NCBI RefSeq assembly: GCF_900168265.1
Contig: NZ_FVZF01000021.1
Coordinates: 1-64,000 of the forward strand
Direction of reading: 5' to 3'
Length of the DNA: 64,000 bases
Source: Salegentibacter salarius
GTDB lineage: Bacteria; Bacteroidota; Bacteroidia; Flavobacteriales; Flavobacteriaceae
The notes under the pieces were generated by a model, which was not told the origin of the DNA, ran no database searches, and saw only the letters and a program-made list of their open reading frames with translations. Of the stretch, positions 1 through 64,000 are shown piece by piece. A program made the position numbers and the translations under genes. How positions within the stretch are numbered: the first letter of the stretch is position 1; each line of letters opens with the position of its first letter.

Positions 1-1
1 T

Positions 2-316
2 CCGGATATAAAGTTGGCATTTAAGCTTACACAAAGACTTAGAAATATATTTAACAATGCTAAATCAAAAGAAGGGGCTTATACAAAACTAGCTCACTGG
101 TACAAGGATGTGGAGGAGACGGGGTTTAAGGCTTTTAATACCATAGCCAACACCATTACCCTTAATTACAGATCTATTCTCAATTACTTTATCAACAGAA
201 GTACCAACGCTTCAGCAGAATCCTTTAATGCAAAAATAAAAGCGTTTAGGGCTCAGTTTAGAGGAGTGAAAAATGTTGAATTCTTCTTATATAGATTAAC
301 CACAATTTTTGCTTAA
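2..316 (+). CDS. Transposase C-terminal fragment (ISL3/ISAon1-type DDE), cut by window start
   Basis: The reading frame is open from the first bases of the window, so this is the C-terminal end of a longer protein rather than a complete ~100-residue gene. The segment around NRSTNASAESFNAKIKAFR, followed by a short Phe/Leu-rich tail, is typical of the DDE_Tnp_ISL3 domain found in ISAon1-like transposases of Flavobacteriia; the Glu of the DDE triad is expected in the NAESFN-like stretch. It would catalyse cut-and-paste movement of its own insertion sequence. The terminal inverted repeat cannot be identified because the left end is outside the window. It lies just upstream of a tRNA gene on the opposite strand, a common landing place for mobile DNA. 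Whether the full gene is intact cannot be judged here. Confidence 0.8.
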   Translation, partial: PDIKLAFKLTQRLRNIFNNAKSKEGAYTKLAHWYKDVEETGFKAFNTIANTITLNYRSILNYFINRSTNASAESFNAKIKAFRAQFRGVKNVEFFLYRLTTIFA

Positions 317-379
317 ACACAACAATTGGGCTTGATCCGTAATTCCTTTGTTGCGCCCTATATCACGCCTCAAAATTAA

Positions 380-413
380 AAAAGCCCGAAAACACTATGT
401 GTATCGGGCTTTT
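380..413. terminator. Bidirectional hairpin terminator
   Basis: The arms aaaagcccga (380-389) and tcgggctttt (404-413) form a 10-bp perfect stem with a 14-nt loop, flanked by A and T runs. It can end transcription of tRNA-Phe from the right and of the transposase from the left. Confidence 0.8.
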
Positions 414-417
414 AAGG

Positions 418-490
418 TGGTGCCTCCAGGAATCGAACCAGGGACACAAGGATTTTCAGTCCTTTGCTCTACCAACTGAGCTAAGGCACC
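418..490 (-). tRNA. tRNA-Phe (anticodon GAA)
   Basis: On the minus strand the sequence folds as a standard cloverleaf: acceptor stem GGTGCCT paired with AGGCACC, D-loop TTAGCTCAGTTGGTAGAGC, anticodon loop CTGAAAATC with GAA in the middle, and T-loop GGTTCGATTCC. The discriminator base is A (position 418). The genome shows ACC then TT after the acceptor stem, so the terminal CCA is only partly encoded and must be completed by CCA-adding enzyme. Length is 73 nt. The hairpin at 380-413 is its terminator. Confidence 0.97.
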
Positions 491-598
491 AGTTGCTTAT
501 TGTTGTAAGCGGGTGCAAATATATATTCATTTTTATAATCTCACAAAGGAAATTTTAAAAAAATGCTTTTGTAATTTAGCCAACACAATCAAATTACT

Positions 599-1330
599 AT
601 GAATTTAATCGTCGACGTAGGTAATTCTTCCGTAAAACTTGCTGTTTTTCAAGACTCTAAACTTTTGAAATCTTACACATCTTCAATCGAAAATTTTTTT
701 GAAAAATTTCAGGAAATAAAGAAAGATTATCCGCAGATCGCTTTTTCCATTCTTTCATCAGTAATAAAAGACACTTCAGAGCTGGAGAAAATTCTGGAAA
801 AGGAAACTAAGCTCTATTTTTTAAACGAAAACACTAAACTTCCGTTTACAAATAATTATTCTTCACCTCAAACTTTAGGAAAAGACCGGCTGGCGTTAGT
901 TGCAGCTGGTTCTTTGAAGTTTCAGAATAAAAATTTACTGATTATAGATGCCGGAACCTGTATAACCTTCGATTTTAAGAATGAGGCAAACGAATATTTA
1001 GGAGGAGCTATTTCTCCCGGTTTACAAATGAGGTTAAAAGCTCTTAACCATTTTACGGCTAAACTTCCCCTGGTAGATTTAGATGAAAACGTCCCACTAA
1101 TAGGCGATTCTACTCGAAATAGTGTTTTATCTGGGGTGCTAAACGGGGTAAGTGCAGAGCTTGATGGAATTATTGATCGCTATAAGACTGATTATAAATA
1201 TTTAACAGTTATTTTAACAGGAGGGGATACGCAAATTTTGTCAAAGCGGGTAAAAAATAGCATATTTGCCAACCCGAATTTTCTTTTAGAGGGTTTAAAC
1301 TACATTTTAGAATTTAACAAGACTCAATGA
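599..1330 (+). CDS. coaX: Type III pantothenate kinase
   Basis: It phosphorylates pantothenate to 4'-phosphopantothenate, the first step of coenzyme A synthesis, in the cytosol. The 243-residue length fits type III (CoaX) enzymes of the ASKHA fold. The N-terminal phosphate-binding motif DVGNSSVK, the central GKDRLALVAAG block, the IDAGTCITFD motif with its catalytic Asp, and the EYLGGAISPG segment are all present. Its stop overlaps the ATG of the following outer-membrane protein by 4 bp, a coupling that starts a long envelope-biogenesis run. A weak -7-like element (TAATTTAG) lies about 25 bp upstream of the ATG. Confidence 0.96.
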   Translation: MNLIVDVGNSSVKLAVFQDSKLLKSYTSSIENFFEKFQEIKKDYPQIAFSILSSVIKDTSELEKILEKETKLYFLNENTKLPFTNNYSSPQTLGKDRLALVAAGSLKFQNKNLLIIDAGTCITFDFKNEANEYLGGAISPGLQMRLKALNHFTAKLPLVDLDENVPLIGDSTRNSVLSGVLNGVSAELDGIIDRYKTDYKYLTVILTGGDTQILSKRVKNSIFANPNFLLEGLNYILEFNKTQ

Positions 1331-2580
1331 TTAAACGATTTATAGTAATCGTAGCTGTTTTTTTTACAGTGGTTGCTACAGCTCAGGAGAATGTATCATC
1401 GCCCTATTCTTACTACGGGATTGGACTTAACACTTTTAAAGGAACTGTAGAAAACAGGTCTATGGGTGGCTTAAGTATGTTTTCTGATAGTATTCACCTG
1501 AACCTTAGAAATCCTGCCGGTTACGGTAGGTTAAGAAGAACCACTTATGCGGTTGGGGGATCTCACGAGAGACTCAGCCTAAATTCAGATGCTGGAGAGG
1601 ATAACGCAAAAGTATCTTCCTTAGATTATTTGGCAATAGGAGTGCCTATTGGAGGAAATCTTGGATTTGGTATCGGGGTATTACCATATACTTCGGTTGG
1701 ATATCAAATTTTAGACATTAGAGAGTCTGTTGCCAGCAGGCTGGAAGGTCGTGGCGGAATGAATAAAGTATTTCTTTCGGCAGGTTACCAGGTAATTCCA
1801 TCTTTGAGTATTGGGGTTGATGCTAATTATAACTTCGGAAACCTGCAAAATCAAAGAACCCTTGTGCGTGATGAAGTGCAATTGGGTTCTCGTGATGTAA
1901 GTAGAACAGATCTTTTAGGATTTAGTTATAATTTTGGGGTTGATTTTCAGGAAAAACTCAAAAACGGACTTAACTTACACGCGGCAGCAACTTATTCGCC
2001 TACTACAAATATAGATGCAGAGAATTCCAGGCAACTGGCAACAATAGCTTTTTCTGGTAGTGGAGGGGAAAGAGTAGTTGAAGAACGAGATTTAAATGTT
2101 CCGGACTCTGAATTAACGCTTCCTGCAAAGTATACCATTGGTCTTGGATTAGGACGATCTAATAAATGGTTTTTTGGAGGGGAATATGTGAGTACAGACG
2201 ATAATTCATTCTTAAGTGTGAATGGTGCAGGAGGAGGAAGCGCAAGTTTTGCAAATGCTGCACAGTATAAATTTGGTGGGTATTTTATTCCACAATATAA
2301 TTCTATTACTAATTACTTTAACCGCATTGTTTATAGAGCTGGATTTAGGTATGAGGAGACCGGTTTAAGTATCAATAGCCAGGACATTAATGAGTTTGGC
2401 ATTACTTTTGGAGTTGGACTACCTGTAGGACCGGGATTTTCTAATATAAACCTTGGATTTGAGTATGGTCAGCGCGGTACAACAGATTCAGGATTAATTC
2501 AGGAAGATTACTTTAGGTTTTCAGTAGGGCTTTCCCTAACCGAAGCCAGAAGATGGTTCGAAAGAAGAAAATTTAATTAA
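1327..2580 (+). CDS. Outer membrane beta-barrel protein (putative porin/transporter)
   Basis: A 417-residue protein with a clear Sec signal peptide (residues 1-19, cleavage after VATAQ). The mature part is rich in alternating aromatic/Gly strands and starts with the SPYSYYGIG motif common to a family of flavobacterial outer-membrane proteins encoded next to coaX. The C-terminal segments (GLSLTEARRWFERRKFN) resemble closing beta strands. No substrate can be assigned from sequence; FadL-like or OmpA-barrel-like folds are both possible. It overlaps coaX by 4 bp and is followed 21 bp later by a TPR protein, so it probably belongs to the same transcript as lptC, suggesting a role in the outer membrane rather than in CoA metabolism. 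Confidence 0.8.
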   Translation: MIKRFIVIVAVFFTVVATAQENVSSPYSYYGIGLNTFKGTVENRSMGGLSMFSDSIHLNLRNPAGYGRLRRTTYAVGGSHERLSLNSDAGEDNAKVSSLDYLAIGVPIGGNLGFGIGVLPYTSVGYQILDIRESVASRLEGRGGMNKVFLSAGYQVIPSLSIGVDANYNFGNLQNQRTLVRDEVQLGSRDVSRTDLLGFSYNFGVDFQEKLKNGLNLHAAATYSPTTNIDAENSRQLATIAFSGSGGERVVEERDLNVPDSELTLPAKYTIGLGLGRSNKWFFGGEYVSTDDNSFLSVNGAGGGSASFANAAQYKFGGYFIPQYNSITNYFNRIVYRAGFRYEETGLSINSQDINEFGITFGVGLPVGPGFSNINLGFEYGQRGTTDSGLIQEDYFRFSVGLSLTEARRWFERRKFN

Positions 2581-2601
2581 CCACGATAATAAAACAAGGA
2601 A

Positions 2602-3975
2602 ATGAAAGCGAGATTTATAGCATTAATTACAGGAGCCGTTTTAGGTTCAAGTGTTCTAAGCGCCCAGTCTAACGATTGTGCAACAATGGCTGCTTTGGCT
2701 TATGATGATGCCAAGGCTAAAAATTATGATGCAGCTTACGAGCCGTTGATGAAAGTTAGAGAAGAATGTCCAAAATATAGTTTGGCTACTTTCCAATATG
2801 GGGAGCGTGCTCTTAACTATAAAATTGAGAATGCCGAAGGTGCAGAAAAAGAGCAATATATAAAAGAGCTTATTGGTCTTTGGGAAGAGCGTTTGGAATT
2901 ATTTCCAGCTAAAACTTCAAAAGGTAAGATTTATGCTGATATCGCTCAGTTAAGATATGACCATAAACTTGGTTCTAAGGAAGAACTTTATAATGCTTTT
3001 GATAAAGCTTATACTGAAGATCGAGAAAACTTTACAGGTGCTAAAAGCTTATATGCTTATTTCGATCTTATGGTAGAAATGCAGGATGCGGGTAATAGAG
3101 AGCTTCAGGACGTTTTTGATAATTACGATAAAGTAATGGCAAAAATTGAAGAAGAAGAAAATAAAGCTGCTGAAAGATTAGAGCCATTATTAAAAAAGCA
3201 AGAAGAAGGTGAAGAACTTACTTCAAAGGAGAAAAAACAAATTGAATATGCAGAGATCAATCTTAATAATTATAGTAATGTAAAAAATGCTTTAAACGCC
3301 AAACTTGGTGCCAGAGCAGATTGTGATAACCTTATCCCACTTTATAAGAAAGATTTTAATGAGAAGAAATCTGATGTAGATTGGTTACAGAATGCTAACG
3401 CAAGATTGTCTGCTAAAGATTGTACTGAAGATCCATTATTCTTCCAGGTTTCTGAAGCCTTACACCAATTAGAGCCTTCTGCAAACTCTGCTTACTCTTT
3501 AGGACAGTTAGCTGAAGCCGATGGCGACAGAGCAAAAGCTTTAGATTATTATACTGAAGCTGCCGAGCTAGAAGAAGATCCTAGTGATCAGGCTAGAATT
3601 TACTATAGAATAGCTACTAACTATAAAGAAAGAGGTAGTTTTTCTCAAGCAAGAAACTTCTATAGAAAAGCGATTAGCGCTAAACCATCTTTAGGTAGAG
3701 CATACTTGCAGATTTCTAATATGGTTGCACAAAGTGCAAACAACTGTGGAGAAACTACTTTTGATAAAAGAGCCGTGTATTGGTTAGCTGCAGATTATGC
3801 TGCCAGAGCTGCAAGGGTAGATCCTTCTATCGCATCTAATGCAAACCAAACAGCTACTGCTTATAGAGGTAGAGCACCACAAAAATCTGATGTGTTTCAA
3901 CAAGGTAGAAGTGCCGGTGAAGCTATAAGTATTGGATGTTGGATAGGGGAAACCGTTCGTATCCCACAAATGTAA
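2602..3975 (+). CDS. Secreted tetratricopeptide-repeat protein
   Basis: A 457-residue protein with a signal peptide ending near LSAQS (residue ~21). The C-terminal half (about 285-370) contains TPR-like helical pairs, e.g. ALDYYTEAAELEEDPSDQA and ARNFYRKAISAKPSLGRAY. The middle (about 170-220) is a Glu/Lys-rich coiled coil. TPR proteins act as periplasmic scaffolds; no enzymatic motif is present. It is sandwiched between an outer-membrane protein and lptC, with lptC starting 2 bp after its stop, so a role in outer-membrane or LPS assembly is a reasonable inference but is not shown by sequence. Confidence 0.8.
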   Translation: MKARFIALITGAVLGSSVLSAQSNDCATMAALAYDDAKAKNYDAAYEPLMKVREECPKYSLATFQYGERALNYKIENAEGAEKEQYIKELIGLWEERLELFPAKTSKGKIYADIAQLRYDHKLGSKEELYNAFDKAYTEDRENFTGAKSLYAYFDLMVEMQDAGNRELQDVFDNYDKVMAKIEEEENKAAERLEPLLKKQEEGEELTSKEKKQIEYAEINLNNYSNVKNALNAKLGARADCDNLIPLYKKDFNEKKSDVDWLQNANARLSAKDCTEDPLFFQVSEALHQLEPSANSAYSLGQLAEADGDRAKALDYYTEAAELEEDPSDQARIYYRIATNYKERGSFSQARNFYRKAISAKPSLGRAYLQISNMVAQSANNCGETTFDKRAVYWLAADYAARAARVDPSIASNANQTATAYRGRAPQKSDVFQQGRSAGEAISIGCWIGETVRIPQM

Positions 3976-3976
3976 T

Positions 3977-4549
3977 ATGAGATTAACATATAAGGAAATA
4001 ATAACTGGCATTGTCACGCTTATCGGCGTGACAATGCTTTTTTCATGTCAGGGTAATCTAAACGAAATAAGAGCTTTGGATATTGAAGGTGATGCGCCAC
4101 AAGCTATTGCCGAAGGGATTAATCTTAAGTATACAGATTCCGGAAGAATGGTAGCGAACTTAAAAAGCCCTAAAATGAAAGATTTTACCAACAAAGAATT
4201 TCCTTACCGTGAGTTTCCTGAAGGATTGGAATTGGAGATCTATGACGAAAATAACGAGAAAAGTACGGTAACTTCAGATTACGGAATTATTTACGATGGT
4301 ACTAATCTTATAGATTTACAGGGAAACGTGGTGATCTTTACAGCCGATAGTATGCGCCTGGAAGCTTCGCAATTATACTGGGATCAGAATATTAACTGGA
4401 TTTTTACCGATAAACCTAACACTATAAAATTTCCAAATGGTGCGCTTAACGAAGGTGAAGGTTTTGATGCTAATCAAAATTTCGGTAATTTTCGGTCACG
4501 AACCAATGTTGGGGTTCAAATAATTAAAGACGATAAACCCGATGAGTAA
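3977..4549 (+). CDS. lptC: LPS export ABC transporter periplasmic protein LptC
   Basis: The 190-residue product matches LptC: an N-terminal hydrophobic segment ending in a lipobox-like LFSC (Cys ~24), then one OstA/LptC beta-jellyroll. The recurring beta strands with YTDSGRMVANLKSP, SDYGIIYDGTNLIDLQGNVVI and SQLYWDQ are diagnostic. LptC links the inner-membrane LptBFG pump to the LptA bridge and moves lipopolysaccharide across the periplasm. The lipobox means it may be lipid-anchored rather than held by a single membrane helix as in E. coli. Its 3' end overlaps the next gene by 8 bp. Confidence 0.87.
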   Translation: MRLTYKEIITGIVTLIGVTMLFSCQGNLNEIRALDIEGDAPQAIAEGINLKYTDSGRMVANLKSPKMKDFTNKEFPYREFPEGLELEIYDENNEKSTVTSDYGIIYDGTNLIDLQGNVVIFTADSMRLEASQLYWDQNINWIFTDKPNTIKFPNGALNEGEGFDANQNFGNFRSRTNVGVQIIKDDKPDE

Positions 4550-4739
4550 ATATTTTAAATATTTTGAATACGCTTATTTATTTATAGCTGCATTTTTTCT
4601 TTTTGAAAGTTTCAGAATTTGGAATACCGAGCGCAGCAGGGCCTATTTATTTATCTTTTTTGTCTTTATATCTATACTTATGTTCTTTTTTAAAAGACGG
4701 TTTAGGCGTAAGATTGAAGAGCGTAACAAGAAAGAGTAA
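4542..4739 (+). CDS. Small membrane protein of unknown function
   Basis: A 65-residue protein with two predicted membrane helices (about 8-25 and 33-50) and a strongly basic Arg/Lys-rich tail (FKRRFRRKIEERNKKE), which should face the cytosol. I do not recognise the family. It overlaps lptC by 8 bp and shares one base with the ATG of the downstream CNNM/CBS gene, so translation is tightly coupled on both sides, which supports it being a real gene. Its fixed position suggests an accessory role in the envelope, but nothing in the sequence defines it. Confidence 0.72.
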   Translation: MSKYFKYFEYAYLFIAAFFLFESFRIWNTERSRAYLFIFFVFISILMFFFKRRFRRKIEERNKKE

Positions 4740-6028
4740 TGGAGGTTGAAATACTTATAATTGTCCTTTCCTTAATTTTATCAGCTTTCTTTTCTGGGAT
4801 GGAGATCGCCTATATTTCTTCCAATAAGATCTATATTGAAATTGAAAAACGCCAGAACGACTTTCTGGCCACTATTCTAAAGAGATTAACCAAAAAACCT
4901 TCAAAGTTTATAGCTACTATGTTGGTGGGTAATAATATTGCCCTGGTAGTTTATGGATTTTTCATGGGCGATTTGCTTATGAACTGGCTTCTAGGGCTTC
5001 AGCCATTAAACAGTGCTTTTTTAAAATATATAGTGGTAGATCTAAGCTTATTTACTCAAACGGTAATTTCTACCCTGGTTATTTTGCTTACGGCTGAATT
5101 TCTCCCCAAGGTATTTTTCCAAATTTATGCGAATTCCATGCTTAAATTCTTCGCGGTGCCGGCTTATATGTTTTATATGCTGTTTAGCTTCGTGTCGTCT
5201 TTTGTGATATGGGTTTCAGATTTTATTCTGAAAAGATTCTTTAAAACCGAAGGGGACGAAGTGCAACTCGCTTTTAGTAAAGTTGAATTAGGGAATTTCA
5301 TCAATGAGCAGATGGAAACCGTAGAAGATGATGAAGAAGTAGATTCTGAAATTCAAATTTTTCAAAATGCCCTGCAGTTTTCAGATATAAAAGCAAGAGA
5401 AGTAATGGTGCCAAGAACCGAGATTATTGCGGTAGATCAACACCAGGCGCCGAAAGACCTTGTAAATACTTTTACTGAAACCGGTCTTTCAAAACTTTTG
5501 ATTTATAATGAAACAATAGACGATGTAATTGGTTATGTGCATTCTTTCGAGTTATTTAAAAAGCCGGAATCTATAAAATCTATACTTCTGCCGGTAGTTT
5601 TTGTGCCGGAAACGATGTGGGTGAAAGATGTTTTAAATAACCTTACTAAAAAGCGTAAAAGCATCGCCGTGGTTATAGATGAATACGGCGGGACCAGTGG
5701 AATGATTACCGTAGAGGATATTGTAGAAGAACTTTTTGGAGAAATCCAGGATGAACACGATCCTGTTGTTCTTACCGAAGAGGAGTTGGGCGAAACACAT
5801 TATAAATTTTCGGCAAGGTTAGAAGTAGATTATCTAAACGAGAACTATAAATTAAATGTTCCCGAAGGCGAGAATTATGAAACCCTTGGCGGTTATATTG
5901 TGAACCATACCGAAGAAATTCCCCGGCAAAATGAAGAATTGCAGATAGATAATTTTTCATTTAAAATATTAGAAGTTTCCAATACCAAAATAGAATTGGT
6001 AGAATTAAAAATAAAGTCCGCAGATTAA
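4739..6028 (+). CDS. CNNM/CBS-domain hemolysin-family protein (CorC/HlyC/GldE-like)
   Basis: The 429-residue protein has the full family architecture: an N-terminal DUF21/CNNM membrane domain (about 1-190, four hydrophobic segments), a pair of CBS domains (about 205-340, with VMVPRTEI and IAVVIDEYGGTSGMITVEDIVEELFGEIQDEHD) and a C-terminal CorC_HlyC domain (about 345-425, ETLGGYIVNH). Family members are linked to Mg2+ or Co2+ efflux, and GldE of gliding flavobacteria is a paralogue; which role applies cannot be decided here. The old name hemolysin is historical. It starts on the stop of the small membrane protein. Confidence 0.9.
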   Translation: MEVEILIIVLSLILSAFFSGMEIAYISSNKIYIEIEKRQNDFLATILKRLTKKPSKFIATMLVGNNIALVVYGFFMGDLLMNWLLGLQPLNSAFLKYIVVDLSLFTQTVISTLVILLTAEFLPKVFFQIYANSMLKFFAVPAYMFYMLFSFVSSFVIWVSDFILKRFFKTEGDEVQLAFSKVELGNFINEQMETVEDDEEVDSEIQIFQNALQFSDIKAREVMVPRTEIIAVDQHQAPKDLVNTFTETGLSKLLIYNETIDDVIGYVHSFELFKKPESIKSILLPVVFVPETMWVKDVLNNLTKKRKSIAVVIDEYGGTSGMITVEDIVEELFGEIQDEHDPVVLTEEELGETHYKFSARLEVDYLNENYKLNVPEGENYETLGGYIVNHTEEIPRQNEELQIDNFSFKILEVSNTKIELVELKIKSAD

Positions 6029-6123
6029 ATAGCGATTAGTTAATATTTTGCTAATTATAAGTTTTATAATTAGGTTAAAAACATTATTTTCGCCCACTAT
6101 ATTTCGATAAATAACAACTACAA

Positions 6124-8244
6124 ATGGCAGTATTAAATAAAATCAGACAACGTTCTGTTTTCTTGATCATCATCATTGCATTGGCACTTTTCTCTTTTGT
6201 GCTTGCCGATGTAATTCGTAACGGAGGCTTTTCTTCGCAAAAAGACCAAAACACTATCGCAACCATAAACGGTGAAGAGGTGAGCAGGGAAGATTTTGCC
6301 CGGCAGGTAGAAGGTTATCAGCGTCAAATGGGTGCAAATGCAAGCACCAGTCAGGCTGTAAACCAGGTTTGGGAACAAACTCTTCGCGAAACTATTCTTA
6401 AAGAAGAATTAGAAAAGCTAGGGATTAGAGCTGGAAAAGCTCAAATAAGAGAGGTGATGCGTACCCAAATGGGGAATAATCCTGCCTTTAGAAATGAAGC
6501 CGGTATGTTTGATGAGAACCGCGTGCGTGAATATATCGCAAGCTTAAGATCTACACAGCCTGAGGCTTACGAGCAATGGCTTCAAATGGAAGAAAACATG
6601 GGCGATATTGCTCGCCAAAATATGTATTTTTCTATGGTAACCGCCGGGATTGGTGCAACGATTACCGAAGCTGAGCAAGCCTACCGTTTTCAGAATAATA
6701 GCGTAGATCTTCGTTTTGTGCAGTTGCCATATTCATCTGTTTCAGATGATGAAGTAGAGGTGACTAAAGATGAAATTAGAGCATATATCAAAGAAAATCC
6801 TTCGCAGTTTCAAACCGAAGCTTCAAGAAATATCAGGTATGTTTATTTTGAAGAAAAGGCTTCAGATGACGATGTAAAAGAAACTGAAGAGGCGTTAAGT
6901 TCAATGCGAGAAAACCGGGTAGAATATAATTCGGTAACTAGCAGTAACGATACTTTACCAGGATTTAATACTACAGATGACTATGAGGATTTTGTAGAAG
7001 CAAATTCAGACCTTCCTTACGATGATAGGTTTAAGTTTAAAAACGAACTGCCTTCAGAATTTGCTGATGATCTTTTCAATTTAAATGAAGGTGAAATTTT
7101 TGGACCTTACAAGCACGATGGCTATTTCAAGCTTTCTAAATTGGTAGAGACCAAAGAAATTCCAGATTCAACTAAAGCTAGCCATATTCTTGTGGCTTAC
7201 CAGGGGCAACAATTTGCGCCAGATGTAACCAGAAGCAAAGAAGAAGCTGAAGCATTGGCCGATAGCCTTGCAAATGTAATTAAAGGAGATAAAGAAAAAT
7301 TCGCTGAATTAGCGGCTGAATTTTCATCAGACCGTTCTAACAACCAGGATGGTGGAGATCTTGGTTATTTTGGACCTGGAGATATGGTTTCAGAATTTGA
7401 TAGCTACGTTTTAGAGAATAACCCTGGAGATGTTAGTGTTGTGGAAACTGATTTTGGTTACCACGTAATCCATATTGAAGAACAAACCGACAGAGAAAAA
7501 GCAGTAAAAATTGCTACTATCGCAAGAGAATTAGAAGCTTCAGAACGTTCCAGAAACAACCTGTTCAACGAAACTACTAAGTTTGAGATCGCTGCAGGAG
7601 AAGGAGATTTCACAGAAGTTGCTAAAGAAGGTAATTATAATATTAGAACCGTTAATAACGTAAAGGCTTTAGATGAAAATATCCCTGGAGTTGGACAGCA
7701 GAGAAGAATTGTACAATGGGCATTTGAAGACGAAGCTAATGTTGGCGATATTAAACGTTTTGATATTCCATCGGGATATGTTGTTGCACAATTAACAGCT
7801 AAGAATAAAGAAGGATTGATGACTGCTGAAAATGCTTCCTCTAAAGTGCTTCCAATTCTTACAAAAGAAAAGAAGGCTGAAATTCTTAAAGAAAGAATTA
7901 ATAGTAAAAACCTTCAGGAAATCGCTTCCAATAATAATACAATGGTGCAATCTGCAAATGCGGTTAACCTTGGTAGCCCAACATTACCGGGCGCAGGTAG
8001 AGAGCCAGAAGTTGTAGGATCTGTATTTGCTTTAGAGCCGGGTAGTGTAAGTAATCCTATTGCAGGAAACAACGGAGTTTACGTTGTGGAACTTGAAAGT
8101 AAGAATGAAGCTCCGGCAATGAATTCTTACCAGGGAATTGTAGAACAGGAAACTGCACAAAGAAGACAGAATGCTTCTCAAAGACTTTTTGAAGCACTTC
8201 GTGAAAAAGCAGAGATTGAAGATAATCGTGCAAGATTCTACTAG
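6124..8244 (+). CDS. Periplasmic peptidyl-prolyl isomerase, PpiD/SurA type
   Basis: A 706-residue inner-membrane-anchored foldase. Residues ~12-33 form a single N-terminal helix (IIIIALALFSFVLADVI), followed by a SurA_N-like chaperone region (INGEEVSREDFARQVEGYQ). A parvulin (rotamase) domain lies near 345-450, including SHILVAYQG, NQDGGDLGYFGPGDMV and the conserved GYHVIHI end. A second, degenerate rotamase-like region follows near 560-680. It should help fold secreted and outer-membrane proteins at the periplasmic face of the inner membrane. It is transcribed separately from the CNNM gene (95-bp gap with an AT-rich promoter-like stretch) and ends in a strong terminator. Confidence 0.92.
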   Translation: MAVLNKIRQRSVFLIIIIALALFSFVLADVIRNGGFSSQKDQNTIATINGEEVSREDFARQVEGYQRQMGANASTSQAVNQVWEQTLRETILKEELEKLGIRAGKAQIREVMRTQMGNNPAFRNEAGMFDENRVREYIASLRSTQPEAYEQWLQMEENMGDIARQNMYFSMVTAGIGATITEAEQAYRFQNNSVDLRFVQLPYSSVSDDEVEVTKDEIRAYIKENPSQFQTEASRNIRYVYFEEKASDDDVKETEEALSSMRENRVEYNSVTSSNDTLPGFNTTDDYEDFVEANSDLPYDDRFKFKNELPSEFADDLFNLNEGEIFGPYKHDGYFKLSKLVETKEIPDSTKASHILVAYQGQQFAPDVTRSKEEAEALADSLANVIKGDKEKFAELAAEFSSDRSNNQDGGDLGYFGPGDMVSEFDSYVLENNPGDVSVVETDFGYHVIHIEEQTDREKAVKIATIARELEASERSRNNLFNETTKFEIAAGEGDFTEVAKEGNYNIRTVNNVKALDENIPGVGQQRRIVQWAFEDEANVGDIKRFDIPSGYVVAQLTAKNKEGLMTAENASSKVLPILTKEKKAEILKERINSKNLQEIASNNNTMVQSANAVNLGSPTLPGAGREPEVVGSVFALEPGSVSNPIAGNNGVYVVELESKNEAPAMNSYQGIVEQETAQRRQNASQRLFEALREKAEIEDNRARFY

Positions 8245-8265
8245 TAGAATTAAGTATTTAGATAT

Positions 8266-8300
8266 AAAAAAGCCCCGGTAATTTTTACCGGGGCTTTTTT
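8266..8300. terminator. Strong Rho-independent terminator
   Basis: Stem agccccggta (8271-8280) and taccggggct (8286-8295), perfect over 10 bp with a 5-nt loop, preceded by A5 and followed by T5. It closes the foldase gene and could act in both directions. Confidence 0.9.
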
Positions 8301-8343
8301 ATGTCGTTTTCTAAAGCAAATTAGATTTCCGAAGAAAAGTCGG

Positions 8344-8458
8344 AATAAAGTCTGAAACAAGTTCAGCATGACGTGGCGATATTTGGTTTAAACCCCTACG
8401 TCACCCTGAATTCATTTCAGAGCCTGTCCCGAAAATTTTCGGGGGTCTAATATCTTTT
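8344..8458. repeat. Dispersed palindromic element (copy A) flanked by 8-bp direct repeats
   Basis: Inverted halves ctgaaacaagttcagcatg... (8352-8374) and acgtcaccctgaattcattt... (8398-8420) can form a long imperfect hairpin. A further small palindrome cccgaaaattttcggg sits at 8428-8443. The unit is bounded by the direct repeat aaagtcgg (8336-8343 and 8459-8466). A second copy of the same halves in the opposite order lies at 45860-45931. It occupies the gap between the foldase and the GHMP kinase gene. Confidence 0.7.
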
Positions 8459-8469
8459 AAAGTCGGTTT

Positions 8470-9390
8470 TTAAAGAACAATATCTTCAAAAGCAAAAATC
8501 GCTTTAAAGCCTTTGTTGTTGAAATACTCAAAAACCTCCACTTTGTCTCCGGTTACCATTACAAAGTCGCCGCCCCAGCCGCCAAGGCTTTTAACAGCTC
8601 CCGGAAAATCAGGAAAGCGTTCTTGTTTTACTTTTGGTGTTTGTAGTGCCCTGGATAATAAAGTCTCGTGAATATTGATGAGAAGCTGAAATTCAGTTAG
8701 CGTAGCACATTTCACAAATTGCTCGGTAAGTGAAGAGATTTTTTCTGATAAACCGGTTTTGTTTGCTTCAGGTAAAGCCTTGTAATGTTCAATCGCATCC
8801 CGACTATTCTTTTTCTCATTTAGGTAAACAAAAAATATATTATCAGAGAAATCAGGGTGAAAATTGCTTTTTAAAACCGAAGGGCCATTTTCGGTAAGCT
8901 GGTAAGTGATCGCCTGCTTGTTTTGTGCCGCAGCAATGTCATAACCACTGCCTCCAAAGGTGTTTTTAAGCAATTTAAAGGCATCTACTTCAACCCATTT
9001 AGCAATGTTGTTGATTAAGGTCGAAGAGGTTCCCAGGCCCCAATTTCTATTGAAATTTAAACGGGTATTAACTCTAATTCCGGTTTTTCCAGTCGAAAAT
9101 ATTTCCCGGTTTAATTTATGTGCTTCATTTAGGATCTCTACTAGTCGTTCTGAAACTTCTTTTTCTCCTTTTATATGATGAAATTCCCCATTTTTAAACT
9201 CAAATTCTCCCTGAAACCATAAATTACCATGTTCATCAAAACTATTCCATTCAACATTTTCGCCTTTAGAAGTTTCTATTTCCAGGGATTGGCCAAATTT
9301 TGTAGGAACCGCCAGAGCCTTTGCGCCATCTAAAACAGCATATTCTCCGGTAATTAAAAGTTTGCCATTACTGTAAAACTCTTTCCTCAT
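8470..9390 (-). CDS. GYDIA-family GHMP kinase (mevalonate-pathway kinase)
   Basis: The 306-residue protein carries the GHMP kinase signatures: an N-terminal GKLLITGEYAVLDGAKALAVP block, the ATP-binding GLGTSSTLIN motif (~res 120-129) and the family-defining GYDIAAAQ motif (~150). The C-terminal GGWGGDFVMV matches GHMP motif 3. Members of this Bacteroidota subfamily sit with HMG-CoA reductase and probably phosphorylate mevalonate or phosphomevalonate on the way to isopentenyl diphosphate; the exact substrate is not fixed by sequence. It is the downstream partner of the reductase gene and overlaps it by 4 bp. Confidence 0.88.
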   Translation of the reverse strand: MRKEFYSNGKLLITGEYAVLDGAKALAVPTKFGQSLEIETSKGENVEWNSFDEHGNLWFQGEFEFKNGEFHHIKGEKEVSERLVEILNEAHKLNREIFSTGKTGIRVNTRLNFNRNWGLGTSSTLINNIAKWVEVDAFKLLKNTFGGSGYDIAAAQNKQAITYQLTENGPSVLKSNFHPDFSDNIFFVYLNEKKNSRDAIEHYKALPEANKTGLSEKISSLTEQFVKCATLTEFQLLINIHETLLSRALQTPKVKQERFPDFPGAVKSLGGWGGDFVMVTGDKVEVFEYFNNKGFKAIFAFEDIVL

Positions 9391-10706
9391 GAATTTCTTA
9401 ATTTTTTCAACTCTTCAACAGCGCTGCTATGGGTTACGGTATGTTTGGTAAAATGTTGGGTGAGGGTTTTCTTTTCGGCTTCAGTGGCATTATATTGATT
9501 TAAAATATTCATTAAATGCATTTTCATGTGCCCTTGCTGAATCCCCGTTGTAGTTAAAGAATTAATGGCAGCAAAGTTTTGCGCGAGGCCGGCAACGGCT
9601 ACAATTTTCATCAATTCTTTAGCGCTGGGTTGCTGTAAGATATCCAGAGCAAGTTTAACTAAAGGGTGTAAGCTGGTTAATCCGCCAACTGTACCCAGAG
9701 CCAAAGGAATTTCTATCCAGAATTTAAAAATACCATTCTCAAGGCTGGCGTGGGTTAAGCTCGAGTATTTCCCGTTCCTGGCAGCATAAGCATGGATGCC
9801 GGCTTCTACCGCTCTAAAATCGTTTCCGGTAGCCAGAACCACGGCATCAATACCGTTCATGATCCCTTTGTTGTGGGTTACAGCACGATAAGGTTCTACT
9901 TCGGCAATATTTACGGCTTGTATAAATTTCTTTGCGAAATCTTCGCCGTTTAAATCTTTGTTTTCATTGAGTTCTTCTACCGGGCACGAAACTTCAGCTC
10001 TCACTAAACATTCCGGCACATAATTAGAAAGAATACTCATAATAATTTCTATATCCTTTTCTTCCGAAGAGAAATCGGGATAATTTCGGGCTTCATTTTG
10101 AAACACCTCTGCGAATTTCTCCAGGCAGGAATTTATAAAATTCGCACCCATAGAATCTTTAGTTTCAAACTCGCAATGCAGCTGGTAGTAATTAGCAATT
10201 TCAGCAGTTTTATCTTTCAGTTTTATATCTAAAACTCCACCACCGCGTTTTTCCATATTACGGGTAATAGGTTTTACCGCTTCCAAAAGTTTAGGTTTGG
10301 TAGCTTTAAAAAACTGCTCCAGCTTTTGCTTATTTCCGAAGAAATTAAAATGCACCTGACCTATTTTTTTTGTTTCAATTACCTCCGCTTTAAATCCGCC
10401 TCTGGTTCTCCAGAATTTAGCGGCTTTACTCGCCGCTGCGATCACCGAGCTTTCTTCAATCGCCATAGGAATAGCGAGTAAATCTCCATTGATTAGGAAA
10501 TTTGGTGCCAGGCCAAAAGGCAGGTAGAAATTAGATAAAGTATTTTCGGTAAATTCGTCGTGTAACTGTTGCAATCTGGAATCTTCGTTCCAGTATTGTC
10601 TAAGAACTGCCACATCCTCGGGACGGTTTTTAAGATAGGTTTCAGCTAGCCAGTCTATTTTCTCCTTCTTGGTAAGTCTGGAAAAGCCGGTGATAGGTTT
10701 TATCAT
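9387..10706 (-). CDS. mvaA: Hydroxymethylglutaryl-CoA reductase, class II
   Basis: A 439-residue class II (bacterial) HMG-CoA reductase, which interconverts HMG-CoA and mevalonate. Typical segments are the N-terminal STxxxFYLPFGLAPNFLING-like region, the catalytic-domain stretch THNKGIMNGIDAVVLATGNDFRAVEAG with the catalytic Lys and the NAD(P)-binding region, GGLTSLHPLVK, and the C-terminal catalytic His region (QQGHMKMHL). Class II enzymes were first described as degradative, but in Flavobacteriia they serve isoprenoid synthesis, which the adjacent mevalonate-type kinase supports. An exact TAnnTTTG element sits 25 bp upstream of the ATG. Confidence 0.93.
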   Translation of the reverse strand: MIKPITGFSRLTKKEKIDWLAETYLKNRPEDVAVLRQYWNEDSRLQQLHDEFTENTLSNFYLPFGLAPNFLINGDLLAIPMAIEESSVIAAASKAAKFWRTRGGFKAEVIETKKIGQVHFNFFGNKQKLEQFFKATKPKLLEAVKPITRNMEKRGGGVLDIKLKDKTAEIANYYQLHCEFETKDSMGANFINSCLEKFAEVFQNEARNYPDFSSEEKDIEIIMSILSNYVPECLVRAEVSCPVEELNENKDLNGEDFAKKFIQAVNIAEVEPYRAVTHNKGIMNGIDAVVLATGNDFRAVEAGIHAYAARNGKYSSLTHASLENGIFKFWIEIPLALGTVGGLTSLHPLVKLALDILQQPSAKELMKIVAVAGLAQNFAAINSLTTTGIQQGHMKMHLMNILNQYNATEAEKKTLTQHFTKHTVTHSSAVEELKKLRNS

Positions 10707-10730
10707 TTTTTGAAGCTAATTTAGAATTCA

Positions 10731-10738
10731 CAAAGATA
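10731..10738 (-). promoter_or_regulatory. Flavobacterial -7 element for mvaA
   Basis: Reads TATCTTTG on the minus strand, an exact match to the Bacteroidota TAnnTTTG consensus, 25 bp upstream of the reductase ATG. No well-spaced TTG (-33) was found, so this is a moderate call. Confidence 0.5.
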
Positions 10739-10887
10739 CAATTGTTATTTAAGGGAATTGTGCTTTCGGTTTTGAGAAAGTTTAAGCGATTTATCTTTAA
10801 CAAATCCTTAGTATTTAACACTCAAATACTACTCTTTTTGCTGAAATTTTAGTAAACTTGGCAATCAAAATTCATTCTATAAATTTT

Positions 10888-13059
10888 ATGAAGTTCTCAA
10901 AAATATTGGTTGGGTTGTTAATTGCGGCAACCTCAACAATTTACGCGCAGGATAAAGAAATTAGCCTCGAAGAAATCTATGACGGCACCTTTAGACAGGA
11001 ACGTTTACAATCCCTACAATCTTTAGAAAATGGCAAGGAATACGTGGTTTTAAATCGCGATCGCAATGCTAACACCAGTAGCATAGATGTATATTCTTAT
11101 AAAAGTGGCGATAAAGTTAGAAGTCTTTTAAATAGTGAAGATCTTAGTGAAATTTCCGGATTCCAGGGATTTGAGCTTAGTGAAAATGAAGATAAGATTT
11201 TGCTTTCTACCAATATGGAGCAAATTTACCGTCGCTCTTCCCGCGGAATTTATTATATCTATGATGTAGAAGATAAAACGCTTACCAAATTAAGCGATAA
11301 TAAAGTTCAGGAGCCAACTTTCTCTCCAGATGCTTCTAAAGTAGCTTACGTTATTGAAAATAATATTTACACTTACGATATCGCTTCGGGTGAAGAAACA
11401 CAGGTAACCACAGATGGAGAGAAGAACAAAATAATTAACGGGGTTACCGATTGGGTTTATGAAGAAGAATTTGCTTTTGTAAGAGCCTTCGATTGGAATA
11501 AAACCGGAACTCATTTAGCTTACCTTAAATTTGACGAAACCGAAGTTCCGGAATTTTCAATGGATATGTTTGGGCAGGATCTATACCCAAGTCAGCAGGT
11601 TTTTAAATATCCTAAAGCCGGAGAAACAAATTCTGAAGTTTCCCTTTATACTTATGAATTAGCTGCTGAAGAAAGTGAAAAAGTTGAACTTGGAGATTAT
11701 GAAGATTTTTATATTCCAAGAATTAAGTGGACACAGGATCCTGAGATTTTAAGTGTACAGGTTTTAAACAGGCACCAAAACGAACTTGATCTTATTTTCG
11801 TTGATGCTGAAGATAATGAAGCTGAAGTTGTAATGAATGAGACCGATGAAGCTTATATAGATATCACAAACAACCTTACTTTTCTTGAAGACAACAGTTT
11901 TATTTGGACTAGCGAAAAAGATGGTTGGAACCATATTTATCTTTATGATGAAGATGGCGAGCTAGAAAATCAGGTTACCAAAGGAAACTGGGAGGTAACT
12001 GACTATTATGGTTACGATAAAGATTCTAAGAAGATCTTTTATCAAAGTACAGAAAATGGAAGTGTAAACCGAGATGTATATTCTATAAAAATTAACGGTA
12101 AAAACAAAACCCGTTTAACTGAAAAAGAAGGAATGAACAGCGCCGATTTTAGCGCAGACTATACCTATTTTATCAATTCTTACACAAGCACCGAAACTCC
12201 TTATGAATTCACCTTACATAATGCGAAAAACGGTAAGCTGGTAAGAAAGATTAAAGATAATTCAGATTTACTGGAAACCGAAGCAGCCTATAACTTCGCT
12301 CCAAAAGAATTGAGTACTATAGAAGTGAATGGTAACGAGCTTAATATGTGGATGATCAAGCCTAACGATTTTGACGAAAATAAAGAATATCCATTATTAA
12401 TGTTTCAATATTCGGGTCCAGGTTCGCAGTCGGTTTCTAATTCTTACTTCGGCACTAACGATTACTGGTATCAGCTACTCGCTAACGAAGGTTACATTAT
12501 AGCAACTGTAGATGGTCGTGGTACCGGATTTAAAGGAGCAGACTTTAAAAAAGTAACCCAGAATGAACTTGGTAAGTATGAAGTTGAAGACCAAATTGCT
12601 GCGGCAAAAAAGTTTGGTGAAATGGAATATATAGATGAAAACCGAATTGGAATTTGGGGATGGAGCTACGGAGGTTTTATGTCTTCTAACGCTATTCTTA
12701 AAGGAAACGACACTTTCTCTATGGCTATAGCCGTAGCCCCGGTAATTAGCTGGAGATTTTACGATACCATCTATACCGAAAGATATATGACTACGCCTCA
12801 AGAAAATCCTTCAGGTTATGATGAGAATTCACCTATAAACCACGTAGAGAAATTAAAAGGAGATTACCTTTTAATTCACGGTGGCGGAGACGATAATGTA
12901 CACCTCCAAAACACTATGAGAATGGTTGAAGCTTTAGTACAGGCTAATAAACAATTTGACTGGGCTATTTACCCAGACAGAAATCACGGTATCTATGGTG
13001 GGAATACTAGGTTACACCTGTATACAATGATGACCGATTTTATCAAAGAAAAACTATAA
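10888..13059 (+). CDS. Dipeptidyl peptidase IV-type S9 serine peptidase
   Basis: A secreted exopeptidase that removes N-terminal X-Pro/X-Ala dipeptides. From the ATG at 10888 the product is 723 residues with a signal peptide (IAATSTIYAQ). A possible TTG start at 10858 is rejected because it would put ten charged residues ahead of the signal and overlaps a -7-like element (TAAACTTG, 10853-10860). The DPPIV_N beta-propeller spans about 90-440, including the paired-Glu motif WVYEEEF that binds the substrate N-terminus. The hydrolase domain holds the nucleophile in GWSYGG (Ser593), then GGGDDNVH (Asp) and DRNHGIYGG (His). Five base pairs separate it from a peptide transporter, giving a degrade-and-import pair. 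Confidence 0.95.
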   Translation: MKFSKILVGLLIAATSTIYAQDKEISLEEIYDGTFRQERLQSLQSLENGKEYVVLNRDRNANTSSIDVYSYKSGDKVRSLLNSEDLSEISGFQGFELSENEDKILLSTNMEQIYRRSSRGIYYIYDVEDKTLTKLSDNKVQEPTFSPDASKVAYVIENNIYTYDIASGEETQVTTDGEKNKIINGVTDWVYEEEFAFVRAFDWNKTGTHLAYLKFDETEVPEFSMDMFGQDLYPSQQVFKYPKAGETNSEVSLYTYELAAEESEKVELGDYEDFYIPRIKWTQDPEILSVQVLNRHQNELDLIFVDAEDNEAEVVMNETDEAYIDITNNLTFLEDNSFIWTSEKDGWNHIYLYDEDGELENQVTKGNWEVTDYYGYDKDSKKIFYQSTENGSVNRDVYSIKINGKNKTRLTEKEGMNSADFSADYTYFINSYTSTETPYEFTLHNAKNGKLVRKIKDNSDLLETEAAYNFAPKELSTIEVNGNELNMWMIKPNDFDENKEYPLLMFQYSGPGSQSVSNSYFGTNDYWYQLLANEGYIIATVDGRGTGFKGADFKKVTQNELGKYEVEDQIAAAKKFGEMEYIDENRIGIWGWSYGGFMSSNAILKGNDTFSMAIAVAPVISWRFYDTIYTERYMTTPQENPSGYDENSPINHVEKLKGDYLLIHGGGDDNVHLQNTMRMVEALVQANKQFDWAIYPDRNHGIYGGNTRLHLYTMMTDFIKEKL

Positions 13060-13064
13060 TCTAA

Positions 13065-14981
13065 ATGGCAACAGCAACAAACAGAGCACCTCAAAAAGAA
13101 CTTTTTGGGCATCCGGTAGGACTTTATATTTTATTTTTCACCGAAATGTGGGAACGTTTTTCCTATTATGGAATGCGTGCTATCCTGGTTTTATATCTAG
13201 TAAGTGCCACAACCGGCGGAAACGCAGGTCTTGGATGGACAGGTGGAGAAGCCATTGCCCTTTATGGTTGGTATACCATGCTTGTTTATGTAGCCTCCAT
13301 TCCCGGCGGAATTATAGCAGATAAACTGCTGGGCCAAAAGAAAACAGTTCTCTGGGGAGGAATAATCCTGGTAGCTGGTCACGGTATTTTGGCTGTAGAA
13401 GAAATGTGGGCATTTTATAGCGGACTAGCCTTAATTATTATTGGAGTTGGAATGCTTAAACCAAATATCTCAACAATGGTTGGAGGTTTATATAAGCCCG
13501 GTGATATAAGAAGAGATAAAGGTTTTACCATCTTTTATATAGGAATTAACCTTGGAGCTTTTCTATCCAGTTTAATCGTTGGTTATGTTGGTGAAAATAT
13601 TGGCTGGCACTATGGTTTTGGTCTCGCCGGTATTGCTATGGCATTTGGACTAATAGTTTACTTATGGGGGCAAAAGTACCTAGTGAATGTTGGAAACCTA
13701 TTATCTAAGGTTGAACGTAGTGAAGGAGCCTCTCTAAGCAATATGTTTAGTGAACTATTAAAGTCTCCACTTCAACTTGCTATTACTTCAATTTTAATGA
13801 TAGGTTCTATATATGTTCTTATCATGGTGTCCGTTCCATTTGGACTGCTGTATATCTTCTTAACTCTTGTAATCGCTTTGATGCTTATGGTGTACAAAGA
13901 TCTTACTACGCAAGTTATGAAAGACAGGTATGTAGTAATGATTTTATCATTTTTACTTGTAGTTGTTTTCTGGGGAGCTTTTGAGCAAGCTGGAGGATTA
14001 ATGAATATTTATGCGGCCGATAAGACAGATCGTACTTTATCTTTTAGTTTACCACTAATTGGTAATGAGGTGCCTGCAACCTGGTTTCAGTCCTTAAATG
14101 CCATGTTTATTATTATTTTTGGAGTAATAGTTGCAAATTTCTGGGCTAAAAGAAAGTTGAAGAACAAAGAAGCTTCTTCAATCTTTAAAATGGCTACAGG
14201 GGTAATTATTATGGGGCTTGGCTTTCTATTTATGGCCATAGCCGCAAAAGAATATACTGCATTTGAAAGTAAATCGGCCATGTATTGGTTAGTTCTTGCT
14301 TACTTACTGCATACCATTGGAGAATTATGTTCTTCACCGGTAGCACTTTCTTTTATTACCAAGCTGGCGCCGGTAAAATATGCTTCTCTTATGATGGGTG
14401 TTTATTTTGCTGCTACTGGACTTGGAAATAAAATGGCGGGACTTATTGGTGAATTCTCCCAGGGAGAACCGGCTACTGTTCAGTTAAGCACAGAAGGCAG
14501 TGATGTAGCTAATAGATTGCAATTAAACGATACCATACTTCAGAATAAAAACGACTTTACGTTTAATGGTTTTGTTTACCTGGACAATAATGAGCTTGCA
14601 GTGACTAATATGGAAACTGAAGCACCGGTAATGGGACTTATGGATTTTGAGAATAAAGATCAAAAGTCAGAGATCATAGCAAACCTCAAAGAAGAGGGGG
14701 TAACCGCACAGGATCCCTATCACGTAATGCTTAATTTTAGACAGGAAGAAGATAAAGTTGGATATTACGGAGATTTTGTGATCGAAGAAGTACAAACCCA
14801 GTTGGAATTCAGAACTTTTATTGGGATTACTATATTCACAACCGTATTTGGACTAATTGTGATTTTTATGTTGAAACCTTTAAAGCGATTAACGCACGGT
14901 GCTGAAGACAACGAGCGGGAAATGCTGGAGCAGGAGCAATATGAAATTGCAGATACAGAAAGGGATAAGAAAAATTCTTAA
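13065..14981 (+). CDS. POT/PTR2-family proton-dependent oligopeptide transporter
   Basis: The 638-residue protein has the POT signatures EMWERFSYYGMRAIL near the N-terminus and FTIFYIGINLGAFLSSLI (PTR2 motif) near residue 160, with at least 12 hydrophobic helices. It imports di- and tripeptides with protons across the inner membrane. A hydrophilic insert of about 100 residues (roughly 475-580) sits before the last helix and is expected to be periplasmic, a feature of the Bacteroidota branch. It follows the dipeptidyl peptidase gene by 5 bp, so the two are almost certainly co-expressed and act in sequence on peptides. Confidence 0.95.
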   Translation: MATATNRAPQKELFGHPVGLYILFFTEMWERFSYYGMRAILVLYLVSATTGGNAGLGWTGGEAIALYGWYTMLVYVASIPGGIIADKLLGQKKTVLWGGIILVAGHGILAVEEMWAFYSGLALIIIGVGMLKPNISTMVGGLYKPGDIRRDKGFTIFYIGINLGAFLSSLIVGYVGENIGWHYGFGLAGIAMAFGLIVYLWGQKYLVNVGNLLSKVERSEGASLSNMFSELLKSPLQLAITSILMIGSIYVLIMVSVPFGLLYIFLTLVIALMLMVYKDLTTQVMKDRYVVMILSFLLVVVFWGAFEQAGGLMNIYAADKTDRTLSFSLPLIGNEVPATWFQSLNAMFIIIFGVIVANFWAKRKLKNKEASSIFKMATGVIIMGLGFLFMAIAAKEYTAFESKSAMYWLVLAYLLHTIGELCSSPVALSFITKLAPVKYASLMMGVYFAATGLGNKMAGLIGEFSQGEPATVQLSTEGSDVANRLQLNDTILQNKNDFTFNGFVYLDNNELAVTNMETEAPVMGLMDFENKDQKSEIIANLKEEGVTAQDPYHVMLNFRQEEDKVGYYGDFVIEEVQTQLEFRTFIGITIFTTVFGLIVIFMLKPLKRLTHGAEDNEREMLEQEQYEIADTERDKKNS

Positions 14982-14997
14982 AATAGTATTTGAAACA

Positions 14998-15028
14998 AAA
15001 GACGTTCTTTAATTTTAGGAACGTTTTT
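14998..15028 (+). terminator. Hairpin terminator after the peptide transporter
   Basis: Arms aaagacgttctt (14998-15009) and aggaacgttttt (15017-15028) pair over 12 positions with two G-U wobbles, followed by a T-rich stretch. It separates the transporter from the thioredoxin-like gene. Confidence 0.7.
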
Positions 15029-15056
15029 TGTTTTACAAACATTCTAAAAGCGATAC

Positions 15057-15596
15057 ATGATTAGAGTAATTACCATATTTTTTCTGTTTATAGGAATTAA
15101 TAGCCAGGCCCAGGAGATTAACTGGATGAGTATGAATGAAGCTCTGGCAGCACAGGAAAAAGAACCTAAAAAGATATTTATGGATGCCTATACCGTTTGG
15201 TGCGGCCCCTGTAAAATGTTAGATAAGAATACTTTTACCAACAACGATGTAATCGAGTTTGTAAATGAAAATTATTATCCGGTAAAGTTTAATGCTGAAG
15301 GTCCTGAGGAAATTGATTTTAAAGGGCAGCTATTTAAAAATCCGCAATACGATCCTGAAAAGAAGCAAAGAAGAAATTCGCCCCACCAATTGGCAAGGGC
15401 TTTAAAAATTACCGGCTATCCAAGCCTTGTTTTCTTTGATGAAGAAGCGAATTTAATTGCTCCTATTCCAGGGTATAGAACCCCACAACAGCTGGAGCTT
15501 TATTTAAAACTCTTTGCGGAAGATGAATATAAAAAAATGACTTCTAAAGAAGCTTTTGCGGAATACCAGGAGAATTTTGAGGGTTCTTTTGAGTAA
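15057..15596 (+). CDS. Secreted thioredoxin-like protein
   Basis: A 179-residue protein with a signal peptide ending near NSQAQ (residue ~19) and a thioredoxin fold holding the redox motif WCGPC (~res 48-52) plus the cis-Pro in ITGYPSLVFF. It probably reduces or isomerises disulfides in the periplasm. The KKIFMDAYTVWCGPCK layout is that of the thioredoxin_7/DUF255-like subgroup rather than of TlpA. It stands alone between a terminator and the convergent comEC gene, so partners cannot be inferred. Confidence 0.88.
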   Translation: MIRVITIFFLFIGINSQAQEINWMSMNEALAAQEKEPKKIFMDAYTVWCGPCKMLDKNTFTNNDVIEFVNENYYPVKFNAEGPEEIDFKGQLFKNPQYDPEKKQRRNSPHQLARALKITGYPSLVFFDEEANLIAPIPGYRTPQQLELYLKLFAEDEYKKMTSKEAFAEYQENFEGSFE

Positions 15597-15643
15597 AATA
15601 TTTCAATTTCAAGTAAAATTTAAGTGTTAGTTGATAGTGGGCC

Positions 15644-17689
15644 TTATGGTTCAGTAGAGATGCGAAAAGCTCCGTTTTTACCTGTATGGTGAAAACGGGT
15701 TTTTTGTTTTTTGGCGGTTTCTGCCCAACGGGATACATAACTATGATAATTACTCCCGTCGGCAACAATTATCTTTGGATTTAAACCTCTAATTAGTCGT
15801 TCTAAGTTGATTTTAGGTGAATTCCGAAGTAAGACTACATCTGGATTAAAATGATTCAACTTGTAAACTGCGCTGCTGTCAACAATTAAAATTGATGCCT
15901 TAGAAGTATTTAAAATATCAGGAATTATCTTTTCTTCAATTTTGTTAATATTTCTTCCCGTTTTGTAATCTTTTAGCCGAATTTCATCTTGCAGCTTATC
16001 TTCCAAATTATGGTAAAGCGTAAACTGTTTTGGCTCATCAATACCTATCATAGTTTTTCTGGGTTTATGAAAAACGATATTTTCTAAAGTTGAATTCTGT
16101 ATTTTGCTATAGAGCATACTGCTTTGAAATATTAGAATTCCGCAGAGAAAGAAAACAAGATTTCTGAAGCTTTTTTGATAGATTAAAAGAATGAAAAAGA
16201 AAATTAGTAGATAGGCACTGAGGTTTTGCCAGATATTAAAATGGATATCGGTAAATACAAAATTTTCTTTCCCTGCCACCCAACCAATAAATTGATTCAT
16301 TAAGCCAATAAGTTTCCCGTAGGTTTCAGCTAGAATGTCTGGCAGGATTTTCAATAAAGCTAGGAGAATAACGAGAATTCCCAGGCCGAGAATTAGTCCC
16401 AGAACCGGTAAAACTACTAGGTTAGAAAGAAAGAATAAACCTGGAAACTGATGAAAATAAAATAAACTTAAAGGTAAAACCCCAATTTGTGCAACGATGC
16501 TCACCGTAAATAAACCCCAGAAGTACTTTGTGATTTTAAACTTTGGTTGCCAAAGTTTAAAAAGTTTAGGTTGAATGGTGACAATTGCAAAAACCGCAAG
16601 ATAACTCAGCTGAAAACCTACCTGAAATATGAAATAAGGATTTACAAGCAGTAAAATAAACAGCGAAATAAACAAACTGTTCAAAACACTGGTTTTTCGT
16701 CGCATTTGCATCCCAATAGCGATAAAAGAAAACATCGTCACCGCCCGAACTACCGATGGCGAAAGTCCTGCTAGCATAGCAAAACTCCACATTAAAGAAA
16801 TTAGAATGAAGGTTTTAAGAATAAGTCCGTTTTTTAGATAATTGAGAGGAGTGAAGAGCCAATTTAAAATGAGCAAAATAATCCCAACGTGGAGACCGGA
16901 AACGGCTAGAATATGAATGGCGCCTGCTGCAGCATATTCATCGTAAATCTCTTTTGAGATATCCTGCCTCTGCCCTAATAATAAAGCCTGCATGATAGCT
17001 AATTCATCTTTATTGAATTTCGCTTCAGATAGGTTTTGAATTAATTGCTCCCTGAAATTAGAAATATGAGTAAAAAGCGTATTTTCTTTATTTGGTAAAA
17101 TTCGGATCTCGGTTTTTCTCAGTTGCAATTGCTTTTCAACCCTTTGCTTTTGCATAAACTTTCGGTAATTAAACCGATAGGGATTTAAAGGTTCAGCAAT
17201 ATTTGTAGGCTTATTTGGGACAAGCAATTTCATTCCGGGCTTTATATTACCGGAAATAGAATCCTTCGAAATATTGAGTAAGATCTTTCCTTTTATTGGA
17301 GTTGAATTTTTATCTGAAAAGATCCTTTCGGCTTCAGCGATATACGGCTGGCTGTAAAGATTGGATTTCAGGGCTTCAATGACACGAATTTGCATTATAT
17401 CTGCTTCAGCAGTATGAAAATTGATATAATGTTGCGGCTGATTTTTAGGTTGATGAAGATGCGCCGTTGCAAATCCTAAGCTAAAGATCAAACTCCAGGT
17501 ACATATTCCGAAGAACGCATCGTCAAATAGTTTTTTGCGCGCTCTAAAAAAGCTCAAACAGAAAATAAGAAATGATGAACCTAAAAATATAAAAAGCGGT
17601 ATTGAAGGCAGATCAATAGAAAATCCGGCAATGATTCCCAGGATCAGGAATATGGAAAGTTTTATGATAGTAAAATTCAAAAATTGCAT
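15644..17689 (-). CDS. ComEC/Rec2-family membrane protein
   Basis: A 681-residue polytopic protein with the ComEC architecture: N-terminal helices, an OB-fold-like DUF4131 region (about 30-190), and the Competence domain (about 225-500) with the hallmark HILAVSGLHVGIILLILNW. ComEC proteins form the inner-membrane channel for DNA uptake. The C-terminal ~140 residues (PRKTMIGIDEP... onwards) do not show the HxHxDH metallo-beta-lactamase motif of full-length ComEC, so the nuclease-like domain is absent or strongly diverged. It is the last gene of the surE-lpxB-NlpC/P60 run. In non-competent flavobacteria its function is unproven. Confidence 0.88.
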   Translation of the reverse strand: MQFLNFTIIKLSIFLILGIIAGFSIDLPSIPLFIFLGSSFLIFCLSFFRARKKLFDDAFFGICTWSLIFSLGFATAHLHQPKNQPQHYINFHTAEADIMQIRVIEALKSNLYSQPYIAEAERIFSDKNSTPIKGKILLNISKDSISGNIKPGMKLLVPNKPTNIAEPLNPYRFNYRKFMQKQRVEKQLQLRKTEIRILPNKENTLFTHISNFREQLIQNLSEAKFNKDELAIMQALLLGQRQDISKEIYDEYAAAGAIHILAVSGLHVGIILLILNWLFTPLNYLKNGLILKTFILISLMWSFAMLAGLSPSVVRAVTMFSFIAIGMQMRRKTSVLNSLFISLFILLLVNPYFIFQVGFQLSYLAVFAIVTIQPKLFKLWQPKFKITKYFWGLFTVSIVAQIGVLPLSLFYFHQFPGLFFLSNLVVLPVLGLILGLGILVILLALLKILPDILAETYGKLIGLMNQFIGWVAGKENFVFTDIHFNIWQNLSAYLLIFFFILLIYQKSFRNLVFFLCGILIFQSSMLYSKIQNSTLENIVFHKPRKTMIGIDEPKQFTLYHNLEDKLQDEIRLKDYKTGRNINKIEEKIIPDILNTSKASILIVDSSAVYKLNHFNPDVVLLRNSPKINLERLIRGLNPKIIVADGSNYHSYVSRWAETAKKQKTRFHHTGKNGAFRISTEP

Positions 17690-17738
17690 CCCTGTTGTTT
17701 TTTGTAGGGCGGCAATTATCTACGGAAGATACTAAAAA

Positions 17739-18278
17739 TTATAAAATACGACGGGCCATAACAAAATTACCGTTCCAATAAGGCTCAGAAAGAGAGGAGA
17801 CAATTACACCCCGGGAGGTAGAGGCGTGAATAAAGTAGATATCGTCACGTTCTATCTCTACCACCAAGCCTACGTGATTAATAACTTTGCGATTCTTGTT
17901 GGTTTCAAAAAAAAGAAGGTCCCCGGGATTTACCTCTTTTATATACAGGCGTTCACCTTCCAGAGACATTGCACGAGAGGTTCTGGGAATTGCGATATCC
18001 TCTTCTAAAAATGCGGTGTAAATAAGTCCGGAGCAGTCCATACCTCGCTTTGTAGTTCCGCCGTATTTATAGCGCGTGCCTTCAAAACTTTTTGCGTTAG
18101 AAATAATATTATAAACCTTTTCATTGGCAGGTTCAATTTCAGAATTTCCAGGGCGGGAATATCTCTCAGAACGGTTTTCTTCACTTTTGGTGGTGATAAC
18201 TTTAGAGCGGGAGCTTCCGCAGGAAATAAGACTTATAAGAAAAAAGCCTAAGAAAAGTGATTTAAAAATATTCTGCAT
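17739..18278 (-). CDS. NlpC/P60 (C40) family lipoprotein peptidase
   Basis: A 179-residue lipoprotein with lipobox LISC (Cys ~20) and one NlpC/P60 domain (about 60-175). The catalytic Cys lies in GMDCSGLIYTAF, the His in NHVGLVVE, and a third polar residue in YFIHAST. Such enzymes cut D-Glu-diaminopimelate links of peptidoglycan stem peptides (Spr/MepS-like), allowing wall expansion. It lies 3 bp downstream of lpxB and about 50 bp upstream of comEC on the same strand. Confidence 0.92.
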   Translation of the reverse strand: MQNIFKSLFLGFFLISLISCGSSRSKVITTKSEENRSERYSRPGNSEIEPANEKVYNIISNAKSFEGTRYKYGGTTKRGMDCSGLIYTAFLEEDIAIPRTSRAMSLEGERLYIKEVNPGDLLFFETNKNRKVINHVGLVVEIERDDIYFIHASTSRGVIVSSLSEPYWNGNFVMARRIL

Positions 18279-18281
18279 AGA

Positions 18282-19397
18282 TCAATTTTTAATTGCTTTT
18301 ACGATGAGTTTAGCTGTTTTTTCGCTGGCGCCTTTTCCGCCTAATTTTTGTTCTAATTCAAAATAATCTTTAAAGATTTTGGTGCGGTGCTCGTCCTCCA
18401 ATATTTTCTTAAACTCTTTTTTCAATGTTTTAGTATTGAAATCGTTCTGAATTAACTCCTTTACCACCTCTCGATTCATAATGAGATTTACCAGTGAGAT
18501 ATAATCTAAGTTTACAATTCTACGCGCAATTTGGTAGGAAACATAGCTGCCTTTATAGCAAACCACTTCGGGGATTTTAAATAAAGCGGTTTCTAAAGTC
18601 GCGGTACCCGAAGTTACCATAGCTGCGTGGGCAAGGCTTAGTACATCATAGGTTTTGTTCATTATTAGTTTGATGTTCTTTTGCTTAATAAAGGGAGCGT
18701 AGAACTCTGCATCCTGGCTGGGTGCGCCTGCAATTACAAATTGGTATTCAGGAAAATCTGGAGTGATGCTTAACATTACCTCCAGCATTTTTGAAATTTC
18801 CTGTTTACGGCTTCCGGGTAAAACAGCAATTATAGGTCTTTCGTCCAGGTCATATTCTTTATTTAGCGCAGGTACGTTTGGGAGCTTCTTTTGGCCAATG
18901 GCATCAATAAGCGGGTGACCAACAAAATGAACCGGGAAATTATGTTTTTCTTCATAAAACTCCTTTTCAAACGGAAGGATCACGTACATATGATCTATAT
19001 CCCGTTTTATCGCATTGATCCTGTTTTCTTTCCAGGCCCAGATTTGTGGAGAAATATAATAATGCGTCTGGTAGCCTTGTTCTTTAGCCCATTTGGCGAT
19101 CCTTAAATTAAAGCCGGGATAATCTACAAAAATGATGGCATCGGGATTAATAGCGGTGATATCTTCCTTGCAAAAGGAAATATTTTTAAGAATGGTTTTT
19201 AGATTGAAAAGCACTTCTACAAAACCCATAAAAGCCAATTCCCGATAATGTTTTACCAGCTGCCCGCCCTGTTCCTGCATAAGATCGCCACCCCAGAACC
19301 TGAATTCAGCCTGGGAATCCTTTTCTTTTAAAGCGCGCATCAGGTTAGATGCGTGAAGATCTCCAGAAGCTTCGCCGGCAATAATGTAGTATTTCAT
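18282..19397 (-). CDS. lpxB: Lipid-A-disaccharide synthase
   Basis: The 371-residue GT19 glycosyltransferase joins UDP-2,3-diacylglucosamine and lipid X into the lipid A disaccharide at the inner membrane. Characteristic stretches are the N-terminal AGEASGDLHASNLM, MGFVEVL, PQIWAWKENRI, the LPGSRKQEI nucleotide-binding region and TSGTATLETAL. Length is normal for the family. It lies in a run with surE and a small membrane protein upstream and a C40 peptidase downstream, consistent with an envelope-linked cluster. Confidence 0.97.
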   Translation of the reverse strand: MKYYIIAGEASGDLHASNLMRALKEKDSQAEFRFWGGDLMQEQGGQLVKHYRELAFMGFVEVLFNLKTILKNISFCKEDITAINPDAIIFVDYPGFNLRIAKWAKEQGYQTHYYISPQIWAWKENRINAIKRDIDHMYVILPFEKEFYEEKHNFPVHFVGHPLIDAIGQKKLPNVPALNKEYDLDERPIIAVLPGSRKQEISKMLEVMLSITPDFPEYQFVIAGAPSQDAEFYAPFIKQKNIKLIMNKTYDVLSLAHAAMVTSGTATLETALFKIPEVVCYKGSYVSYQIARRIVNLDYISLVNLIMNREVVKELIQNDFNTKTLKKEFKKILEDEHRTKIFKDYFELEQKLGGKGASEKTAKLIVKAIKN

Positions 19398-19487
19398 CAG
19401 TTTATAAATTTTTCCGCTTCGGGAATTTGTGACAGGTTATATTCTTATGCCTGCTCGCTATCCTTTTTTACTTCCAGCTATTATAAT

Positions 19488-19769
19488 TTAAATAATTTTA
19501 GAGATAAAAATGCTTATTGCAGCTATTATGGTTGCTAATAATACGCCTCTTGCGTGATAGTTTTGCTTTTTTCTAATAAAAACGAAAAAAGGGAGAAAGT
19601 TTAAAATAGCACCAAGAGCAATTAGTTTTCCAATATAACCCTGGGCAATGGCATCGTCTAAGGTTTCATCTATTCCCATTTCAGAGAAAAGAAGGATATA
19701 AAGGAAAATACCGCCAATATTGGCAGAAAGTCCTGTCAGAAATCCTATAAATATGTTTTGCTTAATCAT
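19488..19769 (-). CDS. Small hydrophobic membrane protein of unknown function
   Basis: A 93-residue protein with three predicted membrane helices (about 6-28, 45-62 and 74-92) and no motif I can place. Its start overlaps the end of surE by 8 bp, which implies translational coupling and supports it being a real gene. A 90-bp gap separates it from lpxB. Its fixed place between surE and lpxB fits a conserved flavobacterial arrangement, but its role is unknown. Confidence 0.72.
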   Translation of the reverse strand: MIKQNIFIGFLTGLSANIGGIFLYILLFSEMGIDETLDDAIAQGYIGKLIALGAILNFLPFFVFIRKKQNYHARGVLLATIIAAISIFISKII

Positions 19770-20544
19770 TAAGCTCCCAATTGTTTAAATCGTCTAAAAA
19801 ATGATGGGCAGTTAAATCAAATTGTACCGGTACCACTGAAACGTAACCGTTTTGTAAAGCCCATTCATCGGTATCTTCACCTTTATCTTTATTTACAAAT
19901 GTGCCGGTTAGCCAGTAATAATCGCGTCCCTGTGGATTGGTTCTTTTATCAAATTCTTCTTCCCAATGTGCGTTCGCCTGCCTACAAACTTTCATTCCCT
20001 TAATTTCTGAGCCAGATAGTTTTGGAATATTTACATTTAACACAACCCCGGTTGGTAAACCATTTTTAATGACATTCCTGGTAATGGCCTTTACATACTT
20101 TCTTGCAGGCTCAAAATCTGCATTTAAAGAATAATCCAGTAGCGAAAATCCAATAGCGGGAATTCCTTCTACACCAGCTTCTACTGCAGCGCTCATTGTT
20201 CCTGAATAGATCACGTTTATAGAAGAATTAGAACCGTGGTTAATTCCGCTAACGCAAAGATCGGGTTTGCGATGCAGGATTTCCTGTGTGGCGATCTTTA
20301 CACAATCTGCCGGAGTGCCCGAGCAACTGTATTCTTTATGCTTATAATTTTCTTTAATGGTTACCTGTTCACAAAATAAGGTGTCGCTAATAGTGATGGC
20401 ATGACCCATTCCGCTTTGCGGGCTGTCGGGTGCCACAACCACTACATCGCCCAGCTCTTTCATCACTTCTATTAGAGTTCTTATCCCGGGGGCAGTTATA
20501 CCATCGTCGTTGGTTACTAGAATTAAAGGTTTCTTCTTCGTCAT
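19762..20544 (-). CDS. surE: 5'/3'-nucleotidase SurE
   Basis: A 260-residue metal-dependent phosphatase that removes phosphate from nucleoside monophosphates and possibly short polyphosphate. The N-terminal VTNDDGITAPGIRTL with its paired metal-binding Asp residues, the SGMGHAIT loop, and CSGTPADCV plus SGINHGSN are textbook SurE motifs. It heads the minus-strand run leading to lpxB and faces the S41 protease gene across a short divergent intergenic region. Confidence 0.96.
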   Translation of the reverse strand: MTKKKPLILVTNDDGITAPGIRTLIEVMKELGDVVVVAPDSPQSGMGHAITISDTLFCEQVTIKENYKHKEYSCSGTPADCVKIATQEILHRKPDLCVSGINHGSNSSINVIYSGTMSAAVEAGVEGIPAIGFSLLDYSLNADFEPARKYVKAITRNVIKNGLPTGVVLNVNIPKLSGSEIKGMKVCRQANAHWEEEFDKRTNPQGRDYYWLTGTFVNKDKGEDTDEWALQNGYVSVVPVQFDLTAHHFLDDLNNWELND

Positions 20545-20670
20545 AGCTTATTTTATATAGGCTAAAATAGTAATTTCAGCAAGAAACCTTATCTTAGTAG
20601 TTTAACAAATTATTATTACCTGTTAGCTTTATTGGCACAATTTTTAATGTATTTTGGAGAGCTGTTAATG

Positions 20671-22824
20671 ATGAAATTTATGCGATTTATGAAAAGGAAT
20701 TTAAAAATCTTAGTGGTAGTGCTACTAATGGCTGCCACCTCCTGTAGTTTTACTACTAAAAAATTTGACGACCCTAATAAAGATAAACTTCTTATAGACC
20801 TTATTACTTACGTCCTTAACGAAGGTCACTATGATGCCCGGGATATTAATGACGAATTTTCTGAAGGTGTTTACGATAAATATCTTGAAGGTTTAGATGG
20901 GTCTAAACGTTTCTTTTACGAAAGTGACATTGAAGAATTCAATGCTTACCGGGATAAAATAGACGACCAGATCAAGGAAAAGCAAATTGACTTTTTTGAT
21001 CTTACTTACAACCGACTTTTAAAACGATCTGAAGAAGCAAGGGATATCTATAAAGAGATCCTTGAAAAACCTTTTGATTTTTCTGAAACAGAAGATATCA
21101 ATACAGACTTTTCTGAAGCCGAATATGTTTCTTCTAAAAAAGAAATGAAAGAACGTTGGAGAAAGCAGCTTAAATTTTCTACGCTTATCACTTATTTCGA
21201 TAAAATTGAAGAAGAAGAGCAGAAAAAAGAAGAAGATCCAGATTATGAAATGAAGGCTAAAGAAGAGCTTGAAAAAGAAGCCCGCGAGGTGACTTTAAGT
21301 TCTTTAGAAGAATATTATGATCTTACTGATGATCTTGAGCGTAAAGACTATTTCTCTGTGTATTTGAATGCTATTGTTGAAGCCTTTGACCCCCATACTT
21401 TTTATTTCGCACCCCAGGATAAAGATCGTTTTGATATCGCGATGTCTGGTAAATTAGAAGGAATAGGCGCCAGACTTCAGAAAAAAAGTGATAATATTAT
21501 GATAACTGACCTGATTTCTGGTGGACCCGCCTGGAGAAGTGAAGAACTTTCTGAAGGTGACGAAATATTAAAAGTGCAACAGGAGGATGAAAGCGAACCG
21601 GTAAGTATCGTAGGGATGCGTTTAGAAGATGCCGTAGATTTAATTAAAGGCCCAAAAGACTCTAAAGTTACTTTAACGGTTCGTAAAAAATTAATGGGTA
21701 ATATTGAGGAAATCACACTTACCCGTGATATTGTTGAAATTGAAGAAACTTATGCTAAGACAGCTATGGTTCAAAAAGAAGGTAAGAATTTTGGGATAAT
21801 CAATTTGCCTAAATTCTACTTTAATATGGAAGATTACGAAGAGCGTAATGCTGCTTCAGATATCAAAAAGGATATTATTAGATTGAAAGAACAAAATATG
21901 GACGGCCTGGTGCTTGACCTTAGAAATAATGGGGGAGGATCTTTAAAAACGGTGGTTGATATTGCAGGTCTTTTTATTGAAGAAGGACCAATTGTTCAAG
22001 TGAAATCTAACGGACAAAGAAAAGATGTGCTTTCAGATGAAGATCCCTCTGTACTTTGGGATGGTCCGCTTGTGATTTTGGTAAACGAACTTTCAGCTTC
22101 AGCTTCAGAAATTCTGGCCGCTGCAATGCAGGATTATAAAAGAGCAATCATTATTGGTAGTAAACAAACCTATGGAAAAGGAACTGTTCAAAATGTGGTA
22201 GACCTTAATCGTTGGTTAAGAAGTAATGAATTTGGAGATGTAGGAGCACTTAAATTAACTACCCAGAAGTTTTACAGGGTAAATGGTGGTTCTACCCAAT
22301 TAGAAGGTGTGAAGAGTGACGTAGTAGTTCCAGACCGTTATAGCTTTGTAGATATAGGAGAGAAAGATCAGGACAATCCTCTACCCTGGGATAAAATAGA
22401 TCCTGCCAATTACAGCGCTTGGAATGGTTATGTGAATTTTGAAAAAACCATTGCAGAAAGTAAAGAAAGAATGAACTCTAATGAGCAATTAAAGCTTATA
22501 GAGGAACACGCTAAATGGATTAAAGACCAGAGTGAAGATAGTTTTCATTCCCTGAATTTCGAAGAATATGCTTCAACGGCTGAGAGGAACCAGGAAATGG
22601 CAAAGAGGTTTGATTCTATAAAGAACTATAAGACTAATCTTACTTTTAATTCTTTACCTTATGAAGAAGAGATGTTTCAAAACGATACTATCTTAGAAGA
22701 GAAAAGAGATCGTTGGCATGATAATTTAAGCAAGGACGTGTATGTTGAAGAAGCAATCCACGTGCTGACTGATATGAAAAAGAATAACATAAGACAGGAT
22801 AAATTGGCCAAAGTTCAGGACTAG
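20671..22824 (+). CDS. S41-family C-terminal processing protease (tail-specific, lipoprotein)
   Basis: A roughly 717-residue periplasmic protease. Several in-frame starts exist (20632 TTG; ATG at 20647, 20668, 20671, 20680, 20689); 20671-20689 are favoured because they place a lipobox (LLMAATSC) about 20-26 residues from the start. In order it has an N-terminal helical Tsp domain, a PDZ domain (GIGARLQ...GGPAWRS...GDEI), the S41 core with nucleophile in ELSASASEIL and the general-base Lys in TYGKGTVQ, and a C-terminal DUF3340-like region. It degrades or trims envelope proteins from their C-termini. It is monocistronic and followed by a clear terminator. Confidence 0.93.
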   Translation: MKFMRFMKRNLKILVVVLLMAATSCSFTTKKFDDPNKDKLLIDLITYVLNEGHYDARDINDEFSEGVYDKYLEGLDGSKRFFYESDIEEFNAYRDKIDDQIKEKQIDFFDLTYNRLLKRSEEARDIYKEILEKPFDFSETEDINTDFSEAEYVSSKKEMKERWRKQLKFSTLITYFDKIEEEEQKKEEDPDYEMKAKEELEKEAREVTLSSLEEYYDLTDDLERKDYFSVYLNAIVEAFDPHTFYFAPQDKDRFDIAMSGKLEGIGARLQKKSDNIMITDLISGGPAWRSEELSEGDEILKVQQEDESEPVSIVGMRLEDAVDLIKGPKDSKVTLTVRKKLMGNIEEITLTRDIVEIEETYAKTAMVQKEGKNFGIINLPKFYFNMEDYEERNAASDIKKDIIRLKEQNMDGLVLDLRNNGGGSLKTVVDIAGLFIEEGPIVQVKSNGQRKDVLSDEDPSVLWDGPLVILVNELSASASEILAAAMQDYKRAIIIGSKQTYGKGTVQNVVDLNRWLRSNEFGDVGALKLTTQKFYRVNGGSTQLEGVKSDVVVPDRYSFVDIGEKDQDNPLPWDKIDPANYSAWNGYVNFEKTIAESKERMNSNEQLKLIEEHAKWIKDQSEDSFHSLNFEEYASTAERNQEMAKRFDSIKNYKTNLTFNSLPYEEEMFQNDTILEEKRDRWHDNLSKDVYVEEAIHVLTDMKKNNIRQDKLAKVQD

Positions 22825-22844
22825 TTTTTCTTTTAGAAAAGATT

Positions 22845-22873
22845 AAAGCGCTTCAGAAATGAGGCGCTTTTTT
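22845..22873 (+). terminator. Rho-independent terminator after the S41 protease
   Basis: Arms aaagcgcttc (22845-22854) and gaggcgcttt (22861-22870) pair with one wobble and a 6-nt loop, followed by a T run. Confidence 0.85.
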
Positions 22874-22957
22874 TATGCTTTAGAGTCTTAGATTATCTTC
22901 AAATCGAATTGACTTAATTCAGTTTAATTTAGCCAGGTAATTTTCTTCCGAAAAACT

Positions 22958-22965
22958 TAAATTTG
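22958..22965 (+). promoter_or_regulatory. Flavobacterial -7 element before a 26-residue ORF
   Basis: TAAATTTG, an exact TAnnTTTG match, 4 bp upstream of the ATG at 22970. No properly spaced -33 TTG is seen, so a leaderless transcript is only a suggestion. Confidence 0.4.
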
Positions 22966-22969
22966 CATT

Positions 22970-23050
22970 ATGCTGAAACGAAAATATATTTATCCGTTAG
23001 TTATCTTAATTGTTGCTGCGATTTTAATTACGGTAGAACGCTGTAACTAA
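22970..23050 (+). CDS. Possible small membrane peptide (26 residues)
   Basis: The ORF encodes a basic start (MLKRKY), one hydrophobic helix (about residues 7-21) and a short polar Cys-containing tail. It sits right behind a perfect -7 promoter element and ends 4 bp into the convergent end of rodA. Composition and placement fit a small membrane protein, but nothing outside the sequence supports it and it resembles no family I know. It may equally be a chance ORF. Confidence 0.35.
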   Translation: MLKRKYIYPLVILIVAAILITVERCN

Positions 23051-24294
23051 AATGACATCCTATCTGAATCCAGCTTTATAAAAATAAAGAGTAGGATAGT
23101 AAATGCCCAGAGCCCTGAGCCTCCATAACTCAGGAATGGTAAAGGAATACCTACGGTAGGGAAAATGCCAATAACCATCCCGATATTTACCAGGAAGTGC
23201 ATAAAAATAATTCCTATTACCCCATAACCATAAACCCGGGTAAAAGTAGATCGTTGCCGTTCTGCAAGGTAGAGTAGCCGTAACATAAGCATAACAAAAA
23301 GAACAAGGATAAATGTACTGCCTAAAAAGCCCCATTCTTCTCCTACCGTGCTAAAAATATAGTCTGTATGTTGTTCCGGCACAAAATGCCCTTTGGTTTG
23401 AGTTCCTTCGGTCCAGCCTTTTCCAAATAAGCCGCCACTACCAATAGCAATTTCACTTTGATTGGTATTATAGCCAATTCCGCGGGAATCCACTTCTTTG
23501 CCTAGCACTATATTGAAACGATCTCTGTGGTGTTGCTTAAAAACATTTTCAAAAACATAGTTTACCGAAAGGGAAAATCCTATGGCTACCGCTGCAAAAA
23601 ACAGGTATTTAAAAAGATTGGGTCTTCGCTTTAAGTTTTTAAGGTAAACCAATATGGCGATTAATATTACACCGCCAATTACCCAAGCCGGGCCAAAAGC
23701 AAGAGTGGCCACAAAAAGCGTGGCTGCGAAAAATCCTAATAATAAATATGCGAAATGAAGGCCTTCCCGGTAAAGTGCAAAAGCAAATGAAAAATAAACC
23801 ATAGCACTCCCAGCATCTGGCTGTAACAGCACTAAAATCATTGGAAGGGCAATGATAAGGAAAACCCTTAATTGATGCTTAAAGTCTTTGATATTGGTCT
23901 GTATACCGCTTAAATATTTAGCAACGGCAAGGGCAGTTGCAGCCTTTGCAAATTCTGCCGGTTGAATACTAATGGGGCCTATTTGGTACCAGGCGGTTTG
24001 ACCGGCAATTGTGCTACCAAAAACAAACAAACCTGCTAAGCTTAGCAGGCTTATGGCATAAATAACACTGGAAAATCTTTGGTAAAATTTAGCTTCAATA
24101 GATAATAATATGATTATTAAAAGAAAGCTTAAGATAATCCAAAGTCCCTGTTTGCTATATATTTGATTGAATTCAAAAAAACTAGTGTGACTTTCAGCTA
24201 AGGAAGCTGAGTAAATATTTGCCCAGCCAAATCCAACTAGTAAGAGATAAATTAAAATAGTAAGCCAATCGAATCCCGCTACGCTTTTCCCCAT
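23047..24294 (-). CDS. rodA: Rod shape-determining protein RodA (SEDS glycosyltransferase)
   Basis: A 415-residue polytopic SEDS-family protein that polymerises lipid II glycan strands for side-wall growth together with PBP2. About ten hydrophobic helices are visible. SEDS hallmarks include QPDAGSAMVY with its catalytic Asp, the SEIAIGSGGLFGKG segment, and the C-terminal GIFPTVGIPLPFLSYGGSGLW. Its ATG immediately follows the stop of mrdA, so the synthase pair is encoded as a unit at the end of the mre run. Confidence 0.96.
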   Translation of the reverse strand: MGKSVAGFDWLTILIYLLLVGFGWANIYSASLAESHTSFFEFNQIYSKQGLWIILSFLLIIILLSIEAKFYQRFSSVIYAISLLSLAGLFVFGSTIAGQTAWYQIGPISIQPAEFAKAATALAVAKYLSGIQTNIKDFKHQLRVFLIIALPMILVLLQPDAGSAMVYFSFAFALYREGLHFAYLLLGFFAATLFVATLAFGPAWVIGGVILIAILVYLKNLKRRPNLFKYLFFAAVAIGFSLSVNYVFENVFKQHHRDRFNIVLGKEVDSRGIGYNTNQSEIAIGSGGLFGKGWTEGTQTKGHFVPEQHTDYIFSTVGEEWGFLGSTFILVLFVMLMLRLLYLAERQRSTFTRVYGYGVIGIIFMHFLVNIGMVIGIFPTVGIPLPFLSYGGSGLWAFTILLFIFIKLDSDRMSF

Positions 24295-26163
24295 TTATCG
24301 ATTAATTATAAAAGGTTCCCCGCTTAATGGTTTTGCATACTCTTCTTCAAGACTGTGGTTTAAGATCCAGTCTTCCATATCTGTTCGGGTTATTTCTTTT
24401 TTAATATATTTTTCAACTATTAAACTCGCAATTCGTCCTGCATAACGGCTTCCCCAATATCCGTTTTCAACAAATACGGCAATTGCTATTTTGGGATTGT
24501 CTACCGGTGCAAAAGCCACGAAGATGGAATGATCTGTAAGTTGGGTTCGCTTACCATCTATTTTTGTGAAATTTTCTGCTGTACCTGTCTTCCCGGCGAT
24601 TTCAATACCAGGAATTTGAAGGCTTCTTGCCGTACCGCTTTTATAAACCTCGTGCATTCCTTCAACCACCGGATCAAAATGCTCTCTATCTATTGTGGTT
24701 TTATTCTTCACCGTAAATTTTTCCTCTTTTATGGGATCGCCATCAACTTTTTTTAAGATGTGCGGAGTGTAATACCAACCACGATTCGCGATAGTTGCCG
24801 TCATATTCGCTAATTGAATAGGAGTCATTAAAATCTCTCCCTGGCCAATTGCATTAGAAATCGTGGCCGTAGAGTACCACTTATAGGTTGGGTAATTATA
24901 AATTCGGTTATAATAATCGGCATCGGGTATTTTTCCCGGTCTACCGGTGCTCAGATCATTCCCCATAAACTGACCAAGACCAAAACTTTGCAAGTGTTTG
25001 TTCCAGGTGTCCATTCCTTCCTGCGGGGTCGGATATTTTTCTATCGTTTTTCGATACACCTGAGCAAAGTAAGAATTACAGGAGTGTGCAATCCCCGGCA
25101 CCAAATTAAGGGGGCTGGGATGCGAATGGCATCCTAAAGGACGTCTTGCACCATAGTGGTAACCATTATTACAGGAGAATCTGTCATCGGTATCTATAAC
25201 GCCTTCCTGAAGCGCAATTAAGCCGGTTAGGGTTTTAAAAGGAGATCCGGGAGGGTATTCGGCTAAAAGACCACGATCGTAAAGTGGTTGGGCAATAGAG
25301 TCGTAATAAAGCCTGGTGTAGTTAGGAGATCTCTTGCGACCTACCAATAATGCCGGATCGTATGTAGGAGCAGTTACCAAAGATAGAATTTCACCGCTTT
25401 CGGGCTCTATGGCAACAATTCCGCCGCGTTTGTTTTTCATTAATTTTTCTCCATAGGCCTGAAGCTCGGCATCTATGGTAATGCTGATATCTTTTCCTTT
25501 GGTTGGCAGTGTATCGTAAATACCGTCTTTGTACGGCCCAATATCCCGGTTAAACCTATCTTTTTGGATGTATTTCACCCCTTTTTCGCCACGTAGTAAT
25601 TCTTCGTAAACTTTTTCTACACCGCTTCGGCCAATAAGGTCACCCGAAATATAATACGGGTCTTCGTTAACTTTTTTCTGATTTACCTGTGCAATATAAC
25701 CAAGCACATTTGCGCTGTGGTCTACCTGGTAATCTCTTAATGAACGCTTTTGAATATAGAAACCTTCATATTTACGCATTTTCTCCTGTAAATAGGCATA
25801 TTCAGCTTTGGTGAGCTGCGGAATAATTACCGAAGGAAGAATAGGCGAGTAGATCTTTGCTTTATCGAGGCGGCGGCCCAGTTCTTCAGGCTCTATGCTT
25901 AGAATCTTACAAAATTCAGTAGTGTCAAAAGGTTTCAGGTTTCTTGGAATCGCCATCACATCGTAAGAAGGTTGGTTGGAAACCATCAATTTCCCATTTC
26001 TGTCAGAAATATAACCACGTTGCGGGTAATCGTAAACAACTTCTATAGCATTATCCTGCGATCTTACCGCAAGGGAATCGTCTATTATTTGCAAATAGAA
26101 AAGCCGGGCAAGAAAAATAAGGCCCGTGGTAAAGATAATAATGTAAAGAAGTAATTTTCTCAT
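24295..26163 (-). CDS. mrdA: Penicillin-binding protein 2 (elongation transpeptidase)
   Basis: A 622-residue class B PBP with one N-terminal membrane helix, a dimerisation/pedestal region (about 40-210) and a transpeptidase domain (about 240-600). Active-site motifs: SxxK in PPGSPFKTL, SxN in AHSCNSYF, and KTGT in IAGKTGTAEN. It cross-links peptidoglycan during elongation and partners RodA. It overlaps mreD by 4 bp and abuts rodA. Confidence 0.96.
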   Translation of the reverse strand: MRKLLLYIIIFTTGLIFLARLFYLQIIDDSLAVRSQDNAIEVVYDYPQRGYISDRNGKLMVSNQPSYDVMAIPRNLKPFDTTEFCKILSIEPEELGRRLDKAKIYSPILPSVIIPQLTKAEYAYLQEKMRKYEGFYIQKRSLRDYQVDHSANVLGYIAQVNQKKVNEDPYYISGDLIGRSGVEKVYEELLRGEKGVKYIQKDRFNRDIGPYKDGIYDTLPTKGKDISITIDAELQAYGEKLMKNKRGGIVAIEPESGEILSLVTAPTYDPALLVGRKRSPNYTRLYYDSIAQPLYDRGLLAEYPPGSPFKTLTGLIALQEGVIDTDDRFSCNNGYHYGARRPLGCHSHPSPLNLVPGIAHSCNSYFAQVYRKTIEKYPTPQEGMDTWNKHLQSFGLGQFMGNDLSTGRPGKIPDADYYNRIYNYPTYKWYSTATISNAIGQGEILMTPIQLANMTATIANRGWYYTPHILKKVDGDPIKEEKFTVKNKTTIDREHFDPVVEGMHEVYKSGTARSLQIPGIEIAGKTGTAENFTKIDGKRTQLTDHSIFVAFAPVDNPKIAIAVFVENGYWGSRYAGRIASLIVEKYIKKEITRTDMEDWILNHSLEEEYAKPLSGEPFIINR

Positions 26164-26666
26164 CTATATTTTTTGCTGAAAACTGCTAAACTAAGCATGA
26201 TCATAATAACACTGAAGATCCCTGAAAATAACGTTTTCTTGAGAACTATTATTATATGACTTAAGCTAAACATTTCCAAGAAAAATAATATAAAATGATG
26301 AATTAAAATACTGATAAAAATATAGCTTAATCTCGCCCCAATTGGCGTGGTAGAAAGTCTTAAATTTTGATGATCATAACTTATTCCAAATGAAAATCTA
26401 AGTAGGTTAGGCCTAATAAAAGCGATCACTGTACAGGCAGCCGCATGAATCCCGCCACTATCTTCAAAAAGATCGATACTGAAGCCTAATAAAAAAGCTA
26501 GGACTAAAAAAATACTTTGATTTCCGTTAAACGGGTAAAGCAAGATAAACAGGACATACAGATATGGGTTTATGTAACCCAGAAAATTAATATTGTTGAG
26601 GATTAGTACTTGTATAAATACTAAGCCAACAAACCTGATGATATTTTTTAGAATACTATTGTTCAT
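26160..26666 (-). CDS. mreD: Rod shape-determining protein MreD
   Basis: A 168-residue membrane protein with five to six hydrophobic helices and few other features, as usual for MreD. Identification leans on size, topology, the PYLYVLFILLYPF and LLGFSIDLFEDSGGIHAAA stretches, and its position between mreC and mrdA with overlaps on both sides (11 bp with mreC, 4 bp with mrdA). It works in the elongasome with MreC. Confidence 0.88.
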   Translation of the reverse strand: MNNSILKNIIRFVGLVFIQVLILNNINFLGYINPYLYVLFILLYPFNGNQSIFLVLAFLLGFSIDLFEDSGGIHAAACTVIAFIRPNLLRFSFGISYDHQNLRLSTTPIGARLSYIFISILIHHFILFFLEMFSLSHIIIVLKKTLFSGIFSVIMIMLSLAVFSKKYR

Positions 26667-27483
26667 CTTCCTCCCGCTCTAATTCCAGTATTTCTTCCCG
26701 TTCCAGGTTTTCAATAACATACACATAACCAATATTGGTCATATCATTAAAGAGCTTAACATTAATCGTGTAGTAACTCTCGCTTTGGTCTAATTTAAAA
26801 TCTTCAATGCTACCAATAGGAATTCCTTCGGGGAAAATCAAAGATTTACCCCCGGTTACAATGGTGTCACCTTCTTTAACAGGGGCCTGCCTGGGAACAT
26901 CAATTAACTGAACGATATTGGGGTTTTTGCCATTCCAAATTAAACTTCCAAAATGATTGGTTTTGCTTAATTGGGCATTAATCCGGGATTCTGAATTCAA
27001 TATGGAAATTACCCGGGAGAACCTGTTGTTAACCCTGTCTATAATCCCAATTACTCCTTTGCTGGTAATAACTCCAAATTCAGATTTTATGCCGGCTTCT
27101 TTTCCCTGGTTCAGGGTCAGGAAGTTATTTCGCTTTGCATAATTATTATTTATCACTCTTGCGGTTCTAAAATAATAAGTGCCATCAAAACTGGAAGTAT
27201 CAGTGTAATTTTCTACTGAAATTGTGTCATTTAAATTGGTGAGTACGTTGCGCAACTGCTTATTCTCCTCCATGAGGCGCTTGTTGTACTCATCTAAATG
27301 CATGTACTTATCAAAATCGTTGGCCCAGGAATAGATGCCGCCGGTAAGGCTGTTGGCCGAGCTTATAAAACTACTCTTGTGATAAGAATGGGTTTGAATA
27401 GTGAAAAATACAGCTAATGCAAGCAGAAATAAGAAAAGAATATTATTCTTATTCCGAATAAGAAAATTGAAAATTTGCTGCAT
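26656..27483 (-). CDS. mreC: Rod shape-determining protein MreC
   Basis: The 275-residue product has a short cytosolic start, one membrane helix (about 12-30), a coiled coil (about 65-90, EYNKRLMEENKQLRNVL) and a two-lobed beta domain with NFLTLNQGKEAGIKSEFGVITSKGVIGII and GDTIVTGGKSLIFPEGIPIGSI, all standard for MreC. It scaffolds PBP2 and RodA on the periplasmic side. It lies 12 bp after mreB. Confidence 0.94.
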   Translation of the reverse strand: MQQIFNFLIRNKNNILFLFLLALAVFFTIQTHSYHKSSFISSANSLTGGIYSWANDFDKYMHLDEYNKRLMEENKQLRNVLTNLNDTISVENYTDTSSFDGTYYFRTARVINNNYAKRNNFLTLNQGKEAGIKSEFGVITSKGVIGIIDRVNNRFSRVISILNSESRINAQLSKTNHFGSLIWNGKNPNIVQLIDVPRQAPVKEGDTIVTGGKSLIFPEGIPIGSIEDFKLDQSESYYTINVKLFNDMTNIGYVYVIENLEREEILELEREEDEQ

Positions 27484-27495
27484 AAACTACTTCTC

Positions 27496-28524
27496 CTACT
27501 TTATCAAAATTCCCTTATAGCGATTTAGGGTTTTTAAGCATATTCCGGTTCCTCTTACTACTGCTCTTAATGGATCTTCGGCAATATAAACCGGAAGATC
27601 GGTTTTTTGAGATAATCTTTTATCCAAACCTCTAAGCATAGATCCACCACCGGCAAGGTAAATACCTGTATTGTAAATATCGGCTGCAAGTTCTGGCGGG
27701 GTTTGCGATAAGGTTTCCATTACCGCGTCTTCAATCCTTAAAATAGATTTATCCAGGGCTTTGGCAATTTCACGATAAGAAATGTTTACCTGCTTGGGTT
27801 TTCCTGTTAAAAGGTCACGTCCCTGAACACTCATTTCTTCTGGCGGAACTTCTAAATCTTCAGTCGCTGCACCAATCTGAATTTTTATTTTTTCAGCAGT
27901 ACGCTCTCCAACATATAAGTTGTGCTGCGTACGCATATAATAAACAATATCATTAGTAAATACATCACCGGCAATTTTAACCGATTTGTCGCAAACAATT
28001 CCACCAAGTGCAATTACCGCGATTTCGGTAGTACCACCACCTATATCTACGATCATATTTCCTTTAGGCTGCATAATATCTACGCCAATACCAATTGCAG
28101 CCGCCATAGGCTCGTGAATAAGGTAAACCTCTTTCCCATTCACACGCTCTGCACTTTCTTTTACCGCGCGCATTTCTACTTCGGTAATTCCAGATGGAAT
28201 ACAAATTACCATTCTAAGCGCCGGCGTGAACATCTTCTTTTTAAGTGCCGGAATTTCTTTAATGAACATGGTGAGCATTTTCTCACTGGCATCAAAATCG
28301 GCAATTACCCCATCTTTCAATGGGCGAATGGTTTTTATATTCTCATGGGTTTTTCCCTGCATCATCGCAGCTTCTTTCCCTACTGCGGTTATTTTTCCCG
28401 TAGTACGGTCTCGCGCAACGATAGAGGGACTGTCTACCACCACCTTATCATTATGAATTATAAGGGTGTTTGCAGTTCCTAAATCTATTGCTATTTCTTC
28501 AATGAGAAAGTCAAAAAATCCCAT
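27496..28524 (-). CDS. mreB: Rod shape-determining protein MreB (bacterial actin)
   Basis: A 342-residue actin homologue that forms short membrane-attached filaments to orient wall synthesis. Phosphate-1 (DLGTANTLI), phosphate-2 (VDIGGGTTEIAVI) and adenosine (LAGGGSMLRG) motifs are intact, as is EPMAAAIG. It follows purH by 38 bp on the same strand with no terminator between, so purH and the mre genes may share a transcript. Confidence 0.98.
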   Translation of the reverse strand: MGFFDFLIEEIAIDLGTANTLIIHNDKVVVDSPSIVARDRTTGKITAVGKEAAMMQGKTHENIKTIRPLKDGVIADFDASEKMLTMFIKEIPALKKKMFTPALRMVICIPSGITEVEMRAVKESAERVNGKEVYLIHEPMAAAIGIGVDIMQPKGNMIVDIGGGTTEIAVIALGGIVCDKSVKIAGDVFTNDIVYYMRTQHNLYVGERTAEKIKIQIGAATEDLEVPPEEMSVQGRDLLTGKPKQVNISYREIAKALDKSILRIEDAVMETLSQTPPELAADIYNTGIYLAGGGSMLRGLDKRLSQKTDLPVYIAEDPLRAVVRGTGICLKTLNRYKGILIK

Positions 28525-28562
28525 AGTTTGTTTGGTATTGAGGTTTGGTAAATGTACTAAAA

Positions 28563-30095
28563 TTAATGTTTAAAATGGCGTGTTCCAGTCATCACCATCG
28601 CTATATTATTTTCGTTGCAATAATCGATGCTAAGTTGATCTTTTATTGATCCGCCTGGCTGAATTACTGCTGAAATTCCTTCGTTTCCGGCAATCTCCAC
28701 ACAATCAGGAAATGGGAAAAATGCATCACTCGCCATTACCGCTCCTTTTAAACTGAAATTAAAAGATTTTGCCTTCTCAATACTTTGTTTTAAAGCATCT
28801 ACACGAGAAGTTTGCCCGGTACCGCTGGCACATAATTGCTTGTTTTTTGCCAATACGATAGTGTTGGATTTTGTGTGCTTACAGATTTTTGAAGCGAATA
28901 ACAGGTCAGATAACTCATCATCTGTTGGATTATTGTTTGTCGCCTGTTTTAAATCTTCAAGAGCATCTGTTTTATGATCTTTCTCCTGAACTAAAACCCC
29001 GTTTAAACAAGTTCGAACTTGTTTCTGCGGAAGCTCGGTTTCTTTCTGGATCAATAAAATCCTGTTCTTTTTTCCTTTTAGGATTTCTTCGGCTTCACTC
29101 GAATATGAAGGAGCAATTACCACTTCACAGAATAATTTATGAATTTCTTCAGCCGTGATTTTATCAATTTCAACATTACTGATCAAAACACCACCAAAAG
29201 CTGAAACAGGATCTCCCGCCAGAGCATCTACATAAGCCTGGTGAATGGTATCGCGTTGTGCTAAACCACAAGCGTTATTATGCTTTAAGATTGCAAAAGT
29301 TGGTGCTTCACCATTAAATTCGTTGATGAGGTTTACCGCTGCATCAACGTCAAGAAGATTATTGTAAGAAAGTTCTTTTCCGTGAATTTTATCAAACATG
29401 GCCTCAAAATCGCCATAAAACTCACCTTTTTGATGCGGATTTTCCCCGTACCTAAGCGTTTTTCCGTTTTGGATACTATCTTTGTAAACTTCAACTTCTC
29501 CTTCAGCATTAAAATAGTTGAAAATTGCAGTGTCGTAATGCGAAGAAATATTAAAAGCTTTTCCTGCGAAAAGTTTACGATCAGCAAGGCTGGTTTCTCC
29601 ACTTTTTTCGTCCAGTAAATTTTCAAAACTTTTATAATCTTCAACCGAAGACACACAAAGCACATCTTTAAAGTTCTTTGCCGCAGCGCGAATAAGCGAA
29701 ATTCCGCCAATATCAATTTTTTCAATAATATCCTGTTCTGAAGCCCCCGAAGCTACGGTTTTCTCAAACGGATAAAGGTCTACAATCACAATGTCTATCT
29801 GCGGAATTTCGTATTCAGCAAGCTCCTTTACGTCACCTTCATTATCCTGGCGATTTAAAATTCCGCCGAAAACTTTTGGGTGAAGTGTTTTAACACGCCC
29901 GCCTAAAATTGAAGGATATGAAGTCACATCTTCTACAGGAACTACGTTAATTCCCAGATCTTTGATGAATTTTTCGGTACCTCCGGTAGAGTAAATGGTG
30001 ATTCCCAGGTCGTTGAGTTTTTTTACGATGGGTTCCAGGCCGTCTTTGCTAAATACAGAAATTAAAGCAGATTTTGCTTTTTTTAAGTCGCTCAT
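28563..30095 (-). CDS. purH: Bifunctional AICAR transformylase / IMP cyclohydrolase
   Basis: A 510-residue enzyme for the last two steps of IMP synthesis. The N-terminal MGS-like cyclohydrolase domain (about 1-195) shows ALISVFSKDGL, YSTGGTEKFI and GGRVKTLHPKV. The C-terminal transformylase domain has LRYGENPHQ, the catalytic Lys-His in ILKHNNACG, and PFPDCVEIAG...IQPGGS. Length is normal. An exact -7 element lies 23 bp upstream of the ATG. Confidence 0.98.
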   Translation of the reverse strand: MSDLKKAKSALISVFSKDGLEPIVKKLNDLGITIYSTGGTEKFIKDLGINVVPVEDVTSYPSILGGRVKTLHPKVFGGILNRQDNEGDVKELAEYEIPQIDIVIVDLYPFEKTVASGASEQDIIEKIDIGGISLIRAAAKNFKDVLCVSSVEDYKSFENLLDEKSGETSLADRKLFAGKAFNISSHYDTAIFNYFNAEGEVEVYKDSIQNGKTLRYGENPHQKGEFYGDFEAMFDKIHGKELSYNNLLDVDAAVNLINEFNGEAPTFAILKHNNACGLAQRDTIHQAYVDALAGDPVSAFGGVLISNVEIDKITAEEIHKLFCEVVIAPSYSSEAEEILKGKKNRILLIQKETELPQKQVRTCLNGVLVQEKDHKTDALEDLKQATNNNPTDDELSDLLFASKICKHTKSNTIVLAKNKQLCASGTGQTSRVDALKQSIEKAKSFNFSLKGAVMASDAFFPFPDCVEIAGNEGISAVIQPGGSIKDQLSIDYCNENNIAMVMTGTRHFKH

Positions 30096-30117
30096 TGTGT
30101 TGTGTTTGTTAAAGTGG

Positions 30118-30125
30118 CAAAAGTA
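30118..30125 (-). promoter_or_regulatory. Flavobacterial -7 element for purH (and possibly mre genes)
   Basis: TACTTTTG on the minus strand, an exact TAnnTTTG match, 23 bp upstream of the purH ATG. The nearest upstream TTG is only 11 bp away, so the -33 box is uncertain. Confidence 0.5.
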
Positions 30126-30337
30126 AGTATTTAAGCCAAAAACATAAAAGGCATTTCTTTTATTTATCCAGAAATTTTGTAACGAATTTTAAACCCGGGC
30201 GTCATACCACTAAGCACAAAAAAATCTGAACTTTATTTACTCATTAAGTGAGGTTTAAAATGTGCCGAAACTGGCGTTAAAGTGTTTTTAATTTTTCAAC
30301 CCAATAACTCGTGGGTCTGTCCCGAGCTTTATTTATT

Positions 30338-31591
30338 ATGCTGATATATTTACGCGTACTTAAAGAGAGTTTTAATTTTGCGATCAACGCATTAAAAAAT
30401 AATAAGCTAAGAACTTTTTTGTCTTTGCTTGGCGTTACTATCGGTATTTTTTCCATTATTGGAGTGCTTGCCGCGGTAGATTCTTTGGAGCGTGAAATTA
30501 AAGGGAGCTTAAGCGCTTTAGATAATAGCACCATTATAGTAATGCGTTTTTCTTTTGGTCCTACCGAAGTTCCACAATGGAAACGCCAGCAATTTCCAGA
30601 TGTTTCTTACGATGAATATCAATATTTAAAAAGAAATCTTCCTAATACAGAATCGATAGCCTTTAGCATAGGGGTGCCAGATGAATCTATAAAGCACGAA
30701 GATGTTACCAGCACTGGCGTTGGGGTTGGAGCAGTTACCCACGAATATTATGATATCGAGGCCTTCGATTTAGAAGAGGGGCGGTTTTTTAACGAATCTG
30801 AATCGGTTAGTGGTTCGCCGGTAATTGTTTTAGGTCACGAAATTGCCAATAATCTTTTTGGGAACTTTGATCCGCTTGGGAAAGAAGTGCGTATGTATGG
30901 CCGTAAACTTACAGTTATTGGCGTATTGTCTAAACAGGGTGCCAGTCTATTTGGCGGCTCCCGGGATGGCCAGGTTTTTCTTCCCGCAAATGTTGCAAGA
31001 AGGGTTTATGGAGATAATAACAAAGGCGTTTTCCCACAGTTGATCTTAAAACCTGAAGATGGCGTGGATAATGCTGAATATATTGCTGTGCTTGAGCAAC
31101 AATTGCGTAATTACCGCGGAATTAAACCCGGTGACATCAATAACTTTTTTGTAAATCAACTTCAGGGATTTGCCGATTTTATAGATAATATTACCGGCCA
31201 GCTTAATTTTATAGGGCTTATTATTAGTGGATTTTCTTTGTTAGTTGGGGGCTTCGGGATTGCGAATATTATGTTTGTTAGCGTCAAAGAGCGAACAAAC
31301 CTTATTGGTATTCAGAAATCTCTAGGTGCAAAGAATAAATTTATCCTGTTTCAGTTTTTATTTGAAGCAATAATCCTTGCAATAATTGGTGGTCTTGTAG
31401 GTCTCGGACTTGTTTGGTTGGTTTCCATCGCCGCTTCGCAATTTACCGGCGATTTCCAATTTGTGCTTTCTTCCTGGAATATGTTTATTGGAACAGCCGT
31501 ATCAGCAATAATCGGATTGATTTCAGGAATAATTCCGGCAATTTCAGCTTCGAAATTAGATCCGGTAGAAGCCATTAGAACCGGAATGTAA
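30338..31591 (+). CDS. MacB/FtsX-type ABC transporter permease
   Basis: A 417-residue inner-membrane permease. The ATG at 30338 is preferred over the upstream GTG because it gives the typical cytosolic start ESFNFAINALKNNKLRTFLSLLGVTIGIFSII. One helix, a large periplasmic MacB_PCD domain (about 50-270), then three C-terminal helices of the FtsX domain (GGFGIANIMFVSVKERT, and a C-terminal SKLDPVEAIRTGM motif). Type VII ABC systems move or mechanically sense substrates such as lipoproteins, toxins or peptides. No ATPase or adaptor gene is adjacent; those partners must be encoded elsewhere. Confidence 0.92.
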   Translation: MLIYLRVLKESFNFAINALKNNKLRTFLSLLGVTIGIFSIIGVLAAVDSLEREIKGSLSALDNSTIIVMRFSFGPTEVPQWKRQQFPDVSYDEYQYLKRNLPNTESIAFSIGVPDESIKHEDVTSTGVGVGAVTHEYYDIEAFDLEEGRFFNESESVSGSPVIVLGHEIANNLFGNFDPLGKEVRMYGRKLTVIGVLSKQGASLFGGSRDGQVFLPANVARRVYGDNNKGVFPQLILKPEDGVDNAEYIAVLEQQLRNYRGIKPGDINNFFVNQLQGFADFIDNITGQLNFIGLIISGFSLLVGGFGIANIMFVSVKERTNLIGIQKSLGAKNKFILFQFLFEAIILAIIGGLVGLGLVWLVSIAASQFTGDFQFVLSSWNMFIGTAVSAIIGLISGIIPAISASKLDPVEAIRTGM

Positions 31592-31595
31592 TTTT

Positions 31596-32143
31596 ATGAA
31601 AAAAAAATCAACTTGAAATATCAATTTATTGTTTTCCTGTTTTGTGGATTCACTGCACTGGGAGTTTATGCCCAGGACGATTCATTAATCCTTACTGCTT
31701 AAGAAAATAAGGAATGGATAGAAAACCTTAAAGCTGAAGAAGAACTGAGCCAGCAATTAAATTTGTTGAAAAAGCGAATAGTGGCAGATACAGCCGTAAA
31801 CTTTTCCTCACGCTTTATATGCTTCACAGGCCTTTCTCCCGAAAAGCGAAAGGAGATAGAAGCTAAAAGAAAAGCTGAAAAACCAGGCGAAGATTTGCAT
31901 TCTCGCCACCGTCCCATATATCAATTCGTCAATAATGAAGAAGTAATTTCCCTTAGTGGTATAAAAGATAATACAGCAGTAGACCTGCAAGAATTTCTTA
32001 CAACCCAGGAGGTTTCTTCCCTGGAAATATTTTACGATCAGCCCGAGAACGTTCTGTATGGAGTTCGCGGCGAAAGTGGGGTGATATTAATCAAATTAAA
32101 AGAGGAAAAAACTTTTGAGCGTGTAAAACAATTACTGCTTTAA
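31596..32143 (+). pseudogene. Disrupted secreted protein with a TonB-plug-like C-terminal motif
   Basis: The ATG at 31596 is followed by a run of nine A and a stop after MKKKST. With one extra A the frame continues into a good signal peptide (FIVFLFCGFTALGVYAQD). In that frame a TAA at 31699-31701 interrupts again, and then the frame stays open to 32143. The last part ends in YGVRGESGVILIKLK, like the plug-domain motif of TonB-dependent receptors and of short carboxypeptidase-regulatory-like proteins. Two independent lesions in about 180 codons point to decay, although a sequencing error in the A run cannot be excluded for the first. It follows the permease by 4 bp. Confidence 0.65.
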
Positions 32144-32147
32144 GTTT

Positions 32148-32606
32148 TTAACTTAAAACTTCTGCAACTTTCTCATTTACCCATTGTAAAAATTCTTCAT
32201 CTTCCTTAGAAAATGGATCTGGGGTATGAGAATCAATGTCTATCTGGCCAATATTTTCGCCGTTCAAGAAAAGAGGAACTACGATTTCAGCTTTCACGTT
32301 AATGCTACAGGCTATATAATTAGTTTGTGCTTTTACATCTGGTACAACAAAGTTTTCATTAGAAACCGCTACCTGCCCGCAAATCCCTTTTCCGAAAGGA
32401 ATAATTGTGTGATCTGTTGGTTCGCCGGCAAAAGAGCGTAATTTCAATTCTTCTTTATCGCCGTTCTTAAAATAAAAACCTACCCAATCGTAATAAGGAA
32501 TATTTTCTTTTAAAACTTCACAAACCTGCGATAACCTGTGGTCTACCGATAGATTTTCGTTTTCAAGAATCGCTTTAACTTCCGGTTTTAATTTCTGAAA
32601 AGACAT
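32148..32606 (-). CDS. GAF-domain protein, free methionine-R-sulfoxide reductase-like
   Basis: From the ATG at 32606 the product is 152 residues; the longer frame starting at 32657 has no family-like extension. One GAF domain spans nearly the whole protein. GKGICGQ, NYIACS and IGQIDIDSHTPDPFSKEDEEFLQWV match fRMsr enzymes, which reduce free methionine-R-sulfoxide. Of the three Cys residues seen in the E. coli enzyme (C84, C94, C118) the last two are present; the first position is not Cys (segment FAGEPTDHTIIPFGKG). The catalytic Cys is retained, so activity is plausible but the resolving chemistry would differ. Confidence 0.85.
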   Translation of the reverse strand: MSFQKLKPEVKAILENENLSVDHRLSQVCEVLKENIPYYDWVGFYFKNGDKEELKLRSFAGEPTDHTIIPFGKGICGQVAVSNENFVVPDVKAQTNYIACSINVKAEIVVPLFLNGENIGQIDIDSHTPDPFSKEDEEFLQWVNEKVAEVLS

Positions 32607-32693
32607 AGTTGATATTTTGGTGCAAAAGTATTTAAAAATAATAGTAAGCGCAGGCACATATTTATATAAATTTGTTAAAAACCAACTCGAAAC

Positions 32694-33239
32694 TTGCTAA
32701 AGTTATTCGTTAAATACAAATCGGTACTCCGTTTCATCTTTATGTTTTTGGGGAGTTATCTGGTTTTTACACTCATCTATAATCTTTACCTGGAGTTTTT
32801 TAGATCTCCGGTTTATTATCCCGATTATTTCACCCATCTCGTAGCAAAACAAAGTGAAGCCTTAATAAGTAGTTTTGGCTATAATGCACAAATTTTACCT
32901 CACCAGTCAGAACTTTCTATGAAGTTGATCGTGAATGACGCTTATTTAGCGAGAATTGTAGAGGGTTGCAACGCAATTAGTATTATAATTCTATTTGCTT
33001 CTTTTGTGCTTTCTTTCTTCGGAAAATTAAAATTAACCTTACTTTATTTACTGGCGGGTGCTGTAATAGTATACGCGATGAATATAATCAGGATCGCTAT
33101 TCTTGCCATTGGAATTTATGAATACCCTGAGTATACCGACTTTCTTCATAGCATTATTTTCCCGTTAATAATTTACGGCACCGTTTTTATACTTTGGCTT
33201 ATTTGGGTGCGTATTTATAGCCGTAAACATAACGTATGA
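32694..33239 (+). CDS. xrtF: Exosortase family protein XrtF
   Basis: A 181-residue integral membrane protein starting at a TTG, chosen because the resulting start (MLKLFVKYKSVLRFI) fits the family. The exosortase triad is visible: catalytic Cys in VEGCNAISI, Arg in MNIIRIAIL, and His in DFLHSIIFP. Exosortases are membrane transpeptidases that process proteins with C-terminal sorting tags. XrtF is the small flavobacterial branch. It overlaps the next gene by 4 bp, its usual partner. No obvious tagged substrate is encoded in this window. Confidence 0.92.
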   Translation: MLKLFVKYKSVLRFIFMFLGSYLVFTLIYNLYLEFFRSPVYYPDYFTHLVAKQSEALISSFGYNAQILPHQSELSMKLIVNDAYLARIVEGCNAISIIILFASFVLSFFGKLKLTLLYLLAGAVIVYAMNIIRIAILAIGIYEYPEYTDFLHSIIFPLIIYGTVFILWLIWVRIYSRKHNV

Positions 33240-33679
33240 AACAGCTATTAAGACTTTCTGGAATTGGGATTTTAGTAGTTTTGCTGGTTTTGGTAAGGCT
33301 TTTTGAACATCAGCTGTTTTACGACCCTTTAATTGATTTTTACCGTTACGGTGGGCATCTAGCGATGGATGTGCCTCAAATTATATTCCCTAAACTATTG
33401 CTGAATATAAGTTTGCGCTACTGGCTAAACACCATAATTTCCCTGGTCATTCTTTTTGTTGCTTTTCGCGATAAGAATATCGTGAAATTCGCCGCCTTAT
33501 TATTTGCTTTACTTTTTGGAATTAGCCTGGCCACGTTTAGCGTGCTTTATTTTAATCTAAATGTACAAAATGTAATGGGCTTATTTTATGTGAGAAGATT
33601 TCTAATTCATCCGTTGTTTATTCTCATTCTACTACCTGCTTTTTACTATTATCGCTTGAAAAAAAGAGCAAATCCATGA
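33236..33679 (+). CDS. Exosortase F system-associated membrane protein
   Basis: A 147-residue protein with four hydrophobic helices and the conserved stretches RLFEHQLFYDPL and RYWLNTIISL, plus the C-terminal FYVRRFLIHPLFILILLPAFYYYRL. This is the dedicated partner found next to XrtF in Flavobacteriia. The 4-bp overlap with xrtF indicates a two-gene operon. Its biochemical role is unknown; assisting substrate sorting is the natural inference. Confidence 0.9.
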   Translation: MKQLLRLSGIGILVVLLVLVRLFEHQLFYDPLIDFYRYGGHLAMDVPQIIFPKLLLNISLRYWLNTIISLVILFVAFRDKNIVKFAALLFALLFGISLATFSVLYFNLNVQNVMGLFYVRRFLIHPLFILILLPAFYYYRLKKRANP

Positions 33680-33731
33680 TATTGAAAGTTTTTCTAAAAA
33701 ACCTGAAAATGCTTTATTTCAAAATTTTACC

Positions 33732-33739
33732 TATTTTTG
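33732..33739 (+). promoter_or_regulatory. Flavobacterial -7 element at the head of the copper region
   Basis: TATTTTTG, an exact TAnnTTTG match, 6 bp upstream of the ATG at 33746, so the transcript would be leaderless or nearly so. Confidence 0.5.
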
Positions 33740-33745
33740 TAGCTG

Positions 33746-34138
33746 ATGAAAAAAGCTTTTCAACATAGCATTTCTGTAGCAATGGCATTTTTGGTGCTGT
33801 TTTCAACCTTTTCTTTTACGGTTGATAAACATTTCTGCGGAAGCTTTTTAGTAGATAAAGCTATTTTTTCTGAAGCCAAAACCTGCGGTATGGAAATGGA
33901 AACTTCAACTGAAGATTCCTGCTGTACTAATGAAAAATTAGCAATAGAAGGTCAGGATGAGTTAAAACATCAATTTGATTCTCTAGACCTGAATCAACAG
34001 GTGTTTCTTGCCGGTTTTGCTTATTCCTATATTTTCGTTTTTGAAGATTATTCAAAGGAAATTACTCCCTTTAAAGATTATTCTCCTCCCTTGCTCGTCA
34101 GCGATATACAGCTGGAAGATCAGGTCTTTCTTATTTGA
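33746..34138 (+). CDS. HYC_CC_PP family small secreted protein
   Basis: A 130-residue protein with a signal-like hydrophobic start (about 8-27). It shows the three motifs that name the family: HFCG (H-aromatic-C, ~res 29-32), SCC in EDSCCTNE, and PP in DYSPPLL near the C-terminus. Members sit beside copper/heavy-metal RND pumps in Bacteroidota, and the conserved His and Cys residues suggest metal binding in the periplasm, although no function is established. It precedes the CusA-type pump by about 100 bp. Confidence 0.85.
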   Translation: MKKAFQHSISVAMAFLVLFSTFSFTVDKHFCGSFLVDKAIFSEAKTCGMEMETSTEDSCCTNEKLAIEGQDELKHQFDSLDLNQQVFLAGFAYSYIFVFEDYSKEITPFKDYSPPLLVSDIQLEDQVFLI

Positions 34139-34242
34139 TTAATGAATTTTAGATACTTACCGGTTCATCTTTGAATACGGTAATAGCCTCGTTTTTATAA
34201 CTGGCTTTTTAAATTATTCTAAAATTTGATAATTGAAATATT

Positions 34243-37200
34243 ATGCTGAACAAAGGCATTAAATTCTTAATAGAAAATAAACTCGTAGCGGTTATTTTAC
34301 TCGTCCTTTTTGTGGGATGGGGTATCGTGAATGCGCCATTTAACTGGGACACCGGCTTTTTGCCTTCTGAACCCGTGGCGGTAGATGCGATTCCCGATAT
34401 TGGTGAAAACCAACAAATAGTTTTTACAAAATGGCCGGGGCGATCACCTCAGGATATTGAAGATCAGATCACCTATCCGCTTACGACTTCCCTGCTGGGA
34501 ATTCCCGGGGTAAAAACCATTCGTAGTTCTTCTATGTTCGGCTTCTCCAGTATCTATATCATTTTTGAAGAAGATGTAGAATTTTACTGGAGCCGAAGTA
34601 GAATTCTGGAAAAGCTCAATTCACTTCCCTCTAATTTGTTACCCGATGGCGTAAGCCCTGCCCTGGGGCCAGATGCTACCGGCCTTGGTCAGATCTTTTG
34701 GTACACACTTGAAGGCCGCGATAAAGACGGAAATGTTACCGGTGGCTGGGATTTACAGGAGCTAAGAAGTATACAGGATTATTACGTGAAATATGCTCTT
34801 TCTGGGGCGAGCGGGGTTTCTGAAGTGGCTTCTATTGGTGGCTATGTTCAGGAATATCAAATAGATGTTAATCCGGAACTTATGCGCCAGTACGATATTG
34901 GACTTCAGGAAGTGGTTGTAGCGGTGAAAGAAAGTAATCGAGATATAGGCGCACAAACCCTGGAGATCAATAATGCCGAATATCTGGTTCGTGGTTTAGG
35001 TTACGTGAAATCTGTTGAAGATATCGAAAATGCGGTGGTTACTTCTGAAGATTATACTTCAGTAAGCATCAAAGATATTGCTAAGGTTTCCTTAGGTCCT
35101 GCACAAAGAAGAGGGATTCTGGATAAGGAAGGGGCTGAGGTTGTTGGCGGAGTTGTCGTGGCCCGTTATGGAGCTAATCCGTTGGAAGTGATCAACAATG
35201 TTAAAGAGCAAATCGATGAGATTAGCCGGGGTTTACCTTCTAAAACCCTTAGGGATGGAACCGTTTCCCAGGTTACCATCGTGCCCTTTTATGATCGTAC
35301 TGAACTGATAAAGGAAACCCTGGACACCTTAAGTGAGGCGTTAACCATGGAAATCCTTATCACGATCTTAGTAATTATTGTGATGGTATTCAATTTACGG
35401 GCTTCGGTGCTTATTTCGGGCTTGTTGCCGGTGGCGGTTCTAATGGTTTTCATCTCTATGAAACTGTTTAATGTGCCGGCCAATATTGTGGCTCTATCTG
35501 GTATCGCTATTGCTATTGGGACTATGGTAGATGTTGGCGTTATTTTATCTGAAAATATTCTCCGGCATTTGGATGCACGCAGCACCGATGAACATGGAAA
35601 TAAACTTTCTATTAATAATGTTGTTTATAATGCCACTTCAGAAGTTTCCGGAGCGATCTTAACTGCAGTGCTAACCACTATTATTAGTTTTATCCCTGTC
35701 TTTACTATGATAGGAGCCGAAGGAAAATTATTTAGACCCCTGGCATTTACTAAAACCATGGCGCTAGTGGCTTCGCTAATCGTCGCTTTATTTATAATTC
35801 CACCTTTTGCAGCAACTTTCTTTAAGAAAAGAACCATAAAAGCCAGCGTTGGATATGTACTCAATGCGATCCTTGTTATAGCGGGACTCACTGCGATGAT
35901 CTTTGGTTATTTTACCGGGATTATTTTAGTAGCTTTTGGCGTGACTGGTATTCTGATACTTCAGAAAAAGATCACGCCAAAAATGGCAAATCTTATCAAT
36001 ATCATCATTTCCGCTTTTGCTATTGTCTTTTTACTGGCGGAATATTGGAGGCCGCTTGGTTTTGATAGGAGCATTTTTATGAACCTTATTTTCGTTGGTC
36101 TTATCGCCTTCGGGCTACTTGGCATTTTCACGATTTTTAGAAGAAATTATACCCGAATTTTGACCTGGGCGCTGGCCAATAAAATTCTTTTTCTATCAGT
36201 GCCAACGGTAATCGTGATTTTCGGTTTCTTAATTATGCAAAATACAGGCAAGGAATTTATGCCTTCTCTAAACGAAGGCTCCTTTTTATTGATGCCCACT
36301 TCTATGCCTCATGCCGGCGTGGAAGAAAACAAGCGAGTATTGCAGCAACTTGATATGGCTGTAGCTAGTATTCCTGAAATTGAAACCGTGGTGGGAAAAG
36401 CTGGCCGAACAGAATCGGCACTGGATCCAGCGCCACTTTCTATGTACGAAAATATTATTCAGTATAAATCTGAATATATGCGTAATGCGGATGGTGAGCG
36501 CCAAAGATATAAGGTAAATGAAGATGGTTTATTTGTATTGAAAAATGGCAAGCTGGCACTAAATCCTAATTCTGATATTGACGAAGATGCGAATTATAAA
36601 GAAGCTAAACTGGTCTCTGATCCATTGAACCTAAAACACGAGCAACTACTGCCTGATGAAGATGGGGAATATTTCCGAAACTGGCGTCCCGCAATAGAAT
36701 CACCCGACGATATCTGGAACGAAATCGTACAGGTTACCAAGTTACCAGGAGTTACTTCGGCACCAAAACTTCAGCCTATAGAAACCAGACTGGTTATGCT
36801 CCAAACCGGGATGCGCGCACCAATGGGAATAAAAGTAAAAGGAGATAACCTGCAACAAATTGAAGCTTTCGGTATGAAATTGGAGAAAATCCTTAAAGAA
36901 GCTGAAGGCGTAAAGGATGAAGCTGTTTTTGCCGATAGAATTGTTGGGAAACCTTATTTGTTGATTGATATTAAGCGCGATCGCCTTGCAAGATACGGAG
37001 TGTCTATTGAAGATGTTCAGCAGATTCTGGAAGTTGCGGTGGGCGGAATGCAAATAACGCAGACTGTAGAAGGTCGGGAACGATATGGAGTTAGAGTACG
37101 TTATCCACGAGAATTAAGAGCTAATCCCGAAGATATTAAAGATATTTATGTTCCTGTAGAAGGTGGAAGCCCTATACCTTTAAGCGAATTAGTCAATATA

Positions 37201-37998
37201 AGATATGAAAAGGGGCCGCAGGTGATTAAAAGTGAGGATACCTTTTTAATTGGATACGTGTTGTTCGATAAGCTAGATGGATATGCGGAAGTAGACGTTG
37301 TAGAAAATGCCCAGGCAACTATTCAGGAGAAGATAGATTCGGGAGAATTGGTAGTTCCACAAGGTATCAACTACCGTTTTACGGGTACTTATGAGAATCA
37401 ATTAAGGGCAGAAAAAACCCTTTCTGTCGTAGTGCCTTTATCCTTGCTCATCATATTTCTGATCCTTTATTTTCAGTTTAAATCTGTTTCGACTTCCCTA
37501 ATGGTGTTTACAGGAATTGCAGTTGCTTTTGCCGGCGGTTTCCTCATGATCTGGTTTTATGGTCAGGATTGGTTTATGAATTTTAACTTTTTTGGAGAGA
37601 ACCTGCGGGACTTATTCCAGATGCATACCATAAATCTAAGTGTGGCGGTTTGGGTTGGTTTTATTGCCCTTTTTGGGATTGCGACCGATGATGGAGTGGT
37701 GATGGCCACTTACCTTACCCAAACCTTCGATAAAAATCTAACTGAAACTAAAGACCAGGTAAGAGCATCTGTAATAGAAGCAGGTGAAAAGCGGATAAGA
37801 CCTTGTTTGATGACCACGGCAACAACGATCCTTGCTTTACTGCCAATTCTAACTTCAACCGGGAGAGGTAGTGATATCATGATCCCAATGGCAATTCCTG
37901 CCTTTGGAGGAATGCTCATCGCATTGATAACGCTTTTCGTGGTGCCGATACTTTTTAGTTGGAGGAAGGAAAGTCAGTTAAAAGTTAAAAGTGAATAG
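34243..37998 (+). CDS. cusA: CusA/CzcA-family heavy-metal efflux RND transporter
   Basis: A 1251-residue proton-driven pump, about 200 residues longer than E. coli CusA. The N-terminal [31 protein letters not shown] and the helix-4 motif [20 protein letters not shown] are characteristic. Met-rich segments ([26 protein letters not shown]) in the periplasmic cleft support copper or silver as substrate. The extra length is an inserted membrane stretch (about 530-620) and a periplasmic insert (about 745-830). It works with the downstream TolC channel and adaptor. Its last eight codons are made from a short repeat that recurs inverted in the tolC gene. Confidence 0.94.
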   Translation: [1251 protein letters not shown]

Positions 37999-38010
37999 TG
38001 AAAAACTAAG
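37976..38010 (+). repeat. Short repeat, left copy, overlapping the cusA stop
   Basis: The AT-rich agttaaaagttaaaagtgaa-type sequence encodes the end of cusA (SQLKVKSE) and runs past its stop. An inverted, about 80-90 % identical copy lies at 38476-38516 inside the tolC signal-peptide region. The two face each other across the four-helix-bundle gene. Confidence 0.7.
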
Positions 38011-38049
38011 AATGAAAAACTAAAAGTGGTCAACTAAAAATTTACAATT

Positions 38050-38403
38050 ATGGCTAAAAGTATTTTAAGAGATAAAAGCTATTCGTTTGCTCTTTTGGTT
38101 ATTCAGAGACATAAAATAATTGTTAATGAGAAAAAGGAGTTTGTGATAAGTAAACAAATTCTAAGAAGTGGAACAGCAATCGGTGCGCTTATTCGTGAAG
38201 CAGAATTTGCAGAAAGTAAAAAAGACTTTATTCATAAAATGAGCATTGCTTTAAAAGAAGCAAATGAAACTATTTATTGGTTGGATTTATTAAAAGATTC
38301 AGAGTTTATAGAGCTTTCAATTTATGAGCAACTTCAGTCTAAATGCAAAGAATTACTAGCTATGTTGGTGAGTACCATTAAAACCGCCAAATCTAAAATT
38401 TAG
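38050..38403 (+). CDS. Four helix bundle protein (23S rRNA intervening-sequence protein family)
   Basis: The 117-residue product is an all-helical S23/IVP-family protein: RDKSYSFALLVIQRHK, ILRSGTAIGALIREAEFAESKKDFIHKM, ALKEANETIYWLDLL and the C-terminal ELLAMLVSTIKTAK. Homologues are encoded inside 23S rRNA intervening sequences, as the Avd protein of diversity-generating retroelements, and as stand-alone genes scattered through Bacteroidota genomes; their stand-alone function is unknown. It interrupts the cusA-tolC gene order and is flanked by inverted short repeats, suggesting arrival as a cassette. No reverse transcriptase or rRNA gene is nearby. Confidence 0.9.
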   Translation: MAKSILRDKSYSFALLVIQRHKIIVNEKKEFVISKQILRSGTAIGALIREAEFAESKKDFIHKMSIALKEANETIYWLDLLKDSEFIELSIYEQLQSKCKELLAMLVSTIKTAKSKI

Positions 38404-38407
38404 TAAG

Positions 38408-39685
38408 ATGAGAAATTTTCAAATAAAATTCATTGGGCATATCGAAGGACTAAAGTTAAGCTTTAAAAGCCTTCTCGTACTTTTCACTCTTCACTTTTCG
38501 TTTTTAACTTATAACTCCAGTGCCCAGCAATTAGAGTCTTATATCCAGGTGGCTGAAGAGAATAATCCGCAGATCCAATCTTTTAATTTGAAATATGAGA
38601 TTGCAGAGGAAAAGATCAATGAGGTAAACGCATACCCTGATACCGAGTTTGGGATAGGGTATTTTGTAAGTGAACCAGAAACCAGAACCGGTCCGCAAAA
38701 ATTAAGGCTTTCCGTTAGGCAGATGCTTCCCTGGTTTGGGACTATTACCGCAAGGGAAAATTACGCGGGTTCTATGGCAGATGCAGAATATGTGGAGATA
38801 GCTGTCGCCAAGCGCCAATTGGCACTTGCGGTAGCACAGGCTTACTACAGATTATATGCGAACGAGACTAAACAAAAAATCTTAAAGGAAAATATAGAAT
38901 TATTGGAAACCTTTCACGAGCTGGCGCTTAATTCCCTTGAAGTGGGCAGTGCTTCAGCTGTAGATGTGTTGAGGCTTCAAATGCGCCAAAATGACCTGGC
39001 CCAGCAAAAAGAAAGCCTGGAACAGGAATTTAATGCGGAAGAAGTGCTCTTCAATAATCTGCTGAACCGGGAAGAAGATCTTTCAGTAGAGGTAGTTGAT
39101 TCGCTTTTTATTCCGGAGGCTCAAACTGATAAGGAGGAAAGAGTAGCTGAGGTACACCCGGAATTATTGAAATTCGACAAACTCTATGAATCGGTAGTAG
39201 AAGCTGAAAAATTAAATCTTAAAGATGCGGCACCAAAACTGGGGTTTGGGGTAGATTATGTAAGCGTTGCAGACCGTGCCGATATGGCTGTAGCCGATAA
39301 CGGGAAGGATATTCTTATGCCTATGGTTTCGGTTTCTATTCCCATTTTCAACAGTAAATATAAGTCGGTTACAAAGCAAAATGAACTTCGACAAAAGGAA
39401 TTACAGGCGCAAAAAGACCAACGCTTAAATCTTTTACAAACCAGGTTAGAAGAAGCCGTGAGCATAAGAAACTCGGCAAGGGTGACTGCGAACACTTTTA
39501 TTGAAAATTTAGAACAGGCGAAAGATGCAGAAGAGATCCTGGTAAGAAGCTATGAAACCGGGACAATTGATTTTAATGATGTGTTGGAAATACAGGAATT
39601 ACAACTAAAATTTCAAACCGGACTTATCGAGGCAGTGAAGAACTATTATATGCAAGCTGCGGTAATCAATTACCTAAGTAAATAG
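38408..39685 (+). CDS. TolC-family outer membrane efflux channel
   Basis: A 425-residue protein with a signal peptide ending near NSSAQQ (~residue 41, longer than usual) and two OEP repeats of long coiled-coil helices, with VAQAYYRLYANETKQKIL and IRNSARVTANTFIENLEQAKDAEEIL as typical stretches. It forms the outer-membrane exit duct for the CusA pump. Part of its signal region (38476-38516) is the inverted copy of the repeat at the end of cusA, and the N-terminal 14 residues before it look unlike a normal signal start, so a remodelled N-terminus is likely. It begins 4 bp after the four-helix-bundle gene. Confidence 0.92.
   Translation: MRNFQIKFIGHIEGLKLSFKSLLVLFTLHFSFLTYNSSAQQLESYIQVAEENNPQIQSFNLKYEIAEEKINEVNAYPDTEFGIGYFVSEPETRTGPQKLRLSVRQMLPWFGTITARENYAGSMADAEYVEIAVAKRQLALAVAQAYYRLYANETKQKILKENIELLETFHELALNSLEVGSASAVDVLRLQMRQNDLAQQKESLEQEFNAEEVLFNNLLNREEDLSVEVVDSLFIPEAQTDKEERVAEVHPELLKFDKLYESVVEAEKLNLKDAAPKLGFGVDYVSVADRADMAVADNGKDILMPMVSVSIPIFNSKYKSVTKQNELRQKELQAQKDQRLNLLQTRLEEAVSIRNSARVTANTFIENLEQAKDAEEILVRSYETGTIDFNDVLEIQELQLKFQTGLIEAVKNYYMQAAVINYLSK
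38476..38516 (-). repeat. Short repeat, right inverted copy, inside the tolC signal region
   Basis: Reverse complement begins agttataagttaaaaacgaa and continues agtgaagagtgaaaagtacg. It aligns with 37976-38010 with a 7-base insertion and few mismatches. It encodes the hydrophobic core (about LLVLFTLHFSFLTYN) of the TolC signal peptide. Confidence 0.65.
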
Positions 39686-39695
39686 GTTAGAAATA

Positions 39696-39736
39696 ATTTT
39701 TGTCAAGCCACGACAAGGTTCAGCTAGACAAAAAAT
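39696..39736. repeat. Hairpin between tolC and adaptor genes, degenerate palindromic element
   Basis: Arms tttttgtc (39697-39704) and gacaaaaa (39727-39734) enclose acaaggttcagctagac, which resembles the acaagttcagcatgac half of the palindromic elements at 8352 and 45909. It may attenuate transcription between the channel and adaptor genes. Confidence 0.45.
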
Positions 39737-39769
39737 ATCAGAATTAACAGAACAAGTAATATTTAAAAA

Positions 39770-41482
39770 ATGAAAAAATATATCATTTATATCCTAATCC
39801 TTATCAGTGGCCTGGTGCTGGGGTATCTTTTCTTTGGAACGGGAGACGTGAAAAACGGAAAGGAAGAAACTGAAGTGACAGACGAGCACGAGCATGAAGG
39901 AGAAACTCAAATGTGGACCTGTTCTATGCATCCACAGATTATGCAACCCGAACCCGGTGACTGCCCTATTTGTGGGATGGAACTTATTCCTGCAGATGCT
40001 AATGCCGATGGCCTTGGGGCAGATGAGTTTCAAATGACCAACAATGCTATGGCTCTGGCCAATATCCAAACCATTATTGTTGGTGGAGGGGGAGAAGTTG
40101 AAAATACTCTTACTCTATCAGGTAAGATCCAGGTAAATGAAGAAGCTAATGCGGTGCAGGTAGCCTATTTCGCTGGAAGAATAGAAAGTCTCAATGTTAG
40201 TTTCACCGGCGAAAGTGTTAATAGAGGCCAGCTTTTGGCAACTATTTATTCCCCAGAACTTGTTGCCGCACAGCAGGAATTGCTTACAGCCGCAAAAATG
40301 AAGGAAAGTCAACCCGCGCTTTATAATGCTGTAAGAAACAAACTGAAATTATGGAAATTATCAGACGCGCAAATAAATTCTATTGAAGAAGCCGGCCGGG
40401 TAAAGGAGAATTTTCCGGTTTTCGCAACAGTATCGGGAACGGTGACTGAAAAATTGGTACAGGAGGGAGATTATGTTAAACAGGGACAGCCTATGTTTGA
40501 GTTGGCCAATTTGAATTCGGTTTGGGCGGTTTTTGATGCGTATGAGAATCAGATTTCCGGTTTAGAGGAAGGTCAAAAGATCATGGTAACCACCAATGCC
40601 TATCCCGATAAGGAACTGGAAGCTACCATTTCTTTTATAGATCCAATATTGAATACGGCTAGTAGAACGCTTAGACTTAGGGCAGTTTTAGATAATAAGA
40701 ATGAAAATTTAAAACCCGGAATGTTTGTTAAAGCAAAGCTACAAAGAAGTGCAGGGCAGGAACAGGAGTCTACTTTAAGCATCCCAAAAACTGCGGTTTT
40801 ATGGACCGGAGAACGTTCGCTGGTGTATGTGAAGACCAGCCGTGATAAGCCTGTTTTTGAAATGCGGGAAATAGAACTAGGCGCCACTTTAGGTGATACC
40901 TACGAAGTTTTATCTGGTCTTGAAGCTGGCGAAGAGATCGTAGCTCACGGGACATTTACTGTAGATGCCGCGGCGCAATTGCAAGGCAAAAAGTCTATGA
41001 TGAACCAGGGTAAAGAGAAAGAGGATTCTAGGGAAATGCAAATGAATTTACCCGATGGCTTTCAAAAAGATTTTAAGCCTGTGTTATCAGCTTATTTTGA
41101 TTTAAAAGATGCCTTTGTAAACACAAAAGTTGAAGAGACTAAAGCTGCTGCAACCAAAATGCTTCAGAAGGTCAATAGCCTCAAAGAAACTAATCTTGGA
41201 GCAATGGAAACTGAGCATCTAAAAAAGATTAGAAGCATGCTTCAGGCGATCTCAGAAAATGACGATATAGAAAACCAACGAGATCACTTTATCGTGCTTT
41301 CAGAAAACATAATTGCTTTTGCTTCCAATATGGAAACGCTGGAAAAACCGCTTTATATTCAACATTGCCCTATGGTAAACAACAATGAAGGAGCCGATTG
41401 GTTAAGTCTTTCAGAAGAAATTAGAAATCCCTATTTCGGAGAGGTGATGATGAACTGCGGAGATACTCAAAGAAAATTATAA
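39770..41482 (+). CDS. RND efflux periplasmic adaptor with HMBD and DUF3347 domains
   Basis: A 570-residue CusB-type membrane-fusion protein. After an N-terminal helix and a His/Glu-rich linker comes a heavy-metal-binding domain (WTCSMHPQIM...CPICGMELIP, about 48-76), then the adaptor core with barrel-sandwich and beta-barrel segments (about 110-400), and finally a DUF3347 domain (about 440-565) ending in HCPMVNN...RNPYFGEVMMNCG. The Cys and Met of the end domains are candidate copper ligands that could hand metal to the pump. It links CusA to the TolC channel in the periplasm. Confidence 0.94.
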   Translation: MKKYIIYILILISGLVLGYLFFGTGDVKNGKEETEVTDEHEHEGETQMWTCSMHPQIMQPEPGDCPICGMELIPADANADGLGADEFQMTNNAMALANIQTIIVGGGGEVENTLTLSGKIQVNEEANAVQVAYFAGRIESLNVSFTGESVNRGQLLATIYSPELVAAQQELLTAAKMKESQPALYNAVRNKLKLWKLSDAQINSIEEAGRVKENFPVFATVSGTVTEKLVQEGDYVKQGQPMFELANLNSVWAVFDAYENQISGLEEGQKIMVTTNAYPDKELEATISFIDPILNTASRTLRLRAVLDNKNENLKPGMFVKAKLQRSAGQEQESTLSIPKTAVLWTGERSLVYVKTSRDKPVFEMREIELGATLGDTYEVLSGLEAGEEIVAHGTFTVDAAAQLQGKKSMMNQGKEKEDSREMQMNLPDGFQKDFKPVLSAYFDLKDAFVNTKVEETKAAATKMLQKVNSLKETNLGAMETEHLKKIRSMLQAISENDDIENQRDHFIVLSENIIAFASNMETLEKPLYIQHCPMVNNNEGADWLSLSEEIRNPYFGEVMMNCGDTQRKL

Positions 41483-41559
41483 GAATACTTTTAGATTTTA
41501 TATTAAGAATTTGTGCTATATACCTGTAAATTAGATATTAACTATAAACCTAATCGAAA

Positions 41560-42108
41560 ATGAAAAGTAGAATTTTAAATTTTGGAGTTGTACTCTTACT
41601 GGCTATCGGCCTATTTTCCTGTGTAGATAACAAAGGGAAACAATCGGTTGAAATAAACACCCCAGAAGAGGTTAAAAAAGCGGAAAAAGAAACCGCAGAT
41701 ATCGCCGATCAGGATTTTATAGATGGGATGACGGGAAAAATATGGCATAATTACCTGGAGATAAAAATGGCATTGACCAATGCTGATGCAGACCAGGTAC
41801 AGGATGTGGCTCAAAGTATGGTAGCCTCTTTTTCAGAAGAACAAGCAGAGCTAAAAGCTATTGCGAAACAGTTATCTGAAACCGGCGAGCTGGAAAAACA
41901 AAGGGAATTATTCTCAGCATTTACAGATAAGGCGGGGCCTATGTTTGAAGATGCACTTTCCGGAGGGACTATTTATAAAAAGTTCTGCCCTATGGCTTTT
42001 GACAATAAAGGGGCTTATTGGTATGCTGATATCGAGGAAATAAACAATCCATATTTCGGTGATAAAATGCCCAATTGTGGTGCCGTAAAAAAGACAATTA
42101 AAAAGTAA
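41560..42108 (+). CDS. DUF3347 lipoprotein (first stand-alone copy)
   Basis: A 182-residue lipoprotein with lipobox LFSC (Cys ~21) and one DUF3347 domain (about 50-178). It ends in the same pattern as the adaptor C-terminus: FCPMAFDNKGAYW...NNPYFGDKMPNCG. The conserved Cys-Pro-Met and Asn-Cys-Gly suggest copper binding at the outer or inner membrane. It follows the adaptor gene by about 77 bp in the same direction and is likely part of the same resistance operon. Confidence 0.85.
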   Translation: MKSRILNFGVVLLLAIGLFSCVDNKGKQSVEINTPEEVKKAEKETADIADQDFIDGMTGKIWHNYLEIKMALTNADADQVQDVAQSMVASFSEEQAELKAIAKQLSETGELEKQRELFSAFTDKAGPMFEDALSGGTIYKKFCPMAFDNKGAYWYADIEEINNPYFGDKMPNCGAVKKTIKK

Positions 42109-42134
42109 AAACTAAACTAACCAAAAACTAAAAT

Positions 42135-42632
42135 ATGATGAATCAAGAAGATAAAAAACAACACAAAAAAAGTGGCAGTAATTATAGTAGATTTTTTCTA
42201 ATGCTCGGTCTCTCCTTTTTGGCGATGTATATCACCATGTATTTTAATACTTACGAGTTTGATCACGTTTATTTTAGCCTAACACGATTTTATATGACTT
42301 GCCTGGGAATTTCGGCAATGGCAGTAATTATGCTTTCGCTTATGCTTAAAATGTATAAAAACAAGAAAAAGAATATTGCCATTTACCTGGGAAGTCTTGT
42401 CTTGTTCGTTTCGGCCTTAGGATTGGTAAGAGCACAACGACCAATCATTGGAGATATTTTATATATGAAAGCGATGATCCCTCACCACTCCATCGCGATT
42501 TTAACCAGTAAACGTGCAGATTTAAAAGACCCCGAAACTAAAAAGTTAGCTGAAGAGATCATAGAAGCTCAGAAAAGGGAGATTGCGCAAATGAAAAAGA
42601 TAATATACCGATTGGAGAATGAAAAGGAGTAG
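42135..42632 (+). CDS. DUF305-domain membrane protein
   Basis: A 165-residue protein with three predicted helices (about 19-37, 50-70, 80-98) and a C-terminal DUF305 segment with the metal-ligand-like motif MKAMIPHHSIAILTSKRA, then a helical EIIEAQKREIAQMKKII tail. DUF305 proteins often accompany copper genes; the Met-x-x-His-His cluster is the likely binding site and should face the periplasm. It lies 26 bp behind the first DUF3347 lipoprotein. Confidence 0.85.
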   Translation: MMNQEDKKQHKKSGSNYSRFFLMLGLSFLAMYITMYFNTYEFDHVYFSLTRFYMTCLGISAMAVIMLSLMLKMYKNKKKNIAIYLGSLVLFVSALGLVRAQRPIIGDILYMKAMIPHHSIAILTSKRADLKDPETKKLAEEIIEAQKREIAQMKKIIYRLENEKE

Positions 42633-42712
42633 ATAGCATAAGTCAGATTTTCAGAGCTTTTAACCGCTTTGAGAGTGTTTTTAAATAATTAAGAAATCAA
42701 AAATTAGAAATT

Positions 42713-43246
42713 ATGAATACTGTATTGAGAATTACGTTTGTGTCCATTTTTGGATTATTATTAAGTAGTTGTGGAACCAACAAAACTGCAGCAGAGGCGC
42801 TGACAGAAAATGATTTTAGAAATAACGTTTACAGGGAAATTGTGAACGACCAGTCTAAGTTCATGGAGTTTATGGAAGTAGCTCATGCGAATCCGCCGGC
42901 AGATATGTGGTTGCTAAAAGACCATATGCAAATGATGGAGAATGGAAAAATTCAGGAAATAATGAAGAATAATCCTGAAATGAAGGAGCAAATGCAGAAA
43001 ATGAAGCAGGAAAAAATGGAGAAGGCTCCCAAAATGCAACAGAAGATGCAGAAAAAAATGAAAAATAAAATGATGAATAATCCTGAAATGAGAATGGCAA
43101 TGATGCAGGAAATGCATCAAAAAATGAAATCTAATCCTCAGATGGCAGATAAAATGATGGATCAAATGATCCAGTTCCTTCACGAAAATCCTGAACTTAT
43201 GGAAAAGATGAAAGCGAAAATGAAAGCCCACCAGGATAAAATGTAA
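42713..43246 (+). CDS. Methionine-rich lipoprotein
   Basis: A 177-residue protein with lipobox LLSSC (Cys ~20). About 31 of its residues are Met, most in a helical Lys/Glu/Gln-rich tail with recurring NNPEM/SNPQM/ENPELM units and scattered His. Such a composition resembles copper(I)-binding Met motifs of CusF, CopC-type and PcoE-like proteins, and its place in the copper region supports a periplasmic metal sponge. I do not recognise a named family. The opposite-strand frame over this gene is an artefact of its ATG-rich composition. Confidence 0.8.
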   Translation: MNTVLRITFVSIFGLLLSSCGTNKTAAEALTENDFRNNVYREIVNDQSKFMEFMEVAHANPPADMWLLKDHMQMMENGKIQEIMKNNPEMKEQMQKMKQEKMEKAPKMQQKMQKKMKNKMMNNPEMRMAMMQEMHQKMKSNPQMADKMMDQMIQFLHENPELMEKMKAKMKAHQDKM

Positions 43247-43263
43247 AAGTTGGGGTTTCAATA

Positions 43264-43350
43264 ATGGAGAAATTTAAAAGCACAAAAAGAAAAATTAAGC
43301 AAAATGAAGAACTCATTGAGTTTTTAGAAAAAAATAGAAATAAGAGATAA
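43264..43350 (+). CDS. Possible 28-residue charged peptide
   Basis: The ORF (MEKFKST... ending in EKNRNKR) lies in the 104-bp gap between the Met-rich lipoprotein and the channel gene, and its stop directly precedes the channel ATG. The composition is Lys/Glu-rich and helical. It may be a real short gene or a translational leader for the channel; evidence is only position and spacing. Confidence 0.3.
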   Translation: MEKFKSTKRKIKQNEELIEFLEKNRNKR

Positions 43351-43896
43351 ATGAGTGATAAAAAAGAAGCTGATAAGAAGTTTTATGGTCAACTGTTTTC
43401 TAAAGCAGGTTGGACCCTGGGAATTGTAGTAGTTCTTGCTTTTCTTTATGTATTATTTCTGCCAAAATCATTAGATAATGAAGCCTGGAAATGGCTCATC
43501 ATTGCTATTGCGATTACCAAGGCATTTTTAATAGTAAGAATTACTTTCACACAGTTAAGTAAGATATTAGGAGATAGTCACTATTTAGAGCACGTTTTAA
43601 GCCTTTTTACGCTAATAATAAGCCTTATTGTGCTTTCTTTTGCTTCAGATTATTATGCGCTTTATCTAAACGAAGCAGCCAACTTTAAAACGAATTTGAT
43701 TTTTGGAGAACCCTCAATATTCTTATTCTTTGAGTTTTTCTATTACTCCCTAATCTCGTTTTCTACTGTTGGTTATGGTGATTTTGTGCCTTTGTCGTTA
43801 TCGGCCAAATTCTTAGTAATTTTGGAAACAATTCTCTATTTCTTTGTGCTGGTCTTTGGGACGGCAAATATTAACCGAATTAACATTAAGGATTAA
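43351..43896 (+). CDS. Two-helix potassium channel family protein
   Basis: A 181-residue membrane protein with four hydrophobic segments; the last two flank a pore loop with the selectivity filter in STVGYGDF (~res 136-143), as in the ion-channel-2 family. No RCK/TrkA domain is attached. A K+ or cation channel within a metal-resistance block could balance charge during export, but this is inference. It lies between the Met-rich lipoprotein and a DUF3347 lipoprotein. Confidence 0.85.
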   Translation: MSDKKEADKKFYGQLFSKAGWTLGIVVVLAFLYVLFLPKSLDNEAWKWLIIAIAITKAFLIVRITFTQLSKILGDSHYLEHVLSLFTLIISLIVLSFASDYYALYLNEAANFKTNLIFGEPSIFLFFEFFYYSLISFSTVGYGDFVPLSLSAKFLVILETILYFFVLVFGTANINRINIKD

Positions 43897-43939
43897 ACTT
43901 TTAAACCTCAAATTAAATTATATATTAAAAATCAAAAAA

Positions 43940-44506
43940 ATGAAAAAAAATCTTAGAAGCCTTACAATGCTTAGCCTTATCGCTGGAAGTATGGTAATAT
44001 TTTCCTGTAAGAATGAGGAAAATAAAGTGGATGCACCAGAGCCTATGCAGAATGAGATGCACCAGCCAGATGAGCAGGCTAAAGCAGAAACTTATAAAGG
44101 CGAAAAAATGCAAGCCGAATTTAAAGATGAAAACACCGCAGAAATCTATACCTTGTATGTAGAGATCAAGGATGCCTTTGTAAATACCGATGCCGAAGCA
44201 GCCGGTGAAAAAGCTGCAAAACTCGCAGAAAAAGCAGGCGAGAACGAAGGTATAGCGGCTATTGCGAATACCATTGCAGAAAGCGACGATGTGAATAAAC
44301 AACGTGAGGCTTTTTCTAAACTTACAGAAGCAATGGAGCCTGTGTTAATGAATGCTTTGGAATCTGGAGCAATTTATAAGCAATATTGCCCAATGGCTTT
44401 TGAAGGAAAAGGAGACTATTGGTATTCAAATTCAAAAGATATTTTTAATCCTTACTACGGAAATAAAATGCTGAAATGCGGTAGGGTAGAAGCAACCATT
44501 GAATAA
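43940..44506 (+). CDS. DUF3347 lipoprotein (second stand-alone copy)
   Basis: From the ATG at 43940 the product is 188 residues with lipobox VIFSC (Cys ~23); an upstream in-frame ATG at 43844 lies within the channel gene and is rejected. After a Met/Glu-rich linker a DUF3347 domain (about 65-185) ends in YCPMAFEGKGDYW...FNPYYGNKMLKCG. It is a clear paralogue of the 41560 protein and of the adaptor's C-terminus, so this region carries three copies of the domain. A hairpin terminator follows. Confidence 0.85.
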   Translation: MKKNLRSLTMLSLIAGSMVIFSCKNEENKVDAPEPMQNEMHQPDEQAKAETYKGEKMQAEFKDENTAEIYTLYVEIKDAFVNTDAEAAGEKAAKLAEKAGENEGIAAIANTIAESDDVNKQREAFSKLTEAMEPVLMNALESGAIYKQYCPMAFEGKGDYWYSNSKDIFNPYYGNKMLKCGRVEATIE

Positions 44507-44518
44507 TTAAATCATTTT

Positions 44519-44572
44519 TAAGGTCGGTTAAACATTTTTGATTCTCCAATCCGAAAATTTAGCCGACCTTAT
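44519..44572 (+). terminator. Hairpin terminator closing the RND/DUF3347 run
   Basis: Arms taaggtcggttaaa (44519-44532) and tttagccgacctta (44558-44571) pair with one bulge, with a 25-nt loop and a T-rich tail. Confidence 0.65.
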
Positions 44573-44593
44573 TTCTTATTAATCATAACTATT

Positions 44594-45160
44594 TTGAAAG
44601 AAAACATCCTGCATATAAAGAATATGGTTTGTGACCGTTGCCTCATGAGTGTTGAGAAGACTTTGCAACAGCAAAACCTTAATTATATTAATATCAGTTT
44701 GGGCAGGATTGAATTTAAAAACGAACTTTCTGAAGCTCAATTCCAAAGTCTGGAAGAGGAACTCAATGCGAACGGTTTTGAAATTGTAGCCGAAAGAAAT
44801 AACAAAATTGTAACCGATATAAAATCTTTGATTATAGAATTGGTTTACGAACATAAAGATTCGGGGAACAAAAAGCTTTCTGAAGTTCTAAGTGAAGAAG
44901 TGCATTACGATTACAGTCATCTCACCAACATTTTCTCCAAAGCAGAGGGACACAGTATTCAAAGTTTTCAGAATAAAATAAAAGCAGAACGCATTAAAGA
45001 GCTTTTGGAATACGGGGAGTTGAATATTTCAGAAATTGCCGATAAAATGGGCTTTGGCAGTGCCGCTTATCTTTCCACCTTCTTTAAGAAAGAAACAGGG
45101 ATGAATCCTTCTCAATTTAAATCACAACATCAGGACCGTAAGTCACTGGATAAACTATAG
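44594..45160 (+). CDS. AraC-family regulator with an N-terminal HMA-like metal domain
   Basis: A 188-residue protein from a TTG start; the start is set by the domain fit (KENILHIKNMVCDRC). Residues 1-65 form a ferredoxin-like HMA-type domain with Cys-x-x-Cys in MVCDRCLMSVEKTL. Residues ~85-182 are an AraC-type double helix-turn-helix, with ISEIADKMGFGSAAYLSTFFKKETGMNPSQF. Domain order suggests that metal binding tunes DNA binding, making this the likely local regulator. It stands between the RND block and the Csp/ATPase block, separated from the first by a terminator. Confidence 0.88.
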   Translation: MKENILHIKNMVCDRCLMSVEKTLQQQNLNYINISLGRIEFKNELSEAQFQSLEEELNANGFEIVAERNNKIVTDIKSLIIELVYEHKDSGNKKLSEVLSEEVHYDYSHLTNIFSKAEGHSIQSFQNKIKAERIKELLEYGELNISEIADKMGFGSAAYLSTFFKKETGMNPSQFKSQHQDRKSLDKL

Positions 45161-45170
45161 GAGGATTTTT

Positions 45171-45292
45171 GCCACGAATACACGAATGTTTTCTAAAAAT
45201 TAAGTTTGATTCATTCATAATGAAAAAACTTTTTTTATGGGCGGTTAATCATTTTTTCATCAGGATTTCTAATTAATTCGTGAATTAGTGGC
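45171..45292. repeat. Dispersed inverted-repeat element in the gap after the regulator
   Basis: The 340-bp gap 45161-45501 has no convincing gene. It contains gccacgaatacacgaat (45171-45187) and, inverted, aattcgtgaattagtggc (45275-45292), matching at about 15 of 18 positions, which would form a large hairpin. This GCCACGAAT...CACGAAT sequence has the look of an intergenic repeat. Further right, TAATTTCG (about 45469-45476) is a weak -7-like site for the next gene. Confidence 0.55.
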
Positions 45293-45501
45293 CTTTTACT
45301 CGATAATCGAGATTAAATGCTCAGGGGCTTGGCTCGAAATCAAATTGGATTTTCAAATAATAATGCTTTTTGAGCTTCTCCGAAGTTCACAATTTATTAT
45401 CAACATTTTTTCCCATTTTCTTATAATTTCTTACCATAATTTTAAAACTCATTTCGGTTTTTAGTAGTTAATTTCGTAGTAAACCAATAAAAACCAATAT
45501 T

Positions 45502-45822
45502 ATGAGAAATGAAAAAATGCTGAAAGCATTGGGGAATTGCATTAACCATTGTAATTATTGTGCAGATGCCTGTCTGGATGAAGACAATGTGAAAATGATG
45601 AAAGATTGCATTAGAACCGATAAGGTTTGTGCAGAGGTTTGTAGCACCCTTAACCAGGTTTTGGCTACCGACTATAAAAACGTAGACGGACTCGTAAAAT
45701 ATTGTATCGAAGTTTGTAATGCATGTGCAGATGAATGTGGACAACACGAGCATGATCATTGCCAGGAATGCGCAAAAGCTTGTCGTGAATGCGTGAAGGC
45801 TTGCGAAGCTTATTTAGCATAG
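45502..45822 (+). CDS. Four-helix bundle copper-binding protein (Csp/DUF326-like)
   Basis: A 106-residue Cys-rich protein with repeated Cys-x-x-x-Cys spacing on helices (CINHCNYCADAC, CAEVCSTL, CIEVCNACADEC, CQECAKACRECVKACEAY) and a His cluster GQHEHDHC. This is the Csp family, in which many thiolates line the core of a four-helix bundle and store Cu(I). No signal peptide is present, so it is probably cytosolic (Csp3-like). It sits directly upstream of the copper ATPase, separated by a long hairpin. Confidence 0.92.
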   Translation: MRNEKMLKALGNCINHCNYCADACLDEDNVKMMKDCIRTDKVCAEVCSTLNQVLATDYKNVDGLVKYCIEVCNACADECGQHEHDHCQECAKACRECVKACEAYLA

Positions 45823-45834
45823 AACTTAATTTTT

Positions 45835-45959
45835 AAGACTGTTTGAATTTTTCCTATTAGACGTCAACCTGAACTTGTTTCAGGTTCTAATTTCTTGCCA
45901 CCTAGATACTGAAACAAGTTCAGCATGACGTAATTAAAACTAAAAATTCAAACAGTCTT
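45835..45959. repeat. Nested palindrome: 18-bp stem enclosing dispersed element copy B
   Basis: Outer arms aagactgtttgaattttt (45835-45852) and aaaaattcaaacagtctt (45942-45959) are perfectly complementary over 18 bp and are followed by a T run, forming a terminator for the csp gene. Its loop contains the palindromic element: halves at 45860-45883 and 45909-45931, the same as those at 8352-8374 and 8398-8420 but in reversed order. It ends 18 bp before the ATPase ATG. Confidence 0.8.
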
Positions 45960-45977
45960 TTTTCTTCAATAATATTT

Positions 45978-48674
45978 ATGAAACATAACTATCAAATTTC
46001 CGGGATGACCTGCATGGGATGCAGAGCCCACGTTGAAAATTCCTTAAAGAACGTGGAAGGCGTTACCAATGCTAAGGTAGATCTCGAAAAAGCTAGTGCT
46101 GAGATCGAGATGGAAAAGCATATTGAACTTGAAAAGTTCCAGGCTGCACTTGAAGATAGCAATTACGAAATTTATTTAGCAGATGAGGTTCCTCAAACTT
46201 ATTCGGTAAGTGGAATGACCTGCAAAGGATGTAGCGCTCACGTGGAAGCGACATTAAATAAAGTTGAAGGAGTAAAAAGAGCAAAAGTAGATCTGGAAAA
46301 GGCTGAAGTTAAAGTTTTTTCTAAAGAGAATATTCCTTTAAAGAAACTACAGCAGGCCTTACAGGATGATGGTGGGCATTATCAAATTCACGAACCCGGA
46401 GAAGAAGTAAAACCAAAAAAGAAAAAACCTAAAGGCGAAGGCACGGGCGTTTTCTATTGCCCTATGCATTGTGAAGGCGATAAAACTTACGATAAGCCCG
46501 GTGATTGCCCTGTTTGCGGAATGGATTTGGTAGAAGAAGCCAGCCTAAAACCACAAGCTACTACCTATACCTGCCCAATGCATCCAGAAGTAGAGCAGGA
46601 CGGTCCCGGTTCCTGCCCCAAATGTGGAATGGACCTGGTACCTAAAGAACCTGAAGAATCTTCAGAAAGTAAATCTTACAAAAAACTGCTTAAGAAGTTT
46701 AAAATAGCCGTGGCGTTTACGCTGCCTATTTTTATTATCGCGATGTCTGAAATGATTTCGGGCAATCCACTTTATGAAATTTTAGCTCAAAAATATTGGA
46801 ACTGGATTCAGTTTGGGCTTTCCCTGCCAGTTGTTTTTTACGCTACCTGGATGTTTTTTGAACGTGCATGGCGTTCTGTAAAAACCTGGAATCTAAATAT
46901 GTTTACGCTTATAGGGATTGGAGCAGGAGTGGCCTGGATCTTTAGCGTTTTTGGATTGATATTTCCAGATTTTTTCCCGCCGCAGTTTAAAACTGAAAGT
47001 GGAACGGTGCACGTTTATTTTGAAGCCGCCACGGTTATTCTAACGCTTGTTTTACTTGGGCAGGTTCTGGAAGCCCGCGCCCATAGCAAAACAAATTCTG
47101 CAATAAAAGAATTACTGAAACTAGCTCCAAATAAAGCGATTAAAGTAGTTGATGGCGAAGAAAAAGAAGTTTCTATAGAAGAAATTCATATGGGCGATAT
47201 TCTAAGAGTAAAACCCGGTGATAAAATTCCTGTAGACGGAGTTATTGAAAAGGGAAACTCCAGTATAGACGAGTCTATGATTACGGGAGAACCTATTCCG
47301 GTAGATAAAGTAGAGGGAGATAAGGTGAGTTCGGGAACCATTAATGGAAACCGAAGTTTTACGATGAAAGCCGAAAAAGTGGGAGATGAAACCCTGCTTT
47401 CTCAAATCATTAAAATGGTCAATGACGCCAGCAGGTCTCAGGCGCCTATTCAAAAACTGGCCGATAGGATTTCGGCTTATTTCGTGCCTATCGTGGTTGG
47501 TATTTCAGTCCTTACGTTTGTGATCTGGGCTATTTTTGGTCCCCAGCCTCAATATGTATATGCTCTGGTAAATGCCATTGCGGTATTGATTATTGCCTGT
47601 CCGTGTGCACTTGGCCTGGCCACACCAATGTCGGTAATGGTGGGCGTAGGAAAAGGAGCCCAAAACGGAGTTTTGATCAAAAATGCCCGTGCCCTGGAGG
47701 AGATGGATGATATTGATACGTTGATTATTGATAAAACCGGAACCATCACCGAGGGTAAACCTAAAGTGGAAAAAGTTGAGGTGATTTCAGAAGAAAATGA
47801 GGAAGAAATTATAAAACTTATCGCTGCGGTAAATTCCCAGAGTGAGCATCCTCTGGCAAAAGCCACGGTTGATTTTGCAAAGGAAAAAGAGCTGAAATAT
47901 AAAGAAGCTTCAGATTTTAATTCCGTTACCGGAAAAGGGGTGACCGGAATGGTAGACGATCAAAAAATAGCTATTGGGAATGAGAAGCTAATGCAGGCTG
48001 AAAATGTTGAGATTCCTTCAGAAATAAATAAGAAAGTAACCGCAGAGCAGGAAAAAGGTAAAACCGTTTCCTATATATCACGGAATGGAAAAGTAATAGG
48101 TTATTTTACAATTACAGATCCTATTAAGAAAACCAGTAGGGAAGCCTTGAAATCTCTAATGGATGATGGGGTTGAGGTTTATATGTTTACCGGTGATAAT
48201 GAGAAAACCGCAAGATCTGTCGCAGAAGAACTGGGCTTAACTGGCTTCAAAGCAGGAATGCTTCCCGAAGATAAACAGAGTGAAGTGAAAAAACTTCAGC
48301 AGGAAGGAAAAAAAGTGGCAATGGCAGGTGATGGAATTAACGACGCTCCTGCTCTGGCCCAGGCTAATATTGGAATTGCTATGGGAACAGGAACCGATGT
48401 AGCTATAGAAAGTGCCGAGATCACTTTGGTGAAAGGCGATCTAAAGGCAGTTAGAAAAGCAAAGACTTTGAGTAAAAAAGTGATGCGTAATATTAAGCAG
48501 AATTTGTTCTTTGCTTTGATATACAATACTCTTGGAGTACCTGTTGCCGCTGGAGTTTTATACCCGGTTTTCGGACTTTTACTTTCACCCATGATCGCAG
48601 CTTTAGCTATGAGTTTTAGTTCGGTTTCTGTGATTGCGAATGCACTGAGATTAAGAAATACAAAATTGGATTAA
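45978..48674 (+). CDS. copA: Copper-translocating P1B-type ATPase with two HMA and two HMBD domains
   Basis: An 898-residue exporter of Cu(I) from the cytosol. In order: HMA1 (GMTCMGC, ~8-14), HMA2 (GMTCKGC, ~78-84), two HMBD modules (YCPMHC...CPVCGMDL ~160-187; [10 protein letters not shown]...[10 protein letters not shown] ~197-226), membrane helices, actuator TGEP, the ion-site CPC (Cys541/Cys543), phosphorylation DKTGT (Asp585), and the hinge GDGINDAP. The doubled metal-binding cassette is heavier than in E. coli CopA and fits strong metal load. It begins just after the long nested palindrome and runs 28 bp ahead of an ArsP-type permease. Confidence 0.96.
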
Positions 48675-48701
48675 CTTTAAATCACTCAAAAATTTAAGGA
48701 A

Positions 48702-49922
48702 ATGCAGGATTTTTTAAGCAAATGGGGAGAAGCAGCCTACACCAGCGCCGGCTTTTTCTGGATGGCTTTGTGGGCTTTTATCTTAGGATATATTATAAGT
48801 AGTGGAATACAAATATTTGTAACCGAAAAAAGGATGCAGCGCACTATGGGTAAAGACGAATCTAAGAGCCTTTTATTGGGAACTTTTTTCGGATTTATTA
48901 GTAGTTCCTGTAGTTTTTCAGCCCTGGCTTCTACCAAAAGTTTGTTTAAAAAAGGCGCCAGTTTTGCTTCCTCTATCGCTTTTTTACTTGCTTCAACTAA
49001 TCTCGTTATAGAATTAGGAATTTTGATTGCCATCTTCTTAGGTTGGCAATTTGTTGTGGGAGAATACGTAGGAGGAATATTGCTAATTCTAATAAGTTGG
49101 TTACTCATTAGAATTATTAATCCTAAAGAAATGATCAAAAAGGCCAGAAAGCGCCTTGATGAAAACGATGATGACGATGAGGATTCAGAAAAATCCTGGA
49201 AGAAAAAAATGAAGTCGGAAACCAGCTGGGCTAAAGTATCTAAACAATATGCGATGGAGTGGAAAATGGTTTGGAAAGATGTGACTTTAGGTTTTACTAT
49301 TGCCGGGGTTGTAGCTGCTTTTGTTCCAGATTCCTTTTTTCAAACTTTATTTATAAATACAGGAGGTGGAAATACAGATTTTAGCTTTTTTACAATTCTT
49401 GAACATATCATAGTAGGGCCAATTGCTGCATTTTTAACGTTTATAGGTTCTATGGGGAATATTCCGTTAGCAGCACTTCTATTTGGGAAAGGAGTGAGCT
49501 TTGCGGGGGTTATGGCCTTTATTTTTAGTGATCTGGTAGTGTTTCCGGTGTTACGGATCAACGCGAAATATTACGGCTGGAAAATGTCTTTATTTATACT
49601 TTTCCTTCTCTTTACCGCCCTTATTGGTACATCTCTACTGTTGCATTACGGTTTTAACCTGTTTAATTTACTGCCAGACCCAAATTCAGTAAAAATCACT
49701 AATACCGATCATTTTAAAATAGATTATACTTTTTGGCTGAATATGGCTTTTCTAGCAATTTCTGGAGTACTAATTTATCTTGGATTTTATAAGCGGAAAG
49801 ATGTAATGCATATGAAGGAAATGGCACCTAAAAGCCAGTTGTTGGAAACTAGCTTAAAATATATAGCTTTTGTATGTTACCTGTGGCTTGCCGGAGGTTT
49901 AGTGGCGAAGTTTTTTCTGTAA
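48702..49922 (+). CDS. ArsP-type (PF03773) permease
   Basis: A 406-residue membrane protein with about eight to ten helices and the ArsP_1/DUF318 signature GTFFGFISSSCSFSALASTKSLFKKGASFASSIAFLLASTNLVIELG. Conserved Cys in SSSCSFS could be a metal(loid) thiolate site. Relatives export arsenicals or accompany copper ATPases; substrate is open, and copper is inferred from context. An acidic stretch of Asp/Glu (about 154-165) separates the halves. It follows copA by 28 bp. Confidence 0.88.
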   Translation: MQDFLSKWGEAAYTSAGFFWMALWAFILGYIISSGIQIFVTEKRMQRTMGKDESKSLLLGTFFGFISSSCSFSALASTKSLFKKGASFASSIAFLLASTNLVIELGILIAIFLGWQFVVGEYVGGILLILISWLLIRIINPKEMIKKARKRLDENDDDDEDSEKSWKKKMKSETSWAKVSKQYAMEWKMVWKDVTLGFTIAGVVAAFVPDSFFQTLFINTGGGNTDFSFFTILEHIIVGPIAAFLTFIGSMGNIPLAALLFGKGVSFAGVMAFIFSDLVVFPVLRINAKYYGWKMSLFILFLLFTALIGTSLLLHYGFNLFNLLPDPNSVKITNTDHFKIDYTFWLNMAFLAISGVLIYLGFYKRKDVMHMKEMAPKSQLLETSLKYIAFVCYLWLAGGLVAKFFL

Positions 49923-49928
49923 TAAAAA

Positions 49929-50004
49929 GAGAGCAGGGAAGAAGATAAATTTTATTAGGCTCAGATATAAAATTTAGATTTTCGGTTCTCCTAATACTGC
50001 TCTC
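49929..50004 (+). terminator. Possible long-loop hairpin after the permease
   Basis: gagagcag (49929-49936) and ctgctctc (49997-50004) are complementary with a 60-nt loop; a T-rich tail follows. The rest of the gap to 50218 is AT-rich and holds no gene. Confidence 0.4.
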
Positions 50005-50163
50005 ATTTTAAAATTCAAACAAACTCAACTAATCAACCTAAAAAGTCCCTCTTTGATTTTTAGCATTTCCTAACTACTAAAAAATCTTTTTCATAGCAAT
50101 TAAAGTGGGGCTTTTATAGTAAGACTTTAAATTTTTAAAAAGGTTTAAAATAAAATATAAAAA

Positions 50164-50187
50164 AACCACCGCGTAGGGACGGTGGTT
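50164..50187 (-). terminator. Terminator for the zinc metalloprotease gene
   Basis: Arms aaccaccg (50164-50171) and cggtggtt (50180-50187) form a perfect 8-bp stem; on the minus strand it is followed by a run of T. Confidence 0.85.
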
Positions 50188-50218
50188 CCAAAACTAACAA
50201 ATCAAAAAAATGTTAGGA

Positions 50219-52708
50219 TTATTTGATGGGGTTTAAAATTAAATCTATTCTTTCTAAAGCATCCTGAAGGTGGTATCTCGTTAAACGATCTCCACGATTA
50301 GAAGCTCTTCTAATTTGATTTTGAAGTGTTTTAAGCTCTCCTCTTACCACAGGGCGAATATCACTTTGCGCAACATCTATGTCACTTCGGGTTATCCAGC
50401 TTCTGTAGCGAGATGGAATTTCGCTTTGCTCTTCCGTCATTAAATGCTCCATACGCTCTATGTAAGCACGCTGAAGATTTCTGCGGTAACGATCAATATT
50501 TTGTCCTGAATAAACTTCACTCCAAATTCCGGTTCTCACATCGCTCATCATATCAATTAAACCATAAGCTTCATCACCGTTTACTTCTTCGTTCTCCATT
50601 AAACGAGCCATTCTACCAAAATCAAGTAGGTTGTTAAGCGTGCGTTCCTGCATATTTCTAATACGCTCTACCTGACCATCAAACTGGATCTTATTGAAAA
50701 TTTCCTGGTCTATCATCCATTCCGGGGTTTCAAAAAGCTGTTCCTGTAAAAAGTTCATCGCTTCCTTCTGCTTTTCTTTTGAAACGTGAGTATAAACCGC
50801 ACCTTCCTGGTCGTAAGTTTTATAATGTTCATAAATACCCCCAATATTTGCGGTTACGTGTCCCATATATCGATTAAACTGACTTAAAACCTGGCCGTAC
50901 ATATCGTCAAGATCCTCGTAGTTTTTGCCGTCTTCAGCAGTCCACTCGATCAATTTCGGCATAATGCGCTTAAGGTTTTTAATTCCGTATTCACTGGCTA
51001 AAACAGCATCGTCTCCAAGATCTTCGGTTTGAGAACTAGGGTCTATAACTCCACCACTTTGCTGGCTTCCGAAGCGATATAAAGGATCTCCAGCTTTCTC
51101 AAGAATCCATTCATCAAGAATTTCTTTTTCCTCTTCAGCAGATTTATCAAGAATTGGGCGATAACCCCATTTTATTGCATACTTATCGTAAGGTCCAATA
51201 TCTGGCATTAGTGCAACATCACCATCTTCTGGCTGTGCGATATAATTAAAACGCGCATAATCCATAATGGATGGTGCAGTACCATATTCAGCAGTGAATT
51301 CAGGATCACGTAGATCTTCAACCGCATAAGCAACACTACTTCCCATATTATGCGGAAGACCTAAAGTATGCCCAACTTCGTGAGAAGAAACAAAACGAAT
51401 TAAACGTCCCATTACTTCATCTTCAAATTCAACACTACGAGCGTCTTCGTTAATTGCCGCAGTTTGAACAAAGAACCAGTTTCTAAGCAAGGTCATTACA
51501 TTGTGATACCAGTTGATATCTGATTCTAATATTTCTCCAGAACGCGGATCACTAACGTGAGGGCCATTGGCGTTTGGAATTGGGGAAGCCAGGTAACGCA
51601 CTACAGAGTAGCGAACATCTTCGGGGCTCCAATCTGGGTCTTCTTCTTTTGTTGGTGGATCTTTAGCGATAATCGCATTTTTGAATCCGGCAGCTTCAAA
51701 AGCAACCTGCCAATCTTCAATTCCCTGTTTAATATAAGGAACCCATTGTTTAGGAGTGGCGCGATCTACGTAATAAACAATTTGTTCTTTCGGCTCAACT
51801 AATTCCCCGTTTTTAAACTTCTCTTTGTCTTCTTCTTTTACCTCAAGTCTCCAACGGTCAAGATATTTTACTTCTTTACTTTTTTGAGCATCAAGCCCAT
51901 AATCTGTTTGTCCTCGGGCAAACCAACCTACACGCTGATCGAAATAACGACGTTTCATGGGTTCTTTAGGAAGCAGGATCATAGAATTACTAAATTCTAA
52001 AGAAATAGACCCGGTGCTCTCATTAGAAGGAGGGGCGCCTGCACTATAAGTTTTTACGTGCCTCACCTCAATATTTTCAGGATAGCTGCGAATAGTATCT
52101 ATGTAAGAACGGCTATCGTCTAAACGCGAAACTTTATATTGTTTTCTTGAACCTTCTCTTAGTCCTAATGCCTTTACATCTTTTGTGTAAAGATCTGTTA
52201 CCTCGATTACAGTTGTTTTGTTAACGGTATCTTTTCCTATTGTTTTGACCGGAAAACGTTGTAAAACTGGTTCAAAGTTAGAATTAACTACTGCTTCGTG
52301 AACAGGTAGGGAATCAGCCGCATATATTTCGTGAGAAACAACTCTTAAAAGAACGTGACCGTCTTTTTTCTGCCAGCGGTGTACCTGCGTGTTTTGTTTT
52401 CCACCGCCAAAACCAATTCCAGTGGCGGTTTTTGCAATTCTTGTTACGGTAAGCATTTCACGGTTAAACAGACTATCTGGGATCTCGTAAAAATATTTAT
52501 CGTCTACGCGGTGAACGGTGAATAAACCTTCGTCGCTTTTAGCATCTTTAGTAATTACTTTGGTGTAAGGTTCCAGGTCACCATTCTTTTTTGAGGCTTC
52601 TTTTTTGGAGGCATCAGCCGAAGATTTATTAGGCTGAAAAACCGCACAACTGGAAACCGAAACCGATAAGGCTATTAAAAATAGCTTATTCGTAAATCGT
52701 TTGGTCAT
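50219..52708 (-). CDS. Zinc-dependent metalloprotease lipoprotein (DUF5117/5118/4953 type)
   Basis: An 829-residue lipoprotein (lipobox VSVSSC, Cys ~22) with the extended zinc motif HEVGHTLGLPHN in the last half (~res 445-456). N-terminal regions match the DUF5118 and DUF5117 modules and the C-terminal half the DUF4953 peptidase module of a large Bacteroidota family. It probably hydrolyses proteins or peptides at the cell surface or in the periplasm. It stands alone, with its own terminator and a preceding lysS terminator. Confidence 0.9.
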   Translation of the reverse strand: MTKRFTNKLFLIALSVSVSSCAVFQPNKSSADASKKEASKKNGDLEPYTKVITKDAKSDEGLFTVHRVDDKYFYEIPDSLFNREMLTVTRIAKTATGIGFGGGKQNTQVHRWQKKDGHVLLRVVSHEIYAADSLPVHEAVVNSNFEPVLQRFPVKTIGKDTVNKTTVIEVTDLYTKDVKALGLREGSRKQYKVSRLDDSRSYIDTIRSYPENIEVRHVKTYSAGAPPSNESTGSISLEFSNSMILLPKEPMKRRYFDQRVGWFARGQTDYGLDAQKSKEVKYLDRWRLEVKEEDKEKFKNGELVEPKEQIVYYVDRATPKQWVPYIKQGIEDWQVAFEAAGFKNAIIAKDPPTKEEDPDWSPEDVRYSVVRYLASPIPNANGPHVSDPRSGEILESDINWYHNVMTLLRNWFFVQTAAINEDARSVEFEDEVMGRLIRFVSSHEVGHTLGLPHNMGSSVAYAVEDLRDPEFTAEYGTAPSIMDYARFNYIAQPEDGDVALMPDIGPYDKYAIKWGYRPILDKSAEEEKEILDEWILEKAGDPLYRFGSQQSGGVIDPSSQTEDLGDDAVLASEYGIKNLKRIMPKLIEWTAEDGKNYEDLDDMYGQVLSQFNRYMGHVTANIGGIYEHYKTYDQEGAVYTHVSKEKQKEAMNFLQEQLFETPEWMIDQEIFNKIQFDGQVERIRNMQERTLNNLLDFGRMARLMENEEVNGDEAYGLIDMMSDVRTGIWSEVYSGQNIDRYRRNLQRAYIERMEHLMTEEQSEIPSRYRSWITRSDIDVAQSDIRPVVRGELKTLQNQIRRASNRGDRLTRYHLQDALERIDLILNPIK

Positions 52709-52778
52709 AAAGTTAAATTTTGGTTTGTGTGATTAATTTGAAGTGATAAATTTTCTTTAGCGAAAGCTAAAAAACGAA

Positions 52779-52804
52779 AAAAGACCACCATTTGGTGATC
52801 TTTT
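52779..52804 (-). terminator. Hairpin terminator downstream of lysS
   Basis: aaaagaccacca (52779-52790) and tggtgatctttt (52793-52804) pair with one mismatch and a short loop; T-rich on both strands. Confidence 0.7.
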
Positions 52805-52895
52805 GACTGATTTATCTTAAAAAGGTTTAAAAAGTAAAGTTAAAAAGTCTTATTTTAACTATTGTTTATCTGATCTGTAAAAACTTTTCTGAATT

Positions 52896-54587
52896 TTAAA
52901 CCGCTTTTATCTTCATAGTTTCGTCATCTTTAAAAACATCTATCATTTTATGTTTTCTCAGTGATTTCAGGGTTTTGTCCCACTTTTTATTACTTAAACC
53001 AGACTTGGTTTTTATCGTATCCAGTTCCTGAATTTCATCACTTTTTAATAGCTGAAATACCGCTTTTTCATCTTCGCTAAGTTCAACAGCTTTTCTTTCC
53101 GGCTTCATTTGCGGGAAGAATAAAACTTCCTGGATGGATTGATTGTTGGTTAAGAACATAATTAATCGATCCATTCCTATTCCCAGTCCAGATGTTGGAG
53201 GCATTCCATATTCCAGGGCTCTTAAGAAATCCTGGTCTATAAATTCGGTTGCTTCATCATCTCCTTTTTTAGCCAGTTTTAATTGTTCTTCAAAACGCTC
53301 ACGCTGGTCTATAGGATCATTTAATTCTGAATATGCATTAGCGATTTCTTTTCCGCAAACCATCAGTTCAAAACGCTCGGTTAGTTCGGGGTTTTCACGG
53401 TGTTCTTTACAAAGCGGACTCATTTCCTTGGGATAATCGGTAATAAAGGTTGGTTGGATGTAATTTCCTTCACACTTTTCACCAAAAATCTCATCGATGA
53501 GCTTTCCTTTTCCCATAGTTTCGTCAACTTCAATTCCCATATCTTCCGCTGCTTTTCTAATTTCAGCTTCAGATTTTCCGGTAATATCAAACCCGGTAAA
53601 TTCCTTGATAGAATCGGTCATTGTAACGCGTTTGTAAGGCGCTTTAAAGTCGATCTTATTTTCTCCAAAAACAGCTTCGGTAGTCTTGTTTACCTCCAGA
53701 GCACAATGTTCCAGCAACTTTTCGGTGAAATCCATCATCCAGTTGTAGTCTTTGTAGGCTACATAGATTTCCATCGCTGTAAATTCAGGATTATGGGTTC
53801 TGTCCATTCCTTCATTTCTGAAGTTTTTAGAAAATTCATAAACACCATCAAATCCGCCAACGATCAGTCTTTTCAGGTATAATTCATTAGCAATTCTTAA
53901 ATAAAGCGGAATGTCTAATGCGTTATGATGAGTAACAAACGGTCTTGCAGCAGCACCACCGGGAATAGATTGTAAAATTGGAGTTTCAACTTCAAAATAT
54001 TCCCTTTCATTAAAGAAGTTTCGCATTGCGTTGAACAATTTTGTACGCTTTACGAAGATCTCTTTTACTTTCGGATTTACAGCCAAATCGGCGTAACGCT
54101 GGCGATAACGATGTTCGGGATCGGTAAAGCCATCGTAGGTATTTCCTTCTTTATCGGTTTTAGGAAGCGGTAAAGGACGAATGGATTTGCTCAGTAAAGT
54201 GAAATCTTTCACCATCACAGTCATTTCCCCAACCTGGGTTTTAAAAAGTTCGCCTTCAATTCCTATAAAATCGCCAATATCCAGCAACTTTTTATATACA
54301 TCATTGTACTTGCTTTTCTCTTCCCCGGTACAAATTTCATCACGGTTAAAATAAACCTGTAGCTTTCCTTTAGAATCCTGTATTTCGGCAAAAGAGGCTT
54401 TCCCCTGGATACGGCGGGACATTAACCTACCAGCCAGCACCACTTTTTTTCCATCTTCAAAATTCTCTTTTATTCCCTTGCTGGTGTCCTTTACCGGGAA
54501 CAAATCTGCCGGATAAGGGTTAATACCTGCTTTTCTCAGTGCAGAAAGCTTCTCTCTTCTTACTATTTCCTGTTCAGATAATTGCAT
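52896..54587 (-). CDS. lysS: Lysine-tRNA ligase, class II
   Basis: The start is the ATG at 54587 (563 residues), giving the usual LSEQEIVRREKLSALRKAGINPYP; upstream frame is excluded because an exact promoter lies inside it. An OB-fold anticodon-binding domain (about 55-160) is followed by the class II catalytic core with FRNEGMDRTHNPEFTAMEIY (motif 2) and GIGMDRLIMFLTN (motif 3). After the normal end, about 60 extra residues (AVELSEDEKAVFQLL... KSLRKHKMIDV) form a helical, winged-helix-like tail not found in E. coli LysS. It attaches lysine to tRNA-Lys. Confidence 0.96.
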   Translation of the reverse strand: MQLSEQEIVRREKLSALRKAGINPYPADLFPVKDTSKGIKENFEDGKKVVLAGRLMSRRIQGKASFAEIQDSKGKLQVYFNRDEICTGEEKSKYNDVYKKLLDIGDFIGIEGELFKTQVGEMTVMVKDFTLLSKSIRPLPLPKTDKEGNTYDGFTDPEHRYRQRYADLAVNPKVKEIFVKRTKLFNAMRNFFNEREYFEVETPILQSIPGGAAARPFVTHHNALDIPLYLRIANELYLKRLIVGGFDGVYEFSKNFRNEGMDRTHNPEFTAMEIYVAYKDYNWMMDFTEKLLEHCALEVNKTTEAVFGENKIDFKAPYKRVTMTDSIKEFTGFDITGKSEAEIRKAAEDMGIEVDETMGKGKLIDEIFGEKCEGNYIQPTFITDYPKEMSPLCKEHRENPELTERFELMVCGKEIANAYSELNDPIDQRERFEEQLKLAKKGDDEATEFIDQDFLRALEYGMPPTSGLGIGMDRLIMFLTNNQSIQEVLFFPQMKPERKAVELSEDEKAVFQLLKSDEIQELDTIKTKSGLSNKKWDKTLKSLRKHKMIDVFKDDETMKIKAV

Positions 54588-54631
54588 ACTCGTAATTTGA
54601 TGTATTAATGCTTGCTTTCGCAAAACGAGTG

Positions 54632-54662
54632 CAAATATAGTGACTATGTGGCTACCAACCAA
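54632..54662 (-). promoter_or_regulatory. lysS promoter (TTG - N20 - TATATTTG)
   Basis: On the minus strand TATATTTG (54632-54639) is an exact -7 element with a TTG 20 bp upstream (54660-54662), matching the flavobacterial consensus spacing; a second TTG gives a 16-bp spacer. The predicted transcript start leaves a leader of roughly 40 nt before the ATG at 54587. Confidence 0.75.
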
Positions 54663-54745
54663 TGCGATATAAACCTGAATTTTGATAATATTTGGAATAT
54701 AAAAATGCACTTGTTTATGTAATAAGTTTTCTCTATTTATAATCT

Positions 54746-54753
54746 TATCTTTG
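54746..54753 (+). promoter_or_regulatory. Flavobacterial -7 element for the YqaE-lipB pair
   Basis: TATCTTTG, an exact TAnnTTTG match, 29 bp upstream of the YqaE-type ATG at 54783. Confidence 0.55.
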
Positions 54754-54782
54754 CGGTATAAATTGGTAATAGCTTTAGATAA

Positions 54783-54947
54783 ATGAGTGTTTGGCGTGTT
54801 ATTCTTTCTGTTTTATTTCCTCCGCTAGCGGTTTACGATCGTGGTTGTGGTTCTATTTTAATCGTTTTGATCCTTACTATTTTGGGATGGATCCCGGGCG
54901 TGATCGCGGCACTAATTATTCTGAATAATCCAAGAAAAGGTGTATGA
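54783..54947 (+). CDS. YqaE/Pmp3-family small membrane protein
   Basis: The 54-residue product matches the Pmp3/YqaE family: MSVWRVILSVLFPPLAVYDRGCGS, then a second helix with LTILGWIPGVIAALII. Two membrane helices with the conserved FPPLAV and GW-PG motifs are diagnostic. These proteins affect membrane potential and salt or stress tolerance. Its stop overlaps the ATG of lipB by 4 bp, so the pair is translationally coupled despite unrelated function. Confidence 0.92.
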   Translation: MSVWRVILSVLFPPLAVYDRGCGSILIVLILTILGWIPGVIAALIILNNPRKGV

Positions 54948-55642
54948 ACAAGAAGATAGATTTACAGAATTTAGGATATAAAGATTATAAAGAAACCTGG
55001 GATTACCAGGAAAATCTTTTTAAAGAAATTCTGGATATTAAGATTAAGAACAGAAGGCAGGATTTAAGTGAAACCACTCCCAATTACCTTTTAATGGTAG
55101 AACATCCGCACGTTTATACTTTGGGTAAAAGCGGCGATATAAAGAATTTGCTTATTTCTGAAGCCGATTTAGAGAAAAAGCAGGCAACCTATTATAAAAT
55201 TAATCGCGGCGGTGATATTACCTATCACGGGCCGGGGCAATTGGTAGGATATCCAATTCTAGACCTGGATAATTTTTTTACCGATATTCATAAATATCTC
55301 CGGTTTCTTGAAGAAACTATAATTCTTACGCTTGCCGATTATGGTCTGAAAGCAGAACGAAGCAAAGGCGAAACGGGTGTTTGGCTTGATGTGGGAACAC
55401 CTTTTGCCAGAAAGATTTGTGCAATGGGCGTTCGTGCCAGTCGCTGGGTAACTATGCATGGTTTTGCTTTAAATGTAAATTCTGATCTTGGCTATTTTGA
55501 CCATATTATTCCCTGCGGAATAGAGGGTAAAGCGGTTACTTCCTTAAACGTAGAACTCGGGAAGAAGGAAATTCCTTTAGCTGAAGTTCAGGAGAAGGTT
55601 TTAAAACATTTTGCTGAATTGTTTGAAGCAGAATTCAATTAG
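54944..55642 (+). CDS. lipB: Lipoyl(octanoyl) transferase
   Basis: A 232-residue enzyme that moves octanoyl groups from acyl carrier protein to lipoyl domains. RGGDITYHGPGQLVGYPILDL, GVWLDVG, and the catalytic Cys-Lys region CAMGVRASRWVTMHGFALNV...IPCGIEGKAVTSL are present (the catalytic Cys is in IIPCGI). It is coupled to the upstream YqaE gene. Its 3' end overlaps the convergent lipoprotein gene by 3-4 bp. Confidence 0.97.
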   Translation: MNKKIDLQNLGYKDYKETWDYQENLFKEILDIKIKNRRQDLSETTPNYLLMVEHPHVYTLGKSGDIKNLLISEADLEKKQATYYKINRGGDITYHGPGQLVGYPILDLDNFFTDIHKYLRFLEETIILTLADYGLKAERSKGETGVWLDVGTPFARKICAMGVRASRWVTMHGFALNVNSDLGYFDHIIPCGIEGKAVTSLNVELGKKEIPLAEVQEKVLKHFAELFEAEFN

Positions 55643-58092
55643 AGCTTATACATCAAAACCTCTTTATCACCTCCTTTTACGACAAATTCAGGACGTTGAT
55701 CTATATCTGCATTGTTTAAATTAATTTCTGAAGTTCCGTAAACCGGGAAACCGGGAAGAAGTTCTGCATTGCTATCAAATACAAATACTTTTTGTGTTTG
55801 TAGATCGGTTAAACTGATGTAGTATTTATCATTTACATAAAAGATTTCCGGTTCGGTGTAAAGTCCGTAATCCAGGCTTAATTCTTTTCCTTTTATCTTT
55901 AAAATATTTTCTGAAAGACTAACCAGTAAATTAGGTCTTGCAGTTATACTGTGATTTTCGCTAAAATCGGTCTTTTCTATATTGACTGATCCATTTTGCG
56001 TCACTTTTACAAGTTTTCCTTCAGTATTGGTTGAAACAAAATTATTTTCAAACTCGTACCATTCATTTTTAGAAAAATCTATACTTTCTTTTACCTTTAT
56101 CCGATGCTCTCCCTGCCGACTTAGAATATTTAGCTTGCCAGATTTTTCAGGAAAAATTATATAATCTTTATTCTGGATTCTCAAATGTTTTGGAGCTTGT
56201 AGAATTTCGGAATTGGTTTTCCTGAAATCAAATCCTTTTACACTTTTTCCGTTTTTATCATACATAAAAACTTCGTCGTTTTGAGTGATCAAAAAGCGGT
56301 ATTTCCGGTTGTTGTCGTAATCAAATAACGATAGAGGCTGTGTGATTTCATCTTTAAATTTAAGAGGAAAGGGTTTTACGGTATTCCCATTTCTATCTAA
56401 AACTTCTATGGAGTAAGGTGTGGCAAAAGCAAGCTGAAATTTCCCGTTTTTAAAAAGATCTACCTGTTGAATTTTTCCTAAGATTTGACCTTTAAGCTTT
56501 TTCTTCCAGAAAATCGTCCCTTTATTAGAGATAAGGTAAAGGGTGTTATTTATATCCTGAACCGCGATATCCATTTGGTTATTCAGGTGATTTTTCACCA
56601 AAACCGGTTCTGTAAGTAATTCGGCTTCCAGGCTTACCGAAAGCATTTCTTCGGTTTTATTATTTGAAGTGTTTTGCTCGTTCTGCGATTCAAAACTACC
56701 GTGGATATGGGCAAAATCGTCTTCCTCTACCAATTGCAGGATTGCCAGTTTATGTTTGCCTAAATTTAGATTCTTCATTTCAGCACTAAATTCTTTAGAA
56801 ACGGCCTCGGCCAATTTATTTTTTAATTGTGCTGTTTTTCCGGCAATAAGTATAGAAGATTCTTGCGCCAGGTTTTTCTCGCTGTCTTTATAGTAAGCTT
56901 CATTTGCCAGGGTGTTTTTATTTACATAATCGGCAATTAAATCGCGAAGTTGCGGTATGTTGTCGGCAAATACGAGATATTGATCAACTGCAGCAGCGAA
57001 ATCAGTAGCCTTTGGACTAAAGAAAGGATTAAAAAGCTTATTAAAAATATCAGTTTGCGATACCTTATATATAGGATAGTCACGATAGTTTTCTTCTAAA
57101 TTGGCAAAACCGGCAATTAAGTCGGTAGCTTCTGTAGTTATCAGTGTTTTTATTGCGAATAAGGAATTTTCTTCAGCTAGAATAATTCCGGCCTCTTGTG
57201 TGTTTAATATGATTCTATCTTCAGGTCTTTCAATGGAATCTTGTCTGAATTCTTTTAAATTTTGAAGAAAGGTTTCCGGATCTTGAAAGCCCAAAGCAAA
57301 AAATCCATCTGAATTTTCCGGAACAATTTTGGCGAACTCTATATCGACTGTCCCGGTATTTGCAAGAATTTTATGATGATTTTTTTTATTATCCTGGATG
57401 GTGAGACCATTAAAGGTAACTCCGTTTTTTGTGAAATCCAAGTCTACCGCGCTCCAACCCGCGTAATTTTTTACATTTTCCAAATCTAAATTAGGAAATA
57501 CACTTTGCTGAAAATTCTCAAGTTTGTTGTGATTTAAAATCAGTGAAGTTTTATTGGGCGCAATCGCTTTGTAAGCTTTCTCAAAACTTTCGTTTTTAAG
57601 AAGATTCTCTTTTTTCAAGATTTGCCGCAACTGAGTTTCGGAACTTGAGATGATAAATGGCGTATTTTCTTCCGAAACGAAAAACTCATTTCCCTCTAAG
57701 TTTAGCTTCTGATAATTTAAACCTTCCGCATTTATATTTTGAACAGATTTATTTTGAATGGAATCCAATTGAAAATTAGGTTGCTGTTTACTTATAATAG
57801 TATAAATGAATTTTGCATTTTTCGGAACAGAAATACTAACGATGCTTTCGGTAAGGCTGTCGGTATATTTAAGAAAGCTCAGGTCTTTTTGAATATTCCT
57901 TTTTGCACTAAGAGAATTTTCCTTTAAAAAGGAAAGTGAATTAAAATCCTGTTGAAATTGCTTTAGGTTTGAAGTTTGGATAATTATCGCCGCATCGTTG
58001 GGAATAAAACCGCTAAGATTTTCGACCTTCTCCTGGTTCCGGCAGGAAAGTATTAAAAAGATACTCAAAATTGCGAAGAGACTTTTCTTCAT
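55639..58092 (-). CDS. Large lipoprotein with a C-terminal beta-propeller-like region
   Basis: An 817-residue lipoprotein (lipobox LILSC, Cys ~17) of unknown function. The N-terminal ~430 residues resemble periplasmic DUF3352-like domains with no motif I can place. The C-terminal half (about 480-815) has repeated strands with a WD40/PQQ-like look (LYLISNKGTIFWKKKLKG, IEVLDRNGNTVKPFPLKF, VFMYDKNGKSVKGFD, VFVFDSNAELLPGFP). The four repeats of a Phe/Leu-Tyr-Asp-x-Asn-Gly type suggest a propeller used for protein binding. It is downstream of rnhB (31-bp gap). Confidence 0.75.
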   Translation of the reverse strand: MKKSLFAILSIFLILSCRNQEKVENLSGFIPNDAAIIIQTSNLKQFQQDFNSLSFLKENSLSAKRNIQKDLSFLKYTDSLTESIVSISVPKNAKFIYTIISKQQPNFQLDSIQNKSVQNINAEGLNYQKLNLEGNEFFVSEENTPFIISSSETQLRQILKKENLLKNESFEKAYKAIAPNKTSLILNHNKLENFQQSVFPNLDLENVKNYAGWSAVDLDFTKNGVTFNGLTIQDNKKNHHKILANTGTVDIEFAKIVPENSDGFFALGFQDPETFLQNLKEFRQDSIERPEDRIILNTQEAGIILAEENSLFAIKTLITTEATDLIAGFANLEENYRDYPIYKVSQTDIFNKLFNPFFSPKATDFAAAVDQYLVFADNIPQLRDLIADYVNKNTLANEAYYKDSEKNLAQESSILIAGKTAQLKNKLAEAVSKEFSAEMKNLNLGKHKLAILQLVEEDDFAHIHGSFESQNEQNTSNNKTEEMLSVSLEAELLTEPVLVKNHLNNQMDIAVQDINNTLYLISNKGTIFWKKKLKGQILGKIQQVDLFKNGKFQLAFATPYSIEVLDRNGNTVKPFPLKFKDEITQPLSLFDYDNNRKYRFLITQNDEVFMYDKNGKSVKGFDFRKTNSEILQAPKHLRIQNKDYIIFPEKSGKLNILSRQGEHRIKVKESIDFSKNEWYEFENNFVSTNTEGKLVKVTQNGSVNIEKTDFSENHSITARPNLLVSLSENILKIKGKELSLDYGLYTEPEIFYVNDKYYISLTDLQTQKVFVFDSNAELLPGFPVYGTSEINLNNADIDQRPEFVVKGGDKEVLMYKL

Positions 58093-58123
58093 AGACTTTC
58101 AGGATTTTTAACAAATATAAAAG

Positions 58124-58720
58124 TTATAGGCTAAGTTTAAGTTGTTCCGGTAGGAGTTTGAAACTTTTTCTATGATAAGGAGTGCTCCCATATTCCCTTA
58201 TGGCCTGGCGATGTTCTTTAGTAGGATACCCTTTATTCTGTTGCCAGTTATACACTGGAAATTCCTGGTGTATCTTTTTCATAAATTCATCACGGGCTGT
58301 TTTAGCCAAAATTGAAGCAGCGGCAATGCTTAGGAATTTTCCATCTCCTTTTATTATACAATTATGAGCAATATTACGGAAGGGTTTAAATTTATTACCA
58401 TCTACAATTATATGTTCGGGTTCGCAGTGCAATTGTTCTATGGCGCGATGCATAGCCAGAATAGAAGCGTTTAAAATATTTATCTCGTCGATCTCTTCCA
58501 TATATACATGTGCAATGCCATAAGAAAGAGCTTCCTCCATTATGATCTCTTTAAGACTATTACGGTCGTTTTCTCTGGTTAGTTTTGAGTCATTTAACAG
58601 TTCGTTTTTAAATTTTTTTGGAAGAATAACTGCAGCAGCAGTTACGGGCCCGGCAAGACAACCGCGGCCGGCTTCATCGGTTCCGGCAACGTGGCATGGT
58701 AGGTTGTACATTTTTAGCAT
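58124..58720 (-). CDS. rnhB: Ribonuclease HII
   Basis: A 198-residue enzyme that removes ribonucleotides and RNA primers from RNA-DNA hybrids. [21 protein letters not shown] holds the first catalytic Asp-Glu, IIVDGN and [13 protein letters not shown] the remaining acidic residues. ATG at 58720 or 58711 is possible; both leave the catalytic region intact. It is the first gene of a two-gene run with the large lipoprotein. Confidence 0.97.
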
Positions 58721-59059
58721 ATTGCAAAAGTTGCAAGAATCCCGGTTTTAAACAAAACTATTATCTCTTTTTACTCGTATATATAAGTGAGAGGTTGTTA
58801 AAATAATAGGCGTGCATAGCAAATTGTAGCTGTATTTGCTTTTTTGCCGGAAAAAATGTTTTGAAGAAGGCAGTTAGTCTGGGTATCAGTTTTGTATATT
58901 TTTAATGGATTCGCAAAAAAATAAGGTCTGAAAGGCCTATTGTTTTGCATCTTTTAAAGATGTTTTAATATGAGGAATGATAATTCAATTGAAAAATCAT
59001 TTGGTTTATTAAGATTTTATTATGATTTTTGGCAAAGGCTAATTCAAATTTAAATAATA
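58721..59059 (+). other. Leader region upstream of the SusC gene
   Basis: 339 bp without a gene between divergent rnhB and susC. A TATATTTTTA stretch and a small hairpin catcttttaaagatg (58948-58962) are visible, possibly promoter and leader of the Sus locus; no exact -7 element was found. Nothing else recognised. Confidence 0.35.
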
Positions 59060-62000
59060 ATGAAAAACAAATTACATGGAATTCTTACGCTACTACTAGC
59101 GTTTGTAGTGCAATTTACATTTGCACAGGAAAAAGTGGTGACTGGTACGGTCATCGATGAAGATGGTTTGCCCTTACCCGGGGTGAACGTGATTGAAAAG
59201 GGTACTAACAATGGTACCCAGACTGATTTTGATGGAGACTATTCTCTTTCTGTAGAAGAAGGAAATGTCCTTGTCTTTAGTTATGTAGGGTTCACTACTT
59301 ATGAAGTAACTGTTGGCGCGTCAGATTCTTATAATGTTACTTTAGGAACAGATGCTGCCGCTCTAGATGAAGTAGTAGTGGTAGGTTATGGTACTGCAAC
59401 AAAACAGTCTTTTGCTGGTACTGCAACCACAGTTGATGCTGAGATCTTAGAAGCGAAATCTTTTTCTAACGTTTCTCAAGCTCTTGCCGGTGAGGTTGCC
59501 GGGGTAAATGTTATTAATTCCTCTGGGCAGCCAGGAACTACTTCTACTATACGTATTCGTGGTTTTGGATCTGTAAATGGAAACAGAGCTCCTCTTTATG
59601 TTGTAGATGGTGTGCCTTTTACAGGGAGTATAAACTCTATTAACCCTGCAGATATTAAAACTACTACCGTATTAAAGGATGCAACTGCAACATCTATTTA
59701 TGGTTCTAGGGGTGCCAATGGGGTAATCCTTATTACCACTAAAAAAGGTGGAATAGGTGAAGATTACATTGAAATTGATGTTAAAACAGGTGTTAACGAT
59801 CAAAAGATTGCTAGATATGATGTTTTAACTTCTCCAGAAGAGTATATTGGTTATGTGTGGGAAGGAGCTTATAACAGAGCGGTGATTAATGATAATGCCA
59901 ACCCTGTTGCTTTTGCTAACAATAACTTATTTTCAGATAACTATATTCCAGAAGGATATAATATGTGGAATGTAGAAGGTGGAGCAGAATTGATAAATCC
60001 TGATACTCGTATGGTGCGTGATGGTGTTACCCGTAGGTACACTCCAGAACGTTATGCTGATATTGCATTTGATGCAGCCATTAGAACTGAAGCAAACGTT
60101 AGATTTGGTGGTGGTGATGAAAAAACCTCTTATTTCGCTTCTTTTGGTTACTTGAATGATGATGGTTATGCTATTAATACAGGCTATGATAGATATACAA
60201 CTCGTTTAAACGTACAGTCTGATGTTAAGGAGTGGCTTACAGTTGGAGCGAACATAGGTTATGCTTATTCTGAAAGCTTAAATAATGGACAAACTGTTGG
60301 TTCTGAAAACTTATTTGAGTTTGCTGATAAGATGGCTCCTATTTTCCCTGTTTTCTTAAGAGATGAAAACTTTGAGTTAGTACCAGATCCAATTTTTGGA
60401 GGTAATCAATACGATTATGGTTCTGATTCAGGTTTCCGTGCACGTCCAAATGCAAATAACCTAAACCCAATTGGTTCTGCACTTTATGACTTTAATGGTA
60501 CTGATAGACACGAATTAAACGGTAACTTCTCTTTTGATATTCATATTACTGAGAATATAACTTTTGAGTCAAGATTCGGTGCTCAGTATTTTATGGATCG
60601 TCAAAAAGACTTTAGAAATCCTTTCTACGGTGGTGGTCGTTCTAATGGAGGTGACTTATTTACCGTTGATACAGAAAGTTTAACCACAAACTTCCTGCAG
60701 TTGGTACGTTATGATAATGAATGGGGAGATCACTCTCTTGACGGTCTTATAGCTCACGAAAGCAATGAGTTTGAGATTTCTCAAGCAACACAATATAAAG
60801 GAACTTCTGTAAGTCCTGATATTTACGAGTTGAATAACTTTGTTGAAAACTTAGCTCCACCAACAGGATTTATCGAAGGAAGATCTCTTGAATCTTATTT
60901 CGGGCAGGTTAACTATAATTATTTAGATAGATATTACTTAACAGGTTCTGTTCGTCGTGATGGGTCTTCAAGATTCGTTAATGAGAAATGGGGTACTTTT
61001 GGAGCAGTTGGTGCTGCATGGGTAGTTTCAGGTGAAGATTATTTTGCTAACAACGATTTTATCTCTTTCCTTAAACTAAAAGCGTCTTACGGTCTTCAGG
61101 GTGATGAGGCCGGTGTAGGATACTACTCTGGATACGATACTTTTAACCTTGGTCTTTTGGCTGGAGGTATTTCTGTATCTCAAAGAGATAATGGTAATCC
61201 AGATTTAACCTGGGAAACTTCAAAAATGTTCCAAACAGGTATTGAATTTGGTTTAGGAAACTGGTTAGATGCACAAATAGATTATTACGTTAAGACTACT
61301 GAAGATCAAATTTTTAACCGTAGAGTAGGGCCTTCTCAAGGTATTGCTATTATTACTGTGAATGATGGAGATTTAGTAAACAAAGGTCTTGAATTCAATT
61401 TAACTGCTCACTTGGTTAAGACTGCAGACTTCTACTTAGACTATAATATTAATGGAGAAGTTCTTACCAATGAGATTACTGGAATGCCGCTTGAACCTTC
61501 AACTGGTGAGCCAAGAATCTTAGATACTTCACCAGCTTATTTTGCCTGGTCTGAGGGAAGTTCTATTTACGATTTTTATTTAAGAGAATATGCCGGTGTA
61601 GATCCTGCTAACGGAGCGCCACTTTGGTACGAGTACTTTAATGATGCTAACTCTAACGGAATTCTTGATGCCGGTGAAGAGTCTATTCAGTCTATGACTC
61701 CATATTTAGCTGAGAATCCAGATGCTAATGTTGAAAGACAAATTACTGATACTTATGCTAACGCAACAGATAAATATGTAGGGAAATCTGCAATTCCAGA
61801 TGTTCGTGGAGCTATGCGTTTAAGCGCAGGTTACAAAGGTTTTGATTTTTCAGCACAGTTAATCTATAGCCTTGGAGGTTATGCTTATGATGCTCAATAC
61901 GGAGAATTAATGTCTGACCGTTTTGGAGCTGCCGGTAACAACTTCCACTCTGATATTGCTGACAGATGGCAAAGACCTGGTGACATCACAGATGTACCTC

Positions 62001-62287
62001 GTTTAGCTGATGGTCTTGACCAAAATTCAACTTCATCGTCTACAAGATTTATTACAAGTACCGATTATATCGGATTGAACAATGCAAGAATAGGTTATAC
62101 TATTTCAGAAGATCTATTAGGTAGCACTGGTATTAACTATATCAATCTATTTGTATCTGGTGATAACCTTTTTGTAAAGAGCGCAAGAGATGGTTTCCTT
62201 CCTAACACTAGTGAGTCTGGAAACTCAGGACGTCGTTTGTATGCACCACTTACTACAATTACTGGTGGTATAAGAGTTAAATTTTAA
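59060..62287 (+). CDS. SusC/RagA-family TonB-dependent outer membrane receptor
   Basis: A 1075-residue outer-membrane transporter. A signal peptide (to FTFAQ, ~22) is followed by a carboxypeptidase-regulatory-like domain (about 28-105, TGTVIDEDGLPLPGVNVIEKGTNNGTQTDFDGDYSL), a TonB box-like and plug domain (about 110-225, SIYGSRGANGVILITTKKGG) and a 22-strand barrel. No STN domain is present, so control through an anti-sigma pair is unlikely. With SusD it imports oligosaccharides, peptides or other large nutrients; the substrate cannot be told without the rest of the locus. Confidence 0.96.
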   Translation: MKNKLHGILTLLLAFVVQFTFAQEKVVTGTVIDEDGLPLPGVNVIEKGTNNGTQTDFDGDYSLSVEEGNVLVFSYVGFTTYEVTVGASDSYNVTLGTDAAALDEVVVVGYGTATKQSFAGTATTVDAEILEAKSFSNVSQALAGEVAGVNVINSSGQPGTTSTIRIRGFGSVNGNRAPLYVVDGVPFTGSINSINPADIKTTTVLKDATATSIYGSRGANGVILITTKKGGIGEDYIEIDVKTGVNDQKIARYDVLTSPEEYIGYVWEGAYNRAVINDNANPVAFANNNLFSDNYIPEGYNMWNVEGGAELINPDTRMVRDGVTRRYTPERYADIAFDAAIRTEANVRFGGGDEKTSYFASFGYLNDDGYAINTGYDRYTTRLNVQSDVKEWLTVGANIGYAYSESLNNGQTVGSENLFEFADKMAPIFPVFLRDENFELVPDPIFGGNQYDYGSDSGFRARPNANNLNPIGSALYDFNGTDRHELNGNFSFDIHITENITFESRFGAQYFMDRQKDFRNPFYGGGRSNGGDLFTVDTESLTTNFLQLVRYDNEWGDHSLDGLIAHESNEFEISQATQYKGTSVSPDIYELNNFVENLAPPTGFIEGRSLESYFGQVNYNYLDRYYLTGSVRRDGSSRFVNEKWGTFGAVGAAWVVSGEDYFANNDFISFLKLKASYGLQGDEAGVGYYSGYDTFNLGLLAGGISVSQRDNGNPDLTWETSKMFQTGIEFGLGNWLDAQIDYYVKTTEDQIFNRRVGPSQGIAIITVNDGDLVNKGLEFNLTAHLVKTADFYLDYNINGEVLTNEITGMPLEPSTGEPRILDTSPAYFAWSEGSSIYDFYLREYAGVDPANGAPLWYEYFNDANSNGILDAGEESIQSMTPYLAENPDANVERQITDTYANATDKYVGKSAIPDVRGAMRLSAGYKGFDFSAQLIYSLGGYAYDAQYGELMSDRFGAAGNNFHSDIADRWQRPGDITDVPRLADGLDQNSTSSSTRFITSTDYIGLNNARIGYTISEDLLGSTGINYINLFVSGDNLFVKSARDGFLPNTSESGNSGRRLYAPLTTITGGIRVKF

Positions 62288-62299
62288 AAAAAAAGAATT

Positions 62300-63781
62300 A
62301 TGAAAAATATATTAAAAATCACAGGAGTCGCGGCCAGCTTGCTTTTAAGTGTAGGCTGTAGCGAAGACTTCTTAGAAAAAGAGCCATCGGAGTTTCTTAC
62401 TGCGGGGCAAATTGCTGAAGCAGCAGAGGTGAATCCAGACGTTGTAGCTGGTACTATGACAGGTATTTATGCCTTAACTATTGAAACCGGAACAGGTGGA
62501 ACCGGAGGTCATGATGATTTTGGTCAGAAAGGTTATGATATCTACGGAGATATGCTTTCCGGCGATTTAGCACTTTCTGTGAGCACCTACGGTTGGTATC
62601 GTGCATCAATAACGGAATTTCAAGCACCACAGGATTTTACTAACTCGGATAATTACCAGGTTTGGAGATATTATTACAGGATTGTTCGTTCAGCGAATAC
62701 GGTAATTGATGCCCTTGGTGGAAATGATGCTGTGCCGGAACTTGATGAGAATAAATATATTATGGGTCAGGCAAAGGCAATTAGAGCGCATTCATATTTC
62801 TACTTAACGCAGTACTTCCAGAAATCTTACGATCCTTCTGAAGAGATACTACCTATTTATGATGATCTTGAAGATCAGAATGGACCAAAAGTTCCTGCTT
62901 CTGAAATTTACGGATTGATTGATAGTGATTTGAATGATGCGATTTCATTACTGGACGGTTTTGAAAGAAGCGGTAAAAACCAGATTAACAAAGAGGTTGC
63001 CCAGGGAATTAAAGCCTATGTAGAAGGCGTAAAAGGAAACTGGCAAGAAGTTTTTGATCTTACAGAATCGACGATTAATAACGGAGGTTTCTCTCTTATG
63101 AGTGCCGATGAAGTTCTTGGAGGATTTGGTGATCTAGGCACTCCTGGTTGGATGTGGGGTATAGACCTTACAATAGATACCAATCTTGGTCTTGTTTCCT
63201 GGTGGGGACAAATGGATTACTATACCTATAGCTACGCCTGGGCAGGTGATGCTAAAGCAATAGATTCAGATCTTTATGCATCAATTCCTGAAGGAGATGT
63301 GCGTAAATCTCAATTTGCTGCTCCAGCAGGCGCATATACAGACCTTATGCCAATAAACAAGTTCTATGATCAAGAACGTGTAATTGGTGGTCAGGCTCCT
63401 GTAACCACAGATTACGTTTATATGAGAGTTGCTGAAATGTACCTATTGCACGCTGAAGCAGCTGCGAATTTGGGTAATGAGGCTGTAGCCATTTCTACTC
63501 TTAAAACCCTTCTTGACCAGAGATTAGATGATACTTCTTATGTAGATGGTCTTTCTGGACAAGCGCTTTTAGATGAAATTTATCTTCAAACTAGAATTGA
63601 ACTTTGGGGTGAAGGGAAATCTTATCTTGCACTTAAGAGAAATGAAGAGACTGTTGTTAGAGGAGCTAATCACTTATCTTTTGTAGGAGAACCAATTCCT
63701 TATAATGATGAGCGTTTAACTTTTGAAATTCCAGAAGCTGAAATTCAAAATAACCCTGCTATTAATTCACAAAACGACTAG
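62300..63781 (+). CDS. SusD/RagB-family nutrient-binding outer membrane lipoprotein
   Basis: A 493-residue lipoprotein with lipobox LLSVGC (Cys ~20) and the SusD hallmark start DFLEKEPSEF. The TPR-like middle contains AKAIRAHSYFYLTQYF and the C-terminal part TRIELWGEGKSYLALKRNEE. It forms the lid over the SusC barrel and binds substrate at the cell surface. It lies 12 bp after susC in one transcription unit. Confidence 0.95.
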   Translation: MKNILKITGVAASLLLSVGCSEDFLEKEPSEFLTAGQIAEAAEVNPDVVAGTMTGIYALTIETGTGGTGGHDDFGQKGYDIYGDMLSGDLALSVSTYGWYRASITEFQAPQDFTNSDNYQVWRYYYRIVRSANTVIDALGGNDAVPELDENKYIMGQAKAIRAHSYFYLTQYFQKSYDPSEEILPIYDDLEDQNGPKVPASEIYGLIDSDLNDAISLLDGFERSGKNQINKEVAQGIKAYVEGVKGNWQEVFDLTESTINNGGFSLMSADEVLGGFGDLGTPGWMWGIDLTIDTNLGLVSWWGQMDYYTYSYAWAGDAKAIDSDLYASIPEGDVRKSQFAAPAGAYTDLMPINKFYDQERVIGGQAPVTTDYVYMRVAEMYLLHAEAAANLGNEAVAISTLKTLLDQRLDDTSYVDGLSGQALLDEIYLQTRIELWGEGKSYLALKRNEETVVRGANHLSFVGEPIPYNDERLTFEIPEAEIQNNPAINSQND

Positions 63782-63810
63782 TCTTAATTCTTAAAAACAT
63801 AAATACTATT

Positions 63811-64000
63811 ATGAAAAAATATTTATTGTTATTTGTTGCGGCTATCTCCTTAACCTTTGTTGGTTGTAATTATGAGGATGATATTGATCCGCCAAACTAC
63901 GTTTCTTTTGAAGATGATTCTATGGACCTTGTTGTAGACGAGGGTAGTAGTGCTTCTTTAGAAATAACAGTGTATGCAGCTAATGAGACTGGATCAGATA
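63811..64000 (+). CDS. Secreted lipoprotein, third gene of the Sus locus, cut by window end
   Basis: At least 63 residues, open at the window edge. The start MKKYLLLFVAAISLTFVGCNYEDD is a lipoprotein signal (Cys ~19), followed by beta-rich LVVDEGSSASLEITVYAANETGSD, which looks like a Calx-beta or Ig-like surface domain. In this position a SusE/F-like binding lipoprotein is expected. It follows susD by 29 bp. Confidence 0.8.
   Translation, partial: MKKYLLLFVAAISLTFVGCNYEDDIDPPNYVSFEDDSMDLVVDEGSSASLEITVYAANETGSD

Follow-up and report, generated by a model that had tools for sequence, protein, structure and literature searches.

Why does a gene of the IVP family stand between the two efflux genes cusA and tolC in Salegentibacter salarius, enclosed by repeats that are at the same time coding sequence of both neighbours? 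The question was raised by an initial annotation of the window, by which we mean the whole analysed stretch of 64,000 nucleotides (contig NZ_FVZF01000021.1, positions 1 to 64,000). The parts of the locus are as follows.

34243..37998, + strand: cusA, heavy-metal RND pump (TIGR00914, 801.7 bits)
37976..38038, + strand: left arm, degenerate heptad array overlapping the cusA 3' end and stop (from sequence, inverted repeat and lag-7 match)
38034..38044, no strand: short direct repeat CTAAAAATTTA, upstream of the IVP start
38050..38403, + strand: IVP gene, four helix bundle protein of 117 aa (PF05635, TIGR02436)
38393..38402, no strand: short direct repeat CTAAAATTTA, at the end of the IVP gene
38408..39685, + strand: tolC-type outer membrane efflux gene (PF02321, 143 bits)
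38481..38516, - strand: right arm, inverted heptad array of about five units in the tolC coding sequence (from inverted repeat and lag-7 match)

The arms of the cusA-tolC locus

In profile searches the window IVP protein scored above the curated cut-offs of both models (85.8 versus 33.8 bits for PF05635, 98.3 versus 24 bits for TIGR02436), which bears out the proposed IVP gene between cusA and tolC; it does not lie inside an rRNA gene. The open reading frame is enclosed by an inverted repeat of 29 nt (37976-38004 and 38481-38509; 86% complementary, spacing 476 nt). Its arms serve both neighbours, as had been proposed: the left arm supplies the final CusA codons (QLKVKSE) and the cusA stop, and the right array (38481-38516) contains the codons of TolC residues 25-36 (LFTLHFSFLTYN). 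Read from the sequence, LFTLHFSFLTYN is the hydrophobic part of the putative TolC N-terminal signal region.

Each arm is a degenerate tandem array that repeats every 7 nt. The left array (about 37976-38038) can be divided into nine approximate heptads, among them AGTTAAA, AGTGAAT, AGTGAAA and AACTAAA. The lag-7 match amounts to 25/35 in the left array (37970-38026) and 24/35 in the right array (38473-38521); the locus reached an inverted-pairing score of 21.0 and a lag-7 match of 0.77. The 7-nt period and the variation of the repeats between copies were absent from the initial annotation. The direct repeat CTAAA(A)ATTTA brackets the IVP gene yet falls within the arms, and one stretch of it is kept in a gene-less relative (G008). 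The region around the gene is AT-rich and contains several short inverted matches.

Inverted heptad arrays around IVP genes

A set of 197 stand-alone IVP loci, mostly from Bacteroidota, was scored (51 of 102 genus matches, 69 among the phylum matches listed, and 77 of 80 named loci). Excluded before the count were copies whose match contains stops (L015, L019, L036, L037, L038 and L091), a split gene (L010/L012), a copy at a contig end where the ORF call failed (L024), two with short flanks (L192, L200) and one identical with the ORF of another locus (L128, L265); 26 loci whose ORF calls looked unusual were retained. When an inverted-arm score reaching 14 was demanded together with the 7-nt period, 135/197 IVP loci passed, compared with 2/349 other genes of the same genome and 2/385 shifted windows. 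The expected general tie between such repeat pairs and IVP genes is thus supported, and so is, at the family level, the idea of a small cassette in which an IVP gene and inverted repeats supply the ends of the neighbours.

The mean inverted-arm score of the 197 loci was 18.7 with their own arms, 10.9 with the arms of other loci, 10.6 with shuffles and 10.2 with shifted windows. Own arms ranked in the top 5% of 60 cross-comparisons at 137 loci; in the named set alone this test was weaker (33/78), because AT-rich heptads are common to its loci. Lag peaks at 7, 14 and 21 appeared in the IVP arms and not in the control. The 349 control genes had a mean inverted score of 11.25, and 36 of them reached 14, the two with a 7-nt period included. 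Chance or an artefact of base composition might be suspected in AT-rich DNA with several short inverted matches, but it is a practically negligible explanation, since shuffles, shifted windows, other loci and control genes all score far lower. The joint cut was failed by 62 of the 197 loci, some with a period of 8 or 9, some with weak or absent arms. Four loci labelled as other phyla passed it (L130, L155, L195, L198); they were found by their likeness to the window IVP.

Across the phylum, 395 genomes were sampled and 298 of them contained an IVP match; among the matches listed, a single genome had as many as 11 scored copies. Two scans of viral contigs yielded one IVP locus and none, respectively, and spread of the units by phages was rejected.

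Heptad arrays also exist apart from IVP genes. Within 464 kb of the window's own genome, 15 of 19 heptad-scoring arrays were not near an IVP gene, and by eye about seven of these looked convincing. The arrays could accordingly be intergenic satellites made by slippage, near which IVP genes merely settle or persist; the copy number of heptads differs among relatives, arrays replace the unit at one site (L002) in six genomes, and heptamer arrays are known from elsewhere (PMC4679880). We regard this as improbable. The signal is inverted pairing across the gene and not the mere presence of arrays (own direct score 12.9, own inverted score 18.7), arrays away from IVP genes in the 464 kb never found an inverted partner above 15.5 while those beside IVP genes reached 21.0, and the arms tend to track the IVP subfamily across contexts. 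The comparisons point to a family of units of about 0.5 kb, in which the IVP gene lies between two inverted degenerate heptad arrays, often of four to five repeats each.

Occupancy, decay and specificity of the units

Tenacibaculum, Aquimarina and two of the group's MAGs also carry a unit at the cus site (L129, L132, L133, L136, L139), which indicates that the window copy is old. Of the proposal that a cassette had split the RND operon, the cassette is supported for the family, but a recent splitting at this site is not. Arms kept in relatives without the gene had been named as evidence against a cassette, and this was found in part: in G008, of the same genus (CusA 98%, TolC 88%), the IVP gene is missing, but the heptads on the left are kept, as is a right arm in weaker form. 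Because other sites keep arms where the gene is missing, we read this as probable loss of the gene and not as an arms-first state. Paralogous cus operons without the IVP gene retain a short heptad-like run (L054-L057, L063, L064); more distant ones have neither (L058-L060, L065).

Arms without a gene, solo arrays and empty sites were found in relatives at orthologous sites, and 16 of the 102 genus matches carry in-frame stops. At the sites compared, no clean insertion with target duplication was found; the cus site is old, and the other sites were not clean. A stretch resembling GGTAGACTTA in gene-less relatives of one site (L004) gave rise to the idea that arms are made from target sequence at insertion; it was dropped because these relatives may retain part of an older unit.

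IVP genes are under purifying selection: dN/dS was 0.03-0.29 in 28 of 32 ortholog pairs, the remaining four being saturated, and 0.20 for the window IVP against its ortholog in G010. The unit has long been conserved at the cus and ffh-folD sites. Among 74 context groups, 52 were co-oriented with both neighbours, 8 counter-oriented and 14 mixed. Strong constraint, strong co-orientation with the operon, long conservation at these two sites and the existence of gene-less arrays would all suit a host regulator that binds the heptad arrays as operators and controls itself and the surrounding operon, its spread being due to ordinary horizontal transfer and rearrangement. Such a regulator seems unlikely to us, given its patchy presence and decay at orthologous sites, the many unrelated contexts (74 groups), the occurrence of different subfamilies with different arms at one site, and the position of the window's right arm inside a coding sequence.

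The sequence of the arms varies among IVP subfamilies, yet left and right match across the gene. For loci in different contexts, heptad similarity grew with IVP similarity (rho 0.298, permutation sd 0.018); within the genus rho was 0.154 (permutation sd 0.069; largest permutation 0.155). A host lineage in common may account for part of this link. At three unrelated sites, IVPs of the window's clade are accompanied by heptads of the AGTGAAA/AGTTAAA/ATAGTGA type, and the fadB-fadA site harbours several IVP subfamilies, each with different arms. Where a subfamily occurs at different sites, its own kind of arm tends to occur with it. Co-variation of the arms within orthologous sites was not general: own arms beat swapped arms in 11 of 21 groups and 74 of 123 loci, clearly in some groups (17/17 loci in the largest, 8/8 in another) and not at all or in reverse in others. 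General co-evolution of arms at orthologous sites was consequently rejected, with only these 11 groups positive. Similarity of arms in the same context at low IVP identity was dropped as evidence, since the 90-nt flanks contain homologous coding sequence. The sequence comparisons show that gene and arms belong together, that one site can take different units, and that units decay until just the arms are left.

A probable selfish element and its possible relatives

Excision by RNase III without ligation is characteristic of rRNA intervening sequences. Minimum free energy folding of 60 loci gave a mean of 27 pairs between left and right flank, against 13 with shuffled flanks. Mismatches in the arms lacked a G-U excess (G-U 190, A-C 197), giving no indication that a sense-RNA stem is being preserved in the arms, and selection for such a stem was rejected. 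Between the window arms no transposase was detected; the single ORF of at least 80 aa there matched only PF05635 in Pfam. The arrangement of REP/RAYT, a Y1 transposase beside repeats, was not encountered, the sole Y1_Tnp match in the own genome being on a contig (C15) without an IVP match. GIY-YIG genes were rejected as co-users of the arms after inspection of the flanks of 6 of the 10 matches in the own genome (L040-L045), five of which showed other repeats or palindromes while the sixth lay inside a split IVP.

PF05635 resembles Avd (PMC10053308, in its accessible part), and the units could be non-autonomous relatives of diversity-generating retroelements, with an IVP that, like Avd, partners a reverse transcriptase, here one supplied in trans. 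IVP and Avd proteins belong to the same family (PF05635, TIGR02436), for which PDB 2rld was the one solved relative found (E 1.4e-34). Avd, however, works with reverse transcriptase, and the own genome (G000, 99.95% complete) has no RVT_1 (PF00078) match despite 12 IVP matches. A past or foreign enzyme is conceivable, and we consider the whole explanation very improbable.

The units resemble the intervening sequence (IVS) in the 23S rRNA of Coxiella burnetii, described as 428 nt long with a 28-bp terminal inverted repeat, an IVP (S23p) ORF and GACAGAT heptameric repeats before it; it was termed a selfish element, its ORF being thought unexpressed (PMC4990558, in the part available). The present units share the terminal inverted repeat, the IVP ORF and the heptameric repeats. 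They differ in lying between protein-coding genes instead of in an rRNA gene, in occurring many times per genome with differing arms, and in having ORFs under constraint. Heptameric TAACTGA repeats have been described in Beggiatoaceae, Cyanobacteria and some Bacteroidetes, as well as in Gramella; they are intergenic, many near start codons (PMC4679880). These 7-nt arrays resemble ours in their intergenic position but are reported, in the portion accessible, almost wholly as direct repeats, and the main text of that paper does not use the terms S23, four helix or intervening. In the Nostoc trnL group I intron, the stem of the P6b stem-loop is built from degenerate 7-nt repeats, TDNGATT or NNTGAGT, which shift from class to class; it differs in lying within an intron, and the available text does not mention an IVP ORF (PMC4476775). 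For cas operons, an IVP gene flanked by two operon genes, e.g. cmr3 and cmr2, has been listed among cas-locus functions, a similar intra-operon position for which the accessible part of the source does not mention surrounding repeats (PMC3936711).

The window feature is probably an old resident of a family of IVS-like selfish elements in protein operons. The unit would be selfish and behave like the ORF-bearing 23S rRNA intervening sequences. It would form part of the transcript, where the arms could fold into a stem with the IVP gene in the loop, and this might be why host operons tolerate it. Further, a ring-shaped IVP multimer is predicted to recognize the heptads in the arms of its own unit; this would account both for arms that are specific to a subfamily and for arrays of close to five heptads. 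A wider proposal is put forward tentatively, as a possibility we would not yet bet on: stand-alone IVP genes may be the conspicuous component of a class of its own, minimal selfish elements that are common among Bacteroidota and consist of one ring-forming protein and two inverted heptad arrays with roughly one heptad per protomer, protein and heptad having co-diversified into many specificities. On this view, members that came to lie in rRNA loops would be the rRNA intervening sequences, and remnants of such elements might survive as solo heptad arrays and as the heptad stems of cyanobacterial introns.

No function was known for S23p (PMC4990558, in the part available). Inverted heptad arrays around 135 of the 197 sampled copies give IVP genes a definable unit with boundaries, and the heptad-array unit joins them to the rRNA intervening sequences. 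What IVP does and how these sequences move are old questions that are thereby turned into direct tests of binding and mobility. The window also suggests a route by which a unit supplies coding sequence to its host, its CT-type arm being read as a hydrophobic signal core.

The IVP gene of the cus operon and its arms

The initial annotation described an inverted repeat around the gene for a four helix bundle (IVP) protein (PF05635 / TIGR02436) in the cus operon, which is arranged as follows:

34243-37998, cusA
38050-38403, IVP gene, 117 aa, between cusA and tolC
38408-39685, tolC

The repeat was recovered with a length of 29 nt and 86% complementarity, and it overlaps both neighbours as claimed: the end of cusA falls in the left copy, a section of the TolC signal region in the right one. 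The left arm consists of degenerate heptads (AGTTAAA AGTTAAA AGTGAAT AGTGAAA etc.), the right arm of the reverse complement of such units. The closest named relative of the IVP is found in Salegentibacter sediminis (90%). The own genome (G000) contains 12 PF05635 matches representing 11 genes, one of them split. Inspection by eye revealed an imperfect inverted repeat flanking each gene, with a sequence that varied from gene to gene.

Inverted heptad arms in the IVP family

Flanks were compared for 197 different IVP loci. The genus contributed 51, the phylum 69 (a 395-genome sample, among the matches listed) and the named records 77 of 80. The mean pairing of a left flank with its own right flank was 18.7, against 10.9 with right flanks of other loci, 10.6 for shuffles and 10.2 for shifted windows of the same locus. 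The 95th percentile of the shifted windows was exceeded by 165 of the 197 loci, and 137 ranked within the top 5% of the 60 cross-comparisons made for each (33 of 78 in an earlier run with the named set alone). Auto-correlation of the flanks peaked at 7, 14 and 21 nt, peaks that were absent in the control; among the 158 loci that pair with a score of 14 or more, the best period was 7 in 133 and 8 in 15. Pairing at 14 or above together with the 7-nt period was present in 135 of the 197 loci (genus, 41/51) and lacking in 62, a fraction that may differ for the whole family because the named loci were collected by likeness to the window IVP and the genus and phylum sets are biased towards high-scoring matches. 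The same combination occurred in 2 of 349 own-genome control genes, one of which adjoins an IVP arm, and in 2 of 385 shifted windows; the heptad period was absent from all 11 own-genome control genes that reached a pairing of 16.5. HxlR loci attained a pairing of at least 14 in 2 of 14 cases versus 45 of 51 genus IVP loci, and of at least 16.5 in 0 of 14 versus 34 of 51. One IVP clade (MSHFRKILVWQKS / MNTFRDLLIWQKS; loci L071, L079, L082, L083, L280 and L306) carries arms with a best period of 8 instead of 7.

In the 464 kb of the own genome that were surveyed, 19 arrays exceeded the lag-7 cut (6 in shuffled sequence), four of them located at three of the four IVP genes in this stretch. By eye, about seven of the other 15 resemble genuine heptad arrays; an inverted partner scoring above 15.5 is absent from all 15.

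Sequence comparison links the arms to the IVP subfamily. When loci from different gene contexts are compared, the heptads become more alike as the IVPs do (rho 0.185; maximum of 300 permutations 0.043). Heptad profiles give the same trend, with rho 0.298 and a permutation sd of 0.018; for the genus by itself rho is 0.154 (sd 0.069, largest permutation 0.155). Window-clade IVPs (62-90% identical) carry AGTGAAA/AGTTAAA/ATAGTGA-type heptads at three settings, namely cusA-tolC in several genera, MoxR-DUF58 in Winogradskyella and, in a MAG that bears the label Desantisbacteria, a hydrogenase operon; flanking genes outside the window (fadB, fadA, ffh, folD, hem, MoxR, DUF58, hydrogenase) were named from translations, without family search. 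The fadB-fadA site harbours several IVP subfamilies, and the heptads differ among them. On the coding strand, recurrent units are of the AG type (left arms, AG 365 and CT 58; right arms as reverse complement, 300 and 59). The 91 loci with a clear run in both arms have a median of 4.6 units per arm, with 4-5 units in 60 left and 63 right arms. Since the Xanthomonas protein is a homopentamer, as cited in PMC4990558, about one heptad unit per protomer is possible, a lead rather than a result.

Occupation and decay at orthologous sites

IVP matches were found in 14 of 15 genus genomes, and 16 of the 102 matches contain in-frame stops. At ffh-folD, IVP sequence and arms are present in 9 of 14 genomes (with stops in G009), and 3 of 14 were unreadable by the marker used. 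Genomes without the unit have a CCTCCC-type palindrome in the corresponding gap, at ffh-folD in G001 and G011 and at fadB-fadA in G002 (L100, L110, L236); it looks as if different repeats competed for the same spots.

The L002 site contains the unit in G000, G006, G007 and G008, a diverged unit in G012, a solo array of another heptad in six genomes (G001, G004, G005, G009, G011, G014), no clear array in G010 and other sequence in G002 and G003. The solo arrays (L208-L213) have AACTGAA-like units resembling TAACTGA repeats described from other bacteria including Gramella (PMC4679880), and could be what is left of such units. In G002 (L216), translation of the stretch in place of the unit reads as a Y1/RAYT-type transposase.

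Both arms are kept without the IVP gene in G003 at the L001 and L006 sites and in G009 at L006, a site where G010 lacks gene and arms alike. The cus site is occupied in G007 and G010. In G008 the gene is missing, and the left heptads are present together with a weak right arm. Paralogous cus operons (L054-L057, L063, L064) retain a short AG-type run without an IVP gene, and distant ones (L058-L060, L065) have neither.

Selection, mobility and published relatives

The IVP genes are constrained at the protein level, with dN/dS of 0.03-0.29 in 28 of 32 ortholog pairs and saturation in four. They are co-oriented with both neighbours in 52 of 74 context groups, counter-oriented in 8 (52 vs 8, p 5e-9) and mixed in 14. 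Arm mismatches showed no excess of G-U over A-C (190 vs 197); an RNA stem, if formed, is thus not visibly selected.

No transposase lies between the arms of the window unit. A search of the own genome for RVT_1 gave no match, and the single Y1 transposase match there lies on a contig without IVP. Two scans of viral contigs yielded one IVP locus only, with heptad-like flanks by eye. An insert of ~290 nt interrupts the split IVP gene (G000:C5:165127-165722, L345 and L043; G005:C34:81951-82546, L344) at the conserved SNIA/EG motif. The insert holds a GIY-YIG nuclease frame without stops, and an inverted repeat separate from the arms (CCCTGTGTAAT / ATTACACAGGG) bounds it. Each IVP half is open in the two species (DNA 84% identical), an arrangement that looks like a homing insert inside a selfish gene. 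Short GIY-YIG genes elsewhere in the own genome (L040, L042, L044, L045) lie amid repeats of other types (GTCACCCCGAATTCATTTCGGGGTCTAA or TTCGACAAGCTCAGACTGAC), possibly a separate gene-repeat association.

For the 23S rRNA intervening sequence (IVS) of Coxiella, PMC4990558 describes a terminal inverted repeat of 28 bp and, in the loop, an S23p ORF preceded by GACAGAT heptamers in tandem. Two further sources mention rRNA inserts of CPR bacteria with homing nucleases, some also with IVP (PMC11270868), and 18 IVP genes met in a cas-locus survey (PMC3936711). The literature searched, with preprints and most subscription papers outside it, gave no account of stand-alone IVP genes flanked by such heptads; three papers in it name PF05635 or 23S_rRNA_IVP, and none TIGR02436. 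The cus copy is best read as a long-settled member of a family of IVS-like units living in protein operons. Sequence comparison establishes how the unit is built, the link of its arms to the subfamily, its decay and the selection acting on the protein. Such a unit would be a selfish element whose IVP may recognise the arms, which could in turn pair as a stem in the transcript.
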